Origin: Gemmatimonadota bacterium
GTDB taxonomy: Bacteria; Gemmatimonadota; Gemmatimonadetes; Longimicrobiales; Gaopeijiaceae
Direction: 5' to 3'
Assembly (NCBI GenBank): GCA_030428885.1
Contig: JAUIEJ010000005.1
Span: forward strand, 1 to 64,000
DNA: 64,000 nucleotides
Part shown: piece after piece, positions 1 through 64,000 of the stretch
Layout of the letters: the number at the start of each line of letters is the position of its first letter
How positions within the stretch are numbered: position 1 is the stretch's first letter
Translations under genes and position numbers: made by a program
Notes under the pieces: model-generated
The model's input: only the letters and a program-made list of their open reading frames with translations
Databases searched by the model: none
What the model was told of the DNA's origin: nothing

Positions 1-243
1 GCGGTCGGTCCAGGGGACGTCCCGGAACCCGGTGCGCTGCCACTGGGTGGTCATGTCGAGGTGGACCCGCTCCACGGCCCGGAGGGCGTCCTCCCCACCC
101 ATGCGCTCCAGGGCCGTGGCCACCACGTCCCGGGCGTCCGGGGGTTGTCTCGCCTCGGGTGCCGCATCCAGCGTCAGGGCCGAGGCTGCCGCCGTGATCG
201 CTGCCAGGAGGAGTCCCATGCCCATCGTCGTCCGCATCCGCAT
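1..243 (-). CDS. Exported protein of unknown function, N-terminal fragment cut by window edge
   Basis: An open frame of 81 codons runs from an ATG at 243 leftward off the window; it is absent from the ORF track because it has no stop here. The first ~25 residues (MRMRTTMGMGLLLAAITAAA) form a basic then hydrophobic export signal. The mature part (ALERMGGEDALRAVERVHL) resembles the N-terminal helical stretch seen in front of several exported lipoprotein-sorting or metallo-hydrolase-like proteins, but too little is present to assign a family. Third codon positions are mostly G/C, supporting real coding. It is divergent from the LuxR-type regulator at 367. Confidence 0.6.
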   Translation of the reverse strand, partial: MRMRTTMGMGLLLAAITAAASALTLDAAPEARQPPDARDVVATALERMGGEDALRAVERVHLDMTTQWQRTGFRDVPWTDR

Positions 244-313
244 CCGTCGCGCCCTCTCGTGGTTTCGTGGGGATTCGAACCCGAACGGTGAGGGCCGGGA
301 GGTCGCCCGGGTA

Positions 314-325
314 TCGTTCGAACGA
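314..325. promoter_or_regulatory. 12-bp perfect palindrome between divergent genes
   Basis: TCGTTCGAACGA is a perfect 12-bp inverted repeat about 40 bases before the GTG start of the LuxR-type regulator and about 70 bases before the divergent exported gene. It is more AT-rich than its surroundings and is followed by a direct repeat of CGAA/CGAACGA. The position fits an operator serving one or both divergent genes; binding by the adjacent regulator is inference. Confidence 0.3.
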
Positions 326-366
326 ACGAGGCACCCCGGGGGACTCCGGGTCGGAGGGGCGCGGTC

Positions 367-1734
367 GTGAGCGTGGCGGGGACCCTGCGGGAGGCGTTGG
401 CGGATCTCGTGCGAGGAGACCGGGCCGGGGCCTCGTCTCGCCTGGCGGGGATGAAGGCCGAGGGCCTCCTGGAGACCCTGGACGCCGTGGCCGCCGCCGG
501 ATCGGCGGTGCGGGAAGGGCGGGTGGACGACCTCGTGCGGGAGGCGCGGCGGGCGGCGGCCGTGGCCCCCCCGGACCCCGCCGAACTCCACGTCCACGTG
601 GGAAGCGTGCTCCAGGCCGCCTACCGATTCCGGGGCGACCCGGCCCTGAAGGGCGAGGCCCTCGCCGCCCTCGTCCGCGCCGCCGACCGGACCGAGGCGC
701 CCGACGCCGCGGTGCCGGCTCGAGCGCTCATGGCCACCGTCCACCTGCTGGCGGGAAGCCTGCACGCCTGTCTGGAGCTCTGCGAGGCCGCCCTCGACCT
801 CGCCGACGTCCGCCCCCCCGGGGCGCCCGCGGGCCCGGCGCTGGCCCACCAGTTCCGGGGGTACGTCTTTTTCGAGTGGAATCGCCTGGACGACGCACGG
901 GGGGCGCTGGACCGAGCCTGGGGGCTGGCCGCCGACGTGCCCGGGGTGGCCAGCGGGGTCGCCCGGGTGCAGGCCGGACTGGCGGCGGCCCGGGGCGACG
1001 CCCGGGAGGTGGACGTGTGGGTGGAGCGCCTGTCGGCCGTCATGGCCGGTCCCCGGACCCTCCGGAACCGGGAGTGGCTCGGCGCCGTGCGGGCCCGGAT
1101 CACCCTGGGGCCCGGAGACCTCCGACAGGTCGACGCCTGGCTCCGGGCCTTCGGATACGACGTCACCGCCCTGGCCGAGGCCGACGACCTCTGGGTGTCG
1201 AGCCGGCTCCACGAGCTGGAGGGGGCCCTGACTCTTCTCGAGGCCACGGGGCAGTGGGACGCCGTGGAGGTTCTGGGGGAGCGGGTCCAGGGGGCGGCGG
1301 CGGGGAGGCGGCGGTGGTTCGAGGCCCGGGCGGCGTCGGCCCGGGCCGTGGCCCGGGAGGGAGCCGGCCGACCCGGCGAGGCCGACGAGCTGTGGAGAGG
1401 CGCCCTGGAGGCGGGGCGGGAGGGGTCGCTCGTGCGAGCGTACCTCGAGGGGCACGCGCTGCGGCGGCCCGCCTTGCGCCGACTCGCCGAAGGGGGGGAC
1501 GCCGACGCGGTTCGGGTTCTGGCGGCCGCCGGCGCCGCCCTCGCTCCCCTCACGCCCCGCCAGCTCGATGTGCTCCGTCTCGTGGAGCGGGGCCTCTCGG
1601 ACAAGGCCGTGGCCCGATCCCTCGGGGTGTCGGTGAGCACGGTGAAGACCCACCTCCGGGGCGCTTTCGCCCGCATGGCCGTGGGATCCCGCACCGAGGC
1701 CGTGGCCCGGGCCCGGGATCAGGGGTGGATCTGA
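367..1734 (+). CDS. LuxR-family transcriptional regulator with TPR-like N-terminal region
   Basis: 455 residues with a GTG start. The last 61 residues (395-455) are a clear GerE/LuxR helix-turn-helix: LTPRQLDVLRLVERGLSDKA followed by SVSTVKTHLRGAF. The first ~370 residues are Ala/Leu/Arg-rich helical sequence resembling degenerate TPR repeats, as in MalT-type regulators, but there is no P-loop ATPase domain and no receiver domain. It is therefore probably a cytoplasmic DNA-binding regulator whose N-terminal helical part senses a ligand or partner. It stands alone, divergent from the gene at 1-243 with a palindrome between them. The longer overlapping frame 267-1847 is a shadow rich in Gly/Arg/Pro. 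The target genes are unknown. Confidence 0.8.
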   Translation: MSVAGTLREALADLVRGDRAGASSRLAGMKAEGLLETLDAVAAAGSAVREGRVDDLVREARRAAAVAPPDPAELHVHVGSVLQAAYRFRGDPALKGEALAALVRAADRTEAPDAAVPARALMATVHLLAGSLHACLELCEAALDLADVRPPGAPAGPALAHQFRGYVFFEWNRLDDARGALDRAWGLAADVPGVASGVARVQAGLAAARGDAREVDVWVERLSAVMAGPRTLRNREWLGAVRARITLGPGDLRQVDAWLRAFGYDVTALAEADDLWVSSRLHELEGALTLLEATGQWDAVEVLGERVQGAAAGRRRWFEARAASARAVAREGAGRPGEADELWRGALEAGREGSLVRAYLEGHALRRPALRRLAEGGDADAVRVLAAAGAALAPLTPRQLDVLRLVERGLSDKAVARSLGVSVSTVKTHLRGAFARMAVGSRTEAVARARDQGWI

Positions 1735-1857
1735 CTCGGCGGAGGGGGGACTCGGGCTCGATGTGTCCTCCACAGGGGACGAATCCGGAGGGGCGCGGCA
1801 GGGCGACGGATCCGCCGCGGAGTCCCATAAACCGTTGTAAAACATAGCTATCGCAGT

Positions 1858-1874
1858 TTGGCACGGCTCTTGTT
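1858..1874 (+). promoter_or_regulatory. Sigma-54 (-24/-12) promoter-like element
   Basis: TTGGCACGGCTCTTGTT matches the sigma-54 consensus TGGCACG-N4-TTGC except that the -12 GC reads GT; the -24 GG and the -12 pair are separated by exactly 10 bases. It lies in an unusually AT-rich stretch about 45 bases before the start chosen at 1917, and an 8-bp palindrome ATAGCTAT sits just upstream at 1844-1851. No enhancer-binding activator gene is seen in this window, so sigma-54 use is inferred from the motif alone. Confidence 0.5.
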
Positions 1875-1916
1875 TCTCCGTCGGAGTACGACGGAAACTC
1901 CAACATGGAGGCGATT

Positions 1917-2771
1917 ATGTTGCGCAACAGTGTGCGACTCGCCATGGCGGGCGGTGTGATGGCTCTGACGCTGGTGGTTCCCACCGGTGCCGAGGCCCAG
2001 GGTACGGGTCGGGTGCGGGTGCAGGCGCCTCCGGTTCGGAGCAGCGGGAACGGGACCGCGGTGCGGCGGCCCACGGCGAAGGAGGTGCCCGTTCGGCCGG
2101 CGCCCCGGGGCGACGACCGGCGTGTGGACCGAGGGGTCCGCAACGATCGGGACGTCCGAGACGATCGCGACCGCCGCGATGACCGCGACGATCGATATGA
2201 TCGGGACGATCGATTCGACCGCGACGACCGCGAGTACCGGTACGATCGGGATGACCGGTACGATCGGGACCGTTGGGACGACCGGCGCTGGGATCGGAAC
2301 CGGGGCGACGTGGGGCGCTGGCAGGTGCGCTCCGACGCCGACCTCCGCCTCTTCGGGTTCCTGAACATCGACATCCGGTGGGACCGGAGAGACCGGGACG
2401 ACCGGGGCCGATGGCTGGAGCGGTACCGGCGCTACGACGGGTGGGGTGGCTTCGGCGCGCGCCTGGACGGGTGGTACGTCCCCCGGTGGGGAGCGGTGCG
2501 CTTCGAGCGCGATCCGCTGCGCTACGGCCCCCGTCCGCTGGACCACCGGGAACTGCGACGGATCCTCGGGGCCCGGACCTTCGGCCGGATCGTGCGCGAG
2601 ACGCCGGGAGGCGCCGCGCACCTGTGGGGTCGGGTTGAACGGTTCGGTCCCCGGGGACGGGCGCTCACCCTGGAGATCTGGTCCGGAGGGCGGTACGTGG
2701 CGGCCCTCACCGACTTCGATCGGGACGGTTGGGTGGACGACGTGATGCTGAACGGCCGATTCGTGCGGTGA
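1917..2771 (+). CDS. Exported Arg/Asp-repeat (polyampholyte) protein
   Basis: 284 residues. I choose ATG 1917 over the in-frame ATG 1905 because GGAG at 1907-1910 is then correctly spaced. The signal peptide is residues 1-28 (LAMAGGVMALTLVVPTGAEA then Q). Residues ~66-129 are almost pure Arg and Asp in RDD/RYDRDD units, a strongly charged, presumably disordered polyampholyte. The C-terminal half (~130-284) is a Trp/Tyr/Gly-rich folded part with repeated RRYDGWGGFGARLDGWYVPR-type segments. No enzyme motif is visible. It sits alone behind a sigma-54-like promoter and ends at a strong bidirectional hairpin. Export and an envelope role are inferred; I do not recognise the family. Confidence 0.75.
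   Translation: MLRNSVRLAMAGGVMALTLVVPTGAEAQGTGRVRVQAPPVRSSGNGTAVRRPTAKEVPVRPAPRGDDRRVDRGVRNDRDVRDDRDRRDDRDDRYDRDDRFDRDDREYRYDRDDRYDRDRWDDRRWDRNRGDVGRWQVRSDADLRLFGFLNIDIRWDRRDRDDRGRWLERYRRYDGWGGFGARLDGWYVPRWGAVRFERDPLRYGPRPLDHRELRRILGARTFGRIVRETPGGAAHLWGRVERFGPRGRALTLEIWSGGRYVAALTDFDRDGWVDDVMLNGRFVR
2112..2303 (+). repeat. Degenerate Asp/Arg coding repeat
   Basis: In-frame tandem variants of GAC-GAY-CGN/GAY-CGG encode residues ~66-129 of the exported protein. By hand count 26 of 64 residues are Asp and 24 are Arg, with Tyr/Phe/Trp interspersed. Unit length is irregular (three to six codons) and synonymous codons vary, so this is selected protein composition rather than a recent DNA slippage tract. 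Many overlapping GATC/CGATCG sites result. Confidence 0.75.
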
Positions 2772-2786
2772 CCGGAGCTGGGGAAG

Positions 2787-2820
2787 GGGGCCGCGGGCGC
2801 TCGAGGGCGTCCGCGGCCCC
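2787..2820. terminator. Bidirectional hairpin terminator
   Basis: GGGGCCGCGGGCGC and GCGTCCGCGGCCCC form a 14-bp stem with a 6-base loop and one G-T(U) wobble. It lies exactly between two convergent genes (ending at 2771 on the plus strand and 2824 on the minus strand). There is no T-tract on either side, as often seen in very GC-rich genomes, so efficiency is inferred from stem strength and location. Confidence 0.65.
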
Positions 2821-2823
2821 TCG

Positions 2824-4131
2824 TCACGTCTGGACCTCGTCGAGCTCCCGGGCCACCACGGCGGCCACGGCGCACATGCCGGCGAAGACGGCCAGAACGG
2901 TGGCCGGCCCCGACCACTCGGCCAGCAATCCGAAGAGACCGCCCGTCACCAGCAGGACCCCGACGGCGCTGTTGGAGAGGGCCGTGAACGCGGCCCGGGT
3001 CTGGGCGTCGGCCATGTCCACCACGTGGGTGGAGCGGCCGAGGCGCACGCCCTGGTAGGCCACCATGAGAACGAACAGCAGTCCCGGGAGGACCGGCGGG
3101 AGCTGCAGGAGCTCGGGACGGGTCCAGGCAAGGCCGGCCATGGCCGCCAGCGGTGCGGTGGCCAGCATGGCCGCGCGGATCAGGACCCGTCGGCTGGACA
3201 CGTCGGCGAGCCGCCCCCACACGTAGGAACTGGTCACCGAGGCCGCCGACGAGGCCACCACGAAGGGGCCGAGCCTCCCGAACCCCCCACTCGCGCCGCG
3301 GCCGGAGAGGGCGACCACGAACGGCGGCGCCAGGGCCGTGGCCAGGAGGAGTCCACGGACGGCCACCAGCCTTCGGAGTTGGGGATGGGCTCGGAAGAGG
3401 GAGAGGTGGTGGCGCATGGTGTCGGCGAGGGAGCCGCCGGGGGCGTCGGCGTCGGCGACCTCCCGAAGCCCGGAGAAGACCACCGCCGCCACCGCCCACA
3501 GTCCCGCCGCCACCAGAAGGGCCACGGCCACCATGCCCGGCTCCAGGGGCACCACCCCGGCGCTCACCAACACCCCGAAGAGAAGGACGAAGGCCGCCGA
3601 TGCCGTGGCGGCGGCCCCCGAGGCGGTGCCCCGGGTCGTCTTCGAGACCGTCCGCCCCAGAACCACCTTGTAGCTCACCGACGCGACGCTCCGGGCCAGG
3701 GCGAAGGCGGTGAGAGAGCCCAGGATGGCCGCGCCCAGGGCCGGTCCCCGGAGCGTCGCGGCGGCTCCGGCCATGGCCAGGACGGCGACCCCCTGGGCCA
3801 GGGCGGCCCCGGCCCACGCCCACTTCCGACGTCGCAGCCGGGAGAGCCACCCCGCCACCACCAACTGGGGAAGGAGCGACCCGGCCTCCCGGATGGGGAC
3901 CAGGAAGCCGATCTGCCAGGCCGGCGCGCCCAGGGCCCCCAGCAGCCACGACAGCACGAGCTTGGGGTCGGCCAGCCCGTCGCCGGTCTTGGTGGCCGTG
4001 AGCGCAACGACGTGCCGGACGAAGTTGGTGGGCTGGGCGGCGCAGATCTCGTCGGGAATGTCGAGACAGTCCCGACGATCGGCCTCGGAGGTCAGGGCGT
4101 CGTAGGCGAGCCGGGCGGGGGAGCGAGCCAT
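2824..4131 (-). CDS. MFS transporter
   Basis: 435 residues, mostly hydrophobic, with about 12 predicted membrane helices arranged as two halves. The start MARSPARLAYDAL is followed by a soluble N-terminal stretch (~50 residues) containing DCLDIPDEICAAQ. The first helices carry the SWLLGALGAPAWQIGFLVPI and LPQLVVAGWLSRLRRRKWAW segments; the basic loop RLRRRK matches the MFS inter-helix 2/3 loop. The substrate cannot be read from the sequence. It is divergent from a mercuric-reductase-like flavoprotein at 4249, so a shared function in handling a toxic or redox-active compound is possible but unproven. The soluble N-terminal extension is longer than usual for MFS proteins. Confidence 0.8.
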   Translation of the reverse strand: MARSPARLAYDALTSEADRRDCLDIPDEICAAQPTNFVRHVVALTATKTGDGLADPKLVLSWLLGALGAPAWQIGFLVPIREAGSLLPQLVVAGWLSRLRRRKWAWAGAALAQGVAVLAMAGAAATLRGPALGAAILGSLTAFALARSVASVSYKVVLGRTVSKTTRGTASGAAATASAAFVLLFGVLVSAGVVPLEPGMVAVALLVAAGLWAVAAVVFSGLREVADADAPGGSLADTMRHHLSLFRAHPQLRRLVAVRGLLLATALAPPFVVALSGRGASGGFGRLGPFVVASSAASVTSSYVWGRLADVSSRRVLIRAAMLATAPLAAMAGLAWTRPELLQLPPVLPGLLFVLMVAYQGVRLGRSTHVVDMADAQTRAAFTALSNSAVGVLLVTGGLFGLLAEWSGPATVLAVFAGMCAVAAVVARELDEVQT

Positions 4132-4132
4132 G

Positions 4133-4152
4133 CCGTCGCTACACGGCGACGG
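4133..4152. promoter_or_regulatory. Inverted repeat directly upstream of MFS start
   Basis: CCGTCGC-TACACG-GCGACGG is a 7-bp perfect inverted repeat with a 6-base spacer, starting two bases before the MFS start codon (4131, minus strand). It lies in the divergent intergenic region and could be an operator or a 5'-leader hairpin. No regulator gene is adjacent, and in GC-rich DNA such repeats also occur by chance. Confidence 0.25.
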
Positions 4153-4248
4153 GGGCGGTGTGCCCCGACGCCGTCGGGAACCGGCGGCCCGGATCGTGCG
4201 TTGACACCGGCGCAGACCCTACTCCCCACCCTCCCGCCCCGCTCAGAC

Positions 4249-5655
4249 ATGGCCATGGACAGCTTCGACGACCTCGTGATCGGAACCGGACAGGCGGGCA
4301 AACCGCTCGCCGGCGCCCTGGCCGACGCAGGGCGACGGGTGGCGGTGGTGGAAGCCCGGGCCCGGGTCGGCGGGACCTGCGTGCTCACGGGGTGCACCCC
4401 CACCAAGACCATGGTGGCCAGCGCCCGGGTCGCCCATCTGGCTCGCCGCGGGGCGGAGTACGGGGTGCGGACGGGGCCGGTGGCCGTGGATCTGGAGGTG
4501 GTCCGAGGGCGGAAGCGGGCGGTGGTGGACAGCTTCAGCTCCGGGAGCCGGTCCGGGCTGGAGCGGCACGACGGCCTGGAGTTGGTCTTCGGCCACGCCC
4601 GCTTCGTGGGGCCGCGGCGTGTGGAGGTGGCGCTGCGCGCCGGGGGGACCCGGACGCTGGAGGCCCGGCGGGTCTTCCTCAACACCGGCACCCGAACCCG
4701 GGTGCTGCCGCTGGACGGGTTGGCCGAGGTGGAGTGGCTGGACAACGAGTCCATCATGGAGCTGCCCCGGGTGCCCGACCATCTGGTGGTGCTGGGCGGG
4801 GGATTCATCGGCCTGGAGTTCGGTCAGATGTTCCGGCGGTTCGGGGCCCGGGTCACGGTGGTGGAGGCCGGCGGCGGTCTCGCCCCCCGGGAGGACGACG
4901 ACGTGGCGGAAGAACTCACCGAGCTGCTTCGCTACGACGGCCTCCGCATCCTCACCGGGCATCGGGCCACGGCGGTGGAGCGCACGGGCCAGGGGGTCCG
5001 CCTGACCGTGGAGGGGGGCGAGGGGCAGACGACGGTGGAGGGCAGCGACCTGCTCATGGCGGTGGGCCGGGTGCCCAACGCCGACGATCTGGGCCTGGAC
5101 GCCGCCGGCATCGAGCGGACCGAACGCGGGTTCGTACGGGTGAACGCCCGGCTCGAGACCACCGCCGTGGGGGTCTGGGCTCTGGGCGACGTCAACGGGG
5201 GTCCGCCCTTCACCCACGTGGCCTACGACGACTACCGCATCGTCCAGCGCAACCTGATCCGGGACGGTGCGCCGTTCGGCCAGGGCGAGTCCACCCGGGA
5301 GGGGCGCCCCGTCCCGTACACCCTCTTCACCGACCCCCAACTGGGCCGTATCGGTCTCACGGAACGCGAGGCGCGGGAGCGGGGCCACACCGTGCGGGTG
5401 GCCCGTCTGGACATGAGCCGTGTGGCCCGGGCCGTGGAAACCGACGAGACCCGGGGCTTCATGAAGGCGGTGGTGGACGCCCACACCCACCGGATCCTGG
5501 GAGCGGCGATCCTGGGTGTGGAGGGCGGCGAGGTGGCCACCATGATCCAGACGGCCATGATGGGCGACCTGCCGTGGCAGACCCTGAGAGACGCCGTCTT
5601 CTCCCACCCCACCTGGGGCGAGTCCCTCAACAACCTCTTCGCCACCCTGGACTAG
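4249..5655 (+). CDS. FAD-dependent disulfide oxidoreductase (mercuric reductase-like)
   Basis: 468 residues from ATG 4249 (an in-frame ATG follows at 4255); the 876-aa ORF in the track is this gene plus upstream shadow. The FAD Rossmann motif VIGTGQAGKPLAGAL is at ~10-24, and the redox-active CX4C is GGTCVLTGCTPTKT with C44 and C49. A second Rossmann (VVLGGGFIGLEFGQ) binds NAD(P)H, and GVWALGDVNGGPPFTHVA closes the FAD site. The C-terminal dimerisation domain keeps HPTWGE, supplying the His-Glu pair. It lacks the N-terminal HMA domain and C-terminal CC pair of true MerA, so it is a group-I disulfide reductase of unknown substrate. A perfect TTGACA lies at 4201-4206 but no good -10 follows it. 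It is divergent from the MFS transporter. Confidence 0.88.
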   Translation: MAMDSFDDLVIGTGQAGKPLAGALADAGRRVAVVEARARVGGTCVLTGCTPTKTMVASARVAHLARRGAEYGVRTGPVAVDLEVVRGRKRAVVDSFSSGSRSGLERHDGLELVFGHARFVGPRRVEVALRAGGTRTLEARRVFLNTGTRTRVLPLDGLAEVEWLDNESIMELPRVPDHLVVLGGGFIGLEFGQMFRRFGARVTVVEAGGGLAPREDDDVAEELTELLRYDGLRILTGHRATAVERTGQGVRLTVEGGEGQTTVEGSDLLMAVGRVPNADDLGLDAAGIERTERGFVRVNARLETTAVGVWALGDVNGGPPFTHVAYDDYRIVQRNLIRDGAPFGQGESTREGRPVPYTLFTDPQLGRIGLTEREARERGHTVRVARLDMSRVARAVETDETRGFMKAVVDAHTHRILGAAILGVEGGEVATMIQTAMMGDLPWQTLRDAVFSHPTWGESLNNLFATLD

Positions 5656-5682
5656 AAGGGGTCGGGAGGGCGTCGGCCCGGT

Positions 5683-6843
5683 TCAGTTCCCCGCCGGCTC
5701 CAGGCGCACGATGGAGGTGGGGCGCCCGCCCCGGTCTTCCAGGGCCACGTAGATGTACCCGTCGGGACCCTGCCGGACATCCCGCACCCGGCCCATCCCC
5801 TCCAGGATCGTCTCCTCGGCCCGCACCTCGGTGCCGTCGAGGGTGAGGCGGGCGATCTGCTGGCCGGCCAGGCCTCCGGCGAAGGCATCGCCCCGCCACT
5901 GGGGGAACCGATCCCCGGTGTAGAACATGAGGCCCGACGTGGCGATGGAGGGCACCCAGTAGTGAGGCGGCGTCACCATGCCTTCCCGCTGCGACGCCTC
6001 GTGGATCGGGTCGCCGCTGCCGTAGTTGACCCCGAAGCCGATGACGGGCCAGCCGTAGTTGAGTCCGGGCCGGATCCAGTTGAACTCGTCGCCCCCCTGG
6101 GGGCCGTGCTCGGTGGCCCACAGGCGTCCGGCGGGATCGAAGGCGAGCCCCTGGGGATTGCGATGCCCGTAGCTCCAGATCTCGGGGAGGGCGCCGGCCC
6201 GGTCCACGAACGGGTTGTCGTCGGGTACGCGCCCGTCGTCGTGGAGGCGGACGACGACGCCGTGGTGGTTGGAGAGATCCTGCGCCGGATGGGACTCCAG
6301 GTCGCCCCGGGCCGGAGCCTGCCGCTCGCCCACCGTGGCGAAGAGGTAGCCCTCGGCGTCGAAGGCGATGCGAGAGCCGTAGTGGCCGTTCCCCCGGGAC
6401 TGGGCCTCGAAGATCTCCTCCACCCCCTCCAGTCGATCGTTCTCGAACCGGCCCCGGACGATGGCCGTCGTGGCCGACGACCCGTCGCCGATGGGCTTGG
6501 AGAAGCTGAGATACACCCAGCGGTTCGAGGCAAAATCGGGGTGGAGCACCACGTCGAGGAGCCCGCCCTGGCCCCGGGCGAAGACCTGGGGCACCCCCGG
6601 CACGGGGTCGGGAAGAAGGCGACCGTCGCGGACGATGCGCAGTCGGCCGGGGCGCTCGGTCACCAGCATGTCGCCGCCGGGAAGGAAGGCCATGCCCCAG
6701 GGATTCTCCAGCCCCTCGGCCACGGTGACCACGCGGTAGTCGTGGACGTCGGAGCGCATCACCGACCCGTCCTGGGCGGCGAGGGGCGCGCCGGCCACTC
6801 CGAGAGTGGCGGCGAGAACCGAGGCGACGCTGATGCGACCCAT
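5683..6843 (-). CDS. PQQ-dependent soluble sugar dehydrogenase (Asd/YliI type)
   Basis: 386 residues with a signal peptide (MGRISVASVLAATLGVAGAP, cleavage near LAAQ), so it acts in the periplasm. It is a six-bladed glucose/sorbosone dehydrogenase fold: LENPWGMAFLPGGDMLVTER, ARGQGGLLDVVLHPDF, GNGHYGSRIAFD and EHGPQGGDEFNWIRPGLNYG are the conserved blade and PQQ/calcium-site segments. The family oxidises aldose sugars using PQQ; the substrate is not predictable. A second, unrelated PQQ dehydrogenase occurs at 56438. It converges on the flavoprotein at 5655 with 27 bases between stops, and no cytochrome is adjacent. Confidence 0.85.
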   Translation of the reverse strand: MGRISVASVLAATLGVAGAPLAAQDGSVMRSDVHDYRVVTVAEGLENPWGMAFLPGGDMLVTERPGRLRIVRDGRLLPDPVPGVPQVFARGQGGLLDVVLHPDFASNRWVYLSFSKPIGDGSSATTAIVRGRFENDRLEGVEEIFEAQSRGNGHYGSRIAFDAEGYLFATVGERQAPARGDLESHPAQDLSNHHGVVVRLHDDGRVPDDNPFVDRAGALPEIWSYGHRNPQGLAFDPAGRLWATEHGPQGGDEFNWIRPGLNYGWPVIGFGVNYGSGDPIHEASQREGMVTPPHYWVPSIATSGLMFYTGDRFPQWRGDAFAGGLAGQQIARLTLDGTEVRAEETILEGMGRVRDVRQGPDGYIYVALEDRGGRPTSIVRLEPAGN

Positions 6844-6934
6844 CCGAGACCTCCATGCGGAATACGTTCGACGGCGACAGATTCACCCCGGACCGTGTCG
6901 CCGGGTTCCCCCTCCTCCCGCCCCGCCCCTCGCC

Positions 6935-7870
6935 GTGAATCGACCCTGGATCGCCGAACACCCCGTGGACGCGGAGGTGGCCCGGGCCCGGATACGCGCA
7001 CACGTGCCGGGCGTGCCGGCCCGGGTCGTGGAGCCTCTGGGCGCCGGATGGGACAACTCGGCGTTCCTCGTGGACGGGCGGTGGGTGGTGCGGTTCCCCC
7101 GGCGCGCCTCGGCGGTGGCCCTTCTGGAGACCGAGTCCCGGGTGCTCCCCCACCTGGCGGCCCGTCTCCCCCTGGCGGTGCCCGAACCGGCCTTCGTGGT
7201 GCCCGCCGCCGGGGCCGAGGGCCCCTTCGCCGGCTACCCCCTCATCGCCGGCCGCACCGCCTGCGTCGCCGCCCTCTCGGAGGAGCAGCGCCGGGCGGCG
7301 GCGCCGACCCTCGGCCGGTTCCTCCGGGTTCTCCACGATTCCGCCGTGGACGACCTCGACCTTCCGGGAGACACCCTGGGCCGGCTTCGGCTCGACGGCC
7401 GCCGCCACGAGTTGGAGGAGCGGCTGGCGGTGTTGGTGGGCCGGGGCGTCCTGGAGTCCCCGGCTCCCTGGATCGAGGCCTTCGACGCCCTGGGACCCGA
7501 CGGCGCCGGACCGGGACCCGAGACGGTGGTCCACGGCGACCTCTACGCCCGTCACCTGGTGGTGGACGACCGGGGGAGGATCCGGGGTGTCATCGACTGG
7601 GGCGACGTCCACCGGGGCGATCCCGCCGTGGACCTCATGGTGGCGTTCGGGTTCCTCCCCGCCGCCGCCCGCGACGGGTTCTTCGAAGCGTACGGCCCGG
7701 TGGACCCCGCGACCCGACGAGCCGCGCGTCGGCGGGCCCTCTTCCACGCCGTGGCCGTGGCGTGGTATGCGGCGGAAAACGACGACCCGGCCCTGGCCGC
7801 CGAAGGTCGCCGGTCGTTGGATCACGTCCTGGAGCGGGGTCCTGTTCCCGACGACCCCGGCACCGCATGA
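6935..7870 (+). CDS. Aminoglycoside-phosphotransferase-fold kinase (APH family)
   Basis: 311 residues from the GTG at 6935; the track frame begins at 6806 but its first 43 codons overlap the start region of the divergent PQQ gene and do not match the family. LGAGWDNSAFLVDGRWVVRF (36-54) is the nucleotide-binding loop and Lys/Arg strand. VVHGDLYARHLVVDD (198-212) is the catalytic loop with Asp202, in which the usual Asn is His, and VIDWGDVHRGDPAVDL is the second metal loop. The family phosphorylates small hydroxyl substrates, including aminoglycosides, macrolides and choline-like compounds. The substrate here is unknown and antibiotic resistance should not be assumed. The stop overlaps the next start (ATGA). 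Confidence 0.8.
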   Translation: MNRPWIAEHPVDAEVARARIRAHVPGVPARVVEPLGAGWDNSAFLVDGRWVVRFPRRASAVALLETESRVLPHLAARLPLAVPEPAFVVPAAGAEGPFAGYPLIAGRTACVAALSEEQRRAAAPTLGRFLRVLHDSAVDDLDLPGDTLGRLRLDGRRHELEERLAVLVGRGVLESPAPWIEAFDALGPDGAGPGPETVVHGDLYARHLVVDDRGRIRGVIDWGDVHRGDPAVDLMVAFGFLPAAARDGFFEAYGPVDPATRRAARRRALFHAVAVAWYAAENDDPALAAEGRRSLDHVLERGPVPDDPGTA

Positions 7871-10191
7871 TGGGGGCTTCCGCTCCTCCCTCCCGGTTCT
7901 CTTCGCCCGTGATCCCCCCCCGAATCACGTCCCCGTCCGCGGGACCGCTCCGCTCCGCGGCCCTTGCCTGCCTCGCGGCGGCCGTGGTGGCGCACCCGGC
8001 CGCGGCCCGCCAGGACGGGGGGGCGGCGCCGGAGGGTCCGCCGCTGGTCATCCCGCGCATCTCCGGTGCGGTGGAGCTCGACGGCGTGGTGGACGAAGCC
8101 GCGTGGGAGTCCCTCGATCCACTCCCCATGACCCAGTACCAGCCCACCTTCGGCGGGCCCCTGAGCCAACCGACCGAGGTGCGGGTGGGGCACGACGACG
8201 TCTATCTGTACGTGTCGGGTCGCATGCTCGACTCCAGTCCCGACGAGATCCGCACCAACACCTTCTATCGGGACCTCTACAGCGGCGACGATCTCCTGGC
8301 CGTCATCATCGATAGTTACAACGACTATCAGACCGCCGTCTGGTTCGTCACCAATCCCGCCGGGGCCCGCAACGACCGCACCGTGTCCAACGACGCCGTG
8401 TCGTCGGGCGGTGGCCCTCCCATGAACTCCGACTGGAACGCCCACTGGGACGTGGCCACGTCCCAGGACGACGAGGGGTGGTACGCCGAGTTCCGGATTC
8501 CCTTCTCGACCCTGGGGTTCCAGGCGCAGGACGACGAGGTCACCATGGGCCTCATCTCCTATCGGTTCATCCCCCGGCTCAACGAGCGTCAGGTCTTTCC
8601 CGCCATCGAGCCGGTCTGGGGCGGATTGGGATTCGCCAAGCCCTCCATGGCCCGCCGCGTCGTCATGAGGGACGTGCGCCAGTCCAAGCCGGTGTACGTC
8701 ACGCCCTACGCCCTGGGCGGGCTGTCCCACACACCGGTCCTCCAGGAGCCCGCCACCGGGCCCGGCCGGTGGGTGGGCGACACCGACCCCACCGAGGAAC
8801 TGGGCGTCGATCTGCGCTATTCACCCACGTCGAATCTGGCGCTGGACCTGACGGTCAACACCGACTTCGCCCAGGTGGAGGCCGACGATCAGCAGATCAA
8901 CCTCACCCGGTTCCCCCTCTTCTTTCCCGAGAAGCGGCAGTTCTTCCAGGAGCGCTCGTCGACCTTCCAGTTCGACACGGGAGGCCGCTCGAGCCGTCTG
9001 TTCCACAGCCGCCGCATCGGTCTCGACGACGGGGCCATCGTGCGCATCTGGGGCGGGGCCCGGGCCGTGGGGCGGATCGAGGGCATGGACTTCGGTCTGC
9101 TGGACATGCAGACGGCCGAGCACGGCGGGCGCCCCTCGGAAAACATGGGCGTGCTCCGGGTTCGCCAGGAGGTGCTGAACCCGTCGTCGGCCGTGGGTGC
9201 CATGCTCACGTCGCGCCTGGGGAGTGACGGCGAAAACAACGTGGGACTCGGGATCGACGTGGTGCTCCGCCCCGTGGGAGACGAGTTCCTCACCCTGAAG
9301 TGGGCGCGCACCTTCGACGAGGCCGTGGACGAGGCCTCCACCCTGGAGGCCAGTTCCATGCAGGTGCGCTGGGCGCGCCAGCGGGACGAGGGACTTTCGT
9401 ACAGCGGCGAGTTCCTCCGGGTCGGCGACGACTATCTGCCCCGGCTCGGCTTCCAGCCGCGACGGGACTTCCGGTACGTGGGGGGCAGCGGCCAATACAA
9501 GCGCCTCATGGACGCGTCGTCGCCCCTCCTCAGCGCCGCCTTCGACGTCCAGGCCGGCGAATTCACCCGGGCGTCGGACGACACTCCCGAATCCCGATCG
9601 GTGGAGCCCCGGGTCACGGTCGAATTCAAGGGGGGCACCGAGATCAGCCTCACGGGGTCGAGCAGCTTCGAGAGCGTCCGGGACGCCTTCGACGTGGCCG
9701 GGGCTGGGGTGGTGCCGGGAGAATACTGGTTCCACGAGGCCCGCCTGCGGCTGCAGCTCCCCCGGAGCGACCTCTTCCGGGGCAACTATCAACTGTCGGC
9801 GGGGAGCTTCTACGACGGCACCCGGGTGGGCCTCTCCCTGGAACCCACCTGGAACCAATCCCGCTATCTGGAACTGTCGGGCGGGTACGAGATCAACCGC
9901 CTGTCGTTCGACGAACGGGACGTGGAGACCACGGCCCATCTGGCCCGACTCAAGGCCCAGGTGGCCCTCAACACCCGGGTGTCGTTCAGTGCCCTGGGCC
10001 AGTACAGCAACGTGGCCGATCTCACCACCTTCAACGCCCGTTTCCGGTTCCACGTTCGGGAGGGCACGGATCTCTGGGTCGTGTACAACGAGGGACTCCA
10101 CACCGATCGCGACATCACCGATCAGCCCCGGCTTCCCCTGAGCGCCGGTCGCACGCTCCTGGTGAAGTACACCCACGCCTTCATCTGGTGA
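7867..10191 (+). CDS. DUF5916 outer-membrane protein with CBM9-like N-terminal domain
   Basis: 774 residues from ATG 7867, overlapping the kinase stop by four bases (ATG 7870 is an alternative). An N-terminal hydrophobic segment (LACLAAAVVAHPAAARQ) exports it. Residues ~60-230 resemble the family-9 carbohydrate-binding-like domain (VELDGVVDEAAWESL, DDVYLYVSGRMLDS, WNAHWDVATSQDDEGWYAEF). The rest is the DUF5916 region, including FPLFFPEKRQFFQERSSTF and many alternating beta-strands ending TLLVKYTHAFIW with a C-terminal aromatic residue, consistent with an outer-membrane beta-barrel. The role is probably surface binding or uptake; the substrate is unknown. The 635 leading codons of the 1409-aa track ORF are antisense shadow of the PQQ gene. 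Confidence 0.85.
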   Translation: MMGASAPPSRFSSPVIPPRITSPSAGPLRSAALACLAAAVVAHPAAARQDGGAAPEGPPLVIPRISGAVELDGVVDEAAWESLDPLPMTQYQPTFGGPLSQPTEVRVGHDDVYLYVSGRMLDSSPDEIRTNTFYRDLYSGDDLLAVIIDSYNDYQTAVWFVTNPAGARNDRTVSNDAVSSGGGPPMNSDWNAHWDVATSQDDEGWYAEFRIPFSTLGFQAQDDEVTMGLISYRFIPRLNERQVFPAIEPVWGGLGFAKPSMARRVVMRDVRQSKPVYVTPYALGGLSHTPVLQEPATGPGRWVGDTDPTEELGVDLRYSPTSNLALDLTVNTDFAQVEADDQQINLTRFPLFFPEKRQFFQERSSTFQFDTGGRSSRLFHSRRIGLDDGAIVRIWGGARAVGRIEGMDFGLLDMQTAEHGGRPSENMGVLRVRQEVLNPSSAVGAMLTSRLGSDGENNVGLGIDVVLRPVGDEFLTLKWARTFDEAVDEASTLEASSMQVRWARQRDEGLSYSGEFLRVGDDYLPRLGFQPRRDFRYVGGSGQYKRLMDASSPLLSAAFDVQAGEFTRASDDTPESRSVEPRVTVEFKGGTEISLTGSSSFESVRDAFDVAGAGVVPGEYWFHEARLRLQLPRSDLFRGNYQLSAGSFYDGTRVGLSLEPTWNQSRYLELSGGYEINRLSFDERDVETTAHLARLKAQVALNTRVSFSALGQYSNVADLTTFNARFRFHVREGTDLWVVYNEGLHTDRDITDQPRLPLSAGRTLLVKYTHAFIW

Positions 10192-10195
10192 GTTC

Positions 10196-11119
10196 GTGAC
10201 GCCCCGGCATCCTCCGACCCTGGTGGTACTGAACCCGGCCTCGGGCACGGGGATCGATCCGGCGGAGTTCGCGGCCGATGTGCGGGCCCGGCTCGACTGC
10301 CGCATCGCCATCACCTCGGAGGCCGGCGACGCCCGGCGGCGCGCCGCCGAGGCTCTGGATGCCGGGGCGGAGCGCGTCGTGGCGGCGGGGGGCGACGGGA
10401 CCATTCGGGAGGTGGTGCAGGGGCTGGCCGATGGGGGCCGGGACCCCCACGACACGCCGATCCTGGGCGTCCTCCCCCTGGGCACGGGCAACGACCTGGC
10501 CCGCACCCTGGGCGTGCCCCTGGACCTGGGGAAGGCCGTGGATCTCCTGGCGGACTCCGGCGCCACCCGTCCCCTGGATCTGCTCCGGGTGGTCCGGGAC
10601 GGCGACGCGACGTGGGCGGTCAACGCCGTCATCCTGGGCAACGGCGGCCGGGTCGGCACGGTGCTGGACAACGACGACAAGTCGTTCTGGGGTCCCCTGT
10701 CGTACCTCCGGTCGGCGGTGGAGGTGGCCCTGGAGCTCGAGCCGGTTCGAGTGGCCTGGAGCGCGGACGACGACCGGTGGGTGGAGGCCGAGGTGCTGAA
10801 CGTGGTGGCGGCCAACGGCGCCTCGGCGGCGGGGGGTGTCCCCATCGCGCCGGGGGCGAGTCCCCACGACGGCCTCCTGGACGTGGCGGTGGTGGACGAC
10901 TGCTCCGTCGCCGAGGCCCTCCGCATCGGCGCGGCGCTGCTGGCGGGACGGGAGCCCGACTCCCCGGTCTACCGGCGCCGGAGCGCCCGGCGGCTCCGGG
11001 TCGAGACCCGGGGCGCCGAGGGCCTCCCCGTGAGCGTCGACGGCGAGCCGTTCCAGGCCGCGTCCGTCGAGGTGTCCGTCCGGCCCGGGCGCCTCCGGGT
11101 GGTGGCGCCTTCGCCCTGA
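10196..11119 (+). CDS. Diacylglycerol/lipid kinase family protein
   Basis: 307 residues, GTG start five bases after the DUF5916 stop. It has the DAGK catalytic fold: VVLNPASGTG (10-19), the nucleotide-binding AAGGDGTIREVVQGLAD with GGDGT at 65-69, and LGVLPLGTGNDLARTLGVPL. The C-terminal beta-sandwich includes VSVDGEPFQ. The family phosphorylates diacylglycerol, ceramide or related lipids at the inner membrane in phospholipid turnover. It is shorter at neither end than bacterial DgkB/YegS (~300 residues). Spacing suggests co-transcription with 7867. Confidence 0.88.
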   Translation: MTPRHPPTLVVLNPASGTGIDPAEFAADVRARLDCRIAITSEAGDARRRAAEALDAGAERVVAAGGDGTIREVVQGLADGGRDPHDTPILGVLPLGTGNDLARTLGVPLDLGKAVDLLADSGATRPLDLLRVVRDGDATWAVNAVILGNGGRVGTVLDNDDKSFWGPLSYLRSAVEVALELEPVRVAWSADDDRWVEAEVLNVVAANGASAAGGVPIAPGASPHDGLLDVAVVDDCSVAEALRIGAALLAGREPDSPVYRRRSARRLRVETRGAEGLPVSVDGEPFQAASVEVSVRPGRLRVVAPSP

Positions 11120-11163
11120 TCGGGCCACTATCCACGTTCCTCACGCATTTCCAGGACCCTTCC

Positions 11164-11958
11164 ATGCACGACCCCTTCCAGCGGCTCCGCCGCGTCGGGC
11201 CCGCCGCACTCCTCCTGGCCACCGCGGCCTTCACCGCGGCGTGCGACGCCGGAACGCCCGTGGAACGCCTGGTCTTCCAGGTCGTGCGGACGATTCCCCA
11301 CGATTCCACGGCGTACACCCAGGGACTCCTCCTCCACGACGGCCGCCTCTTCGAGTCCACGGGCCGGTACGGGGCCTCCACGGTCCGCACCGTGGACCCC
11401 GCCACCGGCGCCGTGCTCGCGGACGTGCCCCTGGACTCCATGTACTTCGGCGAGGGGCTGGCCCGGGTGGACGACCGGTTGATCCAGCTCACCTGGAAGG
11501 AGGGCACGGCCCGGGTGCTCGACGTGGAGTCGCTGGACTCGGTGGGGTCGTTCACCTACGGCGGCGACGGGTGGGGACTCTGCTACGACGGCAGCGGCCT
11601 CTGGATGAGCGACGGCACGTCCCGCCTCACCCGGCGCAACGCCGAGACCTTCGCGGTGGAGCGCACGCTGGACGTCACGGCCGACGGCACGGCCGTCTTC
11701 CGATTGAATGAACTGGAGTGCGTCGACGGCCTCGTCTGGGCCAACGTCTATCAGCGGGACGAGATCGTGCGCATCGACCCGGCCACCGGTCGGGTCACGG
11801 GGATCGTGGACGCCCAGGCCCTGACCCGGGACGCCGGCCGCTTCGGCGATCGGGAGGCGGTCTTGAACGGCATCGCGTGGAATCCCGCCGCCGGGACGTT
11901 CTACGTCACGGGCAAGTTGTGGCCCACCATGTACGAGATCCGGCTGGACGGGCCATGA
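11164..11958 (+). CDS. Glutaminyl-peptide cyclotransferase, beta-propeller type, exported
   Basis: 264 residues; ATG 11164 gives a signal sequence with a lipobox-like TAAC (Cys27), so it is probably an envelope lipoprotein. The signature DSTAYTQGLLLHDGRLFEST and GRYGASTVRTVDPATG matches the plant/bacterial-type (papaya-like) QC family, and NELECVDGLVWANVYQRDEI plus the VLNGIAWNP strand are the later blades. The enzyme converts N-terminal Gln of peptides or proteins to pyroglutamate, independently of the zinc-type animal QC. A TATCCA hexamer 35 bases upstream could be a -10. Its stop overlaps the next gene by four bases. Confidence 0.88.
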   Translation: MHDPFQRLRRVGPAALLLATAAFTAACDAGTPVERLVFQVVRTIPHDSTAYTQGLLLHDGRLFESTGRYGASTVRTVDPATGAVLADVPLDSMYFGEGLARVDDRLIQLTWKEGTARVLDVESLDSVGSFTYGGDGWGLCYDGSGLWMSDGTSRLTRRNAETFAVERTLDVTADGTAVFRLNELECVDGLVWANVYQRDEIVRIDPATGRVTGIVDAQALTRDAGRFGDREAVLNGIAWNPAAGTFYVTGKLWPTMYEIRLDGP

Positions 11959-12527
11959 CCGGTCCGGTGGCCGTGTTCCTCCGGGGAATCAACATCGGGG
12001 GACACCGGGTGAAGATGGCCCGCCTCCGGGAGATCTTCGACGACCTGGGCCATCCGGGCGCCCGGACCCACCAGGCGGCGGGCAACGTCGTGCTCCACGA
12101 CCCGCCGGGAGATGCCCGCGGGGTCGTCCAGGGCATCGAGACGGGGCTGGAACACGCCCTGGGGTATGCCGTGCCCACGTTCCTCCGCACCTCCGGCGAA
12201 CTTTGGGAACTCCTGGCCCACGCCCCGGTGGATCCCTCCGAACTCGAGGGGCCGGACCACGCCCACTACGTGCTCCTGCTCCGCAACGCCGTGGACGACG
12301 CGGTGCGGGACCGCTTCGCTCCCCTGGACTCGGAGCGGGATTCGTTCCGGTACGGGCCCCGGGAGGTTCACTGGCTCAGCCGGGGCAAGATGAGCGAGTC
12401 GCCCATCTTCGGGGGGCCCTTCGAGCGGGCCACCCGCGACCTGCTCCACACCATGCGCAAGGCCACCACCCTCCAGGGGGTCCTCCGACTGTGCGGGCCC
12501 GCGTCGTCTTCGGAGTCCCCGGCATGA
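11955..12527 (+). CDS. DUF1697 family protein
   Basis: 190 residues; the start ATGA overlaps the cyclotransferase stop. The opening MTGPVAVFLRGINIGGHRVKM and AAGNVVLH are the DUF1697 hallmarks, followed by LSRGKMSESPIFGGP and the end region MRKATTLQGVLRLC. The family is a small cytoplasmic alpha/beta protein of unknown biochemical function, widespread as a single-copy gene. The usual SGN reads AGN here. It is translationally coupled to both neighbours, but that says little about function since those are an exported enzyme and a receiver. Confidence 0.85.
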   Translation: MTGPVAVFLRGINIGGHRVKMARLREIFDDLGHPGARTHQAAGNVVLHDPPGDARGVVQGIETGLEHALGYAVPTFLRTSGELWELLAHAPVDPSELEGPDHAHYVLLLRNAVDDAVRDRFAPLDSERDSFRYGPREVHWLSRGKMSESPIFGGPFERATRDLLHTMRKATTLQGVLRLCGPASSSESPA

Positions 12528-12907
12528 AGCGGATCCTCATCGTCGACGACGAGGGCGGCATCCGGCGGGCGACGGCCTCGTTCCTGCGCCGGGTCGGCTA
12601 CGAGGCCCTGGTGGCCGCAGACGGGAAGCAGGCGGTGGATCGGCTTCGGAGCGAGTCCGTCGATCTCGTGCTGTGCGACATGTGCATGCCCGAGATGGAC
12701 GGCATCGAACTGATTCTCATGGTGCGTAGCGAATGGCCCGGGGTGGCCCTGGTGGCCATGTCCGGAGGGGGGCGGTTCGTCTCGGGGGAACTGCTGCTGG
12801 ATTCGGCCCGGGAGTTGGGGGCTCACGCGACCCTCGCCAAGCCCTTCGGCCTCGACGAACTCGAGGCGGCTGTGAAGGGGGCCCTGGGGGCTGTGGCCCC
12901 GGACTGA
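12524..12907 (+). CDS. Single-domain response regulator (CheY-like receiver)
   Basis: 127 residues, consisting only of a receiver domain. It has the acidic pair D8/D9 (ILIVDDEGG), phospho-acceptor D52 (VLCDMCMPEMDG), Ser80 at the switch position and K106 in LAKPFGLDEL. There is no output domain and no histidine kinase nearby, so it is an orphan receiver acting through protein contact or as a phosphate relay. GGAGTCCCC lies 3 bases before its ATG, and the start overlaps the DUF1697 stop (ATGA). A second orphan receiver lies at 61910. Confidence 0.9.
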   Translation: MKRILIVDDEGGIRRATASFLRRVGYEALVAADGKQAVDRLRSESVDLVLCDMCMPEMDGIELILMVRSEWPGVALVAMSGGGRFVSGELLLDSARELGAHATLAKPFGLDELEAAVKGALGAVAPD

Positions 12908-12952
12908 GTATCTTTCCTCAGCCATCCGTGCATCCGTTTCCAGGGGGACTCC

Positions 12953-14299
12953 ATGGAGCCGCATCGCATCGTCGTGCTGGGCGCCGCCGGGCGTGATTTC
13001 CACCTCTTCAACACGCTCTACCGCAGCAATCCCCACGTGGAGGTGGTGGCGTTCACGGCCCAGCAGATTCCCCACATCGACGATCGCCGATACCCGCCCG
13101 AACTGGCCGGCGACGCGTATCCCGAGGGAATCCCCATCGTGCCCGAGGACGCCCTGGAGGATCTGGTGGTGGAGCACGAGGTGGAGACGGTGGTGCTGGG
13201 CTACTCCGATCTCGCCTACGCCGACGTGGGACACCTGGCGGCCCGGGCGACCGCGGCTGGGGCCGATTTCGTCATCCCCGACGCCTGGTCGTCCATGGTG
13301 GAATCGAACAAACCGGTGGTGGCGGTGTGCGCCGTGCGCACCGGCGTGGGCAAGAGCCAGACGTCCCGGGCCGTGGCCCGACTGCTGCGGGATGCGGGAC
13401 TCCGGGTGGGCATCGTGCGGCATCCCATGCCCTACGGCGATCTCGTGAAGCAGCGGGTGCAGCGGTTCGCCTCCGAGGCCGATCTCGTGGCCCACGACGT
13501 GACCATCGAGGAACGGGAGGAGTACGAGCCCCACATCGCCGCCGGGTCGGTGGTGTTCGCCGGGGTCGACTACGAGGCGATCCTCGAGGCCGCCGAGGCC
13601 GAAGCCGACGTGATCCTGTGGGACGGCGGCAACAACGACACGCCGTTCTACGTGCCCGACGTGTGGATCACCCTGGTGGACCCCCATCGCCCCGGCCACG
13701 AGACGGCCTACTATCCCGGCGAAACCAACCTCCGCCTGGCCGACGTGGTGCTGATCAACAAGATCGACACCGCCGACGCGGCCGACGTCGCAGCCGTGCT
13801 GGAGCGGGTGGACGCCGTGAACCCCGACGCCGTGGTGGTTCGGGCCGCCAGTCCCATCACCCCCGACGACCCTTCCGTCCTGACGGGAAAGCGGGTGGTG
13901 GCCGTGGAGGACGGGCCCACCTGTACCCATGGGGGCATGCCCTACGGCGCCGGTCTCCTGGGCGCCCGGGCCGCCGGCGCCGCCGAGATCGTGGACCCCC
14001 GGCCCTACCTGGTGGGCGAGCTCCGGGACACGTTCGAGCGGTACCCCGATCTGGGGCCGATCCTGCCGGCCATGGGGTACGGGGCGCAGCAGGTCGCCGA
14101 TCTCCAGGCCACGCTGGAGCGGGCCGCCGAGGGCGGGGTGGAGGCGGTGGCGGTGGGCACGCCCATCGACCTGGACCACCTGGTGCCGATGCCCCTGCCG
14201 TCCACCCGGTGCCGCTACGAACTGGCGGTGGAGGGATCGCCCACCCTGGCCGACGTCCTGGCGCCGGTGATCAACCTGGCTCGCTCCACACCTCGCTGA
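12953..14299 (+). CDS. Cyclic 2,3-diphosphoglycerate synthase-like P-loop protein
   Basis: 448 residues. VVLGAAGRDFHLFNTLYRSN at the N-terminus, then VVAFTAQQIPHIDDRRYPPE and YPEGIPIVPE, are the conserved opening of the bacterial family annotated as cDPG synthase. A P-loop follows (CAVRTGVGKSQTS, ~126-138), with LINKIDTADA as an NKxD-like motif and DGGNNDTPFYVPDVWITLVD. The archaeal enzyme makes cyclic 2,3-diphosphoglycerate, a thermoprotectant and phosphate store, using ATP. Whether bacterial homologues do so is unproven; a GTPase or other nucleotide-driven role is equally possible. The start follows AGGGGGACTCC. Its end overlaps the convergent dipeptidase gene by 29 bases. Confidence 0.75.
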   Translation: MEPHRIVVLGAAGRDFHLFNTLYRSNPHVEVVAFTAQQIPHIDDRRYPPELAGDAYPEGIPIVPEDALEDLVVEHEVETVVLGYSDLAYADVGHLAARATAAGADFVIPDAWSSMVESNKPVVAVCAVRTGVGKSQTSRAVARLLRDAGLRVGIVRHPMPYGDLVKQRVQRFASEADLVAHDVTIEEREEYEPHIAAGSVVFAGVDYEAILEAAEAEADVILWDGGNNDTPFYVPDVWITLVDPHRPGHETAYYPGETNLRLADVVLINKIDTADAADVAAVLERVDAVNPDAVVVRAASPITPDDPSVLTGKRVVAVEDGPTCTHGGMPYGAGLLGARAAGAAEIVDPRPYLVGELRDTFERYPDLGPILPAMGYGAQQVADLQATLERAAEGGVEAVAVGTPIDLDHLVPMPLPSTRCRYELAVEGSPTLADVLAPVINLARSTPR

Positions 14300-15416
14300 A
14301 CAGCCGCTGGAAGTTGGCGCCCAGGAGCTTCTCGATCCGGGCGTCGCCATGCCCCCGAGCCGACAGAGCGTCGGCCAGGAGGTCCAGCCGCCGGTCGTCG
14401 TTCAGGTCGGGAATGAAGGTGTAGACGTCTTCGGTTTCGCCGGGGGCCGAGATGCCCCGGGCGCGGCGCTGGCGCACGTCTTCCCGGTGGCGCCGCTTGT
14501 ATTCGTCGTCGAAGGCGATGGCGGGAATGCCGCCGTCGGTGCCGATGCCCACGTGGTCCTCGCCGCAGACGTTCCAGGCGTGCTCGATGTGGGCCACGAC
14601 GTCGGCGGCCATGGGCTGGCCCTCCTCCCGGAGGAAGGGCATGAAGTAGATCCCCACGACGCCGCCCTTCCGGGCCAGGGCCCGGAGATCGGCGTCGGTC
14701 TTGTTCCGGGGCAGGTCGGCCAGGGCGGCGCACCCCGAATGGGTGATGGCCACCGGGCCGTCGGCGGCGGCGATGCCCTCGGCCGTGGTGCGCTGCCCGC
14801 AATGGCTCAGGTCCACCAGGAGGTTCAGCTCGTTCATGCGGGCCACCACCTGGTGCCCGAATTCGGTGAGGCCGCCGTTGCGGGCTTCCATGGACCCGTC
14901 GCCGAGCCGGTTGGTCCGGTTGTAGGTGAGCTGGATGATGCGCACACCCCGGTCCCGGAAGTGGTCGAGCCGGTCGAGGCGTCCCTCGAGCATGATGGCG
15001 TCCTGGAAGCCGTAGATGATCCCCAGGCGGTTCGTCGCCTTGGCGGTGGCGAGATCGGCGGCGGAGCGCACCGGGAGCAGGTGGTCGGGGCGGGCGGCGA
15101 TCTGGGCGTCCCACAGGTCGAGGTCGGCCTCCGCCGCGGCGAATCGGTCGGGGCCGTCGCCCACCACCCCCACCGTGAGGTTGACGGCGGTCACGCCCGA
15201 GCGGCGGACGGCGGCCAGGGTCGCGTCGGACAATCCGCCCTGCTCCCGGAACCCCGGTGCCCCCGGTCCCCCCAGGGCGTCGATGACCATGGCGTCGTCG
15301 TACCCGGGCCAGGGGGGGCGGCGTCGAGACAGGGCCGCGGCGGACGAGGGCGCCAGCGCCGCGCCCAGGGCGGCCACGGCGGAACGGTGCAGGAACTCGC
15401 GTCGGGTGGGACTCAT
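14271..15416 (-). CDS. M19 membrane dipeptidase-like protein, Tat-exported
   Basis: 381 residues with a twin-arginine leader (SPTRREFLHRSAVAALGAAL), so it is exported folded. M19 features are VDLSHCGQRTTAEGI, AITHSGCAALADLPRNKTD and the C-terminal GANFQRLFSEVW. The canonical N-terminal zinc motif DGHxD reads IDALGG, and the bridging Glu of the GxEG motif reads GFQD, so at least one metal site looks altered. It may be a variant-metal enzyme or a non-catalytic relative; known M19 enzymes cleave dipeptides. GGAGTCCCCGAG precedes its ATG. It overlaps the cDPGS-like gene tail to tail by 29 bases. Confidence 0.78.
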   Translation of the reverse strand: MSPTRREFLHRSAVAALGAALAPSSAAALSRRRPPWPGYDDAMVIDALGGPGAPGFREQGGLSDATLAAVRRSGVTAVNLTVGVVGDGPDRFAAAEADLDLWDAQIAARPDHLLPVRSAADLATAKATNRLGIIYGFQDAIMLEGRLDRLDHFRDRGVRIIQLTYNRTNRLGDGSMEARNGGLTEFGHQVVARMNELNLLVDLSHCGQRTTAEGIAAADGPVAITHSGCAALADLPRNKTDADLRALARKGGVVGIYFMPFLREEGQPMAADVVAHIEHAWNVCGEDHVGIGTDGGIPAIAFDDEYKRRHREDVRQRRARGISAPGETEDVYTFIPDLNDDRRLDLLADALSARGHGDARIEKLLGANFQRLFSEVWSEPG

Positions 15417-15559
15417 CTCGGGGACTCCGCAGGGGTGCGCTCGCCCCCAGGGTGGCCGCCCCGGGGCCCGGACGCCAGGGGTGGCGGCGGGGGCCGGCGC
15501 ACCTCACCATGGCCCCCGAGGTTTCCCCTGCTCGCACTTCGCACCCGTCCGGAGTCCCC

Positions 15560-15937
15560 ATGCCCCGCACGCCCCTCACCAGCCCGACCGCCACGGCCGT
15601 CGGCCCGTACTCCCACGGCATCGACGACGGCCGGTACGTGTTCTGCTCGGGCCAGACCCCCATCGATCCCGCCACCGGCGAGCTTCACGCCGGGGGGGTG
15701 GATGCCCAGACCCACCAGTGCTTCGACCACCTCTTCTCCGTGCTGGCCGATGCCGGACTGGGCCCCGAGCACGTGGTGAAGGTCAACGTGTACCTGCGGG
15801 ACATGGCCGATTTTCCCGCCATGAACGCCGCCTATCAGACGCGCTTCGAGGCACCCTTCCCGGCCCGCACCACCATCGGTGTGGCGGGCCTGCCCCTCGA
15901 CGCCCGGGTGGAGATCGAGCTGGTGGCCCGCCGCTGA
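15560..15937 (+). CDS. ridA: RidA family enamine/imine deaminase
   Basis: 125 residues; ATG 15560 follows GGAGTCCCC directly and fits RidA length, while the longer track frame adds shadow sequence. Family motifs are GPYSHGIDDGRYVFCSGQTP, VVKVNVYLRDMADFPAMN and PARTTIGVAGLPLDARVEIE, with the active-site Arg at 103. RidA hydrolyses reactive 2-aminoacrylate and related enamines made by PLP enzymes in the cytoplasm. There is no signal peptide, unlike the second RidA at 30613. It is 13 bases ahead of the ECF sigma gene. Confidence 0.92.
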   Translation: MPRTPLTSPTATAVGPYSHGIDDGRYVFCSGQTPIDPATGELHAGGVDAQTHQCFDHLFSVLADAGLGPEHVVKVNVYLRDMADFPAMNAAYQTRFEAPFPARTTIGVAGLPLDARVEIELVARR

Positions 15938-15950
15938 TCCGGAGCGGGCC

Positions 15951-16562
15951 GTGGTGGACGACCGGACCCTCCTGTCCCGGATCGCCCGGGGCGACGACGA
16001 CGGGTTCCGGACCTTCTACGACCGACACGCCCGACGGGTCTACGGCATCGCCCTGAACGTGCTCCGCGATGTCGGGGACGCCGAAGAGGTCACCCAGGAC
16101 GTCTTCGTCGAGGTCCACCGCGCGGCGGGGTCGTTCCGGGGAGACGCCCGGGTGTCGACCTGGCTGCACCGGATCGCCCTGCGCAAGGCCATCGACCGGG
16201 ACCGGCATCGCACCCGCGCTCGGCGGTTCGCCCGGGTGACCCACCGCCTCGGGTTCGGCCCCGATCCGGACGCCGTTCAGCTCCGGTCCCGGGACCACCC
16301 CGGCGTCGACCTGGACCATCGCCAGGCGGCCCGGGCCCTCTTCGACCTCATCGACGGGTTGCCGGATCGCCAGCGGAAGGCCCTGTTGCTGAGCTACGTC
16401 GAAGATCTCACGCGTCAGGACGCCGCCGACGCCATGGGGATCGGCCTCAAGGCGCTGGAGTCGCTGCTCCAGCGAGGCAAGGCCACCCTGCGGCGTCGAA
16501 TCGACGAACGGCGAGCCGCCGAAGGATCGACGGACGATTCATCGTCCAAGGAGACGGAATGA
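15951..16562 (+). CDS. ECF RNA polymerase sigma factor
   Basis: 203 residues from GTG 15951, chosen because GGAG (15941-15944) is six bases upstream; the track start at 15879 lies inside ridA. Sigma region 2 is FRTFYDRHARRVYGIALNVL through DAEEVTQDVFVEVHRAAGSF and STWLHRIALRKAIDRDR. Region 4 is LIDGLPDRQRKALLLSYVED followed by TRQDAADAMGIGLKALESLL. Regions 1 and 3 are absent, as in ECF factors. The next gene starts within its stop codon (ATGA), and two membrane-anchored genes follow with 4-base overlaps. This arrangement suggests that its activity is held by the 16559 product and released on a periplasmic cue. Confidence 0.92.
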   Translation: MVDDRTLLSRIARGDDDGFRTFYDRHARRVYGIALNVLRDVGDAEEVTQDVFVEVHRAAGSFRGDARVSTWLHRIALRKAIDRDRHRTRARRFARVTHRLGFGPDPDAVQLRSRDHPGVDLDHRQAARALFDLIDGLPDRQRKALLLSYVEDLTRQDAADAMGIGLKALESLLQRGKATLRRRIDERRAAEGSTDDSSSKETE

Positions 16563-16840
16563 ACGACGACCGCATTCTCGAGGCCCTCGACGGGCTCACG
16601 ACCCCCGATCCCTCGCCGGAACTCTACGCCCGGATCCAGGAGCGAGTCCGGGCGAGGGGGCGCGATCCCGGGCCGGTGGCGCCCCCTCGGCTCGCGGCGG
16701 CGCTGGCCGGGCTCGCCCTCCTGGTGGCCCTCAACGTCGGGGTCGCCGTGGCGTCGGTTCGGGCGCCGGAGACGTCCGCCGGCGGGGGCGATCCCTACTC
16801 CGCCGACCTGGCGTCGGACTACACCCTGTACGAGCCGTGA
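16559..16840 (+). CDS. Small single-pass membrane protein, candidate anti-sigma factor
   Basis: 93 residues. A charged cytoplasmic N-terminus of ~45 residues (LEALDGLTTPDPSPELYARI) precedes one transmembrane helix (LAAALAGLALLVALNVGVAV) and a short acidic periplasmic tail ending DYTLYEP. Its size, topology and position directly behind an ECF sigma match CnrY-type anti-sigma factors (~95 residues, one helix), but no zinc-binding HxxxCxxC motif is present and sequence similarity is not provable by eye. Both ends are coupled: ATGA with the sigma gene and GTGA with the sensor gene. The anti-sigma role is inferred from context. Confidence 0.65.
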   Translation: MNDDRILEALDGLTTPDPSPELYARIQERVRARGRDPGPVAPPRLAAALAGLALLVALNVGVAVASVRAPETSAGGGDPYSADLASDYTLYEP

Positions 16841-17370
16841 GCCGGGCCCGCCTCCTCACCGTGCTCGTGGGCGTCCTGGTGGCGCTGAACGTGGGACTCC
16901 TGGCGGTGATGGCGATCCGGATGTCCGCGCCCGGGGAGGCCGGCCGGCCGGCGCCCCTGCTGCGGCGCACCATCCCCGAGGCTCTGGAGTTCGATGCGGC
17001 GCAGGAGGCGCGATTCGACGCCGAGGTGGATCGACATCGGGCCGAGATGCAGGAGCTGGACCGTGAGCGGAGGGATCGGCTCCGGGCGTGGGTCGCCACC
17101 CTGTCCGGGGCCGGTGGCGGCCCGGACGCCCAGGCGCGCCTGGAGCGGGAGCTGCAGGGGTTGGAGGGGCGGAGATTGGCGGCGGTTCGGGGCCACTTCG
17201 ACTCCATCCGGGCCATGGCGCGCCCCGACCAACTCGCCCGATTCCCCCGGGTGCTCGACGATGCTGCGGGCGCCCTGGTGGGTCCGCCGCCGGGGGCGGT
17301 GGGGGGGGCGGCCCCTCCCCGGGCCGGAGGGCCCGGTCGGCCGGGGCCGGGTCGGCCGCCCGGGCGCTGA
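16837..17370 (+). CDS. Spy/CnrX-like periplasmic sensor protein, membrane anchored
   Basis: 177 residues, GTG start overlapping the previous stop. An N-terminal helix (LLTVLVGVLVALNVGLLAVM) anchors a periplasmic all-helical domain. Two degenerate LTPEQ-type segments, FDAAQEARFDAEVDRHRAEM and ARPDQLARFPRVL, are typical of CpxP/Spy/CnrX proteins. His68, Met71 and His120 are candidate metal ligands. The C-terminus (149-177) is a Gly/Pro/Arg low-complexity tail. In CnrYXH the X protein senses cobalt/nickel and controls release of sigma by Y; the same order of functions here suggests a metal or envelope-stress sensor. The inducer is unknown. Confidence 0.65.
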   Translation: MSRARLLTVLVGVLVALNVGLLAVMAIRMSAPGEAGRPAPLLRRTIPEALEFDAAQEARFDAEVDRHRAEMQELDRERRDRLRAWVATLSGAGGGPDAQARLERELQGLEGRRLAAVRGHFDSIRAMARPDQLARFPRVLDDAAGALVGPPPGAVGGAAPPRAGGPGRPGPGRPPGR

Positions 17371-17441
17371 CCGAAGGATCGAAGGGGGGCGTGTCGTCCA
17401 AGGGGGCAGAAGCGACGAACACCCCTCCGCTGGAGCCGATC

Positions 17442-18578
17442 ATGCCCTCCTCCACCCCGCGCCGACCCGGCGCCATCGTGGTCTTCGCCCTCCTCGCGGG
17501 ATGCAGCGCCGGCAACCCCGTGTCCACCCCGTCCGGCGACCTCGATCCCCTGCGCAGCCTGGCCATCGACCTGTCGGCCCCGGCGTCGTACACGGCGGCC
17601 CCGCCGCGGCACTACGGTCCCGCCGCCGCCTCCGACAACACGCCGGCCGGGAGTCCCGTCACCGACGAGGGCGCCACCCTGGGCCGGGTCCTCTTCCACG
17701 ACGTGGAGCTCAGCGTCGACCGATCCGTGTCGTGCGCCTCGTGCCACGTGCAGTCCCTCGGATTCACCGACGATCGCGTGCGGAGTCGGGGGTTCGACGG
17801 GGGCGAGACCGGAGCCCATTCCATGCGTCTGGCCAACGCCCGCTACTACGCCGGGGAGGAGATGTTCTGGGACCGGCGGGCCGACGACCTGGACGACCAG
17901 GTGCTCCAGCCCGTTCTGGACGAGGTGGAGATGGGGTTCGACGCCGAGGCCGGCGGGATCGACGCCCTCCTCGCCCGCCTCGAGTCCCTGGAATACTATC
18001 CGGTCCTCTTCGAGTGGGCGTTCGGGTCGCCGGGCATCACGGAGGCCCGCATCCGCTCGGCCCTCGCCCAGTACGTGCGCAGCATGGTGTCGACGGGAAG
18101 TCGCTTCGACTCGGCCCTGGAAGCCGCACCGCCGGGCCCGCCGCCGGCCGCCCTGTCGGGGTTCAGCGACGAGGAGAACCTGGGGTTCCGCCTCTTCACG
18201 CTCCCGCCGCAGCAGGGCGGCGTGGGCTGCGCCGGGTGTCACGAGCTCCCGACCCTGGCTCTGGATCCGGCCAGCGGCAGCAACGGGTTGGACGCGGGCG
18301 AGACCACCGTCTTCAAGGCGCCCTCCCTGAAGAACGTCGGGGTGACGGGCCCGTACATGCACGACGGACGCTTCGCCACGCTGTCGGAGGTGATCGACCA
18401 CTACGACCACGGCGTCGTCGACGGGCCCGCCCTGGACCGGCGCCTCCGGGCCCGGGGCGGAGGACCGGTGCGTCTGGGCCTGTCCGACACGGAGAAGGCG
18501 GCCCTCGTGGCGTTCCTCCACACCCTCACCGACACCGCCCTCCTCACCGACGAGCGCTTCTCCTCGCCGTTCCGATGA
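17442..18578 (+). CDS. Di-heme cytochrome c peroxidase (MauG/CcpA family) lipoprotein
   Basis: 378 residues; ATG 17442 has GGAG at 17432-17435 and yields a lipoprotein signal (VVFALLAGC, lipid Cys21). Two CXXCH heme sites are present, SCASCH (98-102) and GCAGCH (263-267). The family segment PSLKNVGVTGPYMHDGRFATLSEVIDHY lies after the second heme, and LGRVLFHDVELSVD precedes the first. The enzyme reduces H2O2 (or makes other high-valent iron chemistry) in the periplasm using electrons from cytochrome c. It starts 71 bases after the sensor gene, so it may be a target or member of the sigma operon. It converges on the 18584 gene with 5 bases between stops. Confidence 0.88.
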   Translation: MPSSTPRRPGAIVVFALLAGCSAGNPVSTPSGDLDPLRSLAIDLSAPASYTAAPPRHYGPAAASDNTPAGSPVTDEGATLGRVLFHDVELSVDRSVSCASCHVQSLGFTDDRVRSRGFDGGETGAHSMRLANARYYAGEEMFWDRRADDLDDQVLQPVLDEVEMGFDAEAGGIDALLARLESLEYYPVLFEWAFGSPGITEARIRSALAQYVRSMVSTGSRFDSALEAAPPGPPPAALSGFSDEENLGFRLFTLPPQQGGVGCAGCHELPTLALDPASGSNGLDAGETTVFKAPSLKNVGVTGPYMHDGRFATLSEVIDHYDHGVVDGPALDRRLRARGGGPVRLGLSDTEKAALVAFLHTLTDTALLTDERFSSPFR

Positions 18579-18583
18579 GGAGC

Positions 18584-19864
18584 CTACGACCCCTCGATGC
18601 GGTACCGCACGAGCCAGGGCACCTCGAGCTCGTCGGGGACCGAGGCCCAGAGGGTGTCGCCCCGGGTCCACCTCGGTCGGACCGAGGCGGGGAGTCGCAG
18701 GCGACCCCGTGCCCGCCCGTCGGCGTCGAGGACGACCCACTCGGCCGTGCCCGTGCTCCGGTCTCCCGCCCGGCGTAGCCACACCCCTCCGTCGGGCGTC
18801 GGCCACGACGATTCCAACGGGAGTTGGAATTCGGGGAAGTCCATCTCGGCCCGAAGGCGGTTCGCCACGACCTCCCAGTCGTCGGGCGTGGAGGCGTCGG
18901 GGTTGAACGGGGCCATGCCGCCGGGCCCGCCCCGGGCCGCACGGGCGGCGATGGAGTCGAGGTCGGCGTCGACGTAGGGAACGGGAGTGTAGGCCAGGAC
19001 CTGGTGGAACAACGTGTCGCCTTCCAGGGCGACCCGGGTCACGGTCATGGCCCCCGACGCGCCCGTCGCGGGGGCCGGCGTCTCGACGATGAGCCGGTCG
19101 GTGCCCACGCTGTACCACATGGGGAGCGTCGTGGGGGGACGGGGGACCATGAGGCGACGGCCGGCGATGTCCACCATGCGGTAGTCGACGTCCGCCTCCC
19201 ACGGGGGCCGCCACATGCGGGGCGGGGGCTTCGGCACCCACCCCAGCGTGTCGACCACCTCCCCCGAGGGCGCGAAGCTCACCAGGGGCCAGGGAATGGA
19301 ATCGGTGGGCTCCACCCCGGTGGGTTCGTTTCCCCGGTTCGACATGATGAGGCCGAAGTGTCCGATGAAGGTGCCGTCGTCCGTCAACGACTGGGGAACG
19401 ATGACGCCCAGGGCTTCGGGGAGGGGGACCACGACCCGTTCCGCCGTCCCGGTCTGGAGCACCTCGCCGTCCCGATGGAAGAGGGTGAGGCGCCCGTTGA
19501 ACGTCTCGATCGTCCACACCGTGTCTCCCCGGACTCCGAAGAAGGGTGCGGAGGTGAATTCGCCCGGGCCCTCGCCCTGACGGCCCAGGGCCCGAAGCCG
19601 CGTGCCGTCGGGCGCGAAGACCCGGATCTCGGGGGCCGAGATCTCCAGCGCGTAGATGTTGCCGTCCCGGTCCACGTCGACGCTCCCCAGGCGGGAGAAC
19701 CCCAGGTCCGGGTCGTCGAAGTGCCCGATGCGGGCGACCTCGGTGGCCTGCAGGAGGGGAAGGTCGTCCATGGACACGGGGCCCGTCTGGACGGGGCCCC
19801 CGCAGGCGCCGGGGGCCAGGAGTCCCGCCACCAGGAATCGCTGGAGGTGCGTGGGCCGTCTCAT
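18584..19864 (-). CDS. Exported 6-bladed beta-propeller protein
   Basis: 426 residues; the true start is ATG 19864, within the 1056-aa track ORF whose N-terminal part is shadow. The signal sequence is MRRPTHLQRFLVAGLLAPGAC with a weak lipobox at the Cys. Blade-type repeats include LGSVDVDRDGNIYALE, GRQGEGPGEFTSAPFFGVRGD and TPDGGVWLRRAGD; the G-x-GEGPGEF signature is shared with the lipoprotein at 50790. No catalytic motif is visible; such propellers usually bind or scaffold. Its start overlaps the stop of the upstream gene (ATGA), so the pair is co-translated. Confidence 0.78.
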   Translation of the reverse strand: MRRPTHLQRFLVAGLLAPGACGGPVQTGPVSMDDLPLLQATEVARIGHFDDPDLGFSRLGSVDVDRDGNIYALEISAPEIRVFAPDGTRLRALGRQGEGPGEFTSAPFFGVRGDTVWTIETFNGRLTLFHRDGEVLQTGTAERVVVPLPEALGVIVPQSLTDDGTFIGHFGLIMSNRGNEPTGVEPTDSIPWPLVSFAPSGEVVDTLGWVPKPPPRMWRPPWEADVDYRMVDIAGRRLMVPRPPTTLPMWYSVGTDRLIVETPAPATGASGAMTVTRVALEGDTLFHQVLAYTPVPYVDADLDSIAARAARGGPGGMAPFNPDASTPDDWEVVANRLRAEMDFPEFQLPLESSWPTPDGGVWLRRAGDRSTGTAEWVVLDADGRARGRLRLPASVRPRWTRGDTLWASVPDELEVPWLVRYRIEGS

Positions 19865-21609
19865 CGTCCGGTCAGCAACATCTCGGCGTACCGGTTCATG
19901 CCCGAGCCACCGTCGGAGCCGGCGTCCACCACGAACCCGTACACGATGGTGCCGTCGGACTTCTCGATGCGGGCGCCCCGGATCCACTGGGCGTTCACGC
20001 CGTCCACGAGGAGGGCCGGGTCGGACCACCGGCCCAGGCCCTCGCTGGTGGCCCGGTAGAGGCTGCGGGTCTCGTCGTCGATGAAGACGACGTGGACCGT
20101 CTCGCCGTCGGCCACGGCGTCGGCGCCCACCTGGTCCGAGTCCACGGCGTTCTGCACCACGGCTCGGTCGGTCACCTGAGCGGGGGCCGTGGGCAGGCCC
20201 GAGCCGTCGCCCGCCACACGCCGCGCCCAGAGCCGCCCGTCGGCCAGGCGGTAGACGATGACCACCGTGTTGGATCCGGCCAGGTGGACGAGGGGTGCCA
20301 GCGCTCCGGCGTCGTCTTCCAGGCGGGAGGCGACCCCGTCGGCCAGGGTCGTGGCGGGGGAGAGGGACCCGTCGGGGTGCAGGGTGCGATGGCGGACCTC
20401 CCGGGCGGTTCCGTCGTGGGCGGCGTAGGCCAGGTGCACCACGTCGTCGTCGGCCAGAACCGACTGGACCCCGGTGAGGAGCGCCCCGTCGTCGGCCGAC
20501 AGGACTCGCTCCTCGCCCCATTCGCCGCTCGGGTTCCGAATGCGGAGCCGGAGTCCCAGGGAATCGCCGTAGACGGCCACCACGCTGCCGTCGCTCCGGA
20601 CCTCCACCGTGGCCGTCTGGGACGGGGGATCGGATGGGACCGCCACGAGTTCGTCGCGCACGACCCACCGGTCCGGCCCCTCGGGATCCTCGGCGGTGGC
20701 GAAGGCGTGATAGAACACCGAGTCGGCCTGATGGAGCATGTGGATCCGGCCGTCCCGAAGCGCGCCGGCGAAGCCCTCGAGATCCCCCGTGGCTGGACGG
20801 TTCTCGCCGTCCATCTCCTGCCAGGTGATGCCGCCGTCGATGGATCGGACCATCATGAGGACGTTGTACGTCTCGGCGGGTTCCATGGGGAAGTACAGCG
20901 CGCCCGTGACCGACGACCACGGGCCGAGGCGGCCGGGGGTCTCCACGAAGGTCCCGCCCAGGAGTCCCGGAGGGACCCGGAGGAGCACCGTGGCCGGGGG
21001 TCCGCCCACGGGACGTCCCTCCCGGTCCACCATGCGGAATTCGAAGACGTCGCCGTCGTCGTTGGTCACCGCCCCGTCGGCGAACCGCCGGATGACCAGG
21101 GGCCACTCCCACTCGCCCTGGGAACCCGCGCCGGACCACGGCCCGGTGGCGCTGTCCAGGACCACGCCGGCCCCGGGAACGAAGGGGAGGGGCGAGCGGG
21201 GGAGGAGGTCGGTGGTGGGGGCCCGGTCCTCGTAGGCCCCGGTGGATACGACGCTCACCCGGGGCGAGGAGATCTCGTCGGGGTAGGGGTGGTTCCGGGC
21301 CAGCACCCGCTCCCACGGCCCGCCGTTCCGCCGCGCCTCGAGTCCGAAAGACACCGGCGCCGGCGCGTCGTCGTCGGCCTCCACTTCGAAGCGCAGCCGG
21401 AAGGGTTCGTCGGCCCGGACCGGGACGGCTTCCGCGACGCCGGCCACCCATCCCGTGTCGGCGTCGAGGGCGGCGTCCACCGGACCCCGGACCCGGAAGG
21501 ACGTATGCCGAAACGACGACGCGTCGGAGGCGTCGCCGGTGTCCCCGCAGGCCCAACCCGCAGCGGCGAGGAGGAGGATCGAGGCTCGGATCGGAAAGCG
21601 ACGGAGCAT
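19861..21609 (-). CDS. Exported BNR/sialidase-fold-like beta-propeller protein
   Basis: 582 residues from ATG 21609 (the track frame starts far upstream in the ankyrin gene). The signal ILLLAAAGWACGDTGDASDA suggests a lipoprotein or secreted protein. An N-terminal beta-sandwich-like region (~30-200) is followed by repeated propeller strands with Asp-box-like pieces such as RSIDGGITWQEMDG and TATVEVRSDGSVVAVYGD, as in exo-alpha-sialidase folds. The catalytic Arg triad of sialidases cannot be confirmed, so enzymatic function is open. It is coupled by a 4-base overlap to the following propeller gene. Confidence 0.72.
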   Translation of the reverse strand: MLRRFPIRASILLLAAAGWACGDTGDASDASSFRHTSFRVRGPVDAALDADTGWVAGVAEAVPVRADEPFRLRFEVEADDDAPAPVSFGLEARRNGGPWERVLARNHPYPDEISSPRVSVVSTGAYEDRAPTTDLLPRSPLPFVPGAGVVLDSATGPWSGAGSQGEWEWPLVIRRFADGAVTNDDGDVFEFRMVDREGRPVGGPPATVLLRVPPGLLGGTFVETPGRLGPWSSVTGALYFPMEPAETYNVLMMVRSIDGGITWQEMDGENRPATGDLEGFAGALRDGRIHMLHQADSVFYHAFATAEDPEGPDRWVVRDELVAVPSDPPSQTATVEVRSDGSVVAVYGDSLGLRLRIRNPSGEWGEERVLSADDGALLTGVQSVLADDDVVHLAYAAHDGTAREVRHRTLHPDGSLSPATTLADGVASRLEDDAGALAPLVHLAGSNTVVIVYRLADGRLWARRVAGDGSGLPTAPAQVTDRAVVQNAVDSDQVGADAVADGETVHVVFIDDETRSLYRATSEGLGRWSDPALLVDGVNAQWIRGARIEKSDGTIVYGFVVDAGSDGGSGMNRYAEMLLTGR

Positions 21610-21647
21610 GATGGTCGGTGTGGGGCGCGAAGAGGTCGTCGGGTGGG

Positions 21648-22844
21648 TCAGACCCCACCGGCGGCTTCGAGCATCCGGGCGATGGCGGCGCGGCCGGCGT
21701 GGCGGGCCCATCCCAGAGCGGTGGCATCGTGGGTCCGGTCCCGGATCGTCGCATCCGCGCCCGCCTCGATCAACAGCCGCACCCGATCCGCATCTCCGGC
21801 CCACGCCGCCCGATGCAGGGCCGTGACACCGTCGTGAGGATTTCGTGTGTCGGGATCGACGCCCTGGGCCAGGACGAGACGCAGGGCGGGGGCCGGCGTG
21901 GAGAGGAGGTCGAGTCGGTCGGCGGCGTCGGCGTCGTCCAGAAGCCCGGGGGCCTCGTCCAGGAGTCGGTGCATGGCCGCGACGTCGCCACGTCGCGCTG
22001 CCTGGATCAATCGCTGCAGAGGGGGACTCCGTTGCAGGATCAGGCCGTACACCTCGTCGTGGCCTCGCCGCCGGGCCACCTCGGCGGCCGTATCGGCGAA
22101 GCCCAGGGCCCAGACGTACTTGTCCCCGCCGCCCAGGTGGGCGATCCGGGCACCCGGCCGGAGCCGTACGGTCACGGCCTCCGGGGCGTCGTCCAGCACC
22201 TTGTGGGTGAGGTCGACGTCGCCCAGGGCGGCGGCCATGAACAGGTCGGGGCGCGCCCCCCGGGACACCAGATAGCGGGTCACGGCGGGCCGGTGGGAGA
22301 TGGCCCACATGGCCGCGGTGCTCCGGTGGTCCACGCAGGGCCGGTCCAGCTCCGCGCCGCGCTCCAGGAGGGCGGCGGCCACGTCGGGCGTCGCCGCCAG
22401 GTGCAGGGGCGTGGCGCCGTCGGGTCCGGGTTCGTTCACCCGCTCCGGTGCGCCGTCGAGGATTCGCGCCAGATCCTCGAGGCGGCCCAGCCCTGCGGCG
22501 GCATGGAGGTCGACGGTGGCCCCCCGGGCCACCAGGTGTTCCCCCAACGCCATGGCCCGAGGCCCTCCGGCGTCCAGGAGCCGGGTGAGGGCGGTGTAGG
22601 GGCCGGGCTCCCAGGTGGAGCGGGCATCGGGATCGGCCCCCAGGTCCAGGAGGGCGTCCAGGGCGTCCCGTCGCCCCGGATGGGCCAGATGGACCAGGGC
22701 CGGCGCGCCGAAGGCGAACCAGGGTCGGTCGAGCATGGCGGCGATCTCGTCGGGCCACCGGCGCCCGACGGCCCGGATGGCCTCGGCGTCGGCCCTCTCC
22801 ACCGCCGCCCGAAACGCCGATGCCGCGGCAGTGGAGGGATCCAT
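21648..22844 (-). CDS. Ankyrin-repeat protein
   Basis: 398 residues from ATG 22844, preceded by GGAGTGCCC. Ankyrin units are visible, for example PDGATPLHLAATPDVAAALL, HDGVTALHRAAWAGDADRVR and LLIEAGADATIRDRTHDATA, with degenerate repeats between (ALVHLAHPGRRDALDALLDL). There is no signal peptide or membrane segment, so it is cytoplasmic and probably mediates protein-protein contact. There is no attached enzymatic domain. It lies 38 bases upstream of the BNR-like gene and could head a three-gene minus-strand unit (21648, 19861, 18584); a shared function is not evident. Confidence 0.85.
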   Translation of the reverse strand: MDPSTAAASAFRAAVERADAEAIRAVGRRWPDEIAAMLDRPWFAFGAPALVHLAHPGRRDALDALLDLGADPDARSTWEPGPYTALTRLLDAGGPRAMALGEHLVARGATVDLHAAAGLGRLEDLARILDGAPERVNEPGPDGATPLHLAATPDVAAALLERGAELDRPCVDHRSTAAMWAISHRPAVTRYLVSRGARPDLFMAAALGDVDLTHKVLDDAPEAVTVRLRPGARIAHLGGGDKYVWALGFADTAAEVARRRGHDEVYGLILQRSPPLQRLIQAARRGDVAAMHRLLDEAPGLLDDADAADRLDLLSTPAPALRLVLAQGVDPDTRNPHDGVTALHRAAWAGDADRVRLLIEAGADATIRDRTHDATALGWARHAGRAAIARMLEAAGGV

Positions 22845-23042
22845 GGGCACTCCAACGGTTCGAGGGGTTGGGGGGTCCCGGGGAGGGGGACGCTCAGTCT
22901 GGCGCCGACCGCTTCGGTCCGGCAAGGACGCTCGTCCCTCTGGCCATGGGGTGGGCGCCCGCCTACTCTGTGCGCCCCGCCCGGCCCCGGGTCGTGGCGG
23001 ACCGATGCGAACGAAGATGGAACGCTCATCGAGGAGAGTGCG

Positions 23043-24845
23043 GTGCGGAACGACGACAGAATCCGGCGGCGAGGGCGTGGATGGCCCGCCGCCCTCCTGG
23101 CCCTCCTGGCCGGTGCGGCCGGCCCGGCTCCGGGAGCGGCCCAGGTGGCCGACTACCTGAACCACGACGACTTCACGCGGGAACTCCGATCGGTGGTGAA
23201 CGCCTCCGACGCGGCGACCCTCAGCTCCATGGCCACCTCGCCCGGCGGGCGGGACGTGTGGATGGTGGAACTGAGCCTGCCCGGCGATCTGGACCCCGAC
23301 GAACGCCCGGCGCTCCTGGTGGTCGGCACCCTGTCCGGCGACCACGTGGCCGGTAGCCACCTGGCCCTGGAGGCGATCCGGCACGTGACCGCCGCCGCCG
23401 GTTCGGCCGAAGGGCGAGCCCTCCTGTCGGAGCACACCATCTACGTCGTGCCCCGGGCGAACCCCGACGGCGCCGAGGCCATGTTCGGATCGGTGCGGTG
23501 GAACCGAAGCGTCAACGGCCGGGCGTTCGACGACGACAACGACGGTCGCACCGACGAAGACGGGCCCGACGATCTGAACGGTGACGGCATGATCACCTTC
23601 ATGCGGGTCGCCGACCCCGAGGGCGACTTCATCGTCGATCCCGACGATGCCCGGCTCATGAAGCGGGCCGACGCGGCGGCGGGGGAGGCCGGCACCCACA
23701 CCCTCTACGTCGAGGGGCGGGACGACGACGGCGACGGCTTCTACAACGAGGACGGCCCCGGTGGGGTCGACCTCGACCGCAATTTCCAGCACGTCTATCC
23801 CTACTACCAGCGCGCAGCCGGGCCCCACATGGTGAGTGAGCCCGCCTCCCGTGCCCTGGTCGACTTCGCCGTGGCCCACCGCAACATCGCCGCGGTGCTC
23901 ACCTACGGGCACTCCGACAACCTGGTGACCCCCCCGGACTCCCGGGGTCAGTTGGGTGGCATCGCGCCCTCCGACCTGTACCTCATGACGTCGGAGTCCC
24001 TCGACGGGATCTTCGACGTGGGGGTGTGGTCGTCCCGGCCCGACAACCTCCAGGGCGGCCTCGACCTCCGGGGCGCCCAGCCCGGAAGCGACAACAACCC
24101 CAACTCGGGGCGCCGCCCCGCCGAGACGGTGGACGGCGACGACATCGAGTACTTCGCCCACGTGTCGGAGCGGTATCGGGAGATCACCGGCCTGGAGTCG
24201 GTGGGCGTAAACCGGCCCGCCGAGGGAGCGTTCTTCCAGTACGGCTATTTCCAGTTCGGAGTCCCCTCGTTCGCCACCCAGGGATGGGCGCCGGCGGTGC
24301 CCGACGACGTGGAACGCGGTGCCTCCACCGACGTCCGCATGGCGGCGGCCGGAGCCGAGTTCGTGGCCTGGACCCCGGCGTCCCACCCCACCCTCGGTGA
24401 CGTGGAGGTGGGCGGGTTCGCGCCCCACGCCCTGACCAATCCCCCCGCCGAGGAGCTTCCGGCCCTGGGCGAGCGTCAGGGGGAGTTCATCATGGCTCTC
24501 ACCGGCATGCTGCCCCAGGTCCGCATCGTCGACACCGAGGTCACGGCCCACGGCGGCGGCATCTTCACCGTCGAGGCGGTGGTGGAGAACACGGGCTACT
24601 TCCCGTCGTCCATGCGGCACGGCGTCGTGGCCCGCTCGGTGGATCCGGTCCTCGTCCAGATCGGCGTGGACCCCGAGGCCATCGTCACGGGAGACGCCAA
24701 GTCGGGCACCGTGAGTCAACTCGAGGGGTCGGGCAATCGCGCGCGCTTCACCTGGGTGATCCGGGGCAACGACGGCCAGTCCGTCGAGATCCGGGCCCGA
24801 GCCCAGAAAGGCGGCCTGCACACCATGACCGTGACCCTGAGGTAG
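23043..24845 (+). CDS. M14 carboxypeptidase-like protein with degenerate catalytic site
   Basis: 600 residues from GTG 23043, six bases after GAGGAG; the 475 leading codons of the track ORF are shadow. A signal peptide (GWPAALLALLAGAAGPAPGA) exports it. M14 fold markers are GTLSGDHVAGSHLALEAI, IYVVPRANPDGAEAMF and VDLDRNF. The zinc motif HxxE reads S98-G-D-H101, and the catalytic Glu segment reads FGVPSFATQGW, so the usual ligands and catalytic Glu look absent. Acidic Ca-binding-like inserts (DDDNDGRTDEDGPDDLNGDG) are shared with the active paralogue four bases downstream. It is probably a pseudopeptidase, binding partner or altered enzyme. The C-terminal ~110 residues form a beta domain. Confidence 0.82.
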   Translation: MRNDDRIRRRGRGWPAALLALLAGAAGPAPGAAQVADYLNHDDFTRELRSVVNASDAATLSSMATSPGGRDVWMVELSLPGDLDPDERPALLVVGTLSGDHVAGSHLALEAIRHVTAAAGSAEGRALLSEHTIYVVPRANPDGAEAMFGSVRWNRSVNGRAFDDDNDGRTDEDGPDDLNGDGMITFMRVADPEGDFIVDPDDARLMKRADAAAGEAGTHTLYVEGRDDDGDGFYNEDGPGGVDLDRNFQHVYPYYQRAAGPHMVSEPASRALVDFAVAHRNIAAVLTYGHSDNLVTPPDSRGQLGGIAPSDLYLMTSESLDGIFDVGVWSSRPDNLQGGLDLRGAQPGSDNNPNSGRRPAETVDGDDIEYFAHVSERYREITGLESVGVNRPAEGAFFQYGYFQFGVPSFATQGWAPAVPDDVERGASTDVRMAAAGAEFVAWTPASHPTLGDVEVGGFAPHALTNPPAEELPALGERQGEFIMALTGMLPQVRIVDTEVTAHGGGIFTVEAVVENTGYFPSSMRHGVVARSVDPVLVQIGVDPEAIVTGDAKSGTVSQLEGSGNRARFTWVIRGNDGQSVEIRARAQKGGLHTMTVTLR

Positions 24846-24849
24846 AGCG

Positions 24850-26637
24850 ATGAAGAACCGCAATTCGAGAGCGACGATTGCCCTCGCGGTCGCCATCGCG
24901 GCCGCCGGCGCCCTGCCCGGTTCCCTCCGGGCCCAGGATCAGATGACCGGTGGGGGCTCGGATCCCGAGCACACCCTGGACATGACGTGGGACCGCTGGC
25001 TGGATCACGAGGAGATCGGCGAGCGCATGGAGCTCATGGCCGATACGTGGCCCGAGTTCCTCAGCCTGGGATCCCTGGGCGACAGCTACGGCGGTCGTGA
25101 GCTGTGGGTCATGACCATCAACAACCCCGCCACGGGACCGGCCGAGGACAAGGCCGCCATGTGGATCGAGGCCAACATCCACGGCAACGAGATCCAGGGG
25201 GCCGAGGTGGCCCTCTACACGATCTGGTACCTGATGGAGAACTACGACCGCATTCCCGACATCCAGCGGATGGTCGACGAGCGGGTGTTCTACATCGTGC
25301 CCACCATCAACCCCGACGGGCGGGACTACTTCCTGCACAGTGCGGGCTCAGGCGCCCGGACCGGCCACGTGCCCGTGGACTCCGACGGCGACGGTCTGTT
25401 CGACGAGGACGGGCCGAACGACCTCAATCAGAACGGCGTCATCGAGCAGATCCGGAAGTACGTTCCGGGCCAGGGCACCCATCGTCTCGATCCGGAAGAC
25501 GACCGCTTTCTGGTTCCCGTGGGACCCGGAGAGACGGGAGACTGGATCTTCCTGGGGTCCGAGGGGATCGACGACGACGGCGACGGCCGCATCAACGAGG
25601 ATCCGGTGGGCGGCTACGACCCGAACCGGAACTGGGGATCGGACTGGCAGCCCAACTACATCCAGGGCGGGTCCATGAACTACCCGTTCGAACTGCCCGA
25701 GTCCCGGGCCATCAACGACTTCATGATGGCCCACCCCCACATCTCCGGGGTGCAGTCGTTCCACAACTCCGGAGGCATGATCCTCCGGGGGCCCGGTGCG
25801 GCGTGGCAGGGGACCTACCCCCAGGACGACATCCGGGTGTACGACGAGTTGGGAGAGCAGGGCGAGCGCATGCTGCCCTACTACAACTACTACGTGATCT
25901 GGCGGGGGCTCTACACGGTCCACGGCGGGTCCATCGACTGGCAGAACGACGGCCTGGGCATCGTGTCGTTCTCCAACGAACTCTGGAACGGCGGGCAGTA
26001 CTTCAACAGCCCGCTCCTCCAGGCCCAGCAGGGCGACCCGGATTCTCCCATCTCCGGGCAGAACAGCCGCTACTTCTTCGACGACTTCCTGGAGTTCGGC
26101 GACGAGTACGTCGACTGGGCACCCTTCGACCATCCGGTGTACGGCGAGGTCGAGATGGGGGGCTGGAAGAAGCTCTCCGGGCGGGTGAACCCGCGCTTCA
26201 TGAGCATGGAGCTCTTCCATCGCAACATGGCCTTCACCCTCTGGCACGCCGACCAGATGCCCCTCATGCGCATGGGGCAGGCCGAGGTGGAGCGGGTGCA
26301 GGGCGACGTGTGGCGGGTGCGAGTGCCCATCACCAACGAGCGCCTGATCCCCACCATCACGGTGCGGGCCCGGGAGAACCACGTGGTGCGGCCCGACCTC
26401 ATCACGGTGGATGGGGGCGTGGACATCATCAACGCGGGCTGGGTGCAGAACGTGCACGTGCCCGGGCCGGTGGACCGCATCGAGCAGGAGGAACTCGACC
26501 GCATCATGGTCCGGAGCGGTCACCCCGGTCGGACCACCCGGGTGCTGGAGTACCTGGTCCGGGGGTCGGGGAGCTTCACCGTGACCTACGACTCGGTGAA
26601 GGGCGGAACGGTGAGCACCACCGTCCAGCTCCGCTAG
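24850..26637 (+). CDS. M14 family zinc carboxypeptidase, exported
   Basis: 595 residues with a signal peptide (ALAVAIAAAGALPGSLRAQ). The M14 site is intact: NIHGNEIQGAE (His111, Glu114), third ligand His305 in QSFHNSGG, Arg260 in DPNRNWG, and catalytic Glu377 in IVSFSNELW. Acidic DxDxDG loops at DSDGDGLFDEDGPNDLNQNG and DDDGDGRINED look calcium-binding. A C-terminal beta domain (~480-595) follows. It cleaves C-terminal residues from peptides in the periplasm or outside the cell; specificity is unknown. It is translated four bases after its degenerate paralogue, implying a matched pair, and a strong hairpin follows at 26667. Confidence 0.9.
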   Translation: MKNRNSRATIALAVAIAAAGALPGSLRAQDQMTGGGSDPEHTLDMTWDRWLDHEEIGERMELMADTWPEFLSLGSLGDSYGGRELWVMTINNPATGPAEDKAAMWIEANIHGNEIQGAEVALYTIWYLMENYDRIPDIQRMVDERVFYIVPTINPDGRDYFLHSAGSGARTGHVPVDSDGDGLFDEDGPNDLNQNGVIEQIRKYVPGQGTHRLDPEDDRFLVPVGPGETGDWIFLGSEGIDDDGDGRINEDPVGGYDPNRNWGSDWQPNYIQGGSMNYPFELPESRAINDFMMAHPHISGVQSFHNSGGMILRGPGAAWQGTYPQDDIRVYDELGEQGERMLPYYNYYVIWRGLYTVHGGSIDWQNDGLGIVSFSNELWNGGQYFNSPLLQAQQGDPDSPISGQNSRYFFDDFLEFGDEYVDWAPFDHPVYGEVEMGGWKKLSGRVNPRFMSMELFHRNMAFTLWHADQMPLMRMGQAEVERVQGDVWRVRVPITNERLIPTITVRARENHVVRPDLITVDGGVDIINAGWVQNVHVPGPVDRIEQEELDRIMVRSGHPGRTTRVLEYLVRGSGSFTVTYDSVKGGTVSTTVQLR

Positions 26638-26666
26638 CGTCGGAGCCCTCCCTCGGGGAGGTCACG

Positions 26667-26698
26667 GGCGGGCGTCGGGAGCGATCCCGGCGCCCGCC
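26667..26698. terminator. Bidirectional hairpin terminator
   Basis: GGCGGGCGTCGGGA-GCGA-TCCCGGCGCCCGCC gives a 14-bp stem with a 4-base loop and one G-U wobble. It lies between convergent ends of the M14 gene (26637) and the exported protein gene (26713). A short T-rich run (TCGTGTTT) follows on the plus strand. Architecture matches the hairpin at 2787-2820. Confidence 0.7.
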
Positions 26699-26712
26699 TC
26701 GTGTTTGGGGGG

Positions 26713-27135
26713 TCAGGGCGCGGAGGCGCCCGATTCCTTCCTCCGGCCGGTGAAGGTGCCCGATCCGTAGTCGCCGAAGTCCACGGTGCCCTCCACCAGG
26801 GCTCCGTCCTTCACGGTGGCCTGATAGGTGATCTGGAAGTCTCCGGTGTCCATGGCCACCACGGCCACGAACCGCACCGCGGCGCCCTCGATGGTGCCGG
26901 CCAGATCGCCCACCGCCATGGTGCTGGCGATGGTCCCGGTGAGTTCGTTGCCGTCCTGGGCGAACTCCACGTCCCGGGTGCCCGTGCCGTTGGGGGACTC
27001 CACGGTGAGCACCCACGCGCCGGTGAGGTCGGCGGCGGGGGGCTCGGGGTCCTGGGCCGTGGCGGGCGCGGCCACGGCCACCGTGGCCAGCAGGGAGAAG
27101 AGGGCGGGGCGGAAGATTCGGAGCGTGCGATTCAT
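26713..27135 (-). CDS. Small exported protein of unknown function
   Basis: 140 residues with a signal peptide (ALFSLLATVAVAAPATAQ). The mature ~110 residues are beta-rich: LTGAWVLTVESPNGTGTRDV, FAQDGNELTGTIASTM, DFQITYQATVKDGALVEGTV and a GSGTFTGRRK end, reading like a small lipocalin-type or avidin-type barrel of repeated antiparallel strands. No catalytic motif or cysteine is visible. It is divergent from the Ig-like protein at 27298 and convergent with the M14 pair, separated by a hairpin. I do not recognise a named family beyond this fold impression. Confidence 0.7.
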   Translation of the reverse strand: MNRTLRIFRPALFSLLATVAVAAPATAQDPEPPAADLTGAWVLTVESPNGTGTRDVEFAQDGNELTGTIASTMAVGDLAGTIEGAAVRFVAVVAMDTGDFQITYQATVKDGALVEGTVDFGDYGSGTFTGRRKESGASAP

Positions 27136-27297
27136 GGGTGCCTGCGTCCGGCAGAGGAGTGCGATGGATGCTTCCGAATACTGGGTGCCCGGGGGGATCG
27201 GTTCCAGGGGCGTGATCGCTTTCGGCGCCGTTTCCGGCGTCTGGGGTGAGGGCCGCCGGAGGGACCGGCGGTTCGATCTCTGGCCGGAGCCGTTCCC

Positions 27298-29835
27298 ATG
27301 TCGTCCTCATCGTTTCGCCGCCGCATCGCCGTGGTCGCCGCCGTCCTGGCCCTCGGGGCCTGCGGCGACGACGGCACCAAGCCCCAACCCCTCACGCTCA
27401 CGCTGTCGTCGAGTTCGGTGACGGTGGAGGAACTCGAGACCGTCCAGTTGTCGGCCGATCTCGGCGGGCCCTCCGGGGCCACCGTATCGTGGACGTCGTC
27501 GAATGACGACGTGGCCACCGTGGACGCCCAGGGTCGGGTGACGGGCGTGGCCGCCGGGTCGGCCACGGTGACGGTCACGGCCGCCGTCGATGGGCAGTCG
27601 GCCCAGGGCAGCGCCGCGGTAAGCGTGACCCCCTTGCCGTTGGCCGTGGCCATCACGGGATTCGTCGACGGCGCGGGCCCCGTGCCGGCCGACAACCTGG
27701 GGCTCGGGGTCTCGGCCCAGGTGACGTACGACGTGCCGGCCAACTTCGAGGGATTCGTCGAGATCGTGGCCGGCGACGAGGTGCTGGGCCGGATCGACGT
27801 GCCCGGGGGCGCAGTGGGGGGGGCGTCGCTCGCCTCCGAGGTGGTGGTCACGGCGATCCGGGGAGGTCGGGCCGATGTGCCGATCAGTGTCGCCGCCGTC
27901 GGCGACGGAGCGATCCAGCCGCTGGTGGCCAACGACGTCGCGACCGCACTTCGGGCCCGCATCGGGGGCATGAACGGAGGCGCGGTGGAGAGCCCGACGA
28001 CGACCGGGGTCTTCCGGATCCCGCGCGGACTCGCCATCACCTCGGTCGAGGCGTCCCGCTCAGCCGTCGGTCCTGCGGGGAACACGTGGATCGGCGGACC
28101 GTCGCGCCTGGTCGTCCTCAACGGGCAGATCGTCGACTTCAGCGCGGTCCCCGCCGACCTCTCGGGCGAGGTGACCGTCACGGTCCTGAAGGACGCGGAG
28201 GCCACCATGCTGTACGGAGCCGCGGCCGCCAACGGCGCCGTGCAGATCACCCTCCTTGACGAGCTGAACGGGCAGGAGGGCCGGTTCACCTTCGGCCCGG
28301 AGGCGACGTGGGACGGTGACGACGGGACGATCCCCGTGCTGAACGCCACCGACCTGGGCTCGGCTCGTTTCGGCCTTTCGACGGGCTTCCGTTGGGACGC
28401 GGCCGCGTCTGCGTTCGCCGAGCCCGCATTCCCCGCCCAGGTCTGGTTCCAGCCCGGGGCCATCCTGCCGCAGCTGGAGGAGCGGTTCGGCTTCGGGGCG
28501 GAGAGCTTCGTGGACGGCGGCGTGGGAGGCGTCCAGCTCGAGTTGCGAGCGGGCACCACTCCGGATCTGGAGTTCGGCCCGATCCAGGAGTTCGACGACG
28601 TCTACCTCGCGTTCGCGGCGGGGTGGCTGCTGGGGGTCGACGTCACCGACGACCTCGACAACTTCAAGCGGTGGGTGTTCTCCAGTCAGGGGACTCCGGT
28701 CCAGATTGCCGTCGACCCGTTGGCCCCGTACGCCACCGTCTTCGCCACGGGGCCGAACTTCACGGCGCCCGGAGCGATCAATCCCCAGTCGCTCTTCTTT
28801 GGCTGGAGCGCCACCGACCCCGATCCCGGGTCGGGCATCGACCCGGACGGCTACCGCATCTCGTTCGAATGGTCGTCGCCGTCGGGGAGTGACTGCCTGA
28901 TCGGCTTCGGCACCGAGTGCGCCCCGGTGCAGGCTCCCCCGGGGGCGCAGGACGGATGGTCACCGGACGACGTACCGGGAATCAGCGCCGAGTTCCGCCT
29001 GGGGGTGGGCGCCAGCGATTTCGCCACGAACCTGGGCGATCTGACCTACGCCGACTGGGTGCTCGACGCGGTGCCCGTCCAGGGCACGGGGACGCCGGTG
29101 GTGGGCGCGCCCTCCGATGGTGACATGCCGATCTCCGGAGTCCTGCTGGTCGACGATCTGGAACTCTTGTTCACCGCCGTCGTCACCCAGTACTCCATGG
29201 GTGCCGACGTACCCATCTACCCCATGTACCTCGCCTCGCAGAAGGTGGGCACCCTCTTCGACGGCATTTTCCACACGACGGCCGAGATGGTGTACATGCC
29301 CCATCTGGTGAGTCTGGAGACCACCGATGCGACCTCCCACCAGCCCACCGGCACCATCTATCCCCTGTCGGCGGTGACGGTGGTGGGCGGCGACCATGCC
29401 GGCCACACGGCCACCGTGTCCACCACCGCGCCCGGTGTGACGCCTCGAGGCACGCCCTTCAGCATGGACCGCTTCGCCTTCCGCACGGGCCCGGGCACGA
29501 TCTGCAACCCGATCCCGTCCAACGGGGCGAACTGCAACGGCACCCCCACCTCCGTCGATGTCGTGGTGGAGGCCTTCACCTCGGGGCAGTTCGAAATCAC
29601 CGAGGTGATGCTGGTGGGCACGCAGTCCGACCCGGGCAATCCCATCGGCCTCGCGAACTGGACCGATCTCGTGGTCGTGGACCGGGGCAGCTTCCGGGAG
29701 GGCACGGCCACCTTCACCCTCGACGCGGCCGCCCTCCAACTGGCCGACGGATTCCTGGACTTCTGGGCCATCGGCAGGGACCCCGACGGCGGCGGGATCC
29801 TCGCCCAGAAAGTGCGCTACACCGTGGAGTTCTGA
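27298..29835 (+). CDS. Large lipoprotein with bacterial Ig-like (BIG2) domain
   Basis: 845 residues; the signal RIAVVAAVLALGACGDDG has a lipobox with lipid Cys. Residues ~30-115 are a BIG2 Ig-like domain (LTLSSSSVTVEELETVQLSA, ATVSWTSSNDDVATVD, GRVTGVAAGSATVTVTA). The remaining ~730 residues are beta-rich with Gly/Ala/Asp-rich strands and several cysteines (DCLIGFGTEC, TICNPIP...ANCNG), perhaps further Ig-like or beta-sandwich units. No enzyme motif is evident; a cell-surface adhesion or structural role is typical for BIG2 proteins. Its 3' end overlaps the convergent 29817 gene by 19 bases. Confidence 0.8.
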   Translation: MSSSSFRRRIAVVAAVLALGACGDDGTKPQPLTLTLSSSSVTVEELETVQLSADLGGPSGATVSWTSSNDDVATVDAQGRVTGVAAGSATVTVTAAVDGQSAQGSAAVSVTPLPLAVAITGFVDGAGPVPADNLGLGVSAQVTYDVPANFEGFVEIVAGDEVLGRIDVPGGAVGGASLASEVVVTAIRGGRADVPISVAAVGDGAIQPLVANDVATALRARIGGMNGGAVESPTTTGVFRIPRGLAITSVEASRSAVGPAGNTWIGGPSRLVVLNGQIVDFSAVPADLSGEVTVTVLKDAEATMLYGAAAANGAVQITLLDELNGQEGRFTFGPEATWDGDDGTIPVLNATDLGSARFGLSTGFRWDAAASAFAEPAFPAQVWFQPGAILPQLEERFGFGAESFVDGGVGGVQLELRAGTTPDLEFGPIQEFDDVYLAFAAGWLLGVDVTDDLDNFKRWVFSSQGTPVQIAVDPLAPYATVFATGPNFTAPGAINPQSLFFGWSATDPDPGSGIDPDGYRISFEWSSPSGSDCLIGFGTECAPVQAPPGAQDGWSPDDVPGISAEFRLGVGASDFATNLGDLTYADWVLDAVPVQGTGTPVVGAPSDGDMPISGVLLVDDLELLFTAVVTQYSMGADVPIYPMYLASQKVGTLFDGIFHTTAEMVYMPHLVSLETTDATSHQPTGTIYPLSAVTVVGGDHAGHTATVSTTAPGVTPRGTPFSMDRFAFRTGPGTICNPIPSNGANCNGTPTSVDVVVEAFTSGQFEITEVMLVGTQSDPGNPIGLANWTDLVVVDRGSFREGTATFTLDAAALQLADGFLDFWAIGRDPDGGGILAQKVRYTVEF

Positions 29836-30602
29836 TCGCCCGGGGCGGGGCCGGGGGGCAACGTCCCTCCGGTCCCGCCGCCCTCGGCGGCCACCCGCAG
29901 TTGCTCTTCCAGCGAGTCCAGGAGCTGGCGCAAACGGCGGCCCCGCTTCCGAACCGCGGCGGTGAAGGCCGCCCGGGCGATGAGGTAGCTCCCGCCGATG
30001 ACCGCCGTGGGAAACACCACCGCCACGGCCGCCGACCCCAGGATGCCCGCCAGGGCGCCCCCCAGTCCCATCCCGACGCCGCCCCCCACGCCTCCCATGA
30101 TCCCGCCGAAGAGGGCGCCGGCCAGCCCACCGTAGCGCTCCTCGATGCGGATCAGGGTCTGTCCCGGTTGAACCGTGACGATGACCTGCAGCGTGCGGGG
30201 GTTCTGGGGGTTCTGGGAGTGCCAGGTCAGGGCCCGCCCCACCTGGCTCGCGTGGCCCGGGCTGTCGGCGGCGATCTGGATCGCCGGCACGAGTTGGGCG
30301 AACACCGATTCGGGCGCCTCGAAGGAGAGGGTACGCTCCAGGACCACCCGCGTCGGGGCGCCGGCCAGCTTCGGGCCCCATCCCTCCAGGGGACCGGTGT
30401 CGGTGTCCAGTTCCTCGGCGGCCCGGCGCAGGAGGCCGGGGTCGATGCCCGCCTCCAGGGCCACGTCTTCGAGCTCGGCCAGGGTCAGCCCCGAGGGATC
30501 GGGCGACGACGCCCGGGACTTCTGCAGCTCGGTGGCCCGCTTCAGGAGGCGGCTCACCTCGTCTTCGTTGTATCGCCGCGGACCCGCCGGCAGGTCGGTC
30601 AC
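29817..30602 (-). CDS. Conserved membrane-associated protein, Gly-zipper hairpin
   Basis: 261 residues, GTG start preceded by GGGGGACTCC. The N-terminus (RRYNEDEVSRLLKRATELQ) is a short charged helix like SHOCT-type oligomerisation segments, followed by TLAELEDVALEAGIDPGLLR. A middle beta domain (~80-150) precedes a glycine-rich double membrane helix, FGGIMGGVGGGVGMGLGGAL then VFPTAVIGGSYLIARAAF, and a basic helical tail. The GxxxG pattern suggests tight helix packing or pore-like insertion. Function is unknown. It overlaps the BIG2 gene tail by 19 bases and lies 10 bases upstream (minus strand) of no other coupled gene. Confidence 0.7.
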   Translation of the reverse strand: MTDLPAGPRRYNEDEVSRLLKRATELQKSRASSPDPSGLTLAELEDVALEAGIDPGLLRRAAEELDTDTGPLEGWGPKLAGAPTRVVLERTLSFEAPESVFAQLVPAIQIAADSPGHASQVGRALTWHSQNPQNPRTLQVIVTVQPGQTLIRIEERYGGLAGALFGGIMGGVGGGVGMGLGGALAGILGSAAVAVVFPTAVIGGSYLIARAAFTAAVRKRGRRLRQLLDSLEEQLRVAAEGGGTGGTLPPGPAPGDQNSTV

Positions 30603-30612
30603 GGAGTCCCCC

Positions 30613-31107
30613 TCACCCCACGGTGGCCCAGCACTCGATCTCCACCCGCGCCCCCAGGGCGAGGCCGTCGGCCCCCAGGGCGCTCCGGGCCGGCTTCGGG
30701 CCCGGGAAGTACTCCACGTAGACCTCGTTCAGCGCGGGCCACTCGGCCATGTCGTCGACCATGGCCGTGCACTTCACCACCCGGTCCAGCGACGAGCCGT
30801 AGCGCTCCAGAACGGCCTTGATGTTCTCCATGGTCTGGCGCGTCTCGGCCTGGATTCCGCCCTCCACCAGGGTCGTGGTGCCCGGGAGAGTGCCGATCTG
30901 GCCCGAGAGGTAGAGCATGTCGCCCACCCGCACGGCCTCGCTGAAGGGGAGTCCCAGGGACTGCTGTTCGGGGGTGGCGAGGAACTCCACCTCCGGCGCG
31001 GCGTCTCCGGCCTGGGAGGCCGTCTCGGCGGGAGGCACCTCCACGGGTCGGCAGCCGACGACGGCCCACAGGGCGCCGGCCAGGGCGAGGGCACGGAAGC
31101 GGGGCAT
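30613..31107 (-). CDS. Exported RidA-family lipoprotein
   Basis: 164 residues from ATG 31107. The N-terminus LALAGALWAVVGCRPVEV is a lipoprotein signal with lipobox VVGC and lipid Cys19; a ~25-residue linker leads into a RidA domain (EAVRVGDMLYLSGQIGTLPG, VVKCTAMVDDMAEWPALNEV, PARSALGADGLALGARVEIE). The substrate-binding Arg is kept (Arg141). RidA proteins are normally cytoplasmic deaminases, so an envelope-anchored version is unusual and its substrate is unknown. It starts divergently from the patatin gene at 31221 and ends 10 bases before the 29817 gene start, so those two are probably co-transcribed. Confidence 0.85.
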   Translation of the reverse strand: MPRFRALALAGALWAVVGCRPVEVPPAETASQAGDAAPEVEFLATPEQQSLGLPFSEAVRVGDMLYLSGQIGTLPGTTTLVEGGIQAETRQTMENIKAVLERYGSSLDRVVKCTAMVDDMAEWPALNEVYVEYFPGPKPARSALGADGLALGARVEIECWATVG

Positions 31108-31220
31108 GGGTCTCTCCGGAGGGAGGGGGACGGGCGGGGCGACGACGGCCAACCTGCCACGTGCGGGCCGCCGCCGCATCCCCCCTGGATCGGTGGAGGG
31201 GGCCAGGCTAGCGTGCAGGC

Positions 31221-33422
31221 ATGCGCATCCGACCTCGCGTTCGGGCCGTCCTGACCTCGGCGGCGGTGGGCGCCGCCATGGCCGTCGCGGCGACGCCGGC
31301 CTCTTCCCAGGACAGGCCGCTCCGTGTCGGCCTCGCCCTGAGCGGCGGCAGCGCAAAGGGCCTGGCCCACGTGGGGGTGCTCCGGGTCCTGGAGCGCGAG
31401 GGGATCGCCGTGGACGTGGTGGCGGGCACGAGCATGGGGTCCATCGTGGGGGGGCTGTACGCCATGGGGGTGGGGGCCGACTCCCTCACCGCTCTCAGCA
31501 CGGGCCTCGATTGGGACGCCCTCTTCACCGACCGGGTCGAGCGCACCCGGCTCACGCCCGACCAACGCGCCTTCGACGCCCGCACGGTACTGTCGCTGCC
31601 CTTCGCCGACGGGCGGGTCCGGCTCCCGTCGGCGGCGGTGGAGGGCGCGGCCATCCAACGGCTCCTGGCCCGCCTCACCTGGCCCGCGGCGGCGGTACGC
31701 GACTTCCGGCGGTTGCCCCGGCCCTTCGCCGCCGTGGCCACCGATCTCGACACCGGCGAAGGGGTGTCGCTCACCACCGGGGTGTTGGCCGACGCCATGC
31801 GTGCCAGTCTGGCGATTCCCGGGGCCATCGAGCCCCTGCGCCTGGACGAGCGGATTCTGGTGGACGGCGGGTTGTCGCGAAATCTCCCGGCCCAGGACGC
31901 GCGGGCGCTGGGGGCCGATCTGGTCATCTGCAGCGACGTGTCCGAGCCCCTGGATCCCGCCGACGAGCTGGTGTCGTTCGTGGACGTGCTCATGCAGACC
32001 GTGGCGTGGAGCAGCTTCGCGTCCACCCTGGAGCAGCGGCAGCAGTGCGACGTGCTGATCCTCCCGGACATCGACGATCTCACGCCCCTCGATTTCGACG
32101 CCGCGTCGGAGTGGATCCGGCGGGGCGAGGCGGCGGCGGACGCCGTGGTGGCCGAGCTCCGGGCGGTGGGAGCGCGAGCCGGGGGACTCCGGGCCGGTCC
32201 CCGGGACCCCGGCGCCGTCTTCCCGGGGCGCCTGGCCGACTCGGTGCGCATCTCCACCCTGACCATCGAGGGGTCGGCGGGGCCGGCGGTCGTGGGCCTG
32301 GTGGAGCGGGCCCTGGGTGTGGACCGGGACGCCGTCGTGTCCCGGGAGCGATTGGACGGCGTCCTGGAAGACCTCTACGCCACCGGGCTCGTGGGGCCGG
32401 TGCGCTACCGCCTCGACACGGCCGGTGACTCTGTGGCTCTGGTGGTGCGCACCGAGGGCGCCAGTCGCGACCGGGTGGGATTGGGCTTCCGCTACGACGA
32501 TCGCCAGCGGGCGGCGCTCCTCTTCACGGCCACCTTGTACGATCGGGTCCAGTTCGGCTCGGCCACCCGCCTCGATGCCCGGCTGGGCGAGGAGCTCCAG
32601 TTCCGGGCGTCCTACCTCAGCGGGCGTGCCGTCACCGGGACGGTGAGCCTGGGGGGCGAGGTGGGGTGGAGCCAGTCGCCCCTGGACGTCTACGACGGGG
32701 GACTCCGGGTCGCCCGATCCGAGCTGGAGGTGGGTTCGGCCTCGGTGCTCGTGGGACTGGCCGCAGAGCGGGCGTCGCTTCTGGCGCTGGAGCTTCGAGG
32801 CGAGCGGGCGGTGGCGTCCACCGCAGTGGCCGTGACCGACACCGCCGAGTCGGTGTGGCTGGGTTCGGCGGCCCTGTGGTTCCTCCGGGAGAGCTTCGAC
32901 CGCACCGACTTCCCCCGGCGGGGCGGCCGACTCCTGGTGCGATCCGAACTCGGGGTGAGCACCGTGGCCGCGGGCGGGGCCTTCTCACACCACGTGCTCC
33001 AGTTGGACCGGCGGGTGGCGCTCCACTCCAGGGTGTCGCTGGTCCTGGGGGCCCATCTGGGGTACACGGCGGGGCGGGACGTCCCTCCGCACCGGCGCTT
33101 CCAACTGGGCGGCGACCATCCCTCGCCCATCTTCGGATCGACCCAACCCACCTTCGCCGGCGTCCCCGCCCAGTTCGACGCGGGTACGGCCGTCCACGTG
33201 TTCCGGGGCGGCGTCCAGCTCGAGCCCCTGGCCGACCGCTTCGTCCGGATCTGGGCCGATGCAGGCGAAGCTCGTGCCGGGTGGCGGGTGGTGCCCGACG
33301 ACTGGCACGTGGGGTGGGGCGTCGCCGTGGGTTCAGCCTCCATCGCCGGCCCCCTGAGCGTCACCGTCACCGGCGGCAACGGGGATCTCCAGTGGTCGTT
33401 CAACGTGGGCCGGCGGTTCTGA
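31221..33422 (+). CDS. Patatin-like phospholipase with POTRA and outer-membrane barrel (PlpD type)
   Basis: 733 residues with a signal peptide (LTSAAVGAAMAVAATPASSQ). The patatin domain (~33-330) has oxyanion loop LALSGGSAKGLAHVGVL, nucleophile Ser71 in GTSMGS and dyad Asp215 in VDGG. A POTRA-like segment follows (~338-410: VRISTLTIEGSAGPAVVGLV, then LDGVLEDLYATGLVG). A 16-strand-type BamA-like barrel continues to the terminal aromatic (WSFNVGRRF). This is the type Vd autotransporter arrangement of PlpD, placing a lipase at or beyond the outer membrane. Fatty-acyl ester hydrolysis is the expected activity. It overlaps the convergent S51 peptidase gene by 23 bases. Confidence 0.88.
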   Translation: MRIRPRVRAVLTSAAVGAAMAVAATPASSQDRPLRVGLALSGGSAKGLAHVGVLRVLEREGIAVDVVAGTSMGSIVGGLYAMGVGADSLTALSTGLDWDALFTDRVERTRLTPDQRAFDARTVLSLPFADGRVRLPSAAVEGAAIQRLLARLTWPAAAVRDFRRLPRPFAAVATDLDTGEGVSLTTGVLADAMRASLAIPGAIEPLRLDERILVDGGLSRNLPAQDARALGADLVICSDVSEPLDPADELVSFVDVLMQTVAWSSFASTLEQRQQCDVLILPDIDDLTPLDFDAASEWIRRGEAAADAVVAELRAVGARAGGLRAGPRDPGAVFPGRLADSVRISTLTIEGSAGPAVVGLVERALGVDRDAVVSRERLDGVLEDLYATGLVGPVRYRLDTAGDSVALVVRTEGASRDRVGLGFRYDDRQRAALLFTATLYDRVQFGSATRLDARLGEELQFRASYLSGRAVTGTVSLGGEVGWSQSPLDVYDGGLRVARSELEVGSASVLVGLAAERASLLALELRGERAVASTAVAVTDTAESVWLGSAALWFLRESFDRTDFPRRGGRLLVRSELGVSTVAAGGAFSHHVLQLDRRVALHSRVSLVLGAHLGYTAGRDVPPHRRFQLGGDHPSPIFGSTQPTFAGVPAQFDAGTAVHVFRGGVQLEPLADRFVRIWADAGEARAGWRVVPDDWHVGWGVAVGSASIAGPLSVTVTGGNGDLQWSFNVGRRF

Positions 33423-34137
33423 CTCCTCCGGGCCCCAGGAGCTCGGTGGGGAACGCCGTCTCCTGCACCTCGCCGTCGACGAGGTCCACCCGGTACACGC
33501 CGGCCTCGGGGCGGGTGGCCACGAAACGCACCGCCTCGGTGCCCTCGAACACGATGCCCGCGTCGTTGTCGCAGGCCCACCCCGGGCCCAGCACCCCGGA
33601 CCGGATGAGGGCGTGGTAGGCCGGCCGTCGCTGCTCCTCGCCGTCGTAGTGGGGCGAGTGGCTCCCGGGCAGCAGCCCCAGGCCTTCCACCCGGGTGAGC
33701 ACTCGGGGCCGGGAGTCGGTGGTGCCCTCGTGGAACCAGCACAGGCCCCCGGCACTGGAGCCACCCAGCACGATGCCCCGACGCCACGCCTCCCGGAGCA
33801 CCTCGTCGATGCCCTGGGCCCGCCAGATGGCCTGCTGGTTCAGGGTGTTGCCGCCGCTGGCCACGATCCCGTCCATGGACAGCAGCACTTCGTCCCACGA
33901 CGCCTCCTGGGTGTAGCTGCTGATGAAGCTGATCTGGTGGTGGGGCTCCACGCCCAGGGGGGCGCAGTCGGCGTACCAGCGCACGATGGCCTGGGGATCG
34001 TCGCCCACGGCCGTGGGCAGGTAGCAGAGGCGGGGCCGATCCTTGCCGGTGAGTTCGGCCATGAGGCCGATGAAGGCGGTGCGGAATCCGCCTCCGGCGA
34101 TGAGGATCCGGGGGACCGGCGAATCGGAGGCGTCCAT
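33400..34137 (-). CDS. Peptidase E-like protein (S51 family)
   Basis: 245 residues from ATG 34137; upstream frame is shadow of DUF4920. The class-I glutamine-amidotransferase-like fold has IVASGGNTLNQQAIWRAQ and the nucleophile Ser128 in GGSSAGGLCWF. A candidate His lies in PGSHSPHYDGEEQRRP (H160 or H163). Peptidase E cleaves Asp-Xaa dipeptides; cyanophycinases are close relatives, and substrate class cannot be separated by eye. There is no signal peptide, so the cytoplasm is likely. It is divergent from DUF4920 at 34270 and convergent with the patatin gene. Confidence 0.82.
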   Translation of the reverse strand: MDASDSPVPRILIAGGGFRTAFIGLMAELTGKDRPRLCYLPTAVGDDPQAIVRWYADCAPLGVEPHHQISFISSYTQEASWDEVLLSMDGIVASGGNTLNQQAIWRAQGIDEVLREAWRRGIVLGGSSAGGLCWFHEGTTDSRPRVLTRVEGLGLLPGSHSPHYDGEEQRRPAYHALIRSGVLGPGWACDNDAGIVFEGTEAVRFVATRPEAGVYRVDLVDGEVQETAFPTELLGPGGVRTAGPR

Positions 34138-34209
34138 GGAGCGTTCCAGGGTGGGCGGGACGGAGGCACGATCATGGCCCGGAACCGGCCCGGGGGCCAG
34201 CGCCCGGCC

Positions 34210-34238
34210 TTGAGACCGGTCCCCGGGAGAGCTACCGT
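34210..34238 (+). promoter_or_regulatory. Sigma-70-type promoter for DUF4920/PepSY genes
   Basis: TTGAGA (34210-34215) and TACCGT (34233-34238) are separated by 17 bases, placing the transcript start about 25 bases before ATG 34270. Each hexamer has two mismatches to consensus at most in key positions, and the spacing is ideal. It lies in the divergent gap to the S51 gene. Confidence 0.45.
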
Positions 34239-34269
34239 TCCGGAGTCCCCCGTACACCCGGAGAAACCC

Positions 34270-34764
34270 ATGCGCCGCGCCGCGTTCGCCTCTCTTCTCG
34301 TCGTCGCTACCGCCGCCTGTGCCGATGCCGATGCGTCGGCCTTCGCCGGCGACCCCTACGGTGAGCCTCTGACCCTCACCGAGGTCACCCCCATCTCCAC
34401 CATCCTGGACGCCCCCGAGGAGTTCCTGGGCGAGCGGGTACTTGTGGAAGGCCAGGTCGTGGCCGTGTGCGAGGAGCGGGGCTGCTGGGTCGACATCGCC
34501 AGCGACCGCCAGTACGAGAAGATCCAGATCAAGGTCGACGACGGGGTCATCACCTTCCCCCTGAGCATGCGGGGCCGCCAGGCCCTGGTGGAAGGCACCG
34601 TCGAGAAGCTCGAACTCACCCACGAGCAGGCGCTGGCCGCCGCCGAGGAGCGGGCCAGGGAGCACGGCGAGACCTTCGATCCGTCGACGGTCACGGGTCC
34701 CGAGACGATCTACCGGATCCGGGGGATCGGCGCCCTCGTGCGGGATGCCGCCGCAACGCAGTAG
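34270..34764 (+). CDS. DUF4920 lipoprotein
   Basis: 164 residues; ATG 34270 gives a lipoprotein-type signal (FASLLVVATAACADADA, Cys17). The DUF4920 core is ISTILDAPEEFLGERVLVEG, QVVAVCEERGCWVDIASD (a CX4C pair) and IQIKVDDGVITFPLSMRGRQ, an OB-fold-like beta barrel. The C-terminal part is a charged helix (THEQALAAAEERAREHGETF). Function is unproven; the CxxxxC and envelope location suggest metal or redox handling. It overlaps the next gene, a PepSY-type membrane protein, by 20 bases, so the two are likely one unit. Confidence 0.85.
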   Translation: MRRAAFASLLVVATAACADADASAFAGDPYGEPLTLTEVTPISTILDAPEEFLGERVLVEGQVVAVCEERGCWVDIASDRQYEKIQIKVDDGVITFPLSMRGRQALVEGTVEKLELTHEQALAAAEERAREHGETFDPSTVTGPETIYRIRGIGALVRDAAATQ

Positions 34765-35341
34765 CGACGACCGCCCCCGGGCCGGGGTCCGGTGGCGAGG
34801 CTGGAATCGGGTTCTCCATCGCACCCTGGGCTATCTCTGCGCGGGGCTGACCATCGTCTACGCCGTGTCGGGGTTGGCGGTGAACCACATCGCCGACTGG
34901 AACCCCAACTACATCATCCGCACCGACACGGTGACCCTGGCGCCCGGGAGCGCCGAGCGGGCCACCTCTCCCGACTTCGCCGCCGAGGTGTTGTCGGCCT
35001 TCGATCTCGGGGGCCCGGTGGTGGGCATGTACCGTCCCGAGCCCGGGCGCCTGGACGTTTTTCTCGACGGTGGAGCCATCGAGGTCGACCTGGTGGCCGG
35101 TGAGGCGGTCTACGAGTCGGTGCGGGACCGTCCGGTTCTGCGGGCCTTCAACGCCCTGCACCTCAACGAGCCCAAGGGGGTGTGGACCCTGGCCGCCGAC
35201 CTCTTCGCCGTGGCCCTCCTCCTGCTGGCTCTGACCGGGCTGTTCATGGTGAAGGGGCGGAAGGGGGTGGGAGGACGGGGCGGGTGGTACGTGGCCGCCG
35301 GAGTCGTGCTGCCACTGGTCTACCTGCTGCTCCTGCGCTGA
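34745..35341 (+). CDS. PepSY-associated transmembrane protein
   Basis: 198 residues. A basic N-terminus (RWRGWNRVLHRTLGYLCAGL) leads into a first membrane helix, and SGLAVNHIADWNPNY follows, typical of PepSY-TM proteins. A ~90-residue periplasmic domain ending RAFNALHLNEPKGVWTLAAD precedes two more helices (LFAVALLLLALTGLFMVKGR and GGWYVAAGVVLPLVYLLLLR). The conserved His in LHRTLG and LHLNEP may bind heme or metal, as in PepSY reductases. It is coupled to DUF4920, whose coding end it overlaps by 20 bases. A role in envelope iron or redox chemistry is plausible. Confidence 0.8.
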   Translation: MPPQRSSDDRPRAGVRWRGWNRVLHRTLGYLCAGLTIVYAVSGLAVNHIADWNPNYIIRTDTVTLAPGSAERATSPDFAAEVLSAFDLGGPVVGMYRPEPGRLDVFLDGGAIEVDLVAGEAVYESVRDRPVLRAFNALHLNEPKGVWTLAADLFAVALLLLALTGLFMVKGRKGVGGRGGWYVAAGVVLPLVYLLLLR

Positions 35342-35430
35342 CCCCGCCGGGGGTGCGGAGGCGACCTCCGGGTCGCACTATGGGGCGTCGCCCACCGTGT
35401 CCCCAGCGGTCCCCTGCAGGAGTCGGCTCC

Positions 35431-37767
35431 ATGTCCGTCACGATCCCGCCGGTCTCGTCCGGTCTCTCTCGTCGCCTCGGGTCCGTCCTTCGCGGGGGCG
35501 CGCCGCTCCTGGCGGCGGCCCTGGTCCTGATTCCCGGCGCCGGGGCGGCCCAGCCGTCCGATGGGCTCCGGCCCATGACCTTCCTGGACATGCAGGAGTT
35601 CAACGGCCCGGGCTCCTGGACGCCGAGCCCAGACGGCACGTGGATGCTCTACACCGTGCGGGACCCCGACTGGCAGGAGGACCGGTCCCAGACCGACCTC
35701 TACCTGGTGTCGGTGGACCGGGGGCTGGACTCCACCCGCCGACTCACCTTCACCGCCGAAGCCGACGAGGGCAGCCCGGCGTGGGCCCCCGACGGAAGTT
35801 GGTTCGTGTTCACCTCGAACCGGGACGACGGCGCCGACGGGGACGGCCGTCAGCTCTACGCCATGCGCCTCGACGGGGGAGAGGCCCGGCGCATCACCGA
35901 CCTGGCCCACGGCGTCCAGGGCTTCGAGTTCAGCCCCGACGGCAGCCGCCTGGTGATCCGCAGCGGCGACGACGACATGCAGCAGCTCCACGCCCTGGAC
36001 GTGGCGGCCCTGGCCCGGGGCGTCCAGGACGGCAGCTCGCTGGAGTCCGTGACCCCCGCGGCCCTCACCGACGAACCGGCGGGAATCGACGCCTGGGAAT
36101 TCTCCCCCGACGGCACCCACATCTGGTTCACTCGCGCCGAGGAAATGCAGGCCGACGAGAAGGCGCGCCGGAAGGCCGGCTTCACGGTGGACATCCAGAA
36201 CGCCGTCACCCCCCTCTCCAACCTTCACGAGCTGACCCTGGCCACGGGAGCGGTGCGGGCCCTCACCTCGGATCCGGAGGTGAGCGTCGACAACTTCGAG
36301 CCCTCGCCCGACGGTCGCTGGATCGCCTTCCAGGGGGGCTCGACCGAGCGCTACGAGCGCAACATCACGGGGGCGGGGCTCTACCGCGACGTGTTCCTGA
36401 TGGAGGTGGCCACGGGCCAGGTGGAGCGTATCACCGACAATCACGAGGTGGGGGAGGGGGGGCTGAGCTTCTCTCCCGACAGCCGGTGGCTGGCCTTCTC
36501 GGCGCCGGACGACATGACCGGCTACAGCATGACGGAGAACCGGGTCTACCTCCGGGCTGTGGACGATCGCGGTGGCGCGCTCCGGAAGCTCGGGGGCGAC
36601 TTCGACGGATCGGTCTCGGTGGGCTTCTGGTCCGACGACGCCTCCACCATCTGGTTCAACACCGGGGTGAAGGTCACGACCCAGCTCCACGCCCTGGACG
36701 TGGCCACCGGCGCCGTGCGGCAGGTCACCGACGAGCGGGCCGCCCTGGGCGTCTCCCGGGACGACGACTCGGGCCTCCTCCTGGTGAGCTACCAGGATCC
36801 CACGACCCCGGCCACGGTCTTCGTGGCGCCGTCGTTGGAGCGGGTGGCCGACCGCGCCTCGTGGGTCCAACTGGTGGACGCCAACCCCCAGGTCCGTTCC
36901 ATGGCCCTGGGAAGGGAAGTCGAGGTGGAGTGGACGTCCACCGACGGCAAGCGGGTGGGGGGCGTGCTGGTCTACCCCGTGGGCTACGAGGAGGGCACGC
37001 GCTACCCCCTCATCGTGGCCATCCACGGTGGGCCGGCCTCGGCCGACGTGCTCCGCTTCAACGGCGGGTACGGCGCCCAGGTGTACGCCGGCGCGGGGTA
37101 CGCCGTGCTCAAGCCCAACTATCGGGGGTCCCGGAACTACGGCAACGCCCACCGCACCGACATCGTGGGCGACTACTTCACCCTGGGCTACGACGACATC
37201 ATGACCGGGGTGGATCACCTCATCGACGAGGGAATCGTCGACCCCGACCGCATGGGGGTGCTGGGGTGGAGCGCCGGGGGCCACTGGTCGAACTGGATCC
37301 TGACCCAGACCGATCGCTTCAAGGCCATCAGCTCCGGCGCCGGCACCATGAACTGGATCAGCATGTACGCCCAGAGCGACGTGCAGCGGAATCGCCAGTT
37401 CTACGTGGGCGACGGATTCCTCTACGAGGACTTCGACACCTACTGGGACCAGTCCCCGCTGAAGTACATCACGAACGCCTCCACCCCCACCATGATCCAC
37501 GTGGTGGAGGGCGACCCCCGGGTCCCGAGTCCCCAGTCCAAGGAACTGTACATGGCCCTCAAGAAGCTCGGGGTGCCCACGGAGTTGTTCCTCTATCCGG
37601 GGCGGAGCCACGGCATTCCCGACGCCCGCAACCGCCTGGTGAAATCGGTGAGCGAGATGGCGTGGATGGATCACTACGTGCGGGGCATGGGCCCCACCTT
37701 CGACTGGGAGATGGTGCTGAAGACGCTGGAAGAGGCCGAGACCCCCGAGCCCAGGGTGATCTCGTGA
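35431..37767 (+). CDS. S9 family serine peptidase (prolyl oligopeptidase type), exported
   Basis: 778 residues from ATG 35431 with a signal peptide (APLLAAALVLIPGAGAAQ). The N-terminal ~460 residues are a WD40/PD40-type propeller (SPDGTWMLYTVRD, AWAPDGSWFVFTSN, FEFSPDGSRLVIRSG). The C-terminal alpha/beta hydrolase has Ser614 in GWSAGGHWSNW, Asp695 in VEGDPRVPS and His727 in GRSHGIPD, a complete triad, plus IHGGPASADVLRFNGGYGAQ. It cleaves short peptides in the periplasm. Its stop overlaps the M20 peptidase start (GTGA), so both are coordinately made for peptide degradation. Confidence 0.92.
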   Translation: MSVTIPPVSSGLSRRLGSVLRGGAPLLAAALVLIPGAGAAQPSDGLRPMTFLDMQEFNGPGSWTPSPDGTWMLYTVRDPDWQEDRSQTDLYLVSVDRGLDSTRRLTFTAEADEGSPAWAPDGSWFVFTSNRDDGADGDGRQLYAMRLDGGEARRITDLAHGVQGFEFSPDGSRLVIRSGDDDMQQLHALDVAALARGVQDGSSLESVTPAALTDEPAGIDAWEFSPDGTHIWFTRAEEMQADEKARRKAGFTVDIQNAVTPLSNLHELTLATGAVRALTSDPEVSVDNFEPSPDGRWIAFQGGSTERYERNITGAGLYRDVFLMEVATGQVERITDNHEVGEGGLSFSPDSRWLAFSAPDDMTGYSMTENRVYLRAVDDRGGALRKLGGDFDGSVSVGFWSDDASTIWFNTGVKVTTQLHALDVATGAVRQVTDERAALGVSRDDDSGLLLVSYQDPTTPATVFVAPSLERVADRASWVQLVDANPQVRSMALGREVEVEWTSTDGKRVGGVLVYPVGYEEGTRYPLIVAIHGGPASADVLRFNGGYGAQVYAGAGYAVLKPNYRGSRNYGNAHRTDIVGDYFTLGYDDIMTGVDHLIDEGIVDPDRMGVLGWSAGGHWSNWILTQTDRFKAISSGAGTMNWISMYAQSDVQRNRQFYVGDGFLYEDFDTYWDQSPLKYITNASTPTMIHVVEGDPRVPSPQSKELYMALKKLGVPTELFLYPGRSHGIPDARNRLVKSVSEMAWMDHYVRGMGPTFDWEMVLKTLEEAETPEPRVIS

Positions 37768-39197
37768 GGCGCCGGGTGGGGGTCGCGGTTCTGACGGTGG
37801 TGTTCGGGGGACTCCCGGCCGCCGGTCTCGGGGCCCAGACGCTTCCTCCCGATGCCGACCGGACCCTGGCCCGGACGATTCTCGAGGAACTGGTGGAGAT
37901 CAACACCACCAACACCGACGCCGGCGACAACACCGCCGCTGCCCGGGCCGCGGCCCGGTACCTCCTGGACGCGGGTTTTTCCGCCGAGGACGTCCAGGTG
38001 GTCGTGCCCGACGATGCCCCCACCAAGGGCAACCTCGTGGCCCGGCTCCGGGGGCGGAATCCGGCGCTGAAGCCGATCCTGCTCCTGGCCCACATCGACG
38101 TCGTGCAGGCCCTCCCGGAAGACTGGAGCGCCGATCTGCCGCCCTTCGAGTTCATCGAGCGCGACGGGTTCTTCTACGGCCGGGGCGTCACCGACGACAA
38201 GGACGAGGCGGCGATCCACGTCGCCAACCTGATCCGCATGAAGCGCGAGGGCTTCGTGCCGGAGCGCGACATCGTGGTGGCCCTCACGGCCGACGAAGAG
38301 GGGGGACCCCGCAACGGCGTGGAGTTCCTCCTCACCGAGCACCGGGAGCTGGTCGACGCGGCCTACGCCCTCAACGAAGGCGGCGGCGGCATGGAGCGGA
38401 ACGGCCGCAAGATCTCCAACAACGTCCAGGCCAGCGAGAAGAAGTACCTGAACTTCACCTTCGACGGCACCAACCCCGGCGGCCACTCGTCGCTGCCGGT
38501 GCGGAAGAACGCCATCTACGATCTGGCCCGGGCGCTGGCGGCGCTCCAGGACTACGAGATGCCCGTCATGCTCAACGAAGTGACCGAGGCGTTCTTCTCC
38601 CGCTCCGCCGACCTCGTGGACGCCGCCACCGGCGACGCCATGCGCCGCATCGTGGCCGATCCGGGCGACGCCGAGGCGGCGGCGGTCCTGGCGCCGGACC
38701 CGGCGTACAACTCCCGGCTCCGCACCACCTGCGTGGCCACGATCCTCGAAGGCGGCCACGCGCCCAATGCCCTCCCCCAGCTCGCCCGGGCCAACGTGAA
38801 CTGCCGCATCCTCCCGGACCACGACCCCGACGACGTGCTGGCGCGTCTGCAGGAGCTGGCCGCTCCCTTCGACGTGTCCGTCGCCATGGCCGGGACGGCG
38901 CGACCGAGTCCGCCCTCCCCCCTCACCGACGAGGTCCTGGGGCCCATCGAGCGCATCACCAACGAGATGTGGCCCGGGGTCACCGTGCTCCCGATCATGA
39001 GCACCGGCGCCACCGACGCCCTCTACCTGCGGCGGGAGGGGATTCCGGTCTACGGCGTGAGCGGCCTCTTCGGCGACATGGACGACGTGCGCGCCCACGG
39101 CCAGGACGAGCGGATCCGCATCGAGGCCTTCTTCGAGGGGCAGGAGTTCCTGTATCGTCTCGTGAAGGCGCTGGCGGGTGGGGGCGTGGCCGAATAG
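37764..39197 (+). CDS. M20 family metallopeptidase, exported
   Basis: 477 residues with a GTG start within the S9 stop; the leading 789 codons of the track ORF are shadow. The signal peptide is VAVLTVVFGGLPAAGLGAQ. The di-zinc ligands are in LLLAHIDVVQ (HxD), FFYGRGVTDDKDEAAI, ADEEGGPRNG (EE) and the later HGQDERIRIEAFFEG. The dimerisation domain contains NPGGHSSLPVRKNAIY. M20 enzymes are di-zinc exopeptidases or aminoacylases; together with the S9 enzyme it likely completes breakdown of small peptides in the periplasm. Length is slightly above the usual ~430-460 for exported members. Confidence 0.9.
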   Translation: MRRRVGVAVLTVVFGGLPAAGLGAQTLPPDADRTLARTILEELVEINTTNTDAGDNTAAARAAARYLLDAGFSAEDVQVVVPDDAPTKGNLVARLRGRNPALKPILLLAHIDVVQALPEDWSADLPPFEFIERDGFFYGRGVTDDKDEAAIHVANLIRMKREGFVPERDIVVALTADEEGGPRNGVEFLLTEHRELVDAAYALNEGGGGMERNGRKISNNVQASEKKYLNFTFDGTNPGGHSSLPVRKNAIYDLARALAALQDYEMPVMLNEVTEAFFSRSADLVDAATGDAMRRIVADPGDAEAAAVLAPDPAYNSRLRTTCVATILEGGHAPNALPQLARANVNCRILPDHDPDDVLARLQELAAPFDVSVAMAGTARPSPPSPLTDEVLGPIERITNEMWPGVTVLPIMSTGATDALYLRREGIPVYGVSGLFGDMDDVRAHGQDERIRIEAFFEGQEFLYRLVKALAGGGVAE

Positions 39198-39277
39198 GCG
39201 CCACGCCCCGCCGTCGACCGGCGCACGCCATGGGTTCCAGCGGTGAGGCGGGGATGGGGCGGTGTGGGAGAACGACG

Positions 39278-40168
39278 ATGCGTGTGGCCGTGGCGGCGGT
39301 GGTCTGCCTGGCCTGGGGTGGGCGGGCCGCCGCCCAGGCCCGGGTCGGCGTGCCGGCGATGCGGGACGATGGGCCGGTGGTGCTGGATCGGACCGAGATC
39401 CATCGCTTCACCTCGGCGGTCAACGGCGTGGAGTACGAGCTTCGCCTGGCGATCCCACGGGAGTACGGCGACGGCGATGAGGCATTCGACGTGCTCGTGC
39501 TCCTGGATGCCGACTATTCGTTCGCCATCGCCCGCAACGTGGTGGACCACCTCTCCGACCGGGACCATCTGCGCCCCCTCCTGATCGTGGGCGTCGGCTA
39601 CCCGGACGAATCGGGATACCAGGTGAACCGGACCCGGGACTACACCCCGTGGTTCTCCCCCAGCGGAGGCTACGGCCCCGGACCCCAGAGCCACTCGGGC
39701 GGTGCCGCCGATTTCCAGCGTGTGCTCGACGAAGAAGTGCTGGCCTGGCTCGACGCGCATTGGCGCACCACGGGGACGCGCACCCTCGTGGGTCATTCCT
39801 ACGGCGGGCTCTTCGCGGCCTGGACGTTCCTGACCCGCCCTGATCTGTTCGAGCGGGTCCTGGCCGTGAGTCCCTCGCTCTGGTACGACGGCGGCCACGT
39901 CTTCGACCTGCAGCGTCAGGTGGCGGCCGGCGTGGAGTCCGGCGAACGCCCCGCTCCGCACGGGCGCATCTACCTGACCGTGGGCGACCGGGAGGTCAAC
40001 GGGTCGGTGGACATGCCCGCCGATCTCGCCCGGTTCCGGGACGTGCTCCGGGGCCCCGCGTGGGACGGGGTGCGGGTCGGGTATGCCGTCGGGGCGGACG
40101 AGACCCACAATTCGATCTTTCCCCGGGCGCTCAGCGACGGGTTGCGGTGGCTCCTGGACGGGGTGTGA
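39278..40168 (+). CDS. Exported esterase D-like alpha/beta hydrolase
   Basis: 296 residues; ATG 39278 has GGGAG seven bases upstream and gives a signal peptide (MRVAVAAVVCLAWGGRAAAQ). The fold matches the esterase D/IroE family (COG2819 type): RLAIPREYGDGDEAFDVLVL, LLDADYSFAIARNVVDHLSD and LIVGVGYPDE. Ser is in TLVGHSYGGLFAAWTFL, Asp in YLTVGDREVNG and His in GADETHNSIFPRAL. Substrates of the family include S-formylglutathione, siderophore esters and simple acyl esters; here the target is unknown. It follows the peptidase pair by 80 bases. Confidence 0.87.
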   Translation: MRVAVAAVVCLAWGGRAAAQARVGVPAMRDDGPVVLDRTEIHRFTSAVNGVEYELRLAIPREYGDGDEAFDVLVLLDADYSFAIARNVVDHLSDRDHLRPLLIVGVGYPDESGYQVNRTRDYTPWFSPSGGYGPGPQSHSGGAADFQRVLDEEVLAWLDAHWRTTGTRTLVGHSYGGLFAAWTFLTRPDLFERVLAVSPSLWYDGGHVFDLQRQVAAGVESGERPAPHGRIYLTVGDREVNGSVDMPADLARFRDVLRGPAWDGVRVGYAVGADETHNSIFPRALSDGLRWLLDGV

Positions 40169-40184
40169 GGCGGGCCGTCCCGCC

Positions 40185-40213
40185 TTGACACCGGAGGGGT
40201 GGTCGGCGCATCA
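40185..40213 (+). promoter_or_regulatory. Candidate promoter with perfect -35 TTGACA
   Basis: TTGACA (40185-40190) is a perfect -35; 17-18 bases later the sequence reads GCATCAC, a poor -10. The distance to GTG 40248 is about 36 bases. TTGACACCGG also occurs at 4201 before the flavoprotein gene, again with a weak -10. Low confidence because only the -35 is convincing. Confidence 0.3.
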
Positions 40214-40247
40214 CCCTTCGAGCGTGCGCCACCCACAGGAGAACCGC

Positions 40248-40685
40248 GTGACCCGCACCGTCTATCCCGGCCGGACCCTCTCGACCCGCGATGTCGCCAT
40301 CAACGTCGCTGTGCTGGCGATGGGTGCCATCGTGACGTTCCAGTTGCTGTTCGCCGGCCCCGGCACGCGGATCCCGGCCCTCGTGGTGGGCGGGCTCCTC
40401 GTGGCGTACCTGGTCGTCTTCGTGTACCGCTTCGCGAAGGCCGGCGAATCGCTCAAGGTCGACCCGAGGTTCGTGGTTTTCGGGGGGAAGCGGGTGCCTC
40501 TCGAGGCGATTCAGTCGGTGGAGCGCGGTCCCGCCGACCCGGACGGGCCCATGTTCTGGGTTTACCTCCACACGTCCGACGGCAGGCACACCATCGACTT
40601 CGGGCGCTATCGCATGGACCGGCCCGAACAGGAGCGGGTGTTCGAAGCGCTCCGAAACGCCGTGGAGGGCGGCGAGGGCGCCTGA
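40248..40685 (+). CDS. Small membrane protein with PH-like domain
   Basis: 145 residues from GTG 40248, chosen for AGGAG six bases upstream and because earlier codons are unlike protein. Two membrane helices (INVAVLAMGAIVTFQLLFAG and IPALVVGGLLVAYLVVFVYR) are followed by a cytoplasmic beta domain, LKVDPRFVVFGGKRVPLEAI, MFWVYLHTSDGRHTIDFGRY, and a final helix (PEQERVFEALRNAVEGG). Two helices plus a bacterial PH-like fold is common in envelope proteins of unknown role. It stands between the esterase and the amidohydrolase, with its own possible promoter. Confidence 0.75.
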   Translation: MTRTVYPGRTLSTRDVAINVAVLAMGAIVTFQLLFAGPGTRIPALVVGGLLVAYLVVFVYRFAKAGESLKVDPRFVVFGGKRVPLEAIQSVERGPADPDGPMFWVYLHTSDGRHTIDFGRYRMDRPEQERVFEALRNAVEGGEGA

Positions 40686-40770
40686 CCGGCCCGCCGGCGC
40701 TCCCGTCGGTTTGCGCCCCACCCCCCCGGCCCGGATCTTGGCCGGATCCTCCTTCCCCTTCGGAGTCTCC

Positions 40771-43700
40771 ATGGTCCGTCGTCGTCTATCTCCGGCCCTC
40801 GTCGTCGCCGCCGTCCTGCCCGTCGCCGCCGGGGCCCAGTCCCCCGCGCAGAACGACAGCGCCGCCGCGGCCGCCCGCCGCGCCGACGGTCTGCCGCTGA
40901 TCACCACCCGCACCCTGTCGTTCACCACCGACGAGGGCACCTGGATCAGCCTCGACGTGCATCCCGACGGGTCGACCCTCGTGTTCGAGCTCCTGGGCGA
41001 CCTGTACACGCTGCCCGTGGAGGGGGGGACCGCCACCCGCATCACCCAGGGTCCCGCCTACGACATGCAGCCCCGGTATTCGCCCGACGGCGAGCGCATC
41101 GTCTTCGTGAGCGACCGGGACGGGTCGGAAAACGTCTGGATCGCCGGCGCCGACGGCTCCGATCCCCTGCCCCTGACCCGGGGGGAGCGGGAGAGTTACA
41201 TGTCGCCCGTGTGGGCCCCCGACGGCCCCTACGTGGTGGCGGCCAAGGGGTCCCAGCTCTGGCTCTATCACACCGACGGCGGCTCGGGCGTCCAGATCAC
41301 CGGTCATCGCGAGGAGGGCGGCCCCACGCCGGCGAGCAATCTGGGTCCGGCCTTCGCCGCCGAACCGGCGCACCTCTGGGTGAACGTCCGGGGCAATCTC
41401 GGCGGCGGCTTCGATCTGCCGGGAGGGGTCGAGGGCGCCGACCCGACCTGGGACGACGAGCCCCACCGGGCCCTGGGCGGCCCGCAGTCGTCGGCGCGGG
41501 AAGTGGGCAGCTTCCAGATCGGCCTCCTGGAGCGGGAGACCGGCGACGTGCGGATCCGCACCCACGAGATGGAAGGGGCGTTTCGCCCCGTGGCGAGCCC
41601 GGACGGCCGGTGGCTCGTCTACGCCACCCGCTACGACGCGCGTCAGGCCCTGAAGCTCCTGGACCTGGAGACCGGCGAGGAGTCGTGGCTCCGCATGGAC
41701 GTCCAGCGCGACGACAGCCAGGGCGGCGGGTCCCGGGACCGGGACGTCATGCCCGGCTCGGCCTTCACCCCCGATTCGGAGGCGCTGATCACGAGCTGGG
41801 GCGGGAAGCTGTGGCGGGTGGCCGTGCCCTCGGGGGAGGCCACGGAGATTCCCTTCACGGCCGACGTGGAGATGGACCTGGGACCCCTGGCCCGGTTCGA
41901 CTACCCCATGGACGACTCGACCCTCGTCGTGTCGCAGATCCGGGGAGCGCGCCCGTCGCCCGACGGGACCCGGGTCGTGTTCAGCGCCCTGGACAAGCTG
42001 TGGATCGCCGATCTGCCGGCCCCGGACGCCGCGTCGCCGGACGACTCGACGCCCCCCACCGTCACCGACGCCGAACGCCTCACCGACGGCACCGACGTGG
42101 AGCATGCGCCGGTGTGGTCGCCCGACGGGCGCTGGATCGCCTGGGTGACCTGGAACGACTCGGCCGGGGGCGACATCTGGCGCATGCCCGCCGCCGGCGG
42201 CGCGGCTCAGCGCCTCACCCCCGCGTCGGCCTTCTACGACAAGCTCGCCTGGTCGCCCGACGGGGCGAGGCTCGTGGCGGTGCGGGGGTCACGCCAGCAC
42301 CGCATGCGCACCCTGGAGGACTTCGGGCGTCACTCGGCGGCGGCCGAGCTGGAGTACGTCTGGCTCCCGGCCGAGGGTGGCGAGCCCCGGCGCATCACCT
42401 GGGTGGGCTCGGCGGCCACCCAGGAGGGCCGCAACGCCCCCCATTTCGGTCCGGATCCGGAGCGGGTGGTGATCTGGACGGGCTCCGACGGCCTCGTGTC
42501 CATGCGCCTCGACGGCACCGACCCCCGGACGGTGGTGAAGGTGTCGGGCCCACGTTCGCCGGGAGGTGGAGCCGGCAGCCCCGACGAAGTGGTGCTGTCG
42601 CCCGACGGTACCCGGGCCCTGGTGCGGTCCAACCGCCACGTCTTCCTCATCACCGTGCCGCCGGTGGGGGGCGAGGTGCCCACGGTGAGCGTGGGAGGGT
42701 CGTCGGTCGTGCCGACCCGGCAGCTCACGGTGGTGGGCGGCGACTTCGTGGGGTGGCGGCCCGACGGCGCCGTGGCCCACTGGTCCATCGGGCGGAGCTT
42801 CTTCCAGGCCGACGTGGCCGCTCTGGAGACGGCTGTTGCCGATTCGGTGGCCGCGGCCCGGGCGGAGCGGGCCGCCCCGGACTCGGCCGATGCCGAGGCC
42901 GATGCGGCCCCCGACGAGGCGGCGGCCGACGAGGCCGACGAGGCGGGCGAGGCCGACGACGACGGTCCGGCCTACGAACCGTCCCGCGTGGACCTGGAGA
43001 TCGTGGTGGAGAAGGACAAGCCCCGGGGTACGTTGGTACTCCAGGGGGCCCGCCTCCTCACCATGCGGGGCGACGAGGTGGTGGAACGGGGCGACGTGGT
43101 GGTCACCGACAACCGCATCGCCGCCGTGGGACCGTCGGGTTCGGTGACCTGGCCCGACGACGCCCGGGTCCTGGACGTCGCGGGCGCCACCATCATGCCG
43201 GGGCTGGTGGACATCCACGCCCACACCTGGGTGGCCTGGGGCGTGCACCGGGACCAGGTGTCCCAGTTCATGGCCCAGTTGGCCTACGGCGTCACCACCC
43301 AGCGCGATCCCCAGACCTCGTCGGAAGACGTGGTGACCTACGGCGACCGCATGGAGATCGGCGAACTCCTCGGTCCCCGGCTCTATTCCACGGGGCCGGG
43401 CATCTTCTCGTCCGACGGCATCGGCAGCCTCGACGAGGCCCGGGACGTGGTGCGGCGCTACGCCGACCACTTCAACACCAAGACCATCAAGCAGTACCTG
43501 GCCGGCGACCGGAAGGTGCGCCAGTGGGTGATCATGGCCGCCCACGAGATGGGGCTGACGCCCACCACCGAGGGCGGGTCGAACTTCACCATGAACCTCA
43601 CCCTCATGCAGGACGGCTACGCGGGGCTGGAGCACTCCCTGCCCATCGCCCCCTTCTACGACGACGTGGTGCGGCTCGCGGCGTTCAGCGGGCTCACCTA

Positions 43701-44280
43701 CACCCCCACGCTCGTGGTGGCGTACGGGGGTCCCTCGGGCATGAACTGGTACCTCACCCACGAAAACGTCGACACGGTGGCGAAGCTGAAGCGCTTCACC
43801 CCCCACGACGAGTTGGACAAGTGGCAGGACATGACCTGGTACCGCGACGACCAGTACGTGCATCCCCTGGAGGCGGCCCAGTTGAACAAGGTGGTGGAGG
43901 CCGGGGGGAAGGTCGGCCTGGGGTCCCATGGAGAAGTGCAGGGACTCGGCACCCACTGGGAACTGTGGATGCTGGCCAGCGGGGGGATGGCGCCGCACGA
44001 CGCGCTCCGGGCCGCCACCCTGCATTCGGCCGACGCCATCGGGCTCGCGGGTGACCTCGGCTCCATCGAGACGGGCAAGCTGGCCGACCTGGTGATTCTC
44101 GACGCCAACCCCCTGGACGATCTGCACAACACCACGGCCATCCGGTGGGTGATGAAGAACGGCCGGCTCTACGAGGGCGACACCCTCGATGAGATCTGGC
44201 CCCGGGAGCGGCCGCTGCCCACCCAGTGGTGGTGGCGGGTGGAGCCCCCGGGGGTGGAGGTCCCAGGCGACGGGGGCTGA
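40771..44280 (+). CDS. PD40 beta-propeller/amidohydrolase fusion protein, exported
   Basis: 1169 residues; ATG 40771 follows GGAGTCTCC. A signal peptide (LSPALVVAAVLPVAAGAQ) exports it. Residues ~50-700 are TolB/PD40-type propeller repeats (LDVHPDGSTLVFELLGDLYT, RYSPDGERIVFVSDRDGSEN, AWSPDGARLVAVRG). An acidic Ala/Asp/Glu linker (~695-735) connects to an amidohydrolase domain opening TLVLQGARLLTMRGDEVV; metal-binding His816/His818 are in GLVDIHAHTW. VGLGSHGEVQGLGTHWEL and LAGDLGSIETGKLADLVILD follow. Probably a periplasmic cyclic amidohydrolase or isoaspartyl/imido-peptidase with a substrate-gating propeller; the substrate is unknown. Confidence 0.88.
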   Translation: MVRRRLSPALVVAAVLPVAAGAQSPAQNDSAAAAARRADGLPLITTRTLSFTTDEGTWISLDVHPDGSTLVFELLGDLYTLPVEGGTATRITQGPAYDMQPRYSPDGERIVFVSDRDGSENVWIAGADGSDPLPLTRGERESYMSPVWAPDGPYVVAAKGSQLWLYHTDGGSGVQITGHREEGGPTPASNLGPAFAAEPAHLWVNVRGNLGGGFDLPGGVEGADPTWDDEPHRALGGPQSSAREVGSFQIGLLERETGDVRIRTHEMEGAFRPVASPDGRWLVYATRYDARQALKLLDLETGEESWLRMDVQRDDSQGGGSRDRDVMPGSAFTPDSEALITSWGGKLWRVAVPSGEATEIPFTADVEMDLGPLARFDYPMDDSTLVVSQIRGARPSPDGTRVVFSALDKLWIADLPAPDAASPDDSTPPTVTDAERLTDGTDVEHAPVWSPDGRWIAWVTWNDSAGGDIWRMPAAGGAAQRLTPASAFYDKLAWSPDGARLVAVRGSRQHRMRTLEDFGRHSAAAELEYVWLPAEGGEPRRITWVGSAATQEGRNAPHFGPDPERVVIWTGSDGLVSMRLDGTDPRTVVKVSGPRSPGGGAGSPDEVVLSPDGTRALVRSNRHVFLITVPPVGGEVPTVSVGGSSVVPTRQLTVVGGDFVGWRPDGAVAHWSIGRSFFQADVAALETAVADSVAAARAERAAPDSADAEADAAPDEAAADEADEAGEADDDGPAYEPSRVDLEIVVEKDKPRGTLVLQGARLLTMRGDEVVERGDVVVTDNRIAAVGPSGSVTWPDDARVLDVAGATIMPGLVDIHAHTWVAWGVHRDQVSQFMAQLAYGVTTQRDPQTSSEDVVTYGDRMEIGELLGPRLYSTGPGIFSSDGIGSLDEARDVVRRYADHFNTKTIKQYLAGDRKVRQWVIMAAHEMGLTPTTEGGSNFTMNLTLMQDGYAGLEHSLPIAPFYDDVVRLAAFSGLTYTPTLVVAYGGPSGMNWYLTHENVDTVAKLKRFTPHDELDKWQDMTWYRDDQYVHPLEAAQLNKVVEAGGKVGLGSHGEVQGLGTHWELWMLASGGMAPHDALRAATLHSADAIGLAGDLGSIETGKLADLVILDANPLDDLHNTTAIRWVMKNGRLYEGDTLDEIWPRERPLPTQWWWRVEPPGVEVPGDGG

Positions 44281-44367
44281 CGACGACCCGCCGGGGTGGC
44301 GGACCCGGGCCGGGCACGACGCGAACTGGGCGTCGATTCCCGTATCCGCCCGCCCCGGAGGTCCATC

Positions 44368-45678
44368 GTGCGCGCCACCCCGTCCATCGCCCCGCGCGCA
44401 CTCCGGGGCCCGTCCGCGCCCCGACCGTCCGTGGGTCGGGGCTTCGCCGCGGCCTTCGCATGGGGGATTGCCGCAGCCCTCGCCCTTCCGTCGGGGGGCG
44501 CCGCCCAGGCCTTCACGCCCGAACCCGTGAACTGGGACGTGACCTTTTCGGGGTCGTACCCGACGCGGGTGAGTGGGCTGGCTCCGGGCGACCCGGAGGT
44601 GCTCGAGCGCTTCGGTGGCCTCCCGGGGCGATTCAGGTTCGGCGAGTGGAGGGATGGGCCGTGCCGCCTGGAGGTGGAGTTCGTGCGTTGGATGGACTTC
44701 GAGGCGGCGCAGAGCGGGCCTTCCCACGGCAGCGAGAGGTTCGACGAGTGCCGGCAGCACGCCGGTGACCGGGAGAGTCTGAGCATCCCGGACGGCCACG
44801 CCGTCACGGCGATCCGGGTGTGTCACCGGGCCGCCAACGCCCGCCTGAAGGGGGTGGAGGTGCGATACGCCCGCGTCACGCCGACGGGCCTCGGCGCCAC
44901 GGGCACCGCCACGTGGGAGCGGCGCAACTGCAACCAGTGGATGCCCGACTTCGTGACGTGCCCGGACGGGATGGTGGCCCGGGGCGTCCGGGTCCACGCC
45001 GACGGGCCCGACGTCCAGGGGCTCGGGCTGGTGTGCGCCCGGCTCGAGTTCACGGTGTCGGAGTGGACCCAACCCCCGGCCCTCACCCAAGGCGCTGGGT
45101 CGGACCTCCTGCGTCCCCGGCTCACCGTCCTCGCCGGCACCCGCCCCGAAACCGCCGTCAGCGGCGATGAGGCGAACCGGGCCGTGATCGCCGGGGGACC
45201 CCACGCCGTCATCGAAGGCGTGGAGTTCCGGGAACGAAACGACCGCCCCTGCTGGCTGCGGGTGGATTTCCGGACCCATCGCCCCGACGTCCAGCGGACC
45301 AGCCAGACGTTCGATCGATGCGGGGGGGCCGCCTCGGGCGGACGGTCGGTGCGGATCGGCGACGTGTCGTCGGAGTTCCGGATGGTTTCGGGGCTCGTGG
45401 TGTGCCAGCGTCGGCAGAACGAGCGCCTCAAGGGCATCCGGGTCTACGGGGCCACCGTGACCCCCACCCTGGGCGTGCGGCACGACGACGCCCTCACCGA
45501 TGTTCGGGAGCGGGCGAACTGCAACGACTGGCGGCCTCGGGTGTCGTGTCCGGCCAACCAGGTGGGGAAGGCCCTCCTCGTGCACTTCCGGTCGACGCCG
45601 GGGGCCCCCGACGAGATCGTGGGCCTGGCCCTGCGGTGCGCCGGGGCGGAAGCCGACGTCCCGTCGATGGGGGGCTGA
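44368..45678 (+). CDS. Secreted protein with two homologous six-cysteine repeats
   Basis: 436 residues from GTG 44368, with CGGAGG six bases upstream; ATG 44296 lacks such a site. The signal region is FAAAFAWGIAAALALPSGGA. The mature protein contains two similar halves (~95-235 and ~290-430). Each has the cysteine order PC, FDxC/FDEC, VCxR, RxNCNxW, CP and LxCA, with shared text such as NARLKGVEVRYARVTPTG versus NERLKGIRVYGATVTPT. Six cysteines per unit suggest a disulfide-stabilised extracellular domain. No catalytic signature or known family is recognised. It lies 87 bases after the amidohydrolase. Confidence 0.8.
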   Translation: MRATPSIAPRALRGPSAPRPSVGRGFAAAFAWGIAAALALPSGGAAQAFTPEPVNWDVTFSGSYPTRVSGLAPGDPEVLERFGGLPGRFRFGEWRDGPCRLEVEFVRWMDFEAAQSGPSHGSERFDECRQHAGDRESLSIPDGHAVTAIRVCHRAANARLKGVEVRYARVTPTGLGATGTATWERRNCNQWMPDFVTCPDGMVARGVRVHADGPDVQGLGLVCARLEFTVSEWTQPPALTQGAGSDLLRPRLTVLAGTRPETAVSGDEANRAVIAGGPHAVIEGVEFRERNDRPCWLRVDFRTHRPDVQRTSQTFDRCGGAASGGRSVRIGDVSSEFRMVSGLVVCQRRQNERLKGIRVYGATVTPTLGVRHDDALTDVRERANCNDWRPRVSCPANQVGKALLVHFRSTPGAPDEIVGLALRCAGAEADVPSMGG

Positions 45679-45685
45679 AGAACGC

Positions 45686-45979
45686 TCAGCCCAGAGGCCC
45701 CAACCGGTCGTCCCCTTCCGCCGCCCCCAGCAGCTTCCGGTCGAAGTCCTGGGCCTCCTGGAGGCGACGCACCTCCTCGGTGAGGTCGAAGACCCGGTCG
45801 GTGAGCTCCTGGATCTGGAGCATGCCGGCGGGGTCGGGCTGCCGGGAGTCCCGGAGCGCCTCCGACAGCGTCTCCACCATGGGCTTGAGCGCCAGGCGGG
45901 ACACCAGGATCAACATGAGCCCGGTGACCGGAATGAAGACGGCGGAGATGATGGCGATGATGGGGATCAGGATGTCCAT
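45686..45979 (-). CDS. Small single-pass membrane protein with coiled coil
   Basis: 97 residues from ATG 45979 (GAGG upstream at proper spacing; the track start 45009-type ATG at 46009 adds ten residues without a site). An N-terminal membrane helix MDILIPIIAIISAVFIPVTG LMLILVS is followed by a charged helical tail with coiled-coil heptads (MLQIQELTDRVFDLTEEVRRL). The layout resembles PspB-like or other small envelope regulators, but no family is certain. It is convergent with the six-cysteine gene, with 7 bases between stops, and sits 66 bases beyond the stop of the permease on the same strand. Confidence 0.7.
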   Translation of the reverse strand: MDILIPIIAIISAVFIPVTGLMLILVSRLALKPMVETLSEALRDSRQPDPAGMLQIQELTDRVFDLTEEVRRLQEAQDFDRKLLGAAEGDDRLGPLG

Positions 45980-46045
45980 GGCGGGCCTCGGGGCGGGGAA
46001 GCGGTCCACGGGGGACTACGGGTCGTTCCTCCACGGGGTTTCCCG

Positions 46046-48748
46046 TCACTCGGCCCGGAGCGCCTCCACCGGATCCACCCGGGACGCCCGGAGCGCCGGG
46101 AGCAGCGCCGCCGCCAGCGCAGCGAACAGGATCACCGCCATCGACACGGCGTAGGCCGCCCCGTCGGTGGGGGCCACGTCCACGAGCTGGGACTGAAGCG
46201 CCCGCGCTCCCGCCCACGCCCCGAGGGCCCCCACGGCCAGCCCCCCCACGGTCAGGGTCAGACTGCGCCGCACCACCTCGCCCACGATGGTGCCCCGGTC
46301 CGCCCCCAGGGCGGCCCGGATCCCGAACTCCCGGATCCGGGTGGACACCACGAACGACAGCAGGCCGTAGACGCCGATCCCGGCCAGGACCAGGGCGAGA
46401 CCGCCGAAGCCCGTGACCAGGATCGTCAGGAAGAGCCGCTCCGACACCCACCCCGCCACCCGGTCCTCCAGGGCCGACGTGGTCACCGGCAACGACGGAT
46501 CGACCCCTCGGAGGGCGCCCAGGAGGGCGGGTCGGACGGACCCGGGAACCTGGTCCCCCACGTCCACGGCCAACTGCATGGCCCCCATCCACGGGGGCAC
46601 CTGGGCGGCGAGCACGTACATCTGGGGGCGGACATCCAGGTCGTAGCCGCCCTCCCGCACGTCGTCCACCACCCCGATGACCGTGATCCAGGGCGCCTCG
46701 CCGCCGAACGCCTCCATGCTCCGGGCCCGGATCCGGCGCCCCACGGCCTCGGCGTCGGGCCAGTAGCGTTCGGCCATGGTGCGGTTGATCACGGCGACGC
46801 GATCGCTGGAGGGACCGTCCCGGGTGTCGAAGACCCGTCCGGCCTGGAGCGCGATCCCCAGCGTGCGGAAGTACTCGCCTCCCACCACCCGATACACGGC
46901 GCCCTGGTCGTCGTACTCCAGCCCCTCGATCTCCACGAAGCCCGTGCCGCCGTCGTAGGTCGGGAGGGCGTTGGCGTAGGCCACGGAGGTCACGCCGGGA
47001 AGGGCGGCGGCGGCGACGACCGCCTGCTCCCAGTAGGCGAGGCGGGCCGCGGCCCCGGCCTGGTTGTCCCCGCCCTGCCAGGCCATGGCGTAGGCCGGGC
47101 GGTCCAGGATCACCTCGGCCACGGCCACCCCCCGGGGGTCGAAGCCCGTGTCCCGGGCCGTGAGCTCCAGAAAGCTGCGGATCAGGAGCGTGCCCCCCAC
47201 AAGGAGGGCCAGGGCCGTGGCCACCTCGCCCACCACCATGGCGGCGCCGGTGCGCCCCAGGGCCGAGGCGCCGCCCCGGGCCCGGCCGGCGATCCCGTAG
47301 GGCCCCGCCCGGGCCGCTTTCCACGCCGGCACCAGCCCCGCCGCCGCCCCCGAGAGGACGGTGATGGCCCCCCACGCACCCAGGGTCCGGAGGTCCAGGA
47401 CCAACTCCCCGCCCCGGGGAAAGAGGTCGGCGGCGCGCAGTTGCAGCCGATCCAGGACCCACACGGTCACGAGGAGTCCCAGCCCTCCGCCGACCGCCGC
47501 CAACACCCCGTGCTCGGTGAGGCTCTCCCCCACGATGCGGCTCCGTCCTGCTCCCAGGGCCACCCGTACCGACGTTTCGGGCGCCCGGCGCAGCGTCCGG
47601 GCCGCCGAGAGCCCGGTGACGTTGAGGCAGACCACCACCAACACCAGGGCGACGGCCCCCAGGAGCAGGAGCAGGCGGTCCCGGGCCCCGTCCACCACGA
47701 AGCGATCGAAGGGCTCCACCCCCACGCCGAACGAATAGATGGCGCTGGGATCCACGTCCCGGATCCCGGCGGCCACGCCGTCGAGATCGGCCCGGGCCCG
47801 ATCCAGGGAGGCGTCGGGGCGCAGGCGGGCCACGGCATTCCAGTTGATGTTGGTGCGGGCCCCCACCCGGGCCGGATCGATGGCCTCGGGCAGCCAGAGT
47901 TCGGTGTCGGCGGGCCAGGCGGCGCCGGCCCGGACGACCCCCACCACCGGGACGCTCCGCTCGCCCACCCGCAGCTCCACGGGCAGGGGCGGCGCCCCGA
48001 GTTCCCGGCGCCAGAACGCCTCCGACACCAGGGCCGGGGCGGCCCCGCCCGTCACCTCGTCGGCGGCGACGGCCCGGCCCGCGGCGAGGGGCGGGCGCAG
48101 GACGTCGAAGAAGGCCGACGTGACCCGGGAGGCCCGCACCCGTCGTGCTTCGCCCGCCCCGTCCTCACCCGGCACCTCCACGATGGGGCGGGAGCCGGAC
48201 TGGTAGAGGGCGGTGGCCTCGAGGGTGCGGTTGGATTCGCGCCAGTCGAGCCAGTTGGCCGACGACACCCACGGAAACGGCTCGCCCTGTTCCGGCTGGG
48301 ACATGAGCGTCACCAGGCGATCGGTGTCGGGGAAGGGGAGGGGCCGGAGCAGCACCTGGTCGACGGCGGCGAACATGGCGGTGGTGAGGCCGATGCCCAG
48401 GGCCAGGGTGACGAGGGCCACTCCCGTGAAGCCCGGACTGCGCCGCAGGCGTCGAGCGGCCAGACGTCCGTCGGCGCGGAGGGTGTCCCAGACCGCGCCG
48501 ACCCTCAGGCGTCGGTCCCGAGCCCGGGACGAGCGCACCAACGACGCGCGGGCGTCGTCCAGCGGCCCGAACCGCCGCACAGCCTCGGCTTCGGCGTCCT
48601 CCCGGCTCCACCCCTCGGCCATGAGCGCTTCGATGCGCATCTCCAGGTGGGCCCGGATCTCGTCGTCGAGCTCCTCCAGCCGCCGCTCCGCCGGGCCCGC
48701 GCCGTCGCCCGATGCCGAGCCGATGCGGAACAGCCGCCGCCGGCTCAC
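46046..48748 (-). CDS. ADOP-family ABC transporter permease (MacB/FtsX type)
   Basis: 900 residues from GTG 48748, with GGAGTCGCG just upstream. The N-terminal permease prefix is ELDDEIRAHLEMRIEALMAE GWSREDAEAEAVRRFGPLDD, the hallmark of ADOP proteins. A first membrane helix (GFTGVALVTLALGIGLTTAM) and MacB-type periplasmic core follow, then an FtsX triplet (LLLLLGAVALVLVVVCLNVT...), a second periplasmic domain and a final FtsX block ending ALLPALRASRVDPVEALRAE. No ATPase domain is encoded here, as usual for the family; partners and substrate are unknown. The start overlaps the padR stop (GTGA), so it is controlled with its regulator. Confidence 0.9.
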   Translation of the reverse strand: MSRRRLFRIGSASGDGAGPAERRLEELDDEIRAHLEMRIEALMAEGWSREDAEAEAVRRFGPLDDARASLVRSSRARDRRLRVGAVWDTLRADGRLAARRLRRSPGFTGVALVTLALGIGLTTAMFAAVDQVLLRPLPFPDTDRLVTLMSQPEQGEPFPWVSSANWLDWRESNRTLEATALYQSGSRPIVEVPGEDGAGEARRVRASRVTSAFFDVLRPPLAAGRAVAADEVTGGAAPALVSEAFWRRELGAPPLPVELRVGERSVPVVGVVRAGAAWPADTELWLPEAIDPARVGARTNINWNAVARLRPDASLDRARADLDGVAAGIRDVDPSAIYSFGVGVEPFDRFVVDGARDRLLLLLGAVALVLVVVCLNVTGLSAARTLRRAPETSVRVALGAGRSRIVGESLTEHGVLAAVGGGLGLLVTVWVLDRLQLRAADLFPRGGELVLDLRTLGAWGAITVLSGAAAGLVPAWKAARAGPYGIAGRARGGASALGRTGAAMVVGEVATALALLVGGTLLIRSFLELTARDTGFDPRGVAVAEVILDRPAYAMAWQGGDNQAGAAARLAYWEQAVVAAAALPGVTSVAYANALPTYDGGTGFVEIEGLEYDDQGAVYRVVGGEYFRTLGIALQAGRVFDTRDGPSSDRVAVINRTMAERYWPDAEAVGRRIRARSMEAFGGEAPWITVIGVVDDVREGGYDLDVRPQMYVLAAQVPPWMGAMQLAVDVGDQVPGSVRPALLGALRGVDPSLPVTTSALEDRVAGWVSERLFLTILVTGFGGLALVLAGIGVYGLLSFVVSTRIREFGIRAALGADRGTIVGEVVRRSLTLTVGGLAVGALGAWAGARALQSQLVDVAPTDGAAYAVSMAVILFAALAAALLPALRASRVDPVEALRAE

Positions 48749-49089
48749 CGCGACTCCCGAGCCAGGATCGTTCCCACCGAGGCCACGTACCGCTCCCAGG
48801 TGGCACTCTCGTCCCGGAGCGCGGCCCGACCCCGGGCCGTGAGGGTGTAGAACCGAGCCCGCCGGTTGTTGTCCGACACGCCCCACTCGGCCTCCACGAG
48901 GCGTCGCCCCTCGAGGCGGTGCAGCGCCTGGTAGAGGGCGCTGTCGTCCACGTCGATGGACCCCTCGGATCGGGCCTCGAGCCAGGTCACGATCCCGTAG
49001 CCGTGCTGGGGTCCGAAGCTCAGCGCCTTCAGCACCAGGAGGTCCAGGGTGCCCTTGAAGAGAGGCAGGCTGCCGTGAGATTCCGCCAT
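48745..49089 (-). CDS. PadR family transcriptional regulator
   Basis: 114 residues; I take ATG 49089 because GAGGAG lies eight bases upstream, whereas the GTG at 49098 sits inside that site. The winged-helix domain is GTLDLLVLKALSFGPQHGYG IVTWLEARSEGSIDVDDSAL YQALHRLEGRRLVEAEW, followed by DNNRRARFYTLTARGRAAL, all classic PadR. The short C-terminal helix is of the PadR-s2 type. It is translationally coupled to the ADOP permease, which it most likely represses. The divergent gene at 49295 may share its control region (49090-49294, which is relatively AT-rich). Confidence 0.92.
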   Translation of the reverse strand: MAESHGSLPLFKGTLDLLVLKALSFGPQHGYGIVTWLEARSEGSIDVDDSALYQALHRLEGRRLVEAEWGVSDNNRRARFYTLTARGRAALRDESATWERYVASVGTILARESR

Positions 49090-49294
49090 GGGGTCCACTC
49101 CTCGTCCGTGTCGTCATCGCCGTGGGGAGCTCGGCCGGGAGTCCCCGTGCGTGCTACCCCGTGTGTTCTAAGGGAAGCTGACACCGCCGCGTCCCTTCGG
49201 CAAGGCGCGGGCCGGGGGCCTCCGTGCGGAAAGGTTGTCTTTTCGCTACGACCGTAGAAGATTCCGGCATCGGTTCCCCTGCAGGAGGTCCCGC

Positions 49295-49846
49295 ATGCGC
49301 ATGTCTCCGTGGTTCGGCGCCGCCGCCGTCGCCGCCCTGATGCTGATGCCGGCACCGACCTCGGCCCAGGCGGTCGAGATCGCGCCGACCTACCAGGCCA
49401 GCGTGGCCCGCATGTTCACCGAGCTGCCGTCGTCCCAGTTCCAGGCGTGGGGCGTCATGATGGGCCTCCAGCAGACCGGAGCCTGGTCCCCCCACGTGTG
49501 GGTCCAGCGGTACCGCCTCGATTCCGACTGTCAGGCCTATCTTCCGGCGCGGGACGACTGCCGCACGGAAGGCTGGACGGTCTCGGTCGGTCCGGCGCTG
49601 CGGTTTCTCGAGAGCGACCGCTTCACGGGGCAGTTGGTGACGCAGGTGGGACTCGATTCGCGGAGCTCCATCGACTTCACCGGAGGCGGGGGCGTGCACG
49701 TGGGGGTCAAGCTCGGGGCGTTCGAGCCCCATGCCTTCAGCCGGTTCGACGTGTTCCGGAGCGTGGGCTACACCACCGTGGGTGTGGGACTCCGGTTCCG
49801 CATCTCCAACGGGCCGACCTTCGGCGACCCCCAGTGGGGGGGCTGA
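49295..49846 (+). CDS. Exported beta-rich protein, candidate outer-membrane barrel
   Basis: 183 residues; ATG 49295 has AGGAGG six bases upstream (the track start at 49235 adds an improbable basic stretch). The signal peptide is FGAAAVAALMLMPAPTSAQA. The mature region alternates beta-strands: VEIAPTYQASVARMFTELPS, GAWSPHVWVQRYRL, FLESDRFTGQLVTQVGLDSR, GGGGVHVGVKLGAFEPHAFS and YTTVGVGLRFRIS, consistent with a small 8-stranded outer-membrane barrel. Two cysteines (DCQAY...DDCRT) may pair. Function is unknown. The next gene begins inside its last codons. Confidence 0.7.
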   Translation: MRMSPWFGAAAVAALMLMPAPTSAQAVEIAPTYQASVARMFTELPSSQFQAWGVMMGLQQTGAWSPHVWVQRYRLDSDCQAYLPARDDCRTEGWTVSVGPALRFLESDRFTGQLVTQVGLDSRSSIDFTGGGGVHVGVKLGAFEPHAFSRFDVFRSVGYTTVGVGLRFRISNGPTFGDPQWGG

Positions 49847-50310
49847 GCCGGACCGTCCTCGCCGTGGCCGTCCTCCTGGGAGCGACGGGGTGTGCGGTTC
49901 GGGAGGTGTCGGATCCGTTCGGGGTGACCCGGGCCGAGGGCGACGGCCCGAAGATGTCGGTGCATTTCGTGCGATTCGAGGCCCGATGCGACGGGTGCAC
50001 CCTCAACTGGAGGGTGCACGATCAACTGGGCGCCGACAGCGATTCGGGGATCTACTCCCACCGGGTGACCGTTCACCTGCGGCCCGGCGAGACGGCCCAT
50101 GCCCACCTCACGGCCACGCCCCGCACTCGCGACGGTGTCGTGCGGTACGTGCGCATCTTCGTCGATGGTGAATTGGCGGGCGAGAGCGAGCACGAGGGCA
50201 CCGACGAACAAGTGGTGATCGAGACGGTGCGCGGGCCCCTCTCCACCGCGGCCGTGGTGTCCGGGTCCAACCATCGCGTCGTCGGAACCACGGTGCCCTC
50301 CGAGAGGTGA
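49834..50310 (+). CDS. Putative lipoprotein of unknown function
   Basis: 158 residues from GTG 49834, which overlaps the barrel gene by 13 bases; a CTG at 49843 overlapping the TGA (CTGA) is an alternative start, and no ATG exists before the signal. LSRTVLAVAVLLGATGC is a lipoprotein-like signal. The mature part is beta-rich with one CDGC pair (FEARCDGCTLNWRVHDQLGA) and VTVHLRPGETAHAHLTATPR, suggesting an Ig-like or immunoglobulin-type sandwich. No function is visible. Its stop overlaps the GNAT start (GTGA). Confidence 0.6.
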   Translation: MGGLSRTVLAVAVLLGATGCAVREVSDPFGVTRAEGDGPKMSVHFVRFEARCDGCTLNWRVHDQLGADSDSGIYSHRVTVHLRPGETAHAHLTATPRTRDGVVRYVRIFVDGELAGESEHEGTDEQVVIETVRGPLSTAAVVSGSNHRVVGTTVPSER

Positions 50311-50789
50311 CCCTGCGCCTCGCGCCCATGATGCCCGAACACTGGCCCGGCGTGTGCCGGGTCTGGGCCGAGGGCATCGCCACGGGCCGGGCCACCTTCG
50401 AGACCGAGGTGCCGTCCTGGGAGGCCTTCGACCGTTCCCGCCGCCCCGACTGCCGGTGGGTGGCGCTGGACGACGGGGGCCGGGTCGTGGGCTGGGCCGC
50501 CCTCTCACCGGTGTCCTCGCGGGCGGCGTATGCAGGTGTGGCCGAAGTGAGCATCTACGTGGCCGAGGCCGCCCGTGGGGCCGGGGTGGGCACCCGCCTC
50601 ATGGCGGCCCTCATCGAGGCGTCGGAGCACGCCGGCGTATGGACCCTCCAGGCCACGGTCTTCCCCGACAACGCCGCCACCCTCCGTCTCCACGAGAAGT
50701 GCGGCTTCCGCGTGGTGGGCCGCCGGGAACGCATCGGCCGCCTCCACGGTCGCTGGCGGGACACGGTGCTACTGGAGCGGCGGAGCTAG
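50307..50789 (+). CDS. GNAT N-acetyltransferase (phosphinothricin acetyltransferase-like)
   Basis: 160 residues with a GTG start within the previous stop. LRLAPMMPEHWPGVCRVWAE GIATGRATFETEVPSWEAFD matches the N-terminus of PAT-like enzymes. The acetyl-CoA loop is VSIYVAEAARGAGVGTRLMA (RGxGxG/A), then TVFPDNAATLRLHEKCGFRV and a C-terminal WRDTVLLERR. The enzyme acetylates small amines using acetyl-CoA in the cytoplasm. Methionine sulfoximine or methionine sulfone are common natural substrates in this branch; here specificity is unknown. The stop abuts the next ATG directly. Confidence 0.88.
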   Translation: MTLRLAPMMPEHWPGVCRVWAEGIATGRATFETEVPSWEAFDRSRRPDCRWVALDDGGRVVGWAALSPVSSRAAYAGVAEVSIYVAEAARGAGVGTRLMAALIEASEHAGVWTLQATVFPDNAATLRLHEKCGFRVVGRRERIGRLHGRWRDTVLLERRS

Positions 50790-52046
50790 ATGGGACTGCC
50801 CGGCGCCCCGGCGGTCGTGCTCATGAGACTCTGCACCCTCATTCTCCTGCCGCTCGCCGCCTGCGGCGTGGACAGGGAGAGCCCCACCTGGGAGGTCCGC
50901 GACAGCGCGGGGGTTCGGATCGTCGAAATCGACGGGCCCCTGCAGGATCTGCCGGAGTACGCCCGGGCCGGCGACCCGACGCTGACCCTCGGCGCGGCCG
51001 ACGGGCCGCCGGAGGTCGTCTTCGGGGATGTCGGAGACGTGCGCACCCTGCCGGGTGGTGGCGTGCTGGTGACCGACCGGCAGGATCAGACCCTCCGGTG
51101 GTACGACGAGGACGGGCGATTCCTGGCCTCGGCAGGAGGACGGGGAGATGGCCCCGGCGAGTTCCGCCTCCTGAGCGTGGCGGGGATCGAGGCCGACACC
51201 GTGTGGATGTGGGACCCGATCCATCAGCGGGTCACCGTGCTCTCCCTGGATCGGGGGTCCGGCCCCCTGATCACCTTCGATCAGCCGCCGGTGGGCCAGC
51301 CCTTCGAGGTGCGCCGACTCGCGGATGGCTCGTACCTCGCCCGGTCCCGGTTCCGGCAACTGGATCCCTTCGACCCGAAGTACGCCGGGTCGCGGGTGTG
51401 GACCGATTCGACGGTGCTGAGACACCTGGATCCGGCGGGGTTCGACCTGGATACCATCGCCATCAACTCGGCGGAAGAGGTGATTCGGGAGATCTGGCCT
51501 TCCGACGACGATCGGGGACGGCCGGTCGGGGCCCTTCGGCCCTTCGGCGGCGCGACCTTCTGGGCCACCGACTCGCGGGGTAACTCGGTGACTGCCCACG
51601 GTACGACGGGTGAGGTCGTGATGCGTGACGCCCGGGGCACGCGCACTGTCGAGGTCCGGTTCGTGGCGGCGCCGACCCCGCTGCCGGCCTCGGAAGTTCA
51701 GCGGCTCCGAAGGGCACGGCTGGAGGATGTCGAACGCTCTCCCGAATTCCGGCCGCTGGTCGAGCGCTCCTTCTCCGACGATGTCCTTCCAGAGTTCATG
51801 CCCCGGGTCTCGGCGGTCCGGATCGACGCCTCGGGCCACGTCTGGATCGCGGAGTTCGCCACCTTCCCCGAGGAGGTGTCGGCCTGGGGTGTGTTCTCGT
51901 CGGAGGGCGAACCGCTCGGGCACGTCTCCCTGCCGGAGGGATTCACGGCACACGAGTTCGGCCGGGACCGGGTCCTGGGGGTGGAGATGGACGAGTTCGG
52001 GGTGGAGCGGATCCGACGCTACCCGTTGGATCGCGTTGGGGGGTAG
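50790..52046 (+). CDS. 6-bladed beta-propeller lipoprotein
   Basis: 418 residues from ATG 50790 with GGAG four bases upstream; ATG 50823 is an alternative but has no ribosome site. The signal LMRLCTLILLPLAACGVDRE has a perfect lipobox (lipid Cys25 counting from 50790). Propeller segments are GDVRTLPGGGVLVTDRQDQT LRWYDEDG, GGRGDGPGEFRLLSVAGIEA and VSAVRIDASGHVWIAEF. It shares the GxGDGPGEF signature with the 18584 protein, so the two are probable paralogues. A surface-bound binding or scaffolding role is likely; no catalytic residues are evident. Confidence 0.8.
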   Translation: MGLPGAPAVVLMRLCTLILLPLAACGVDRESPTWEVRDSAGVRIVEIDGPLQDLPEYARAGDPTLTLGAADGPPEVVFGDVGDVRTLPGGGVLVTDRQDQTLRWYDEDGRFLASAGGRGDGPGEFRLLSVAGIEADTVWMWDPIHQRVTVLSLDRGSGPLITFDQPPVGQPFEVRRLADGSYLARSRFRQLDPFDPKYAGSRVWTDSTVLRHLDPAGFDLDTIAINSAEEVIREIWPSDDDRGRPVGALRPFGGATFWATDSRGNSVTAHGTTGEVVMRDARGTRTVEVRFVAAPTPLPASEVQRLRRARLEDVERSPEFRPLVERSFSDDVLPEFMPRVSAVRIDASGHVWIAEFATFPEEVSAWGVFSSEGEPLGHVSLPEGFTAHEFGRDRVLGVEMDEFGVERIRRYPLDRVGG

Positions 52047-52126
52047 AGCAAGACCCTGGTCGCTCCACCGGGCTACGTCGTATCGTCGAAGTAGGTAGGC
52101 GAACTCTCTGACGTGGGAGGCGACGA

Positions 52127-52627
52127 GTGGGCCAGGATCAATCCCCGCACCTGACGTGCCCCTGGGATCCCCCGGTGGACTGGGACGCTCTCGAGGTCTC
52201 GAGCGACGTGCCCGACGCGCCGGGGTTCTACGTGTTCACGAACCACGACGGCCCGCTCCAGGCTCCCGGGCAGGGGCGGGAAGTGCTCTACGTCGGCATC
52301 GCGACGACGAGCCTCCGGACCCGCATGCGGAAGTACAAGACGGGCGACGCCTCCGGGATCTCCAACATGCATCGCGGGGGCTTCATGATGTTCATGTCCC
52401 GGGCCGGGGCCGCCCACTTCGGCGGTGGGGGGCGCATGACCCACAGCGTTCAGCGGAAGCCCATCGACGTGCGGGTGCGCTCGGCCGCCGGAGCCGTCCA
52501 CCACAGCGTGCTCGAGCCGAACAAGATCTACCTGCGATGGGCGGTGGACCCCCGGGCGGCCATCGAAGCCCTGCTGATTCGCGATCTCCGACCCCGGTAC
52601 AACACCATGCACAACACCGGAGGGTGA
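52127..52627 (+). CDS. Stand-alone GIY-YIG domain protein
   Basis: 166 residues, GTG start with GGGAGG six bases upstream. The GIY-YIG fold is readable: APGFYVFTN (GFY at 33-35), EVLYVGIATTSLRTRMRKY (YVG at 55-57, Arg64/Arg66), and the metal-binding Glu147 in AAIEALLIRDLRPRYN (Asn159). There is an insertion rich in Gly/His/Met (SNMHRGGFMMFMSRAGAAHF). No other domain, DNA-binding region or signal peptide is attached. GIY-YIG nucleases cut DNA or RNA in repair, homing and defence. A TATCGT at 52081 may be the -10. It converges on the esterase gene with 4 bases between stops. Confidence 0.8.
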   Translation: MGQDQSPHLTCPWDPPVDWDALEVSSDVPDAPGFYVFTNHDGPLQAPGQGREVLYVGIATTSLRTRMRKYKTGDASGISNMHRGGFMMFMSRAGAAHFGGGGRMTHSVQRKPIDVRVRSAAGAVHHSVLEPNKIYLRWAVDPRAAIEALLIRDLRPRYNTMHNTGG

Positions 52628-52631
52628 GCCC

Positions 52632-53291
52632 TCATCCAATCCCCTCCATCCACTCCGCCAGATCGTTCATTTCCTGGGGCACGATCTGGTGTCCCATGGC
52701 GTAGTCCCGCGCCGTGAGCGCCACGCCCAGCCCCTCCAGCCGCGCTCGCCCCCGAACTCCAAGAACGTGGGGAATGGCCGGGTCGTGGAAGCCGTGCCCC
52801 CAGAAGACGGGGACGCCGTCCAGGGCGTCCCGCCGCACCGGCACCTCCTCGGGCGCATCGACCAGGAATCCCGAGAGCATGGCGACGCCCGCCACCGCTC
52901 CGGGTCGGGTGAGGGCGTAGGCCAGAGACGTGGTCCCGCCCTGGCTGAAGCCGCCCAGCACGACCCGACCCGGGTCGAATCCCACGATCCCGGGCAGGTC
53001 GGCCAGGAAGTCGTCCAGACGCTCCAGGGACCGGAGCAGGGTGGAGGCCACCACCCGGTCTTCCGCCACGTATCGGTACCACGCCCATCCGGGTCCGTAC
53101 GCCCAGGGACCGCCGGGATGGGGCGCTTCGGGGGTGACCAGCACCGTGCCCTGGGGCAGGAGGTCGCGGAGGCCCCGCAGGTCGTGGCGGTCCGCACCGC
53201 GGCCGTGGAGCAGAACGGCCACCGGGCTGCCGTCGTCGGCGCCCTCGGCGCCCTCCACCTCGTAGCGCAGGAGGTCGTGCTCGGAAGTCAT
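52632..53291 (-). CDS. MhqD/YpfH-like carboxylesterase
   Basis: 219 residues from ATG 53291; longer track frame is shadow. Alpha/beta hydrolase with oxyanion loop AVLLHGRGADRHDLRGL, nucleophile Ser116 in LGGFSQGGTTSLAYAL, Asp170 in GHGFHDPAIP and His201 in YAMGHQIVPQEMNDL. This is the phospholipase/carboxylesterase (COG0400) family, to which Bacillus MhqD belongs. It is cytoplasmic. The ATGA overlap with the ring-cleaving dioxygenase upstream recreates the mhqED gene pair that handles quinones and other thiol-reactive electrophiles, so hydrolysis of quinone-derived esters is the likely task. Confidence 0.9.
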   Translation of the reverse strand: MTSEHDLLRYEVEGAEGADDGSPVAVLLHGRGADRHDLRGLRDLLPQGTVLVTPEAPHPGGPWAYGPGWAWYRYVAEDRVVASTLLRSLERLDDFLADLPGIVGFDPGRVVLGGFSQGGTTSLAYALTRPGAVAGVAMLSGFLVDAPEEVPVRRDALDGVPVFWGHGFHDPAIPHVLGVRGRARLEGLGVALTARDYAMGHQIVPQEMNDLAEWMEGIG

Positions 53292-54412
53292 GGCGTCTCC
53301 AGGGGCGTCACGCCCGTGCGGGCGTGATAGCCGAGCGGCGCCTGGGGCAGGGGCTTGAGCCCGGCTTCGATGGCCGAGCGCCGGGGCTCCAGCCAGGCCG
53401 GCAACTGCAACGCCCGTCCCACGGCGTCGGCGTCCTCGTCCAGGGTGAACCCGGGGCCGTCGGTGGCGATCTCCACCAGCATGCCGTCGGGCGCTCGAAA
53501 GTAGATGCTCCGAAAGTACGTCCGATCCTGCACGGGGGTCACCTGGATGTCCAGGGAGCGCAGGTGGTCGAGCCAGGCCCGCTGCTCCTCGTCGTCCTTC
53601 GCCCGGAACGCCACGTGGTGGGTCTGTCCGGCCCCGGGGCGGGCCCGGTAATCGGAGTCGGGCCAGCCGAAGAGGGTCCACGACGACAGGGGCGCCACCT
53701 CCCGGCCGTCGTAGCGGGCCCAGAACCAGTGTTCGGTGGTGCCGTCGTCCTGGTTCAGGGTCCGCTTGACCAGGGGGAGTCCCAGCGTCTCGGCATAGAA
53801 GTCGTGGGCGCGCTGGAGGTCGTCGGTGATGCCCGTGATGTGGTGGATCCCGAAGAGGGCCATGTCGGCGGTCACGTGGGGCACCGGTTCGGGCCAGTTC
53901 CGGCCGGCGATGGCTTGCTCGTCCCGCCCCTCGGGAAGCCGATCGTCGGGGGGAAGCACCAGTCGCTGCCCCAGAGCGTCGGCGGGCTCGTCGATGGCGT
54001 AGCCCGGGCCCCGGGTTGCGATCTCCAGGATCTGACCGTCGGGATCGGAGAAGTAGATCGAGGTGAAGTACCCCCGATCCAGGGGGCCGGTGACGGGGAC
54101 TCCGGCGTCGACGAGTCGGCGCTTCCACTTGAGCTGGGCTTCGGGGGTCTCCACCCCCAGGGCCAGATGATGGACGCCGCCCACCCCCCACCGCCCTCGG
54201 GAGGCGTGAGACCACTCGAAGAAGGTCAGGAGCGTGCCGGGTTCGCCCGTGCCGCGCCCGAAGTAGAGATGGTAGGCTCCGGGATCGTCGAAGTTGACGG
54301 TCTGCTTCACCAGACCCAATCCCAGGAGGTCCCGGTAGAAGGCGAGGGTCCGCACGGCGTCGGTGGACACCATGGTGATGTGATGAAAGCCCTGAACGGC
54401 GAGCTGGCTCAT
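53288..54412 (-). CDS. Ring-cleaving dioxygenase, VOC family (MhqE/MhqO-like)
   Basis: 374 residues consisting of two glyoxalase-like halves. The first opens VQGFHHITMVSTDAVRTLAFYRDLLGLGLVKQTVNFDDPG and the second ALFGIHHITGITDDLQRAHDFYAETLGLPLVKRTLNQDDG; metal ligands are the His of each HHIT motif and Glu in DGQILEIAT and DGMLVEIAT. The YFTSIYFSDPDG and YFRSIYFRAPDG repeats are diagnostic of the MhqO/MhqE branch. The family detoxifies hydroquinones and catechols, using Fe(II) or Mn(II). It lies first in the operon with the esterase (4-base overlap), under a readable promoter with an operator-like palindrome. Confidence 0.92.
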   Translation of the reverse strand: MSQLAVQGFHHITMVSTDAVRTLAFYRDLLGLGLVKQTVNFDDPGAYHLYFGRGTGEPGTLLTFFEWSHASRGRWGVGGVHHLALGVETPEAQLKWKRRLVDAGVPVTGPLDRGYFTSIYFSDPDGQILEIATRGPGYAIDEPADALGQRLVLPPDDRLPEGRDEQAIAGRNWPEPVPHVTADMALFGIHHITGITDDLQRAHDFYAETLGLPLVKRTLNQDDGTTEHWFWARYDGREVAPLSSWTLFGWPDSDYRARPGAGQTHHVAFRAKDDEEQRAWLDHLRSLDIQVTPVQDRTYFRSIYFRAPDGMLVEIATDGPGFTLDEDADAVGRALQLPAWLEPRRSAIEAGLKPLPQAPLGYHARTGVTPLETP

Positions 54413-54453
54413 GGGTCGGATACCGGAGTAGGGAAGAACGTCTTTCGGTCCAA

Positions 54454-54471
54454 TATTTTAACCTTGAAATA
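54454..54471. promoter_or_regulatory. Near-perfect 18-bp palindrome, candidate MarR-type operator
   Basis: TATTTTAACCTTGAAATA is an inverted repeat with a 2-base centre and a single mismatched pair, strikingly AT-rich for this genome. It covers the -10 hexamer and part of the spacer of the dioxygenase promoter. Size and ATTTNAA-TTNAAAT pattern resemble MarR/DUF24-type repressor sites, the class that controls mhq operons in Bacillus. The cognate regulator gene is not in this window. Confidence 0.55.
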
Positions 54472-54482
54472 AGTGAGGTCAA
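54455..54482 (-). promoter_or_regulatory. Sigma-70 promoter of the quinone-detoxification operon
   Basis: On the minus strand TTGACC (54482-54477) and TAAAAT (54460-54455) are separated by 16 bases, giving a transcript start about 36 bases before ATG 54412. It is the best -35/-10 pair seen in the window, and lies in a locally AT-rich segment that also contains the operator-like palindrome. Confidence 0.6.
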
Positions 54483-54492
54483 GGGGGCCGCA

Positions 54493-54507
54493 CCCCCCGG
54501 TGGGGGG
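54493..54507. repeat. C6/G6 inverted repeat and G-tract cluster
   Basis: CCCCCC-GGT-GGGGGG is a 6-bp perfect stem with a 3-base loop. It is flanked by GGGGG on both sides (54483-54487 and 54510-54514), giving several G-runs close together that could form hairpin or G-quadruplex structure. It lies between the divergent promoter regions of the MhqE-like gene and the lipoprotein at 54630. Confidence 0.4.
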
Positions 54508-54517
54508 CTGGGGGCAG

Positions 54518-54532
54518 TGGCATGATTGGTGC
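54518..54532 (+). promoter_or_regulatory. Weak sigma-54-like element before DUF4382-like lipoprotein
   Basis: TGGCATGATTGGTGC keeps GG-N10-GC spacing and matches TGGCACG-N4-TTGC at all but two positions. It is ~100 bases before the chosen start at 54630. The better match at 1858 makes sigma-54 use in this genome conceivable; alone this element is weak evidence. Confidence 0.3.
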
Positions 54533-54629
54533 ACATTGTAACGGCGCCTCCTGCCGCCCTCACCCCGCTCCCGGACCGGCCTTGATCCGACCCGCCGCCT
54601 CGCCCGCCCGCCGCACGGTGCGCCGATCC

Positions 54630-55346
54630 ATGGTGATGCTCCCCCGGGCCCTGACCGTGGTGGGCGTGGTGGTCGCGGGAGGGCTCGCGGCGGCCTGTTC
54701 CGACGACGGTGCGTCTCCCGATCGGGCGGCCTCGGTGGGGCTGTTCGTCACCACGGCTCCGGTCCAGGGCGCCGCCGGGGGTCTCCAGGTGGGCGACGGC
54801 GCCCATCAGCTCGTCTTCGACCGGATCACCCTCGTGGTGTCGGAGGTGGGACTCGCCGGGGGGCAGAGGAGCGTCGTCCTGGAAGAGCGTGTGTTCCTCC
54901 TGGAGGTGCCCGTCGGCGGGGGCGTGCGCCCCCTCATGGCGTCGGCCGTGGCCCCGGGCCGCTACGACGGTGTCCGGATCGGGCTGCACGCCCCCGACCC
55001 CGACGACCCCCTGGACCAGGCGCTCCTCGCCGCCCACCCCGAACTCCAGGGCGCCTCGGTGCGGGTCGAGGGCACCTGGGACGGCGAGCCCTTCACCTGG
55101 GTCCGGGCCATGGACGAGCTGCGCCTGGTCACCCTTTCGCCTGCCGTGGAGATCTGGGGGCGGACCGCCAACGTCATGCTCCGCCTCGACGTGGCGTCGT
55201 GGTTCCGGGACGAAGGAGGCGCCCTGGTCGACCCCGGCGAAGCGGTGGGCGACCATCCGTCGGCGGCCGCCGTGGTGTCCCGCATCCGGACCTCCTTCGC
55301 CGCATTCGAGGACCCCGACGCCGACGGGGCTACCAGCGACGACTGA
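54630..55346 (+). CDS. DUF4382-like lipoprotein
   Basis: 238 residues from ATG 54630 (ATG 54636 also possible; the track start 54522 adds an improbable Pro/Ala/Arg leader). The signal LTVVGVVVAGGLAAACSDDG is a lipoprotein type. The domain VGLFVTTAPVQGA followed by HQLVFDRITLVVSEVGLAGG and GRYDGVRIGLH resembles DUF4382 beta-sandwich proteins, but similarity is only approximate. The C-terminal part is EIWGRTANVMLRLDVASWFRD. The role is unknown. It is 149 bases before the cytochrome gene that starts the PQQ operon and may not be part of it. Confidence 0.65.
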   Translation: MVMLPRALTVVGVVVAGGLAAACSDDGASPDRAASVGLFVTTAPVQGAAGGLQVGDGAHQLVFDRITLVVSEVGLAGGQRSVVLEERVFLLEVPVGGGVRPLMASAVAPGRYDGVRIGLHAPDPDDPLDQALLAAHPELQGASVRVEGTWDGEPFTWVRAMDELRLVTLSPAVEIWGRTANVMLRLDVASWFRDEGGALVDPGEAVGDHPSAAAVVSRIRTSFAAFEDPDADGATSDD

Positions 55347-55494
55347 TTCGATCCGCTCCGGCCGGATCGACTCGCCGGCGTCCCGTTTCGGTACACGGAC
55401 GCCGCCGCCTTGCCCGCCTCACCGGGCGCTCCGCATGTTGGGCCTCGCCGCCGACGCGAGGTCGACGGCCGCCGGACCCCAACCTCACCCCTCC

Positions 55495-56022
55495 ATGATC
55501 CTCCGCTCGTTCCGGAGTCCCTTCCGGGCCTCCGCCCTGGCGCTCGTCGCCCTCTTCGCCGGATGCGCCGCCTCGGGCGGTGACGGCAGTTCCGCTCCCT
55601 CCCCCGCCGCCTCGGTGTCCGACGATTCGGGCGAGGGGGCTCGGGCTGCCACCCTCGCCGATGGCGCGTTCTCGGCCGAACAGGCGTCCCGGGGTGGGGA
55701 GCTCTTCGGACAGGTGTGCGGCGAGTGCCACGCCGCGCGGGAGTTTCGCGGCACCGATTTCTTCTTCGCGTGGGAGGGCTCCACCGTGGGCCGCTTCGTC
55801 CAGGTCGTGTCCGAGACCATGCCCGAAGACGATCCGGGCGGGCTCCCCATGGAGCAGTATCTGGCCCTGGCCGCCTATGTCCTGCAGTTGAACGAGTTTC
55901 CCGCCGGAGAGGCCGCTCTTCCCGCCGACGCCGAGTACCTGGCGACCCTGCGAATCGCGCGACCGGGTGAGACCCACCCGGCCCCTGCGGTGCACGGGGC
56001 GACGACGGGACGGCGTCCGTGA
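55495..56022 (+). CDS. Cytochrome c lipoprotein
   Basis: 175 residues from ATG 55495. Lipoprotein signal ASALALVALFAGC (lipid Cys24), a Ser/Ala-rich linker, then one heme c site CGECH (75-79) in RGGELFGQVCGECHAAREFR. The distal side is VQVVSETMPEDDPGGLPMEQ YLALAAYVLQLNEFPAGEA, the class-I fold with an axial Met in TMPEDDP. It is membrane tethered in the periplasm and overlaps the next cytochrome gene by four bases (GTGA). Together they probably carry electrons from the PQQ dehydrogenase to the respiratory chain. Confidence 0.88.
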   Translation: MILRSFRSPFRASALALVALFAGCAASGGDGSSAPSPAASVSDDSGEGARAATLADGAFSAEQASRGGELFGQVCGECHAAREFRGTDFFFAWEGSTVGRFVQVVSETMPEDDPGGLPMEQYLALAAYVLQLNEFPAGEAALPADAEYLATLRIARPGETHPAPAVHGATTGRRP

Positions 56023-56441
56023 GTTCCCGCGTCGCCGGAGCGCTGCTGGGCGCGGTCCTGACCCTCGGGGTCGGGGCCGGCGAGGTTCGGGGCCAGGAGG
56101 AGGAGGAAGCGCCGCCCACCACCCAGGACGGCGTGTACACCGCCGAACAGGCCGAGCGGGGCCGCCAGATCTACATGCGGGTCTGCTCCCAGTGCCACGC
56201 TCTGGACTGGTACACCGGCGAGATCGTCCGGGCCTGGAACGGGGCGCCCCTCTACGGGCTCTTCGAGGTCATCAGCACCTCCATGCCCCAGGACAACCCG
56301 GGCTCGCTTCGGCGCCGCCAATACGTCGACATGATCGCCTACATCCTCGAGCTCAACGGCATGCCCGCCGGCGAGTCCGAGCTCTCCACGGGGACGTCCC
56401 GTCTCCGCCAGATCCTCTTCCAATGGAGTGACCGCCCATGA
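56019..56441 (+). CDS. Periplasmic cytochrome c
   Basis: 140 residues with a GTG start within the previous stop. Signal peptide VAGALLGAVLTLGVGAGEVRG; one heme c motif VCSQCH (56-60) in RGRQIYMRVCSQCHALDWYT, and axial Met in ISTSMPQDNPGSLRRRQYVD followed by MIAYILELNGMPAGESEL. The fold and C-terminal helix parallel those of the lipoprotein cytochrome just upstream, so the two arose by duplication. It is soluble or loosely anchored. ATGA overlap links it to the PQQ dehydrogenase, its likely electron donor. Confidence 0.9.
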   Translation: MSSRVAGALLGAVLTLGVGAGEVRGQEEEEAPPTTQDGVYTAEQAERGRQIYMRVCSQCHALDWYTGEIVRAWNGAPLYGLFEVISTSMPQDNPGSLRRRQYVDMIAYILELNGMPAGESELSTGTSRLRQILFQWSDRP

Positions 56442-58519
56442 TCCGGATTCCCTTCGTCGCACGATCCCGCGGGTGGTGGGCCCTGGCGGCCCTGACCGCG
56501 GTTCTTCAGGCATGCGGGGCGGGGGAGGGAATGGGGGGCGACGCCGGCGAGGCGCCGGCGGAGGGGGCCGCGGCCTCGCCGGGGGCGGCCGCCATGGCGT
56601 CGGCCGGCGGGGCCCGCATGGGCACCGAAGGTGGCGAATGGCGCTACTGGGGCGGAGACGAAGGCAGCAGCCGCTACAGTCCCGCCGACCAGATCGACGC
56701 CGACAACGCCATGGACCTGGAAGTGGCGTGGCGCTGGTACGCGGCCAACTATGGCCCCCAGGTCGACTACATCTACCGGGGCACGCCCATCAAGGTGGGC
56801 AACCGCCTGTACAACGTGGCGGGCTCCCGTCGCGCCGTGGTGGCCATCGACCCGACCACGGGCGAGACCCTCTGGATGTGGCGCATGCGGGACAACCCCC
56901 GCTGGGCCGCCTCGACCCGTCAGAACTACGGCAAGGGCGTGGCCTACGCCGAGGTCGACGGGCGCGGGCGCATTCTCGTGGTCACCCCCGGGTACTACAT
57001 GGCCGCCCTCGATGCCGAGACGGGCCAACCCATCGCGAGCTTCGGCGAAGACGGGATCGTGGATCTGCACCGGGGGCTGGGCGACTACCCCTTCGATCCC
57101 GAGATGGGCATCTACGAGTCCGGCGACATCACGTCGTCTTCGCCGCCCATCGTGGTGGGCGACGTCATCGTGGTGGGCAACTCCCACGACCGGGGCTACT
57201 ACCCGGAGAAGAAGGAAAACGTCCCGGGCCACGTCCGGGGCTACGACGTCCGGACCGGCGAGCAGAAGTGGATCTTCCACGTGTTGCCCCAGCCCGGCGA
57301 GTTCGGCCACGACACCTGGGAAAACGACGCCTGGACCTACACGGGCAACATCTCGGCGTGGGCGCCCCTGTCGGCCGACAGCGATCTGGGGCTCGTCTAC
57401 GTGCCCACCGATCCGCCCACCAACGACTACTACGGGGGTTTCCGCCCCGGTGGGAATCTCTTCTCCACGAGCCTCCTGGCCCTGAACGCCGAGACCGGGG
57501 AGCGGGTGTGGCACTTCCAGATGGTGCACCACGACATCTGGAACATGGACAACCCCGACGCGCCCCACCTGGTCGACATCACCGTCGACGGTGAGGAGAT
57601 CCCGGCGGTGGCCGCCGTCACCAAGCAGGGCTTCACCTACGTCTTCAATCGGGCGACCGGGGAGCCGGTGTGGCCCATTCCCGAGCTCGAGGTCCCCCAG
57701 AGCGACGTGCCCGGCGAGCAGACGTCGCCCACTCAGCCCCATCCGACGAAGCCCGCGCCGTTCGAGATGCAGGGCATGACCGAGGACAACCTCATCGACT
57801 TCACCCCCGAACTGCGGGCCGAAGCGTTGGAGATCGCCCGTCAGTACCGCATGGGGCCCGTCTTCACGCCCCCGTCTCGCTGGGAGGACCCCGACGGCAC
57901 CAACGGGGCCTTCGTGGTGCCCGGAGCCAACGGCGGCGCCAACATTCCCGGCGGAGCCGCCGTGGACCCCGAGACCGGGGTGCTCTACGTGGCCAGCCAG
58001 CGCGGTCACAGCGTCATCTCGCTGATTCCCGGGGATCAACGCTCCGAGGTCATCGGCGGTGAGGACTCCAACATGGACTACGTGAGCCGCGGGCCCGGCG
58101 GCATCCGGGGTCCCCAGGGACTGCCCATCCTCAAGCCGCCCTACGGCGCCATCACGGCCATCGATCTCAACACCGGCGATCACCTCTGGCGGATCCCCAA
58201 CGGAGGCACCCCCGAGAGCATCCGGAACCACCCGGCCCTCCAGGGCGTCGATCTGCCGGTCACGGGTCAGAACGGCCACGCCAACATCCTGGTGACCCGG
58301 ACCCTGCTCTTCTACGGCGAGGGCCGGGGGGGCGACCCCCTGCTCCACGTGGTGGACAAGGCCACGGGCGAGGAGCTCTACACGGTGGATCTCCCGGCCC
58401 CCACCAACACCGCGCCCATGACCTACGTCCACGAGGGGCGCCAGTACATCGTGCTCTCGTGCGCCGGTGTGGGTGAGCCGGCTCAACTGGTGGCCCTGGC
58501 GCTGCCGGAGGGCTACTGA
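56438..58519 (+). CDS. PQQ-dependent dehydrogenase (8-bladed quinoprotein), lipoprotein
   Basis: 693 residues; start ATGA overlaps the cytochrome stop. The signal AALTAVLQACGAGEG has a lipobox (LQAC). Eight-bladed quinoprotein propeller: WRYWGGDEGSSRYSPADQID, GTPIKVGNRLYNVAGSRRAV VAIDPTTGETLW, WTYTGNISAWAPLSADSD, VWHFQMVHHDIWNMDNPDAP and PYGAITAIDLNTGDHLWRIP NGG. Glucose-dehydrogenase-type end sequence TPESIRNHPALQG suggests a polyol or sugar substrate rather than methanol, and there is no fused heme domain, so electrons go to the two neighbouring cytochromes. Cofactor PQQ synthesis genes are not in this window. Confidence 0.92.
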   Translation: MIRIPFVARSRGWWALAALTAVLQACGAGEGMGGDAGEAPAEGAAASPGAAAMASAGGARMGTEGGEWRYWGGDEGSSRYSPADQIDADNAMDLEVAWRWYAANYGPQVDYIYRGTPIKVGNRLYNVAGSRRAVVAIDPTTGETLWMWRMRDNPRWAASTRQNYGKGVAYAEVDGRGRILVVTPGYYMAALDAETGQPIASFGEDGIVDLHRGLGDYPFDPEMGIYESGDITSSSPPIVVGDVIVVGNSHDRGYYPEKKENVPGHVRGYDVRTGEQKWIFHVLPQPGEFGHDTWENDAWTYTGNISAWAPLSADSDLGLVYVPTDPPTNDYYGGFRPGGNLFSTSLLALNAETGERVWHFQMVHHDIWNMDNPDAPHLVDITVDGEEIPAVAAVTKQGFTYVFNRATGEPVWPIPELEVPQSDVPGEQTSPTQPHPTKPAPFEMQGMTEDNLIDFTPELRAEALEIARQYRMGPVFTPPSRWEDPDGTNGAFVVPGANGGANIPGGAAVDPETGVLYVASQRGHSVISLIPGDQRSEVIGGEDSNMDYVSRGPGGIRGPQGLPILKPPYGAITAIDLNTGDHLWRIPNGGTPESIRNHPALQGVDLPVTGQNGHANILVTRTLLFYGEGRGGDPLLHVVDKATGEELYTVDLPAPTNTAPMTYVHEGRQYIVLSCAGVGEPAQLVALALPEGY

Positions 58520-58521
58520 CC

Positions 58522-59844
58522 GTGTCGGTGGATCGACGCCGCTTCCTGGAGCTCTCGGGAGCGGGCACGGGAGCCGTGCTCACGGGGCTGGCGGCCGCCG
58601 GTGCGGCGGGTCAGGAGGCCCCGGGCGAGGAGGCGGCGACGCCGAGCCCGCGGCGCGCTCCGTGGGTGCGGTCGGGCCAGGCGCCCGACGTCTGCGTCAT
58701 CGGCGCCGGCGCCTTCGGCCTCTGGACCGCGCTGGAACTCCAGCGAGAGGGGGCCACGGTCCAGATCGTGGATCTGTACGGGCCGGGCAACTCCCGGGCC
58801 ACCTCCGGGGGCGAGACCCGGGGGGTGCGCACCAGCTACGGCGATCGACCCCACGGCGTGGAGTGGGGTCGGTGGGCCAACGAAGCCATCCGCCGCTGGA
58901 AGGCGTGGGACGAGGAGCACGCCGGGGGCGTGGTGGCCCCCTTCTTCTACACCACGGGCGACCTGATCCTGCGGCCCGAGATGGAGCCCTATCTGGAGCG
59001 CACCATGGCGCTCTGGGACGAACTGGGCATCGAGTACGAACAGCCGTCCATGGACGACGTGGCCCGGGAGTTTCCCCAGATCCGCTCCGACGACATGACG
59101 GTGGCCCTCTACGAGCCCCAGGCCGGGGTGGTGCGGGCCCGGCGGGTCATGGAATCGGTGGCCCAGGTCTTCCAGCGGGAGGGGGGCACCATCACCATCG
59201 GACGGGCCGCCCCCGGCACGGTGGCCGCCGGCCGTCTGGCCGACATCCAGGTCGACGGGCACGGCTCCATCTCCGCCGACATCTTCCAGTGGGCGTGCGG
59301 CCCCTGGCTGTCCAAGGTCCTGCCGAATCCCATGGCGGACCGCCTCCGGATTCCCATGGGACACGTCTTCTACTTCGGCACCCCGCCGGGCGACGAGTCC
59401 TACAACTGGCCCAACTTCCCCAGCTACGGCGTGCCGGGATGCACCGGCTGGCCGGCCCTTCCCCCGGATCACCGGGGATTCCGGGTGCGCACCGGGGGGC
59501 GCTCGCCCGAAGACCCCGACGTGTCGGAGCGGGGGCGGATCCCCGACGAGGGATTCCAGCGGGGCATCGACTTCGTGCGGGAGCGGTTCCCGGCCCTGGC
59601 CGAGGCGCCCATTCTCGAGACCCGGGCGTGTCACTACGAGAGCAGCGTCACCCGGAACTTCATCATCGATGTGCACCCCGACTGGGGCAACGCCTGGATC
59701 ACCGGCGGCGGGTCGGCGGAGGCGTTCAAGCAGGGCCCCGTGCTGGGCGAATACATCGCCCATCGGATCCTGGGCGACGACCTGGAGCCCGACCTCGCCG
59801 AGGGGTTCCGGCTCAGTGAGGAGACGTTCGAGGAGCGGGGGTGA
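58522..59844 (+). CDS. FAD-dependent amine/amino-acid oxidase (DAO family), Tat-exported
   Basis: 440 residues with a GTG start two bases after the PQQ gene. The Tat signal is SVDRRRFLELSGAGTGAVLT; FAD Rossmann VCVIGAGAFGLWTALELQRE with G61/G63/G66; later RATSGGETRGVRTSYGD, a sarcosine-oxidase-like arginine region, and the C-terminal WGNAWITGGGSAEAFKQGPV LGEYIA, the FAD-closing loop of DAO/MSOX. It oxidises a secondary or amino substrate in the periplasm, where the flavin is folded before Tat export. Its position between a quinoprotein and a symporter suggests that its product or substrate is handled by the same pathway. Confidence 0.88.
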   Translation: MSVDRRRFLELSGAGTGAVLTGLAAAGAAGQEAPGEEAATPSPRRAPWVRSGQAPDVCVIGAGAFGLWTALELQREGATVQIVDLYGPGNSRATSGGETRGVRTSYGDRPHGVEWGRWANEAIRRWKAWDEEHAGGVVAPFFYTTGDLILRPEMEPYLERTMALWDELGIEYEQPSMDDVAREFPQIRSDDMTVALYEPQAGVVRARRVMESVAQVFQREGGTITIGRAAPGTVAAGRLADIQVDGHGSISADIFQWACGPWLSKVLPNPMADRLRIPMGHVFYFGTPPGDESYNWPNFPSYGVPGCTGWPALPPDHRGFRVRTGGRSPEDPDVSERGRIPDEGFQRGIDFVRERFPALAEAPILETRACHYESSVTRNFIIDVHPDWGNAWITGGGSAEAFKQGPVLGEYIAHRILGDDLEPDLAEGFRLSEETFEERG

Positions 59845-60104
59845 CCGACGCGGCCGAGGCCTACTGGAAGGCCAACGTCCGGCTGGTCCTCCTCCTGCTC
59901 GGGGTCTGGTTCGCCGTGTCGTACGGCGCCGGGATCCTCCTGGTCGACGTCCTGGACCGGTTCACCCTCCCCGGCACCGACGTGCCCCTGGGATTCTGGT
60001 TCGCCCAGCAGGGCAGCATCTACGTGTTCGTGGTGCTGATCTTCGTGTACGTCGCCCGCATGAACCGCATGGACCGCGCCCACGGCGTGGATGAGGGCCC
60101 GTGA
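59841..60104 (+). CDS. DUF4212 small subunit of sodium/solute symporter
   Basis: 87 residues; GTGA overlap with the oxidase. Opening AYWKANVRLVLLLLGVWFAVS YGAGIL and the second helix GSIYVFVVLIFVYVARMNRM identify the DUF4212 family, which occurs just ahead of VC_2705-type sodium/solute symporters. Two membrane helices, no soluble domain. It overlaps the symporter start by four bases and is presumed to be its partner subunit. Confidence 0.92.
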   Translation: MTDAAEAYWKANVRLVLLLLGVWFAVSYGAGILLVDVLDRFTLPGTDVPLGFWFAQQGSIYVFVVLIFVYVARMNRMDRAHGVDEGP

Positions 60105-61822
60105 ACGTCCAGGCGTGGACCTTCGCCCTGGTGGGCGTGACGTTCGCCCTCTACATCGGCGTGGCCATCTGGTCCCGTGCCCGGTCGACGAAGGACTTCT
60201 ACGTGGCGGGCACCGGGGTGTCTCCCCTGGCCAACGGCATGGCCACCGCCGCCGACTGGATGTCGGCCGCCTCGTTCCTGTCCATGGCCGGCCTCATCTC
60301 CTTCCAGGGGTACGACGGGTCGGTCTACCTCATGGGGTGGACCGGGGGCTACGTGCTCCTGGCCCTGCTGCTGGCGCCGTACCTGCGCAAGTACGGCGCC
60401 TTCACCGTGCCCGACTTCGTGGGCGATCGCTACTACTCCCAGTTCGCCCGCTTCGTGGCCGTGATCTGCGCCCTCTTCGTCTCGTTCACCTACGTGGCGG
60501 GACAGATGCGGGGCGTGGGCATCGTCTTCGGGCGGTTCCTTGAAGTCGATGTGACGGTGGGTGTGGTGATCGGCATGGGCATCGTCTTCTTCTACGCGGT
60601 GCTCGGGGGCATGAAGGGCATCACCTACACCCAGGTGACCCAGTACTGCGTGCTCATCTTCGCCTACCTGGTGCCGGCGATCTTCCTCTCCATGCTCATC
60701 ACGGGCAACGTGGTGCCCCAGTTCGGCTTCCTGGGCAGCGACCTGTCCAGCGGGGTCTCCCTCCTGGAGCGTCTGGACGGCCTCCACACCGAGTTGGGAT
60801 TCGCGGCCTACACGGCCGGCACCAAGTCCACCATCGACGTGTTCTTCATCACGGTGGCCCTCATGGTGGGCACGGCCGGGCTGCCCCACGTCATCATCCG
60901 GTTCTACACCGTGCCCCGGGTGCGGGACGCCCGCATCTCGGCGGGGTGGGCCCTGCTGTTCATCGCCGTGCTCTACACCACGGCGCCCGCGGTGGCGGCG
61001 TTCGCCCGCACCAACCTCCTCACCACCGTCTCCGATCGCCCCTACGCCGACGTGCCCGAGTGGTTCACCACCTGGGAAGACGTGGGGCTCATCACCTTCG
61101 ACGACGCCAACGGCGACGGCGCGATCCAGTACGTGGGACCCCGGGCCGTCGACGCCGCGGGGCAGCCCGTGGCCAACGAGCTGCGCATCGACAACGACAT
61201 CATGGTGCTGGCGAACCCGGAAATCGCGGGTCTGCCCGACTGGGTGGTGGGGCTGGTGGCCGCCGGGGGACTGGCCGCCGCCCTCTCCACCGCCGCGGGC
61301 CTCCTCCTGGTGGTGTCGTCGGCGGTGAGCCACGACCTGTTGAAGCGGGGCTTCGCCCCGGGCATCAGCGAGAAGGGAGAGCTGGTGGCGGCCCGGGTCA
61401 GCGCCGGCGTCGCCGTGGTGGTGGCCGGATGGCTGGGCGTCGATCCCCCGGCCTTCGTGGCCGAGGTGGTGGCCTTCGCCTTCGGGTTGGCGGCGTCGTC
61501 GTTCTTTCCCGTCATCCTCCTGGGCATCTTCTCCCGGCGCATGAACCGGGAGGGCGCCGTGGCCGGGATGATCACGGGCATCACCTTCACGGCGAGCTAC
61601 ATCGTCTACTTCAGCTTCATCAACCCCGCCGCAGACACGCCGGAGCACTGGTGGTGGGGTATCTCGCCCGAGGGCATCGGGGGTGTGGGGATGTTGCTCA
61701 ACTTCGCCGTGGCGCTGGGGGTGTCCCGGGTCACGCCGCCCCCTCCCGAACCCATCCAGATCATGCTCGACAAGATCCGGGTTCCCCGGGGCGCCGGAGA
61801 GGCCCATGAGATCAGCTTCTGA
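60101..61822 (+). CDS. Sodium/solute symporter (SSS family, VC_2705-type)
   Basis: 573 residues with about 13 membrane helices. SSS markers are STKDFYVAGTGVSPLANGMA TAADWMSAASFLSMAGL, YVLLALLLAPYLRKYGAFTV PDFVGDRYYS and the later AVAAFARTNL and GLAAALSTAAGLLLVVSSAVS HDLLKRG. DUF4212-linked members are related to acetate/pyruvate-type carriers such as ActP; the true substrate is probably a small organic acid or the oxidation product of this operon. It is the last gene of the chain starting at 55495. It uses the sodium gradient. Confidence 0.9.
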   Translation: MNVQAWTFALVGVTFALYIGVAIWSRARSTKDFYVAGTGVSPLANGMATAADWMSAASFLSMAGLISFQGYDGSVYLMGWTGGYVLLALLLAPYLRKYGAFTVPDFVGDRYYSQFARFVAVICALFVSFTYVAGQMRGVGIVFGRFLEVDVTVGVVIGMGIVFFYAVLGGMKGITYTQVTQYCVLIFAYLVPAIFLSMLITGNVVPQFGFLGSDLSSGVSLLERLDGLHTELGFAAYTAGTKSTIDVFFITVALMVGTAGLPHVIIRFYTVPRVRDARISAGWALLFIAVLYTTAPAVAAFARTNLLTTVSDRPYADVPEWFTTWEDVGLITFDDANGDGAIQYVGPRAVDAAGQPVANELRIDNDIMVLANPEIAGLPDWVVGLVAAGGLAAALSTAAGLLLVVSSAVSHDLLKRGFAPGISEKGELVAARVSAGVAVVVAGWLGVDPPAFVAEVVAFAFGLAASSFFPVILLGIFSRRMNREGAVAGMITGITFTASYIVYFSFINPAADTPEHWWWGISPEGIGGVGMLLNFAVALGVSRVTPPPPEPIQIMLDKIRVPRGAGEAHEISF

Positions 61823-61909
61823 GGCCGTAACGGACCGGTCTCTGGCCTTCAGCTTGGGCCCCCGGGGTCGATATTCCCAGGTGCCCCTCTCTTCGCGCAC
61901 CCGTACGTC

Positions 61910-62344
61910 ATGTCCGCACCGTCCACCCCCACGCCCCAGGGACCCGAATCTGGGCGCCCCGACGAGCCACGAGGCCGCGTGCTTCTCGTGGACGACGAGG
62001 CCATGGTGGTCCGCGTCGTGGCGCGACTGCTGGAGCGTGCGGGCTTCCTGGTCACGGTCCACACCAACCCGCGACAGGCGCTCGAGGCCATTCGAGCCGA
62101 CCCCCAGGGGTTCGACGTGCTCCTCACCGACATGACCATGCCCGGCATGTCCGGGATCGAACTGGCCCGGGGCGCCGGCGCCGCCGGGGCCACCATGCCC
62201 GTGGTCCTGCTGTCGGGGTGGGTCGACGCCGAAGCCGAGCGTCAGGCCCGTTCCGCCGGAATCGCACGGATCCTCTCCAAGCCCCTCCAGGTCGCCACCC
62301 TCGTGGACGTGGTCACCGAGGTGGCGCCCTCGACGCGTCACTGA
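61910..62344 (+). CDS. Single-domain response regulator (receiver)
   Basis: 144 residues. After a ~20-residue Pro/Ser-rich N-terminal tail comes a receiver domain with D28/D29 (VLLVDDEAM), phospho-acceptor D74 (VLLTDMTMPGMSG), Ser102 (VLLSGW) and Lys124 (ILSKPLQ). There is no output domain, and no histidine kinase is adjacent. TATTCC at 61872 lies 38 bases before the ATG and could be a -10. Like the receiver at 12524, it ends without an effector, so both may serve a kinase elsewhere on the chromosome. Confidence 0.9.
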   Translation: MSAPSTPTPQGPESGRPDEPRGRVLLVDDEAMVVRVVARLLERAGFLVTVHTNPRQALEAIRADPQGFDVLLTDMTMPGMSGIELARGAGAAGATMPVVLLSGWVDAEAERQARSAGIARILSKPLQVATLVDVVTEVAPSTRH

Positions 62345-62372
62345 CGCCCGCCGCCGCCCCCACCGCTCGTCC

Positions 62373-63074
62373 ATGCGCGTTGCCGACCTCGACTGGCGCC
62401 GATTGGAGGAGGTGCTCCGCACCGAGGATCGGGTCGTCCTCCCCCTGGGCAGCACCGAGCAACACGCTTCGCTGAGCCTCTGCACCGACGCCATCCTCGC
62501 GGAGCGCGTGGCCCTGGAGGCCGCCGAGCCCCTGGGAGTCCCCGTCTTTCCCGCGTTGCCCTACGGCGTGACGCCCTACTTCACCGGGTACCCGGGCACC
62601 ATCTCCCTCCGCGTGGAGACGTACCTCCGGGTGGTGGAAGACGTGCTCGACAACCTCGCCCGCATGGGCGGGCGGCGGATCCTCCTGGTGAACGGCCACG
62701 GGGGCAACGCCCCGGCCGCCGCCTTCGCCGTGGAGTGGATGGCCCGCACCCCCGGGGTGCGGGTGAAGGTCCACGACTGGTGGAAGGCCCCCCGAACGGC
62801 GGCAAAGCGCCAGGAGATCGATCCGGTCGGGTCCCACGCCTCCTGGTCGGAGAACTTCCCCTGGACCCGGCTTCCCGACGTCGCCGCTCCCGAGTCCCCG
62901 GCCCCGTCCATCGATCGGGGACGCATGTCCGTCATGACCCCTGCCGAGGTGCGGGAGTACCTGGGCCTGGGCAACATGGGGGGACTGCACCGGCGCCGCG
63001 ACTCCGAGGTGCTGGCGCTGTGGCGGGTGGGGGTGGAGGAGACCCGGGAGCAGTTGGAAGGCCCGTGGGCCTGA
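62373..63074 (+). CDS. Creatininase-family amidohydrolase
   Basis: 233 residues. The family opening VVLPLGSTEQHASLSLCTDA gives Glu29, His31 and Asp39; VNGHGGN (His109) is the second metal motif, with TGYPGTISLRVETYLRVVED and NMGGLHRRRDSEV later. The usual HGxHLP segment reads HASLSL, so one His is missing, and the metal site may be altered. Relatives include creatinine amidohydrolase, MftE-type peptidases and FAPy deformylase; none can be chosen by eye. It is 28 bases after the receiver and 13 bases before the SDR gene, with which it may be co-transcribed. Confidence 0.83.
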   Translation: MRVADLDWRRLEEVLRTEDRVVLPLGSTEQHASLSLCTDAILAERVALEAAEPLGVPVFPALPYGVTPYFTGYPGTISLRVETYLRVVEDVLDNLARMGGRRILLVNGHGGNAPAAAFAVEWMARTPGVRVKVHDWWKAPRTAAKRQEIDPVGSHASWSENFPWTRLPDVAAPESPAPSIDRGRMSVMTPAEVREYLGLGNMGGLHRRRDSEVLALWRVGVEETREQLEGPWA

Positions 63075-63087
63075 CTTCGCGGGACCC

Positions 63088-63852
63088 GTGAACGTCGCCT
63101 TCGACGGCCGGACGGTGCTGGTCACGGGCGCCGAGCACGGGTTGGGGCGGGAGATCGCTCTGGCCTTCGCGGAGCGGGGCGCCCGGGTGTGGGGGTGCGG
63201 CATCGACCCCGACGGCCTGGCCCGGACCGGTGCGTCGTCCCGGGGGCCGGTCTCCACCCGGACGGCCGATGTGACGGACCCGGACGCTCTGGCGGCCCTG
63301 GTGGCCGAGATCGAGAGCGAGGACGGGGCGGTGGACGTGCTCGTGAACAACGCCGGGGGTGTGCAGGGTCAGATCGGGCGTCCCCTCGAGGACGTCACCG
63401 ACGCCGACTGGGAGGCCATCGTGGCCGTGAACCTCACCGGCACGTTCCGGTGTGCCCGGGCCGTCGTGCCCGGCATGAAGCGGGCGGGGCGGGGGAGCAT
63501 CGTCAACATCTCCAGCGGGGCCGGGCTCGGTGTGAGCCTCACCGGGATCCAGTCGTACGCGTCGGCCAAGGCAGGCCAGATCGGCCTCACGCGCCAGCTC
63601 GCCCACGAACTGGGCCCCTTCGGAATCCGGGTCAACGCGGTGGCCCCGGGCTTCGTGCGATCGAACCCCACGACCGAGCGGCAGTGGCAGGCCTACGGGC
63701 CGGAAGGCCAGGCCGCGGTCCTCGAGTCGATCCACCTGCGGAGTCTGGGGACCCCCGAGGACATCGCGTGGGCCGTGCTGTTCCTGGCGTCGGACCACGC
63801 CCGCTGGATCACCGGTCAGGTGCTTCCGGTGGATGGGGGTCGCGGGCGCTGA
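63088..63852 (+). CDS. Short-chain dehydrogenase/reductase
   Basis: 254 residues with a GTG start. Nucleotide-binding TGAEHGLG (13-20), NNAG (87-90), catalytic Ser143, Tyr157 and Lys161 in NISSGAGLGVSLTGIQSYAS AKAGQ, and the C-terminal ITGQVLPVDGG are all classic SDR residues. It reduces or oxidises a hydroxyl/ketone group using NAD(P). The acidic residue after the second strand (GIDPDG) suggests NAD preference. The substrate is unknown. It overlaps the convergent edge gene by 44 bases. Confidence 0.92.
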   Translation: MNVAFDGRTVLVTGAEHGLGREIALAFAERGARVWGCGIDPDGLARTGASSRGPVSTRTADVTDPDALAALVAEIESEDGAVDVLVNNAGGVQGQIGRPLEDVTDADWEAIVAVNLTGTFRCARAVVPGMKRAGRGSIVNISSGAGLGVSLTGIQSYASAKAGQIGLTRQLAHELGPFGIRVNAVAPGFVRSNPTTERQWQAYGPEGQAAVLESIHLRSLGTPEDIAWAVLFLASDHARWITGQVLPVDGGRGR

Positions 63853-64000
63853 GCGTCCGGAGGTCCTCGAGATTCCGGCGGCCTCGCTCCCGCGCCCCCG
63901 ATTCCACCTCGTGGATCCGCGCCGCGATGGCGTCCACGAGGGGCGTGGGGATCTGGAGCGCTCCACCGCCCTCCATCACCGGACCGAGCTGGGCGTCCAC
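63809..64000 (-). CDS. C-terminal fragment of an unidentified gene cut by window edge
   Basis: 63 codons remain, ending TAG/TGA at 63809; the first codon in view (GTG) is only the window edge, so this is the tail of a longer minus-strand gene. The visible sequence, LQIPTPLVDAIAARIHEVES GARERGRRNLEDL, is a helical stretch with high G/C third positions, followed by a Pro/His-rich end. The tail overlaps the SDR gene by 44 bases, like other convergent pairs here. The family cannot be recognised from this piece. Confidence 0.45.
   Translation of the reverse strand: MDAQLGPVMEGGGALQIPTPLVDAIAARIHEVESGARERGRRNLEDLRTLSARDPHPPEAPDR

Follow-up and report, generated by a model that had tools for sequence, protein, structure and literature searches.

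Two adjacent genes in the analysed window (the whole 64,000-nucleotide stretch of DNA) encode M14-family proteins that probably form a single two-subunit exported carboxypeptidase, with the upstream product (P1) as a pseudoenzyme subunit on which the downstream, catalytically complete product (P2) would depend. This reading rests on the loss of the catalytic residues in P1, the complete active site of P2, the near-perfect co-occurrence and order of the two genes, the purifying selection on P1, and the joint inheritance of the pair. The persistence of this dead-plus-live pair across many distantly related phyla suggests that the dead partner contributes to the function of the enzyme rather than being a gene in decay. 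The features of the pair are collected in Table 1. Peptidase_M14 was the sole Pfam family matched in either protein, at 71.9 bits for P1 and 143.1 bits for P2 against a curated cut-off of 21.6, and no NCBIfam model matched P1 or P2. As the earlier note on this DNA had stated, an intact paralogue follows four bases past the stop codon of P1; in relatives, the start of P2 overlaps the P1 stop or sits shortly after it. The source genome (5.4 Mb) contains about 18 M14-family genes, a large carboxypeptidase-like set. Another of its M14 proteins (genome G000, contig C20, about 165800-167300; locus L001, 943-3189) has His69, Glu72, and Glu270, while its third zinc His is apparently Asp (SMDTRVPM) and its Asn144 is replaced by His, so that its zinc site is possibly altered.

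Table 1 Features of the P1/P2 gene pair, with positions in the window.
Feature	Position	Strand	Basis or remark
P1, M14-fold pseudopeptidase, predicted exported, 600 aa, GTG start	23043..24845	+	ORF, Pfam, alignments, AlphaFold2, Foldseek
P1 Sec-type signal sequence, about residues 1-34	within 23043..24845	+	sequence
P1 former HxxE zinc motif, S98-G-D-H101	23334..23345	+	joint alignments
P1 first acidic, calcium-type loop DDDNDGRTDEDGPDDLN, about residues 163-179	23529..23579	+	common to P2
P1 second acidic, calcium-type loop DDDGDGFYNEDG, about residues 227-238	23721..23756	+	conservation
P1 GVDLDRNF segment, residues 241-248, counterpart of Asn144-Arg145; Arg246 kept	23763..23786	+	alignment
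P1 Tyr254, strongest inter-protein covariation, with P2 Asp367	23802..23804	+	MI-APC
P1 former third-His segment, T-Y-G289-H-S-D292-N293-L294	23901..23924	+	D292 and N293 are P1-specific near-invariants
P1 former catalytic-Glu segment, F-A-T-Q413-G-W	24270..24287	+	E270 column
P1 C-terminal region, about residues 438-600, beta-rich domain at its end	24354..24842	+	DSSP of model; conserved P461, G550
P1/P2 junction ctgaggTAGagcgATG, P1 stop and P2 start, ribosome-site-like GAGG within the final P1 codons	24837..24852	+	sequence
P2, M14 carboxypeptidase with complete active site, predicted exported, 595 residues	24850..26637	+	Pfam, alignments

Joint alignments showed that all four M14 catalytic columns are replaced in P1 (H69 by S98, E72 by H101, H196 by G289, and E270 by Q413), whereas the same columns in P2 hold H111 and E114 (in an HGNE motif), H305, and E377. 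The earlier note had placed S98 and H101 at the zinc His and Glu and had read FATQG as the former catalytic-Glu segment; both placements proved correct, and the loss extends beyond them. The third zinc His column of P1 holds Gly289, with the neighbouring His of TYGHSDNL off by one residue, and Tyr248 has no counterpart. With its zinc ligands and general base replaced, P1 belongs to M14 through its ancestry and fold, but its active site is not that of the family. The set in P2 is completed by R202, N259 (N144), R260 (R145), and Y355 (Y248), and the Y248-E270 spacing of CPA is kept as well. The nearest solved relatives of P2 by sequence were carboxypeptidase T and the A/B carboxypeptidases. Ile362 of P2, which from the CPA spacing we take to be the CPA-255 specificity position, suggests a preference for hydrophobic C-terminal residues. 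The loss in P1 was found throughout its relatives. Among 111 non-redundant P1 sequences, 98 retained none of the four catalytic residues, ten retained one and three retained two, which was the maximum. All four were present in 107 of 108 P2 sequences, the remaining one ending before Glu270 at a contig end, and in each of the 33 M14 relatives used for comparison. Glu occupied the E270 column in none of 110 P1 sequences versus 107 of 107 P2 sequences, and only one of 110 P1 sequences had His in the H196 column. Several divergent upstream partners, mostly from planctomycetes (loci L118, L241, L243, L244, L120, and L139), were observed to keep one or two zinc ligands and never Glu270; that of L241 has HGDE at the zinc motif. 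These proteins may represent intermediate steps of active-site loss.

A profile search with P1 recovered the pair, with the dead gene upstream, from at least eight phyla (Gemmatimonadota, Rhodothermota, Bacteroidota, Aminicenantes, Acidobacteriota, Calditrichota, Verrucomicrobiota, and Planctomycetota), which supports the proposal that this is a conserved dead/active M14 pair. Across 395 Gemmatimonadota genomes, P1 lay directly upstream of P2 in 48 of 48 cases, P2 being counted at matches of 397 bits or more; two additional P1 matches without P2 were both at contig ends. P2 was present in about 50 of the 246 Planctomycetota genomes, and the dead P1 was directly upstream in 39 of the 40 fetched P2 loci (one P1 being partial at a contig end), while at the fortieth the contig ends at P2. 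The only unlinked case was a Phycisphaerales genome (G408; L205 and L206) in which both genes are kept on separate contigs. No gene fusion of P1 and P2 was seen among the collected loci, and no third conserved neighbour gene was found, the recurrent matches coming almost entirely from antisense or shifted reading frames of P1 and P2 themselves. A different tandem M14 pair was noticed at locus L069 (genome G033, contig C39, about 39700-43700); neither of its proteins has lost any of the catalytic residues, so a tandem arrangement of M14 genes need not mean a dead/live pair. Over 62 loci, the P1 and P2 distance matrices were correlated at 0.90, a value reached in none of 2000 permutations, and close cross-phylum pairs, for example Vicinamibacterales/Opitutus, were seen in both proteins. 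The pair therefore appears to move as a unit.

The structure of P1 was predicted with AlphaFold2 from a 47-row alignment (mean pLDDT 91.4, pTM 0.92). The best Foldseek match in the PDB was carboxypeptidase T (TM 0.73 over the target), the fold matches were to M14, and the model has the funnelin alpha/beta fold. A normal zinc site in the structure, which would have spoken against the earlier note, did not appear; the M14 fold is present with the ligand positions substituted. The further claim that the acidic inserts and C-terminal domain are retained also held, with the loop acids conserved at 91-100% in P1. In the first loop, D163, D165, D167, E172, D173, and D177 are conserved at 92-100% in P1 and 97-100% in P2, and the motif would be consistent with calcium binding. 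D227, D229, D231, E236, and D237 of the second loop are conserved at 91-99% in P1. Further near-invariants of P1 are Y402, P461 (Lys in P2), and G550. In two relatives (L066, 7870-10080; L067, 3-1595), P1 contains an additional inserted domain, about 100 residues long, that follows the former catalytic-Glu segment; at this place other relatives have Gly/Ala-rich spacers. A small secreted protein encoded downstream of the pair (26713-27135, minus strand) was considered as a match to this inserted domain and rejected, the BLAST comparison being not significant.

Covariation between the two proteins was analysed by MI-APC on 90 paired sequences. The highest-scoring pair, whether inside one protein or across the two, was P1-254/P2-367 (0.578), with the best intra-protein pair at 0.509; when the proteins were simulated as evolving independently along the pair tree, the maximum was 0.389 in 25 runs, and the inter-protein signal dropped when near neighbours were swapped. 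The residues found are Y, E, F, or H at P1-254 and D, E, or G at P2-367. The signal stems mostly from three states at the level of clades, and the general observed background was also above the simulation, so this pair is a lead and not proof. Position 367 of P2 presumably corresponds to about CPA residue 260, beside the specificity loop, and P1-254 comes just after the segment matching Asn144-Arg145; by this placement both would lie near the active-site rims. Co-occurrence and covariation could also reflect a pathway link without contact. An AlphaFold2 prediction of a read-through P1-P2 chain (verrucomicrobial locus L099) folded both halves without a confident arrangement (pTM 0.51), which is weak negative evidence on an interface since its alignment held only seven paired rows.

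The three readings offered by the earlier note fared differently: the results most favour a partner subunit, leave an inhibitor or chaperone role as a less probable option, and lend little weight to changed chemistry. In the favoured model, P1 and P2 would together make up a single exported M14 carboxypeptidase that bears calcium-type loops, with P2 as the catalytic subunit, probably trimming hydrophobic C-terminal residues. P1 would be a homologous subunit of ancient origin that lacks a zinc site and probably sits near the active-site rim of P2, and P2 would need it in order to fold, remain stable, or bind substrate. In a more tentative extension, which we regard as possible without being probable, the vestigial funnel rim of P1 would cover the active-site funnel of P2, so that P1 would serve as a subunit dedicated to gating P2 or selecting its substrates. 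The M14 pair would then parallel the two-chain enzymes of M16, and would have been kept across bacterial phyla since an ancient duplication.

P1 might instead act as an inhibitor or pro-region-like cap in the active-site funnel of P2, keeping P2 latent until export or cleavage, much as the prodomains and protein inhibitors of animal carboxypeptidases bind the active-site funnel and keep the enzyme latent. No M14 prodomain separates the signal sequence of P2 from its catalytic domain, P1 is translated first, and the covarying positions fall on predicted active-site rims (P1 254 and P2 367; also P2 276 and 362). A full 600-residue P1 with a conserved C-terminal domain and calcium-type loops nevertheless exceeds what a cap needs, and the fused-chain model predicted no interface; we consider a cap unlikely. 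A folding or secretion chaperone for P2 that stays outside the mature enzyme is less likely still. It would account for the near-perfect co-occurrence, the first place of P1 in the operon, and the predicted export of both proteins, but P1 as modelled has the appearance of a mature, stable exported protein that matches P2 in size. Equally improbable is that P1 by itself binds a ligand or C-terminus and feeds or regulates the pathway of P2 without contact. The R127 position is R in 108 of 109 P1 sequences and the R145 position in 90 of 109 (108 of 108 in P2), and a new P1-specific Asp-Asn motif occupies the pocket (D292 in 97% and N293 in 92% of P1, both Gly in P2). Against such a lone binding protein, several lineages lack R145, and the strict adjacency and inter-protein covariation indicate a closer link.

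Residues at the lost positions bear on two further readings. At position 98 (n = 108) P1 has E in 44 sequences, D in 22, H in 11, and S in 6, among others, and at position 101 (n = 109) H in 67, Q in 13, D in 8, and R in 8, among others. Conservation of S98 and H101 in orthologues had been proposed as a check; these residues vary, and the alignments indicate that the conserved feature of P1 is the loss of the catalytic set and not S98/H101 as such. The commonest states, E or D at 98 and H at 101, would fit an enzyme of changed metal chemistry with ExxH for HxxE in many members. Such an enzyme is very improbable, as other members have Q, D, R, F, or T in place of H101, with Gly or Ser at the third ligand position and P, R, or Q at that of the general base; a replacement metal site of ExxH and a shifted His was sought in P1 and no such set is conserved.

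In the tree, P1 sequences form one clade apart from P2 and other M14 proteins (SH-aLRT 95-99), with one divergent planctomycete P1 (L118) falling on the other side, so P1 is not a recent copy of P2. Among closest relatives dN/dS was mostly 0.13-0.23 for P1 versus 0.09-0.21 for P2, with P1 values of up to 0.46 at greater distances, at which synonymous sites have become saturated; by these ratios P1 is under purifying selection. That P1 is a decaying duplicate of P2, of which the earlier note would have taken random substitutions in relatives as a sign, is already contradicted and scarcely credible: the replacements at 98, 101, and 413 do vary, but the single ancient clade outside P2, low dN/dS, intact frames across phyla, kept gene order, and P1-specific invariants rule decay out.

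Comparison with known systems begins with carboxypeptidase T and the A/B-type M14 enzymes (funnelins), which gave the best sequence matches of P2 and the best fold match of P1. They lack the acidic insert loops and C-terminal domain of P1 and P2. A/B-type carboxypeptidases are regarded as single-chain enzymes, and we know of no pseudoenzyme partner for these or for carboxypeptidase T. No published dead/live M14 pair from bacteria was found in the open-access literature. If a bacterial M14 enzyme is almost never found apart from a dead sister gene, many of the annotations 'M14 peptidase' in phyla from soil and water would refer to one half of a two-part enzyme, and the P1 halves would be misread as active. 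The more than 100 paired sequences also constitute a natural series on losing catalysis while staying needed.

Dead/live pairs are well known in M16, as in MPP alpha/beta and the bacterial SPH2681/SPH2682 and TTHA1264/TTHA1265 (PMC12731061). These M16B pairs, and AlbE/AlbF, resemble P1/P2 in combining homologous chains of which one lacks the zinc motif, and the dead chain of MPP is needed for function (PMC12731061, PMC11266112). The bacterial pairs are likewise encoded by neighbouring genes. M16B proteins differ in being clamshell endopeptidases of another fold with an HxxEH motif, and P1 and P2 do not belong to them, matching only the Pfam family M14 and the M14 fold. Helicobacter pylori Csd1-Csd2 (M23B) is likewise a dead/live pair, a heterodimer of zinc-bearing and degenerate LytM proteins; one of its crystal forms shows the dead chain reaching into the live groove with its tail (PMC5053510); it has the M23B fold, however, and dimerizes through helical domains. 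The eukaryotic pseudopeptidases AEBP1/ACLP, CPXM1, CPXM2, CPD domain III, and yeast Ecm14 have likewise lost catalytic or substrate residues on an M14 fold; the M14 pseudopeptidases in a 2024 review of metallopeptidase pseudoenzymes are all eukaryotic (PMC11266112). Unlike P1, these eukaryotic proteins keep H69 and mostly E72 (PMC11266112), and they have no dedicated active partner gene alongside, as P1 has in P2.
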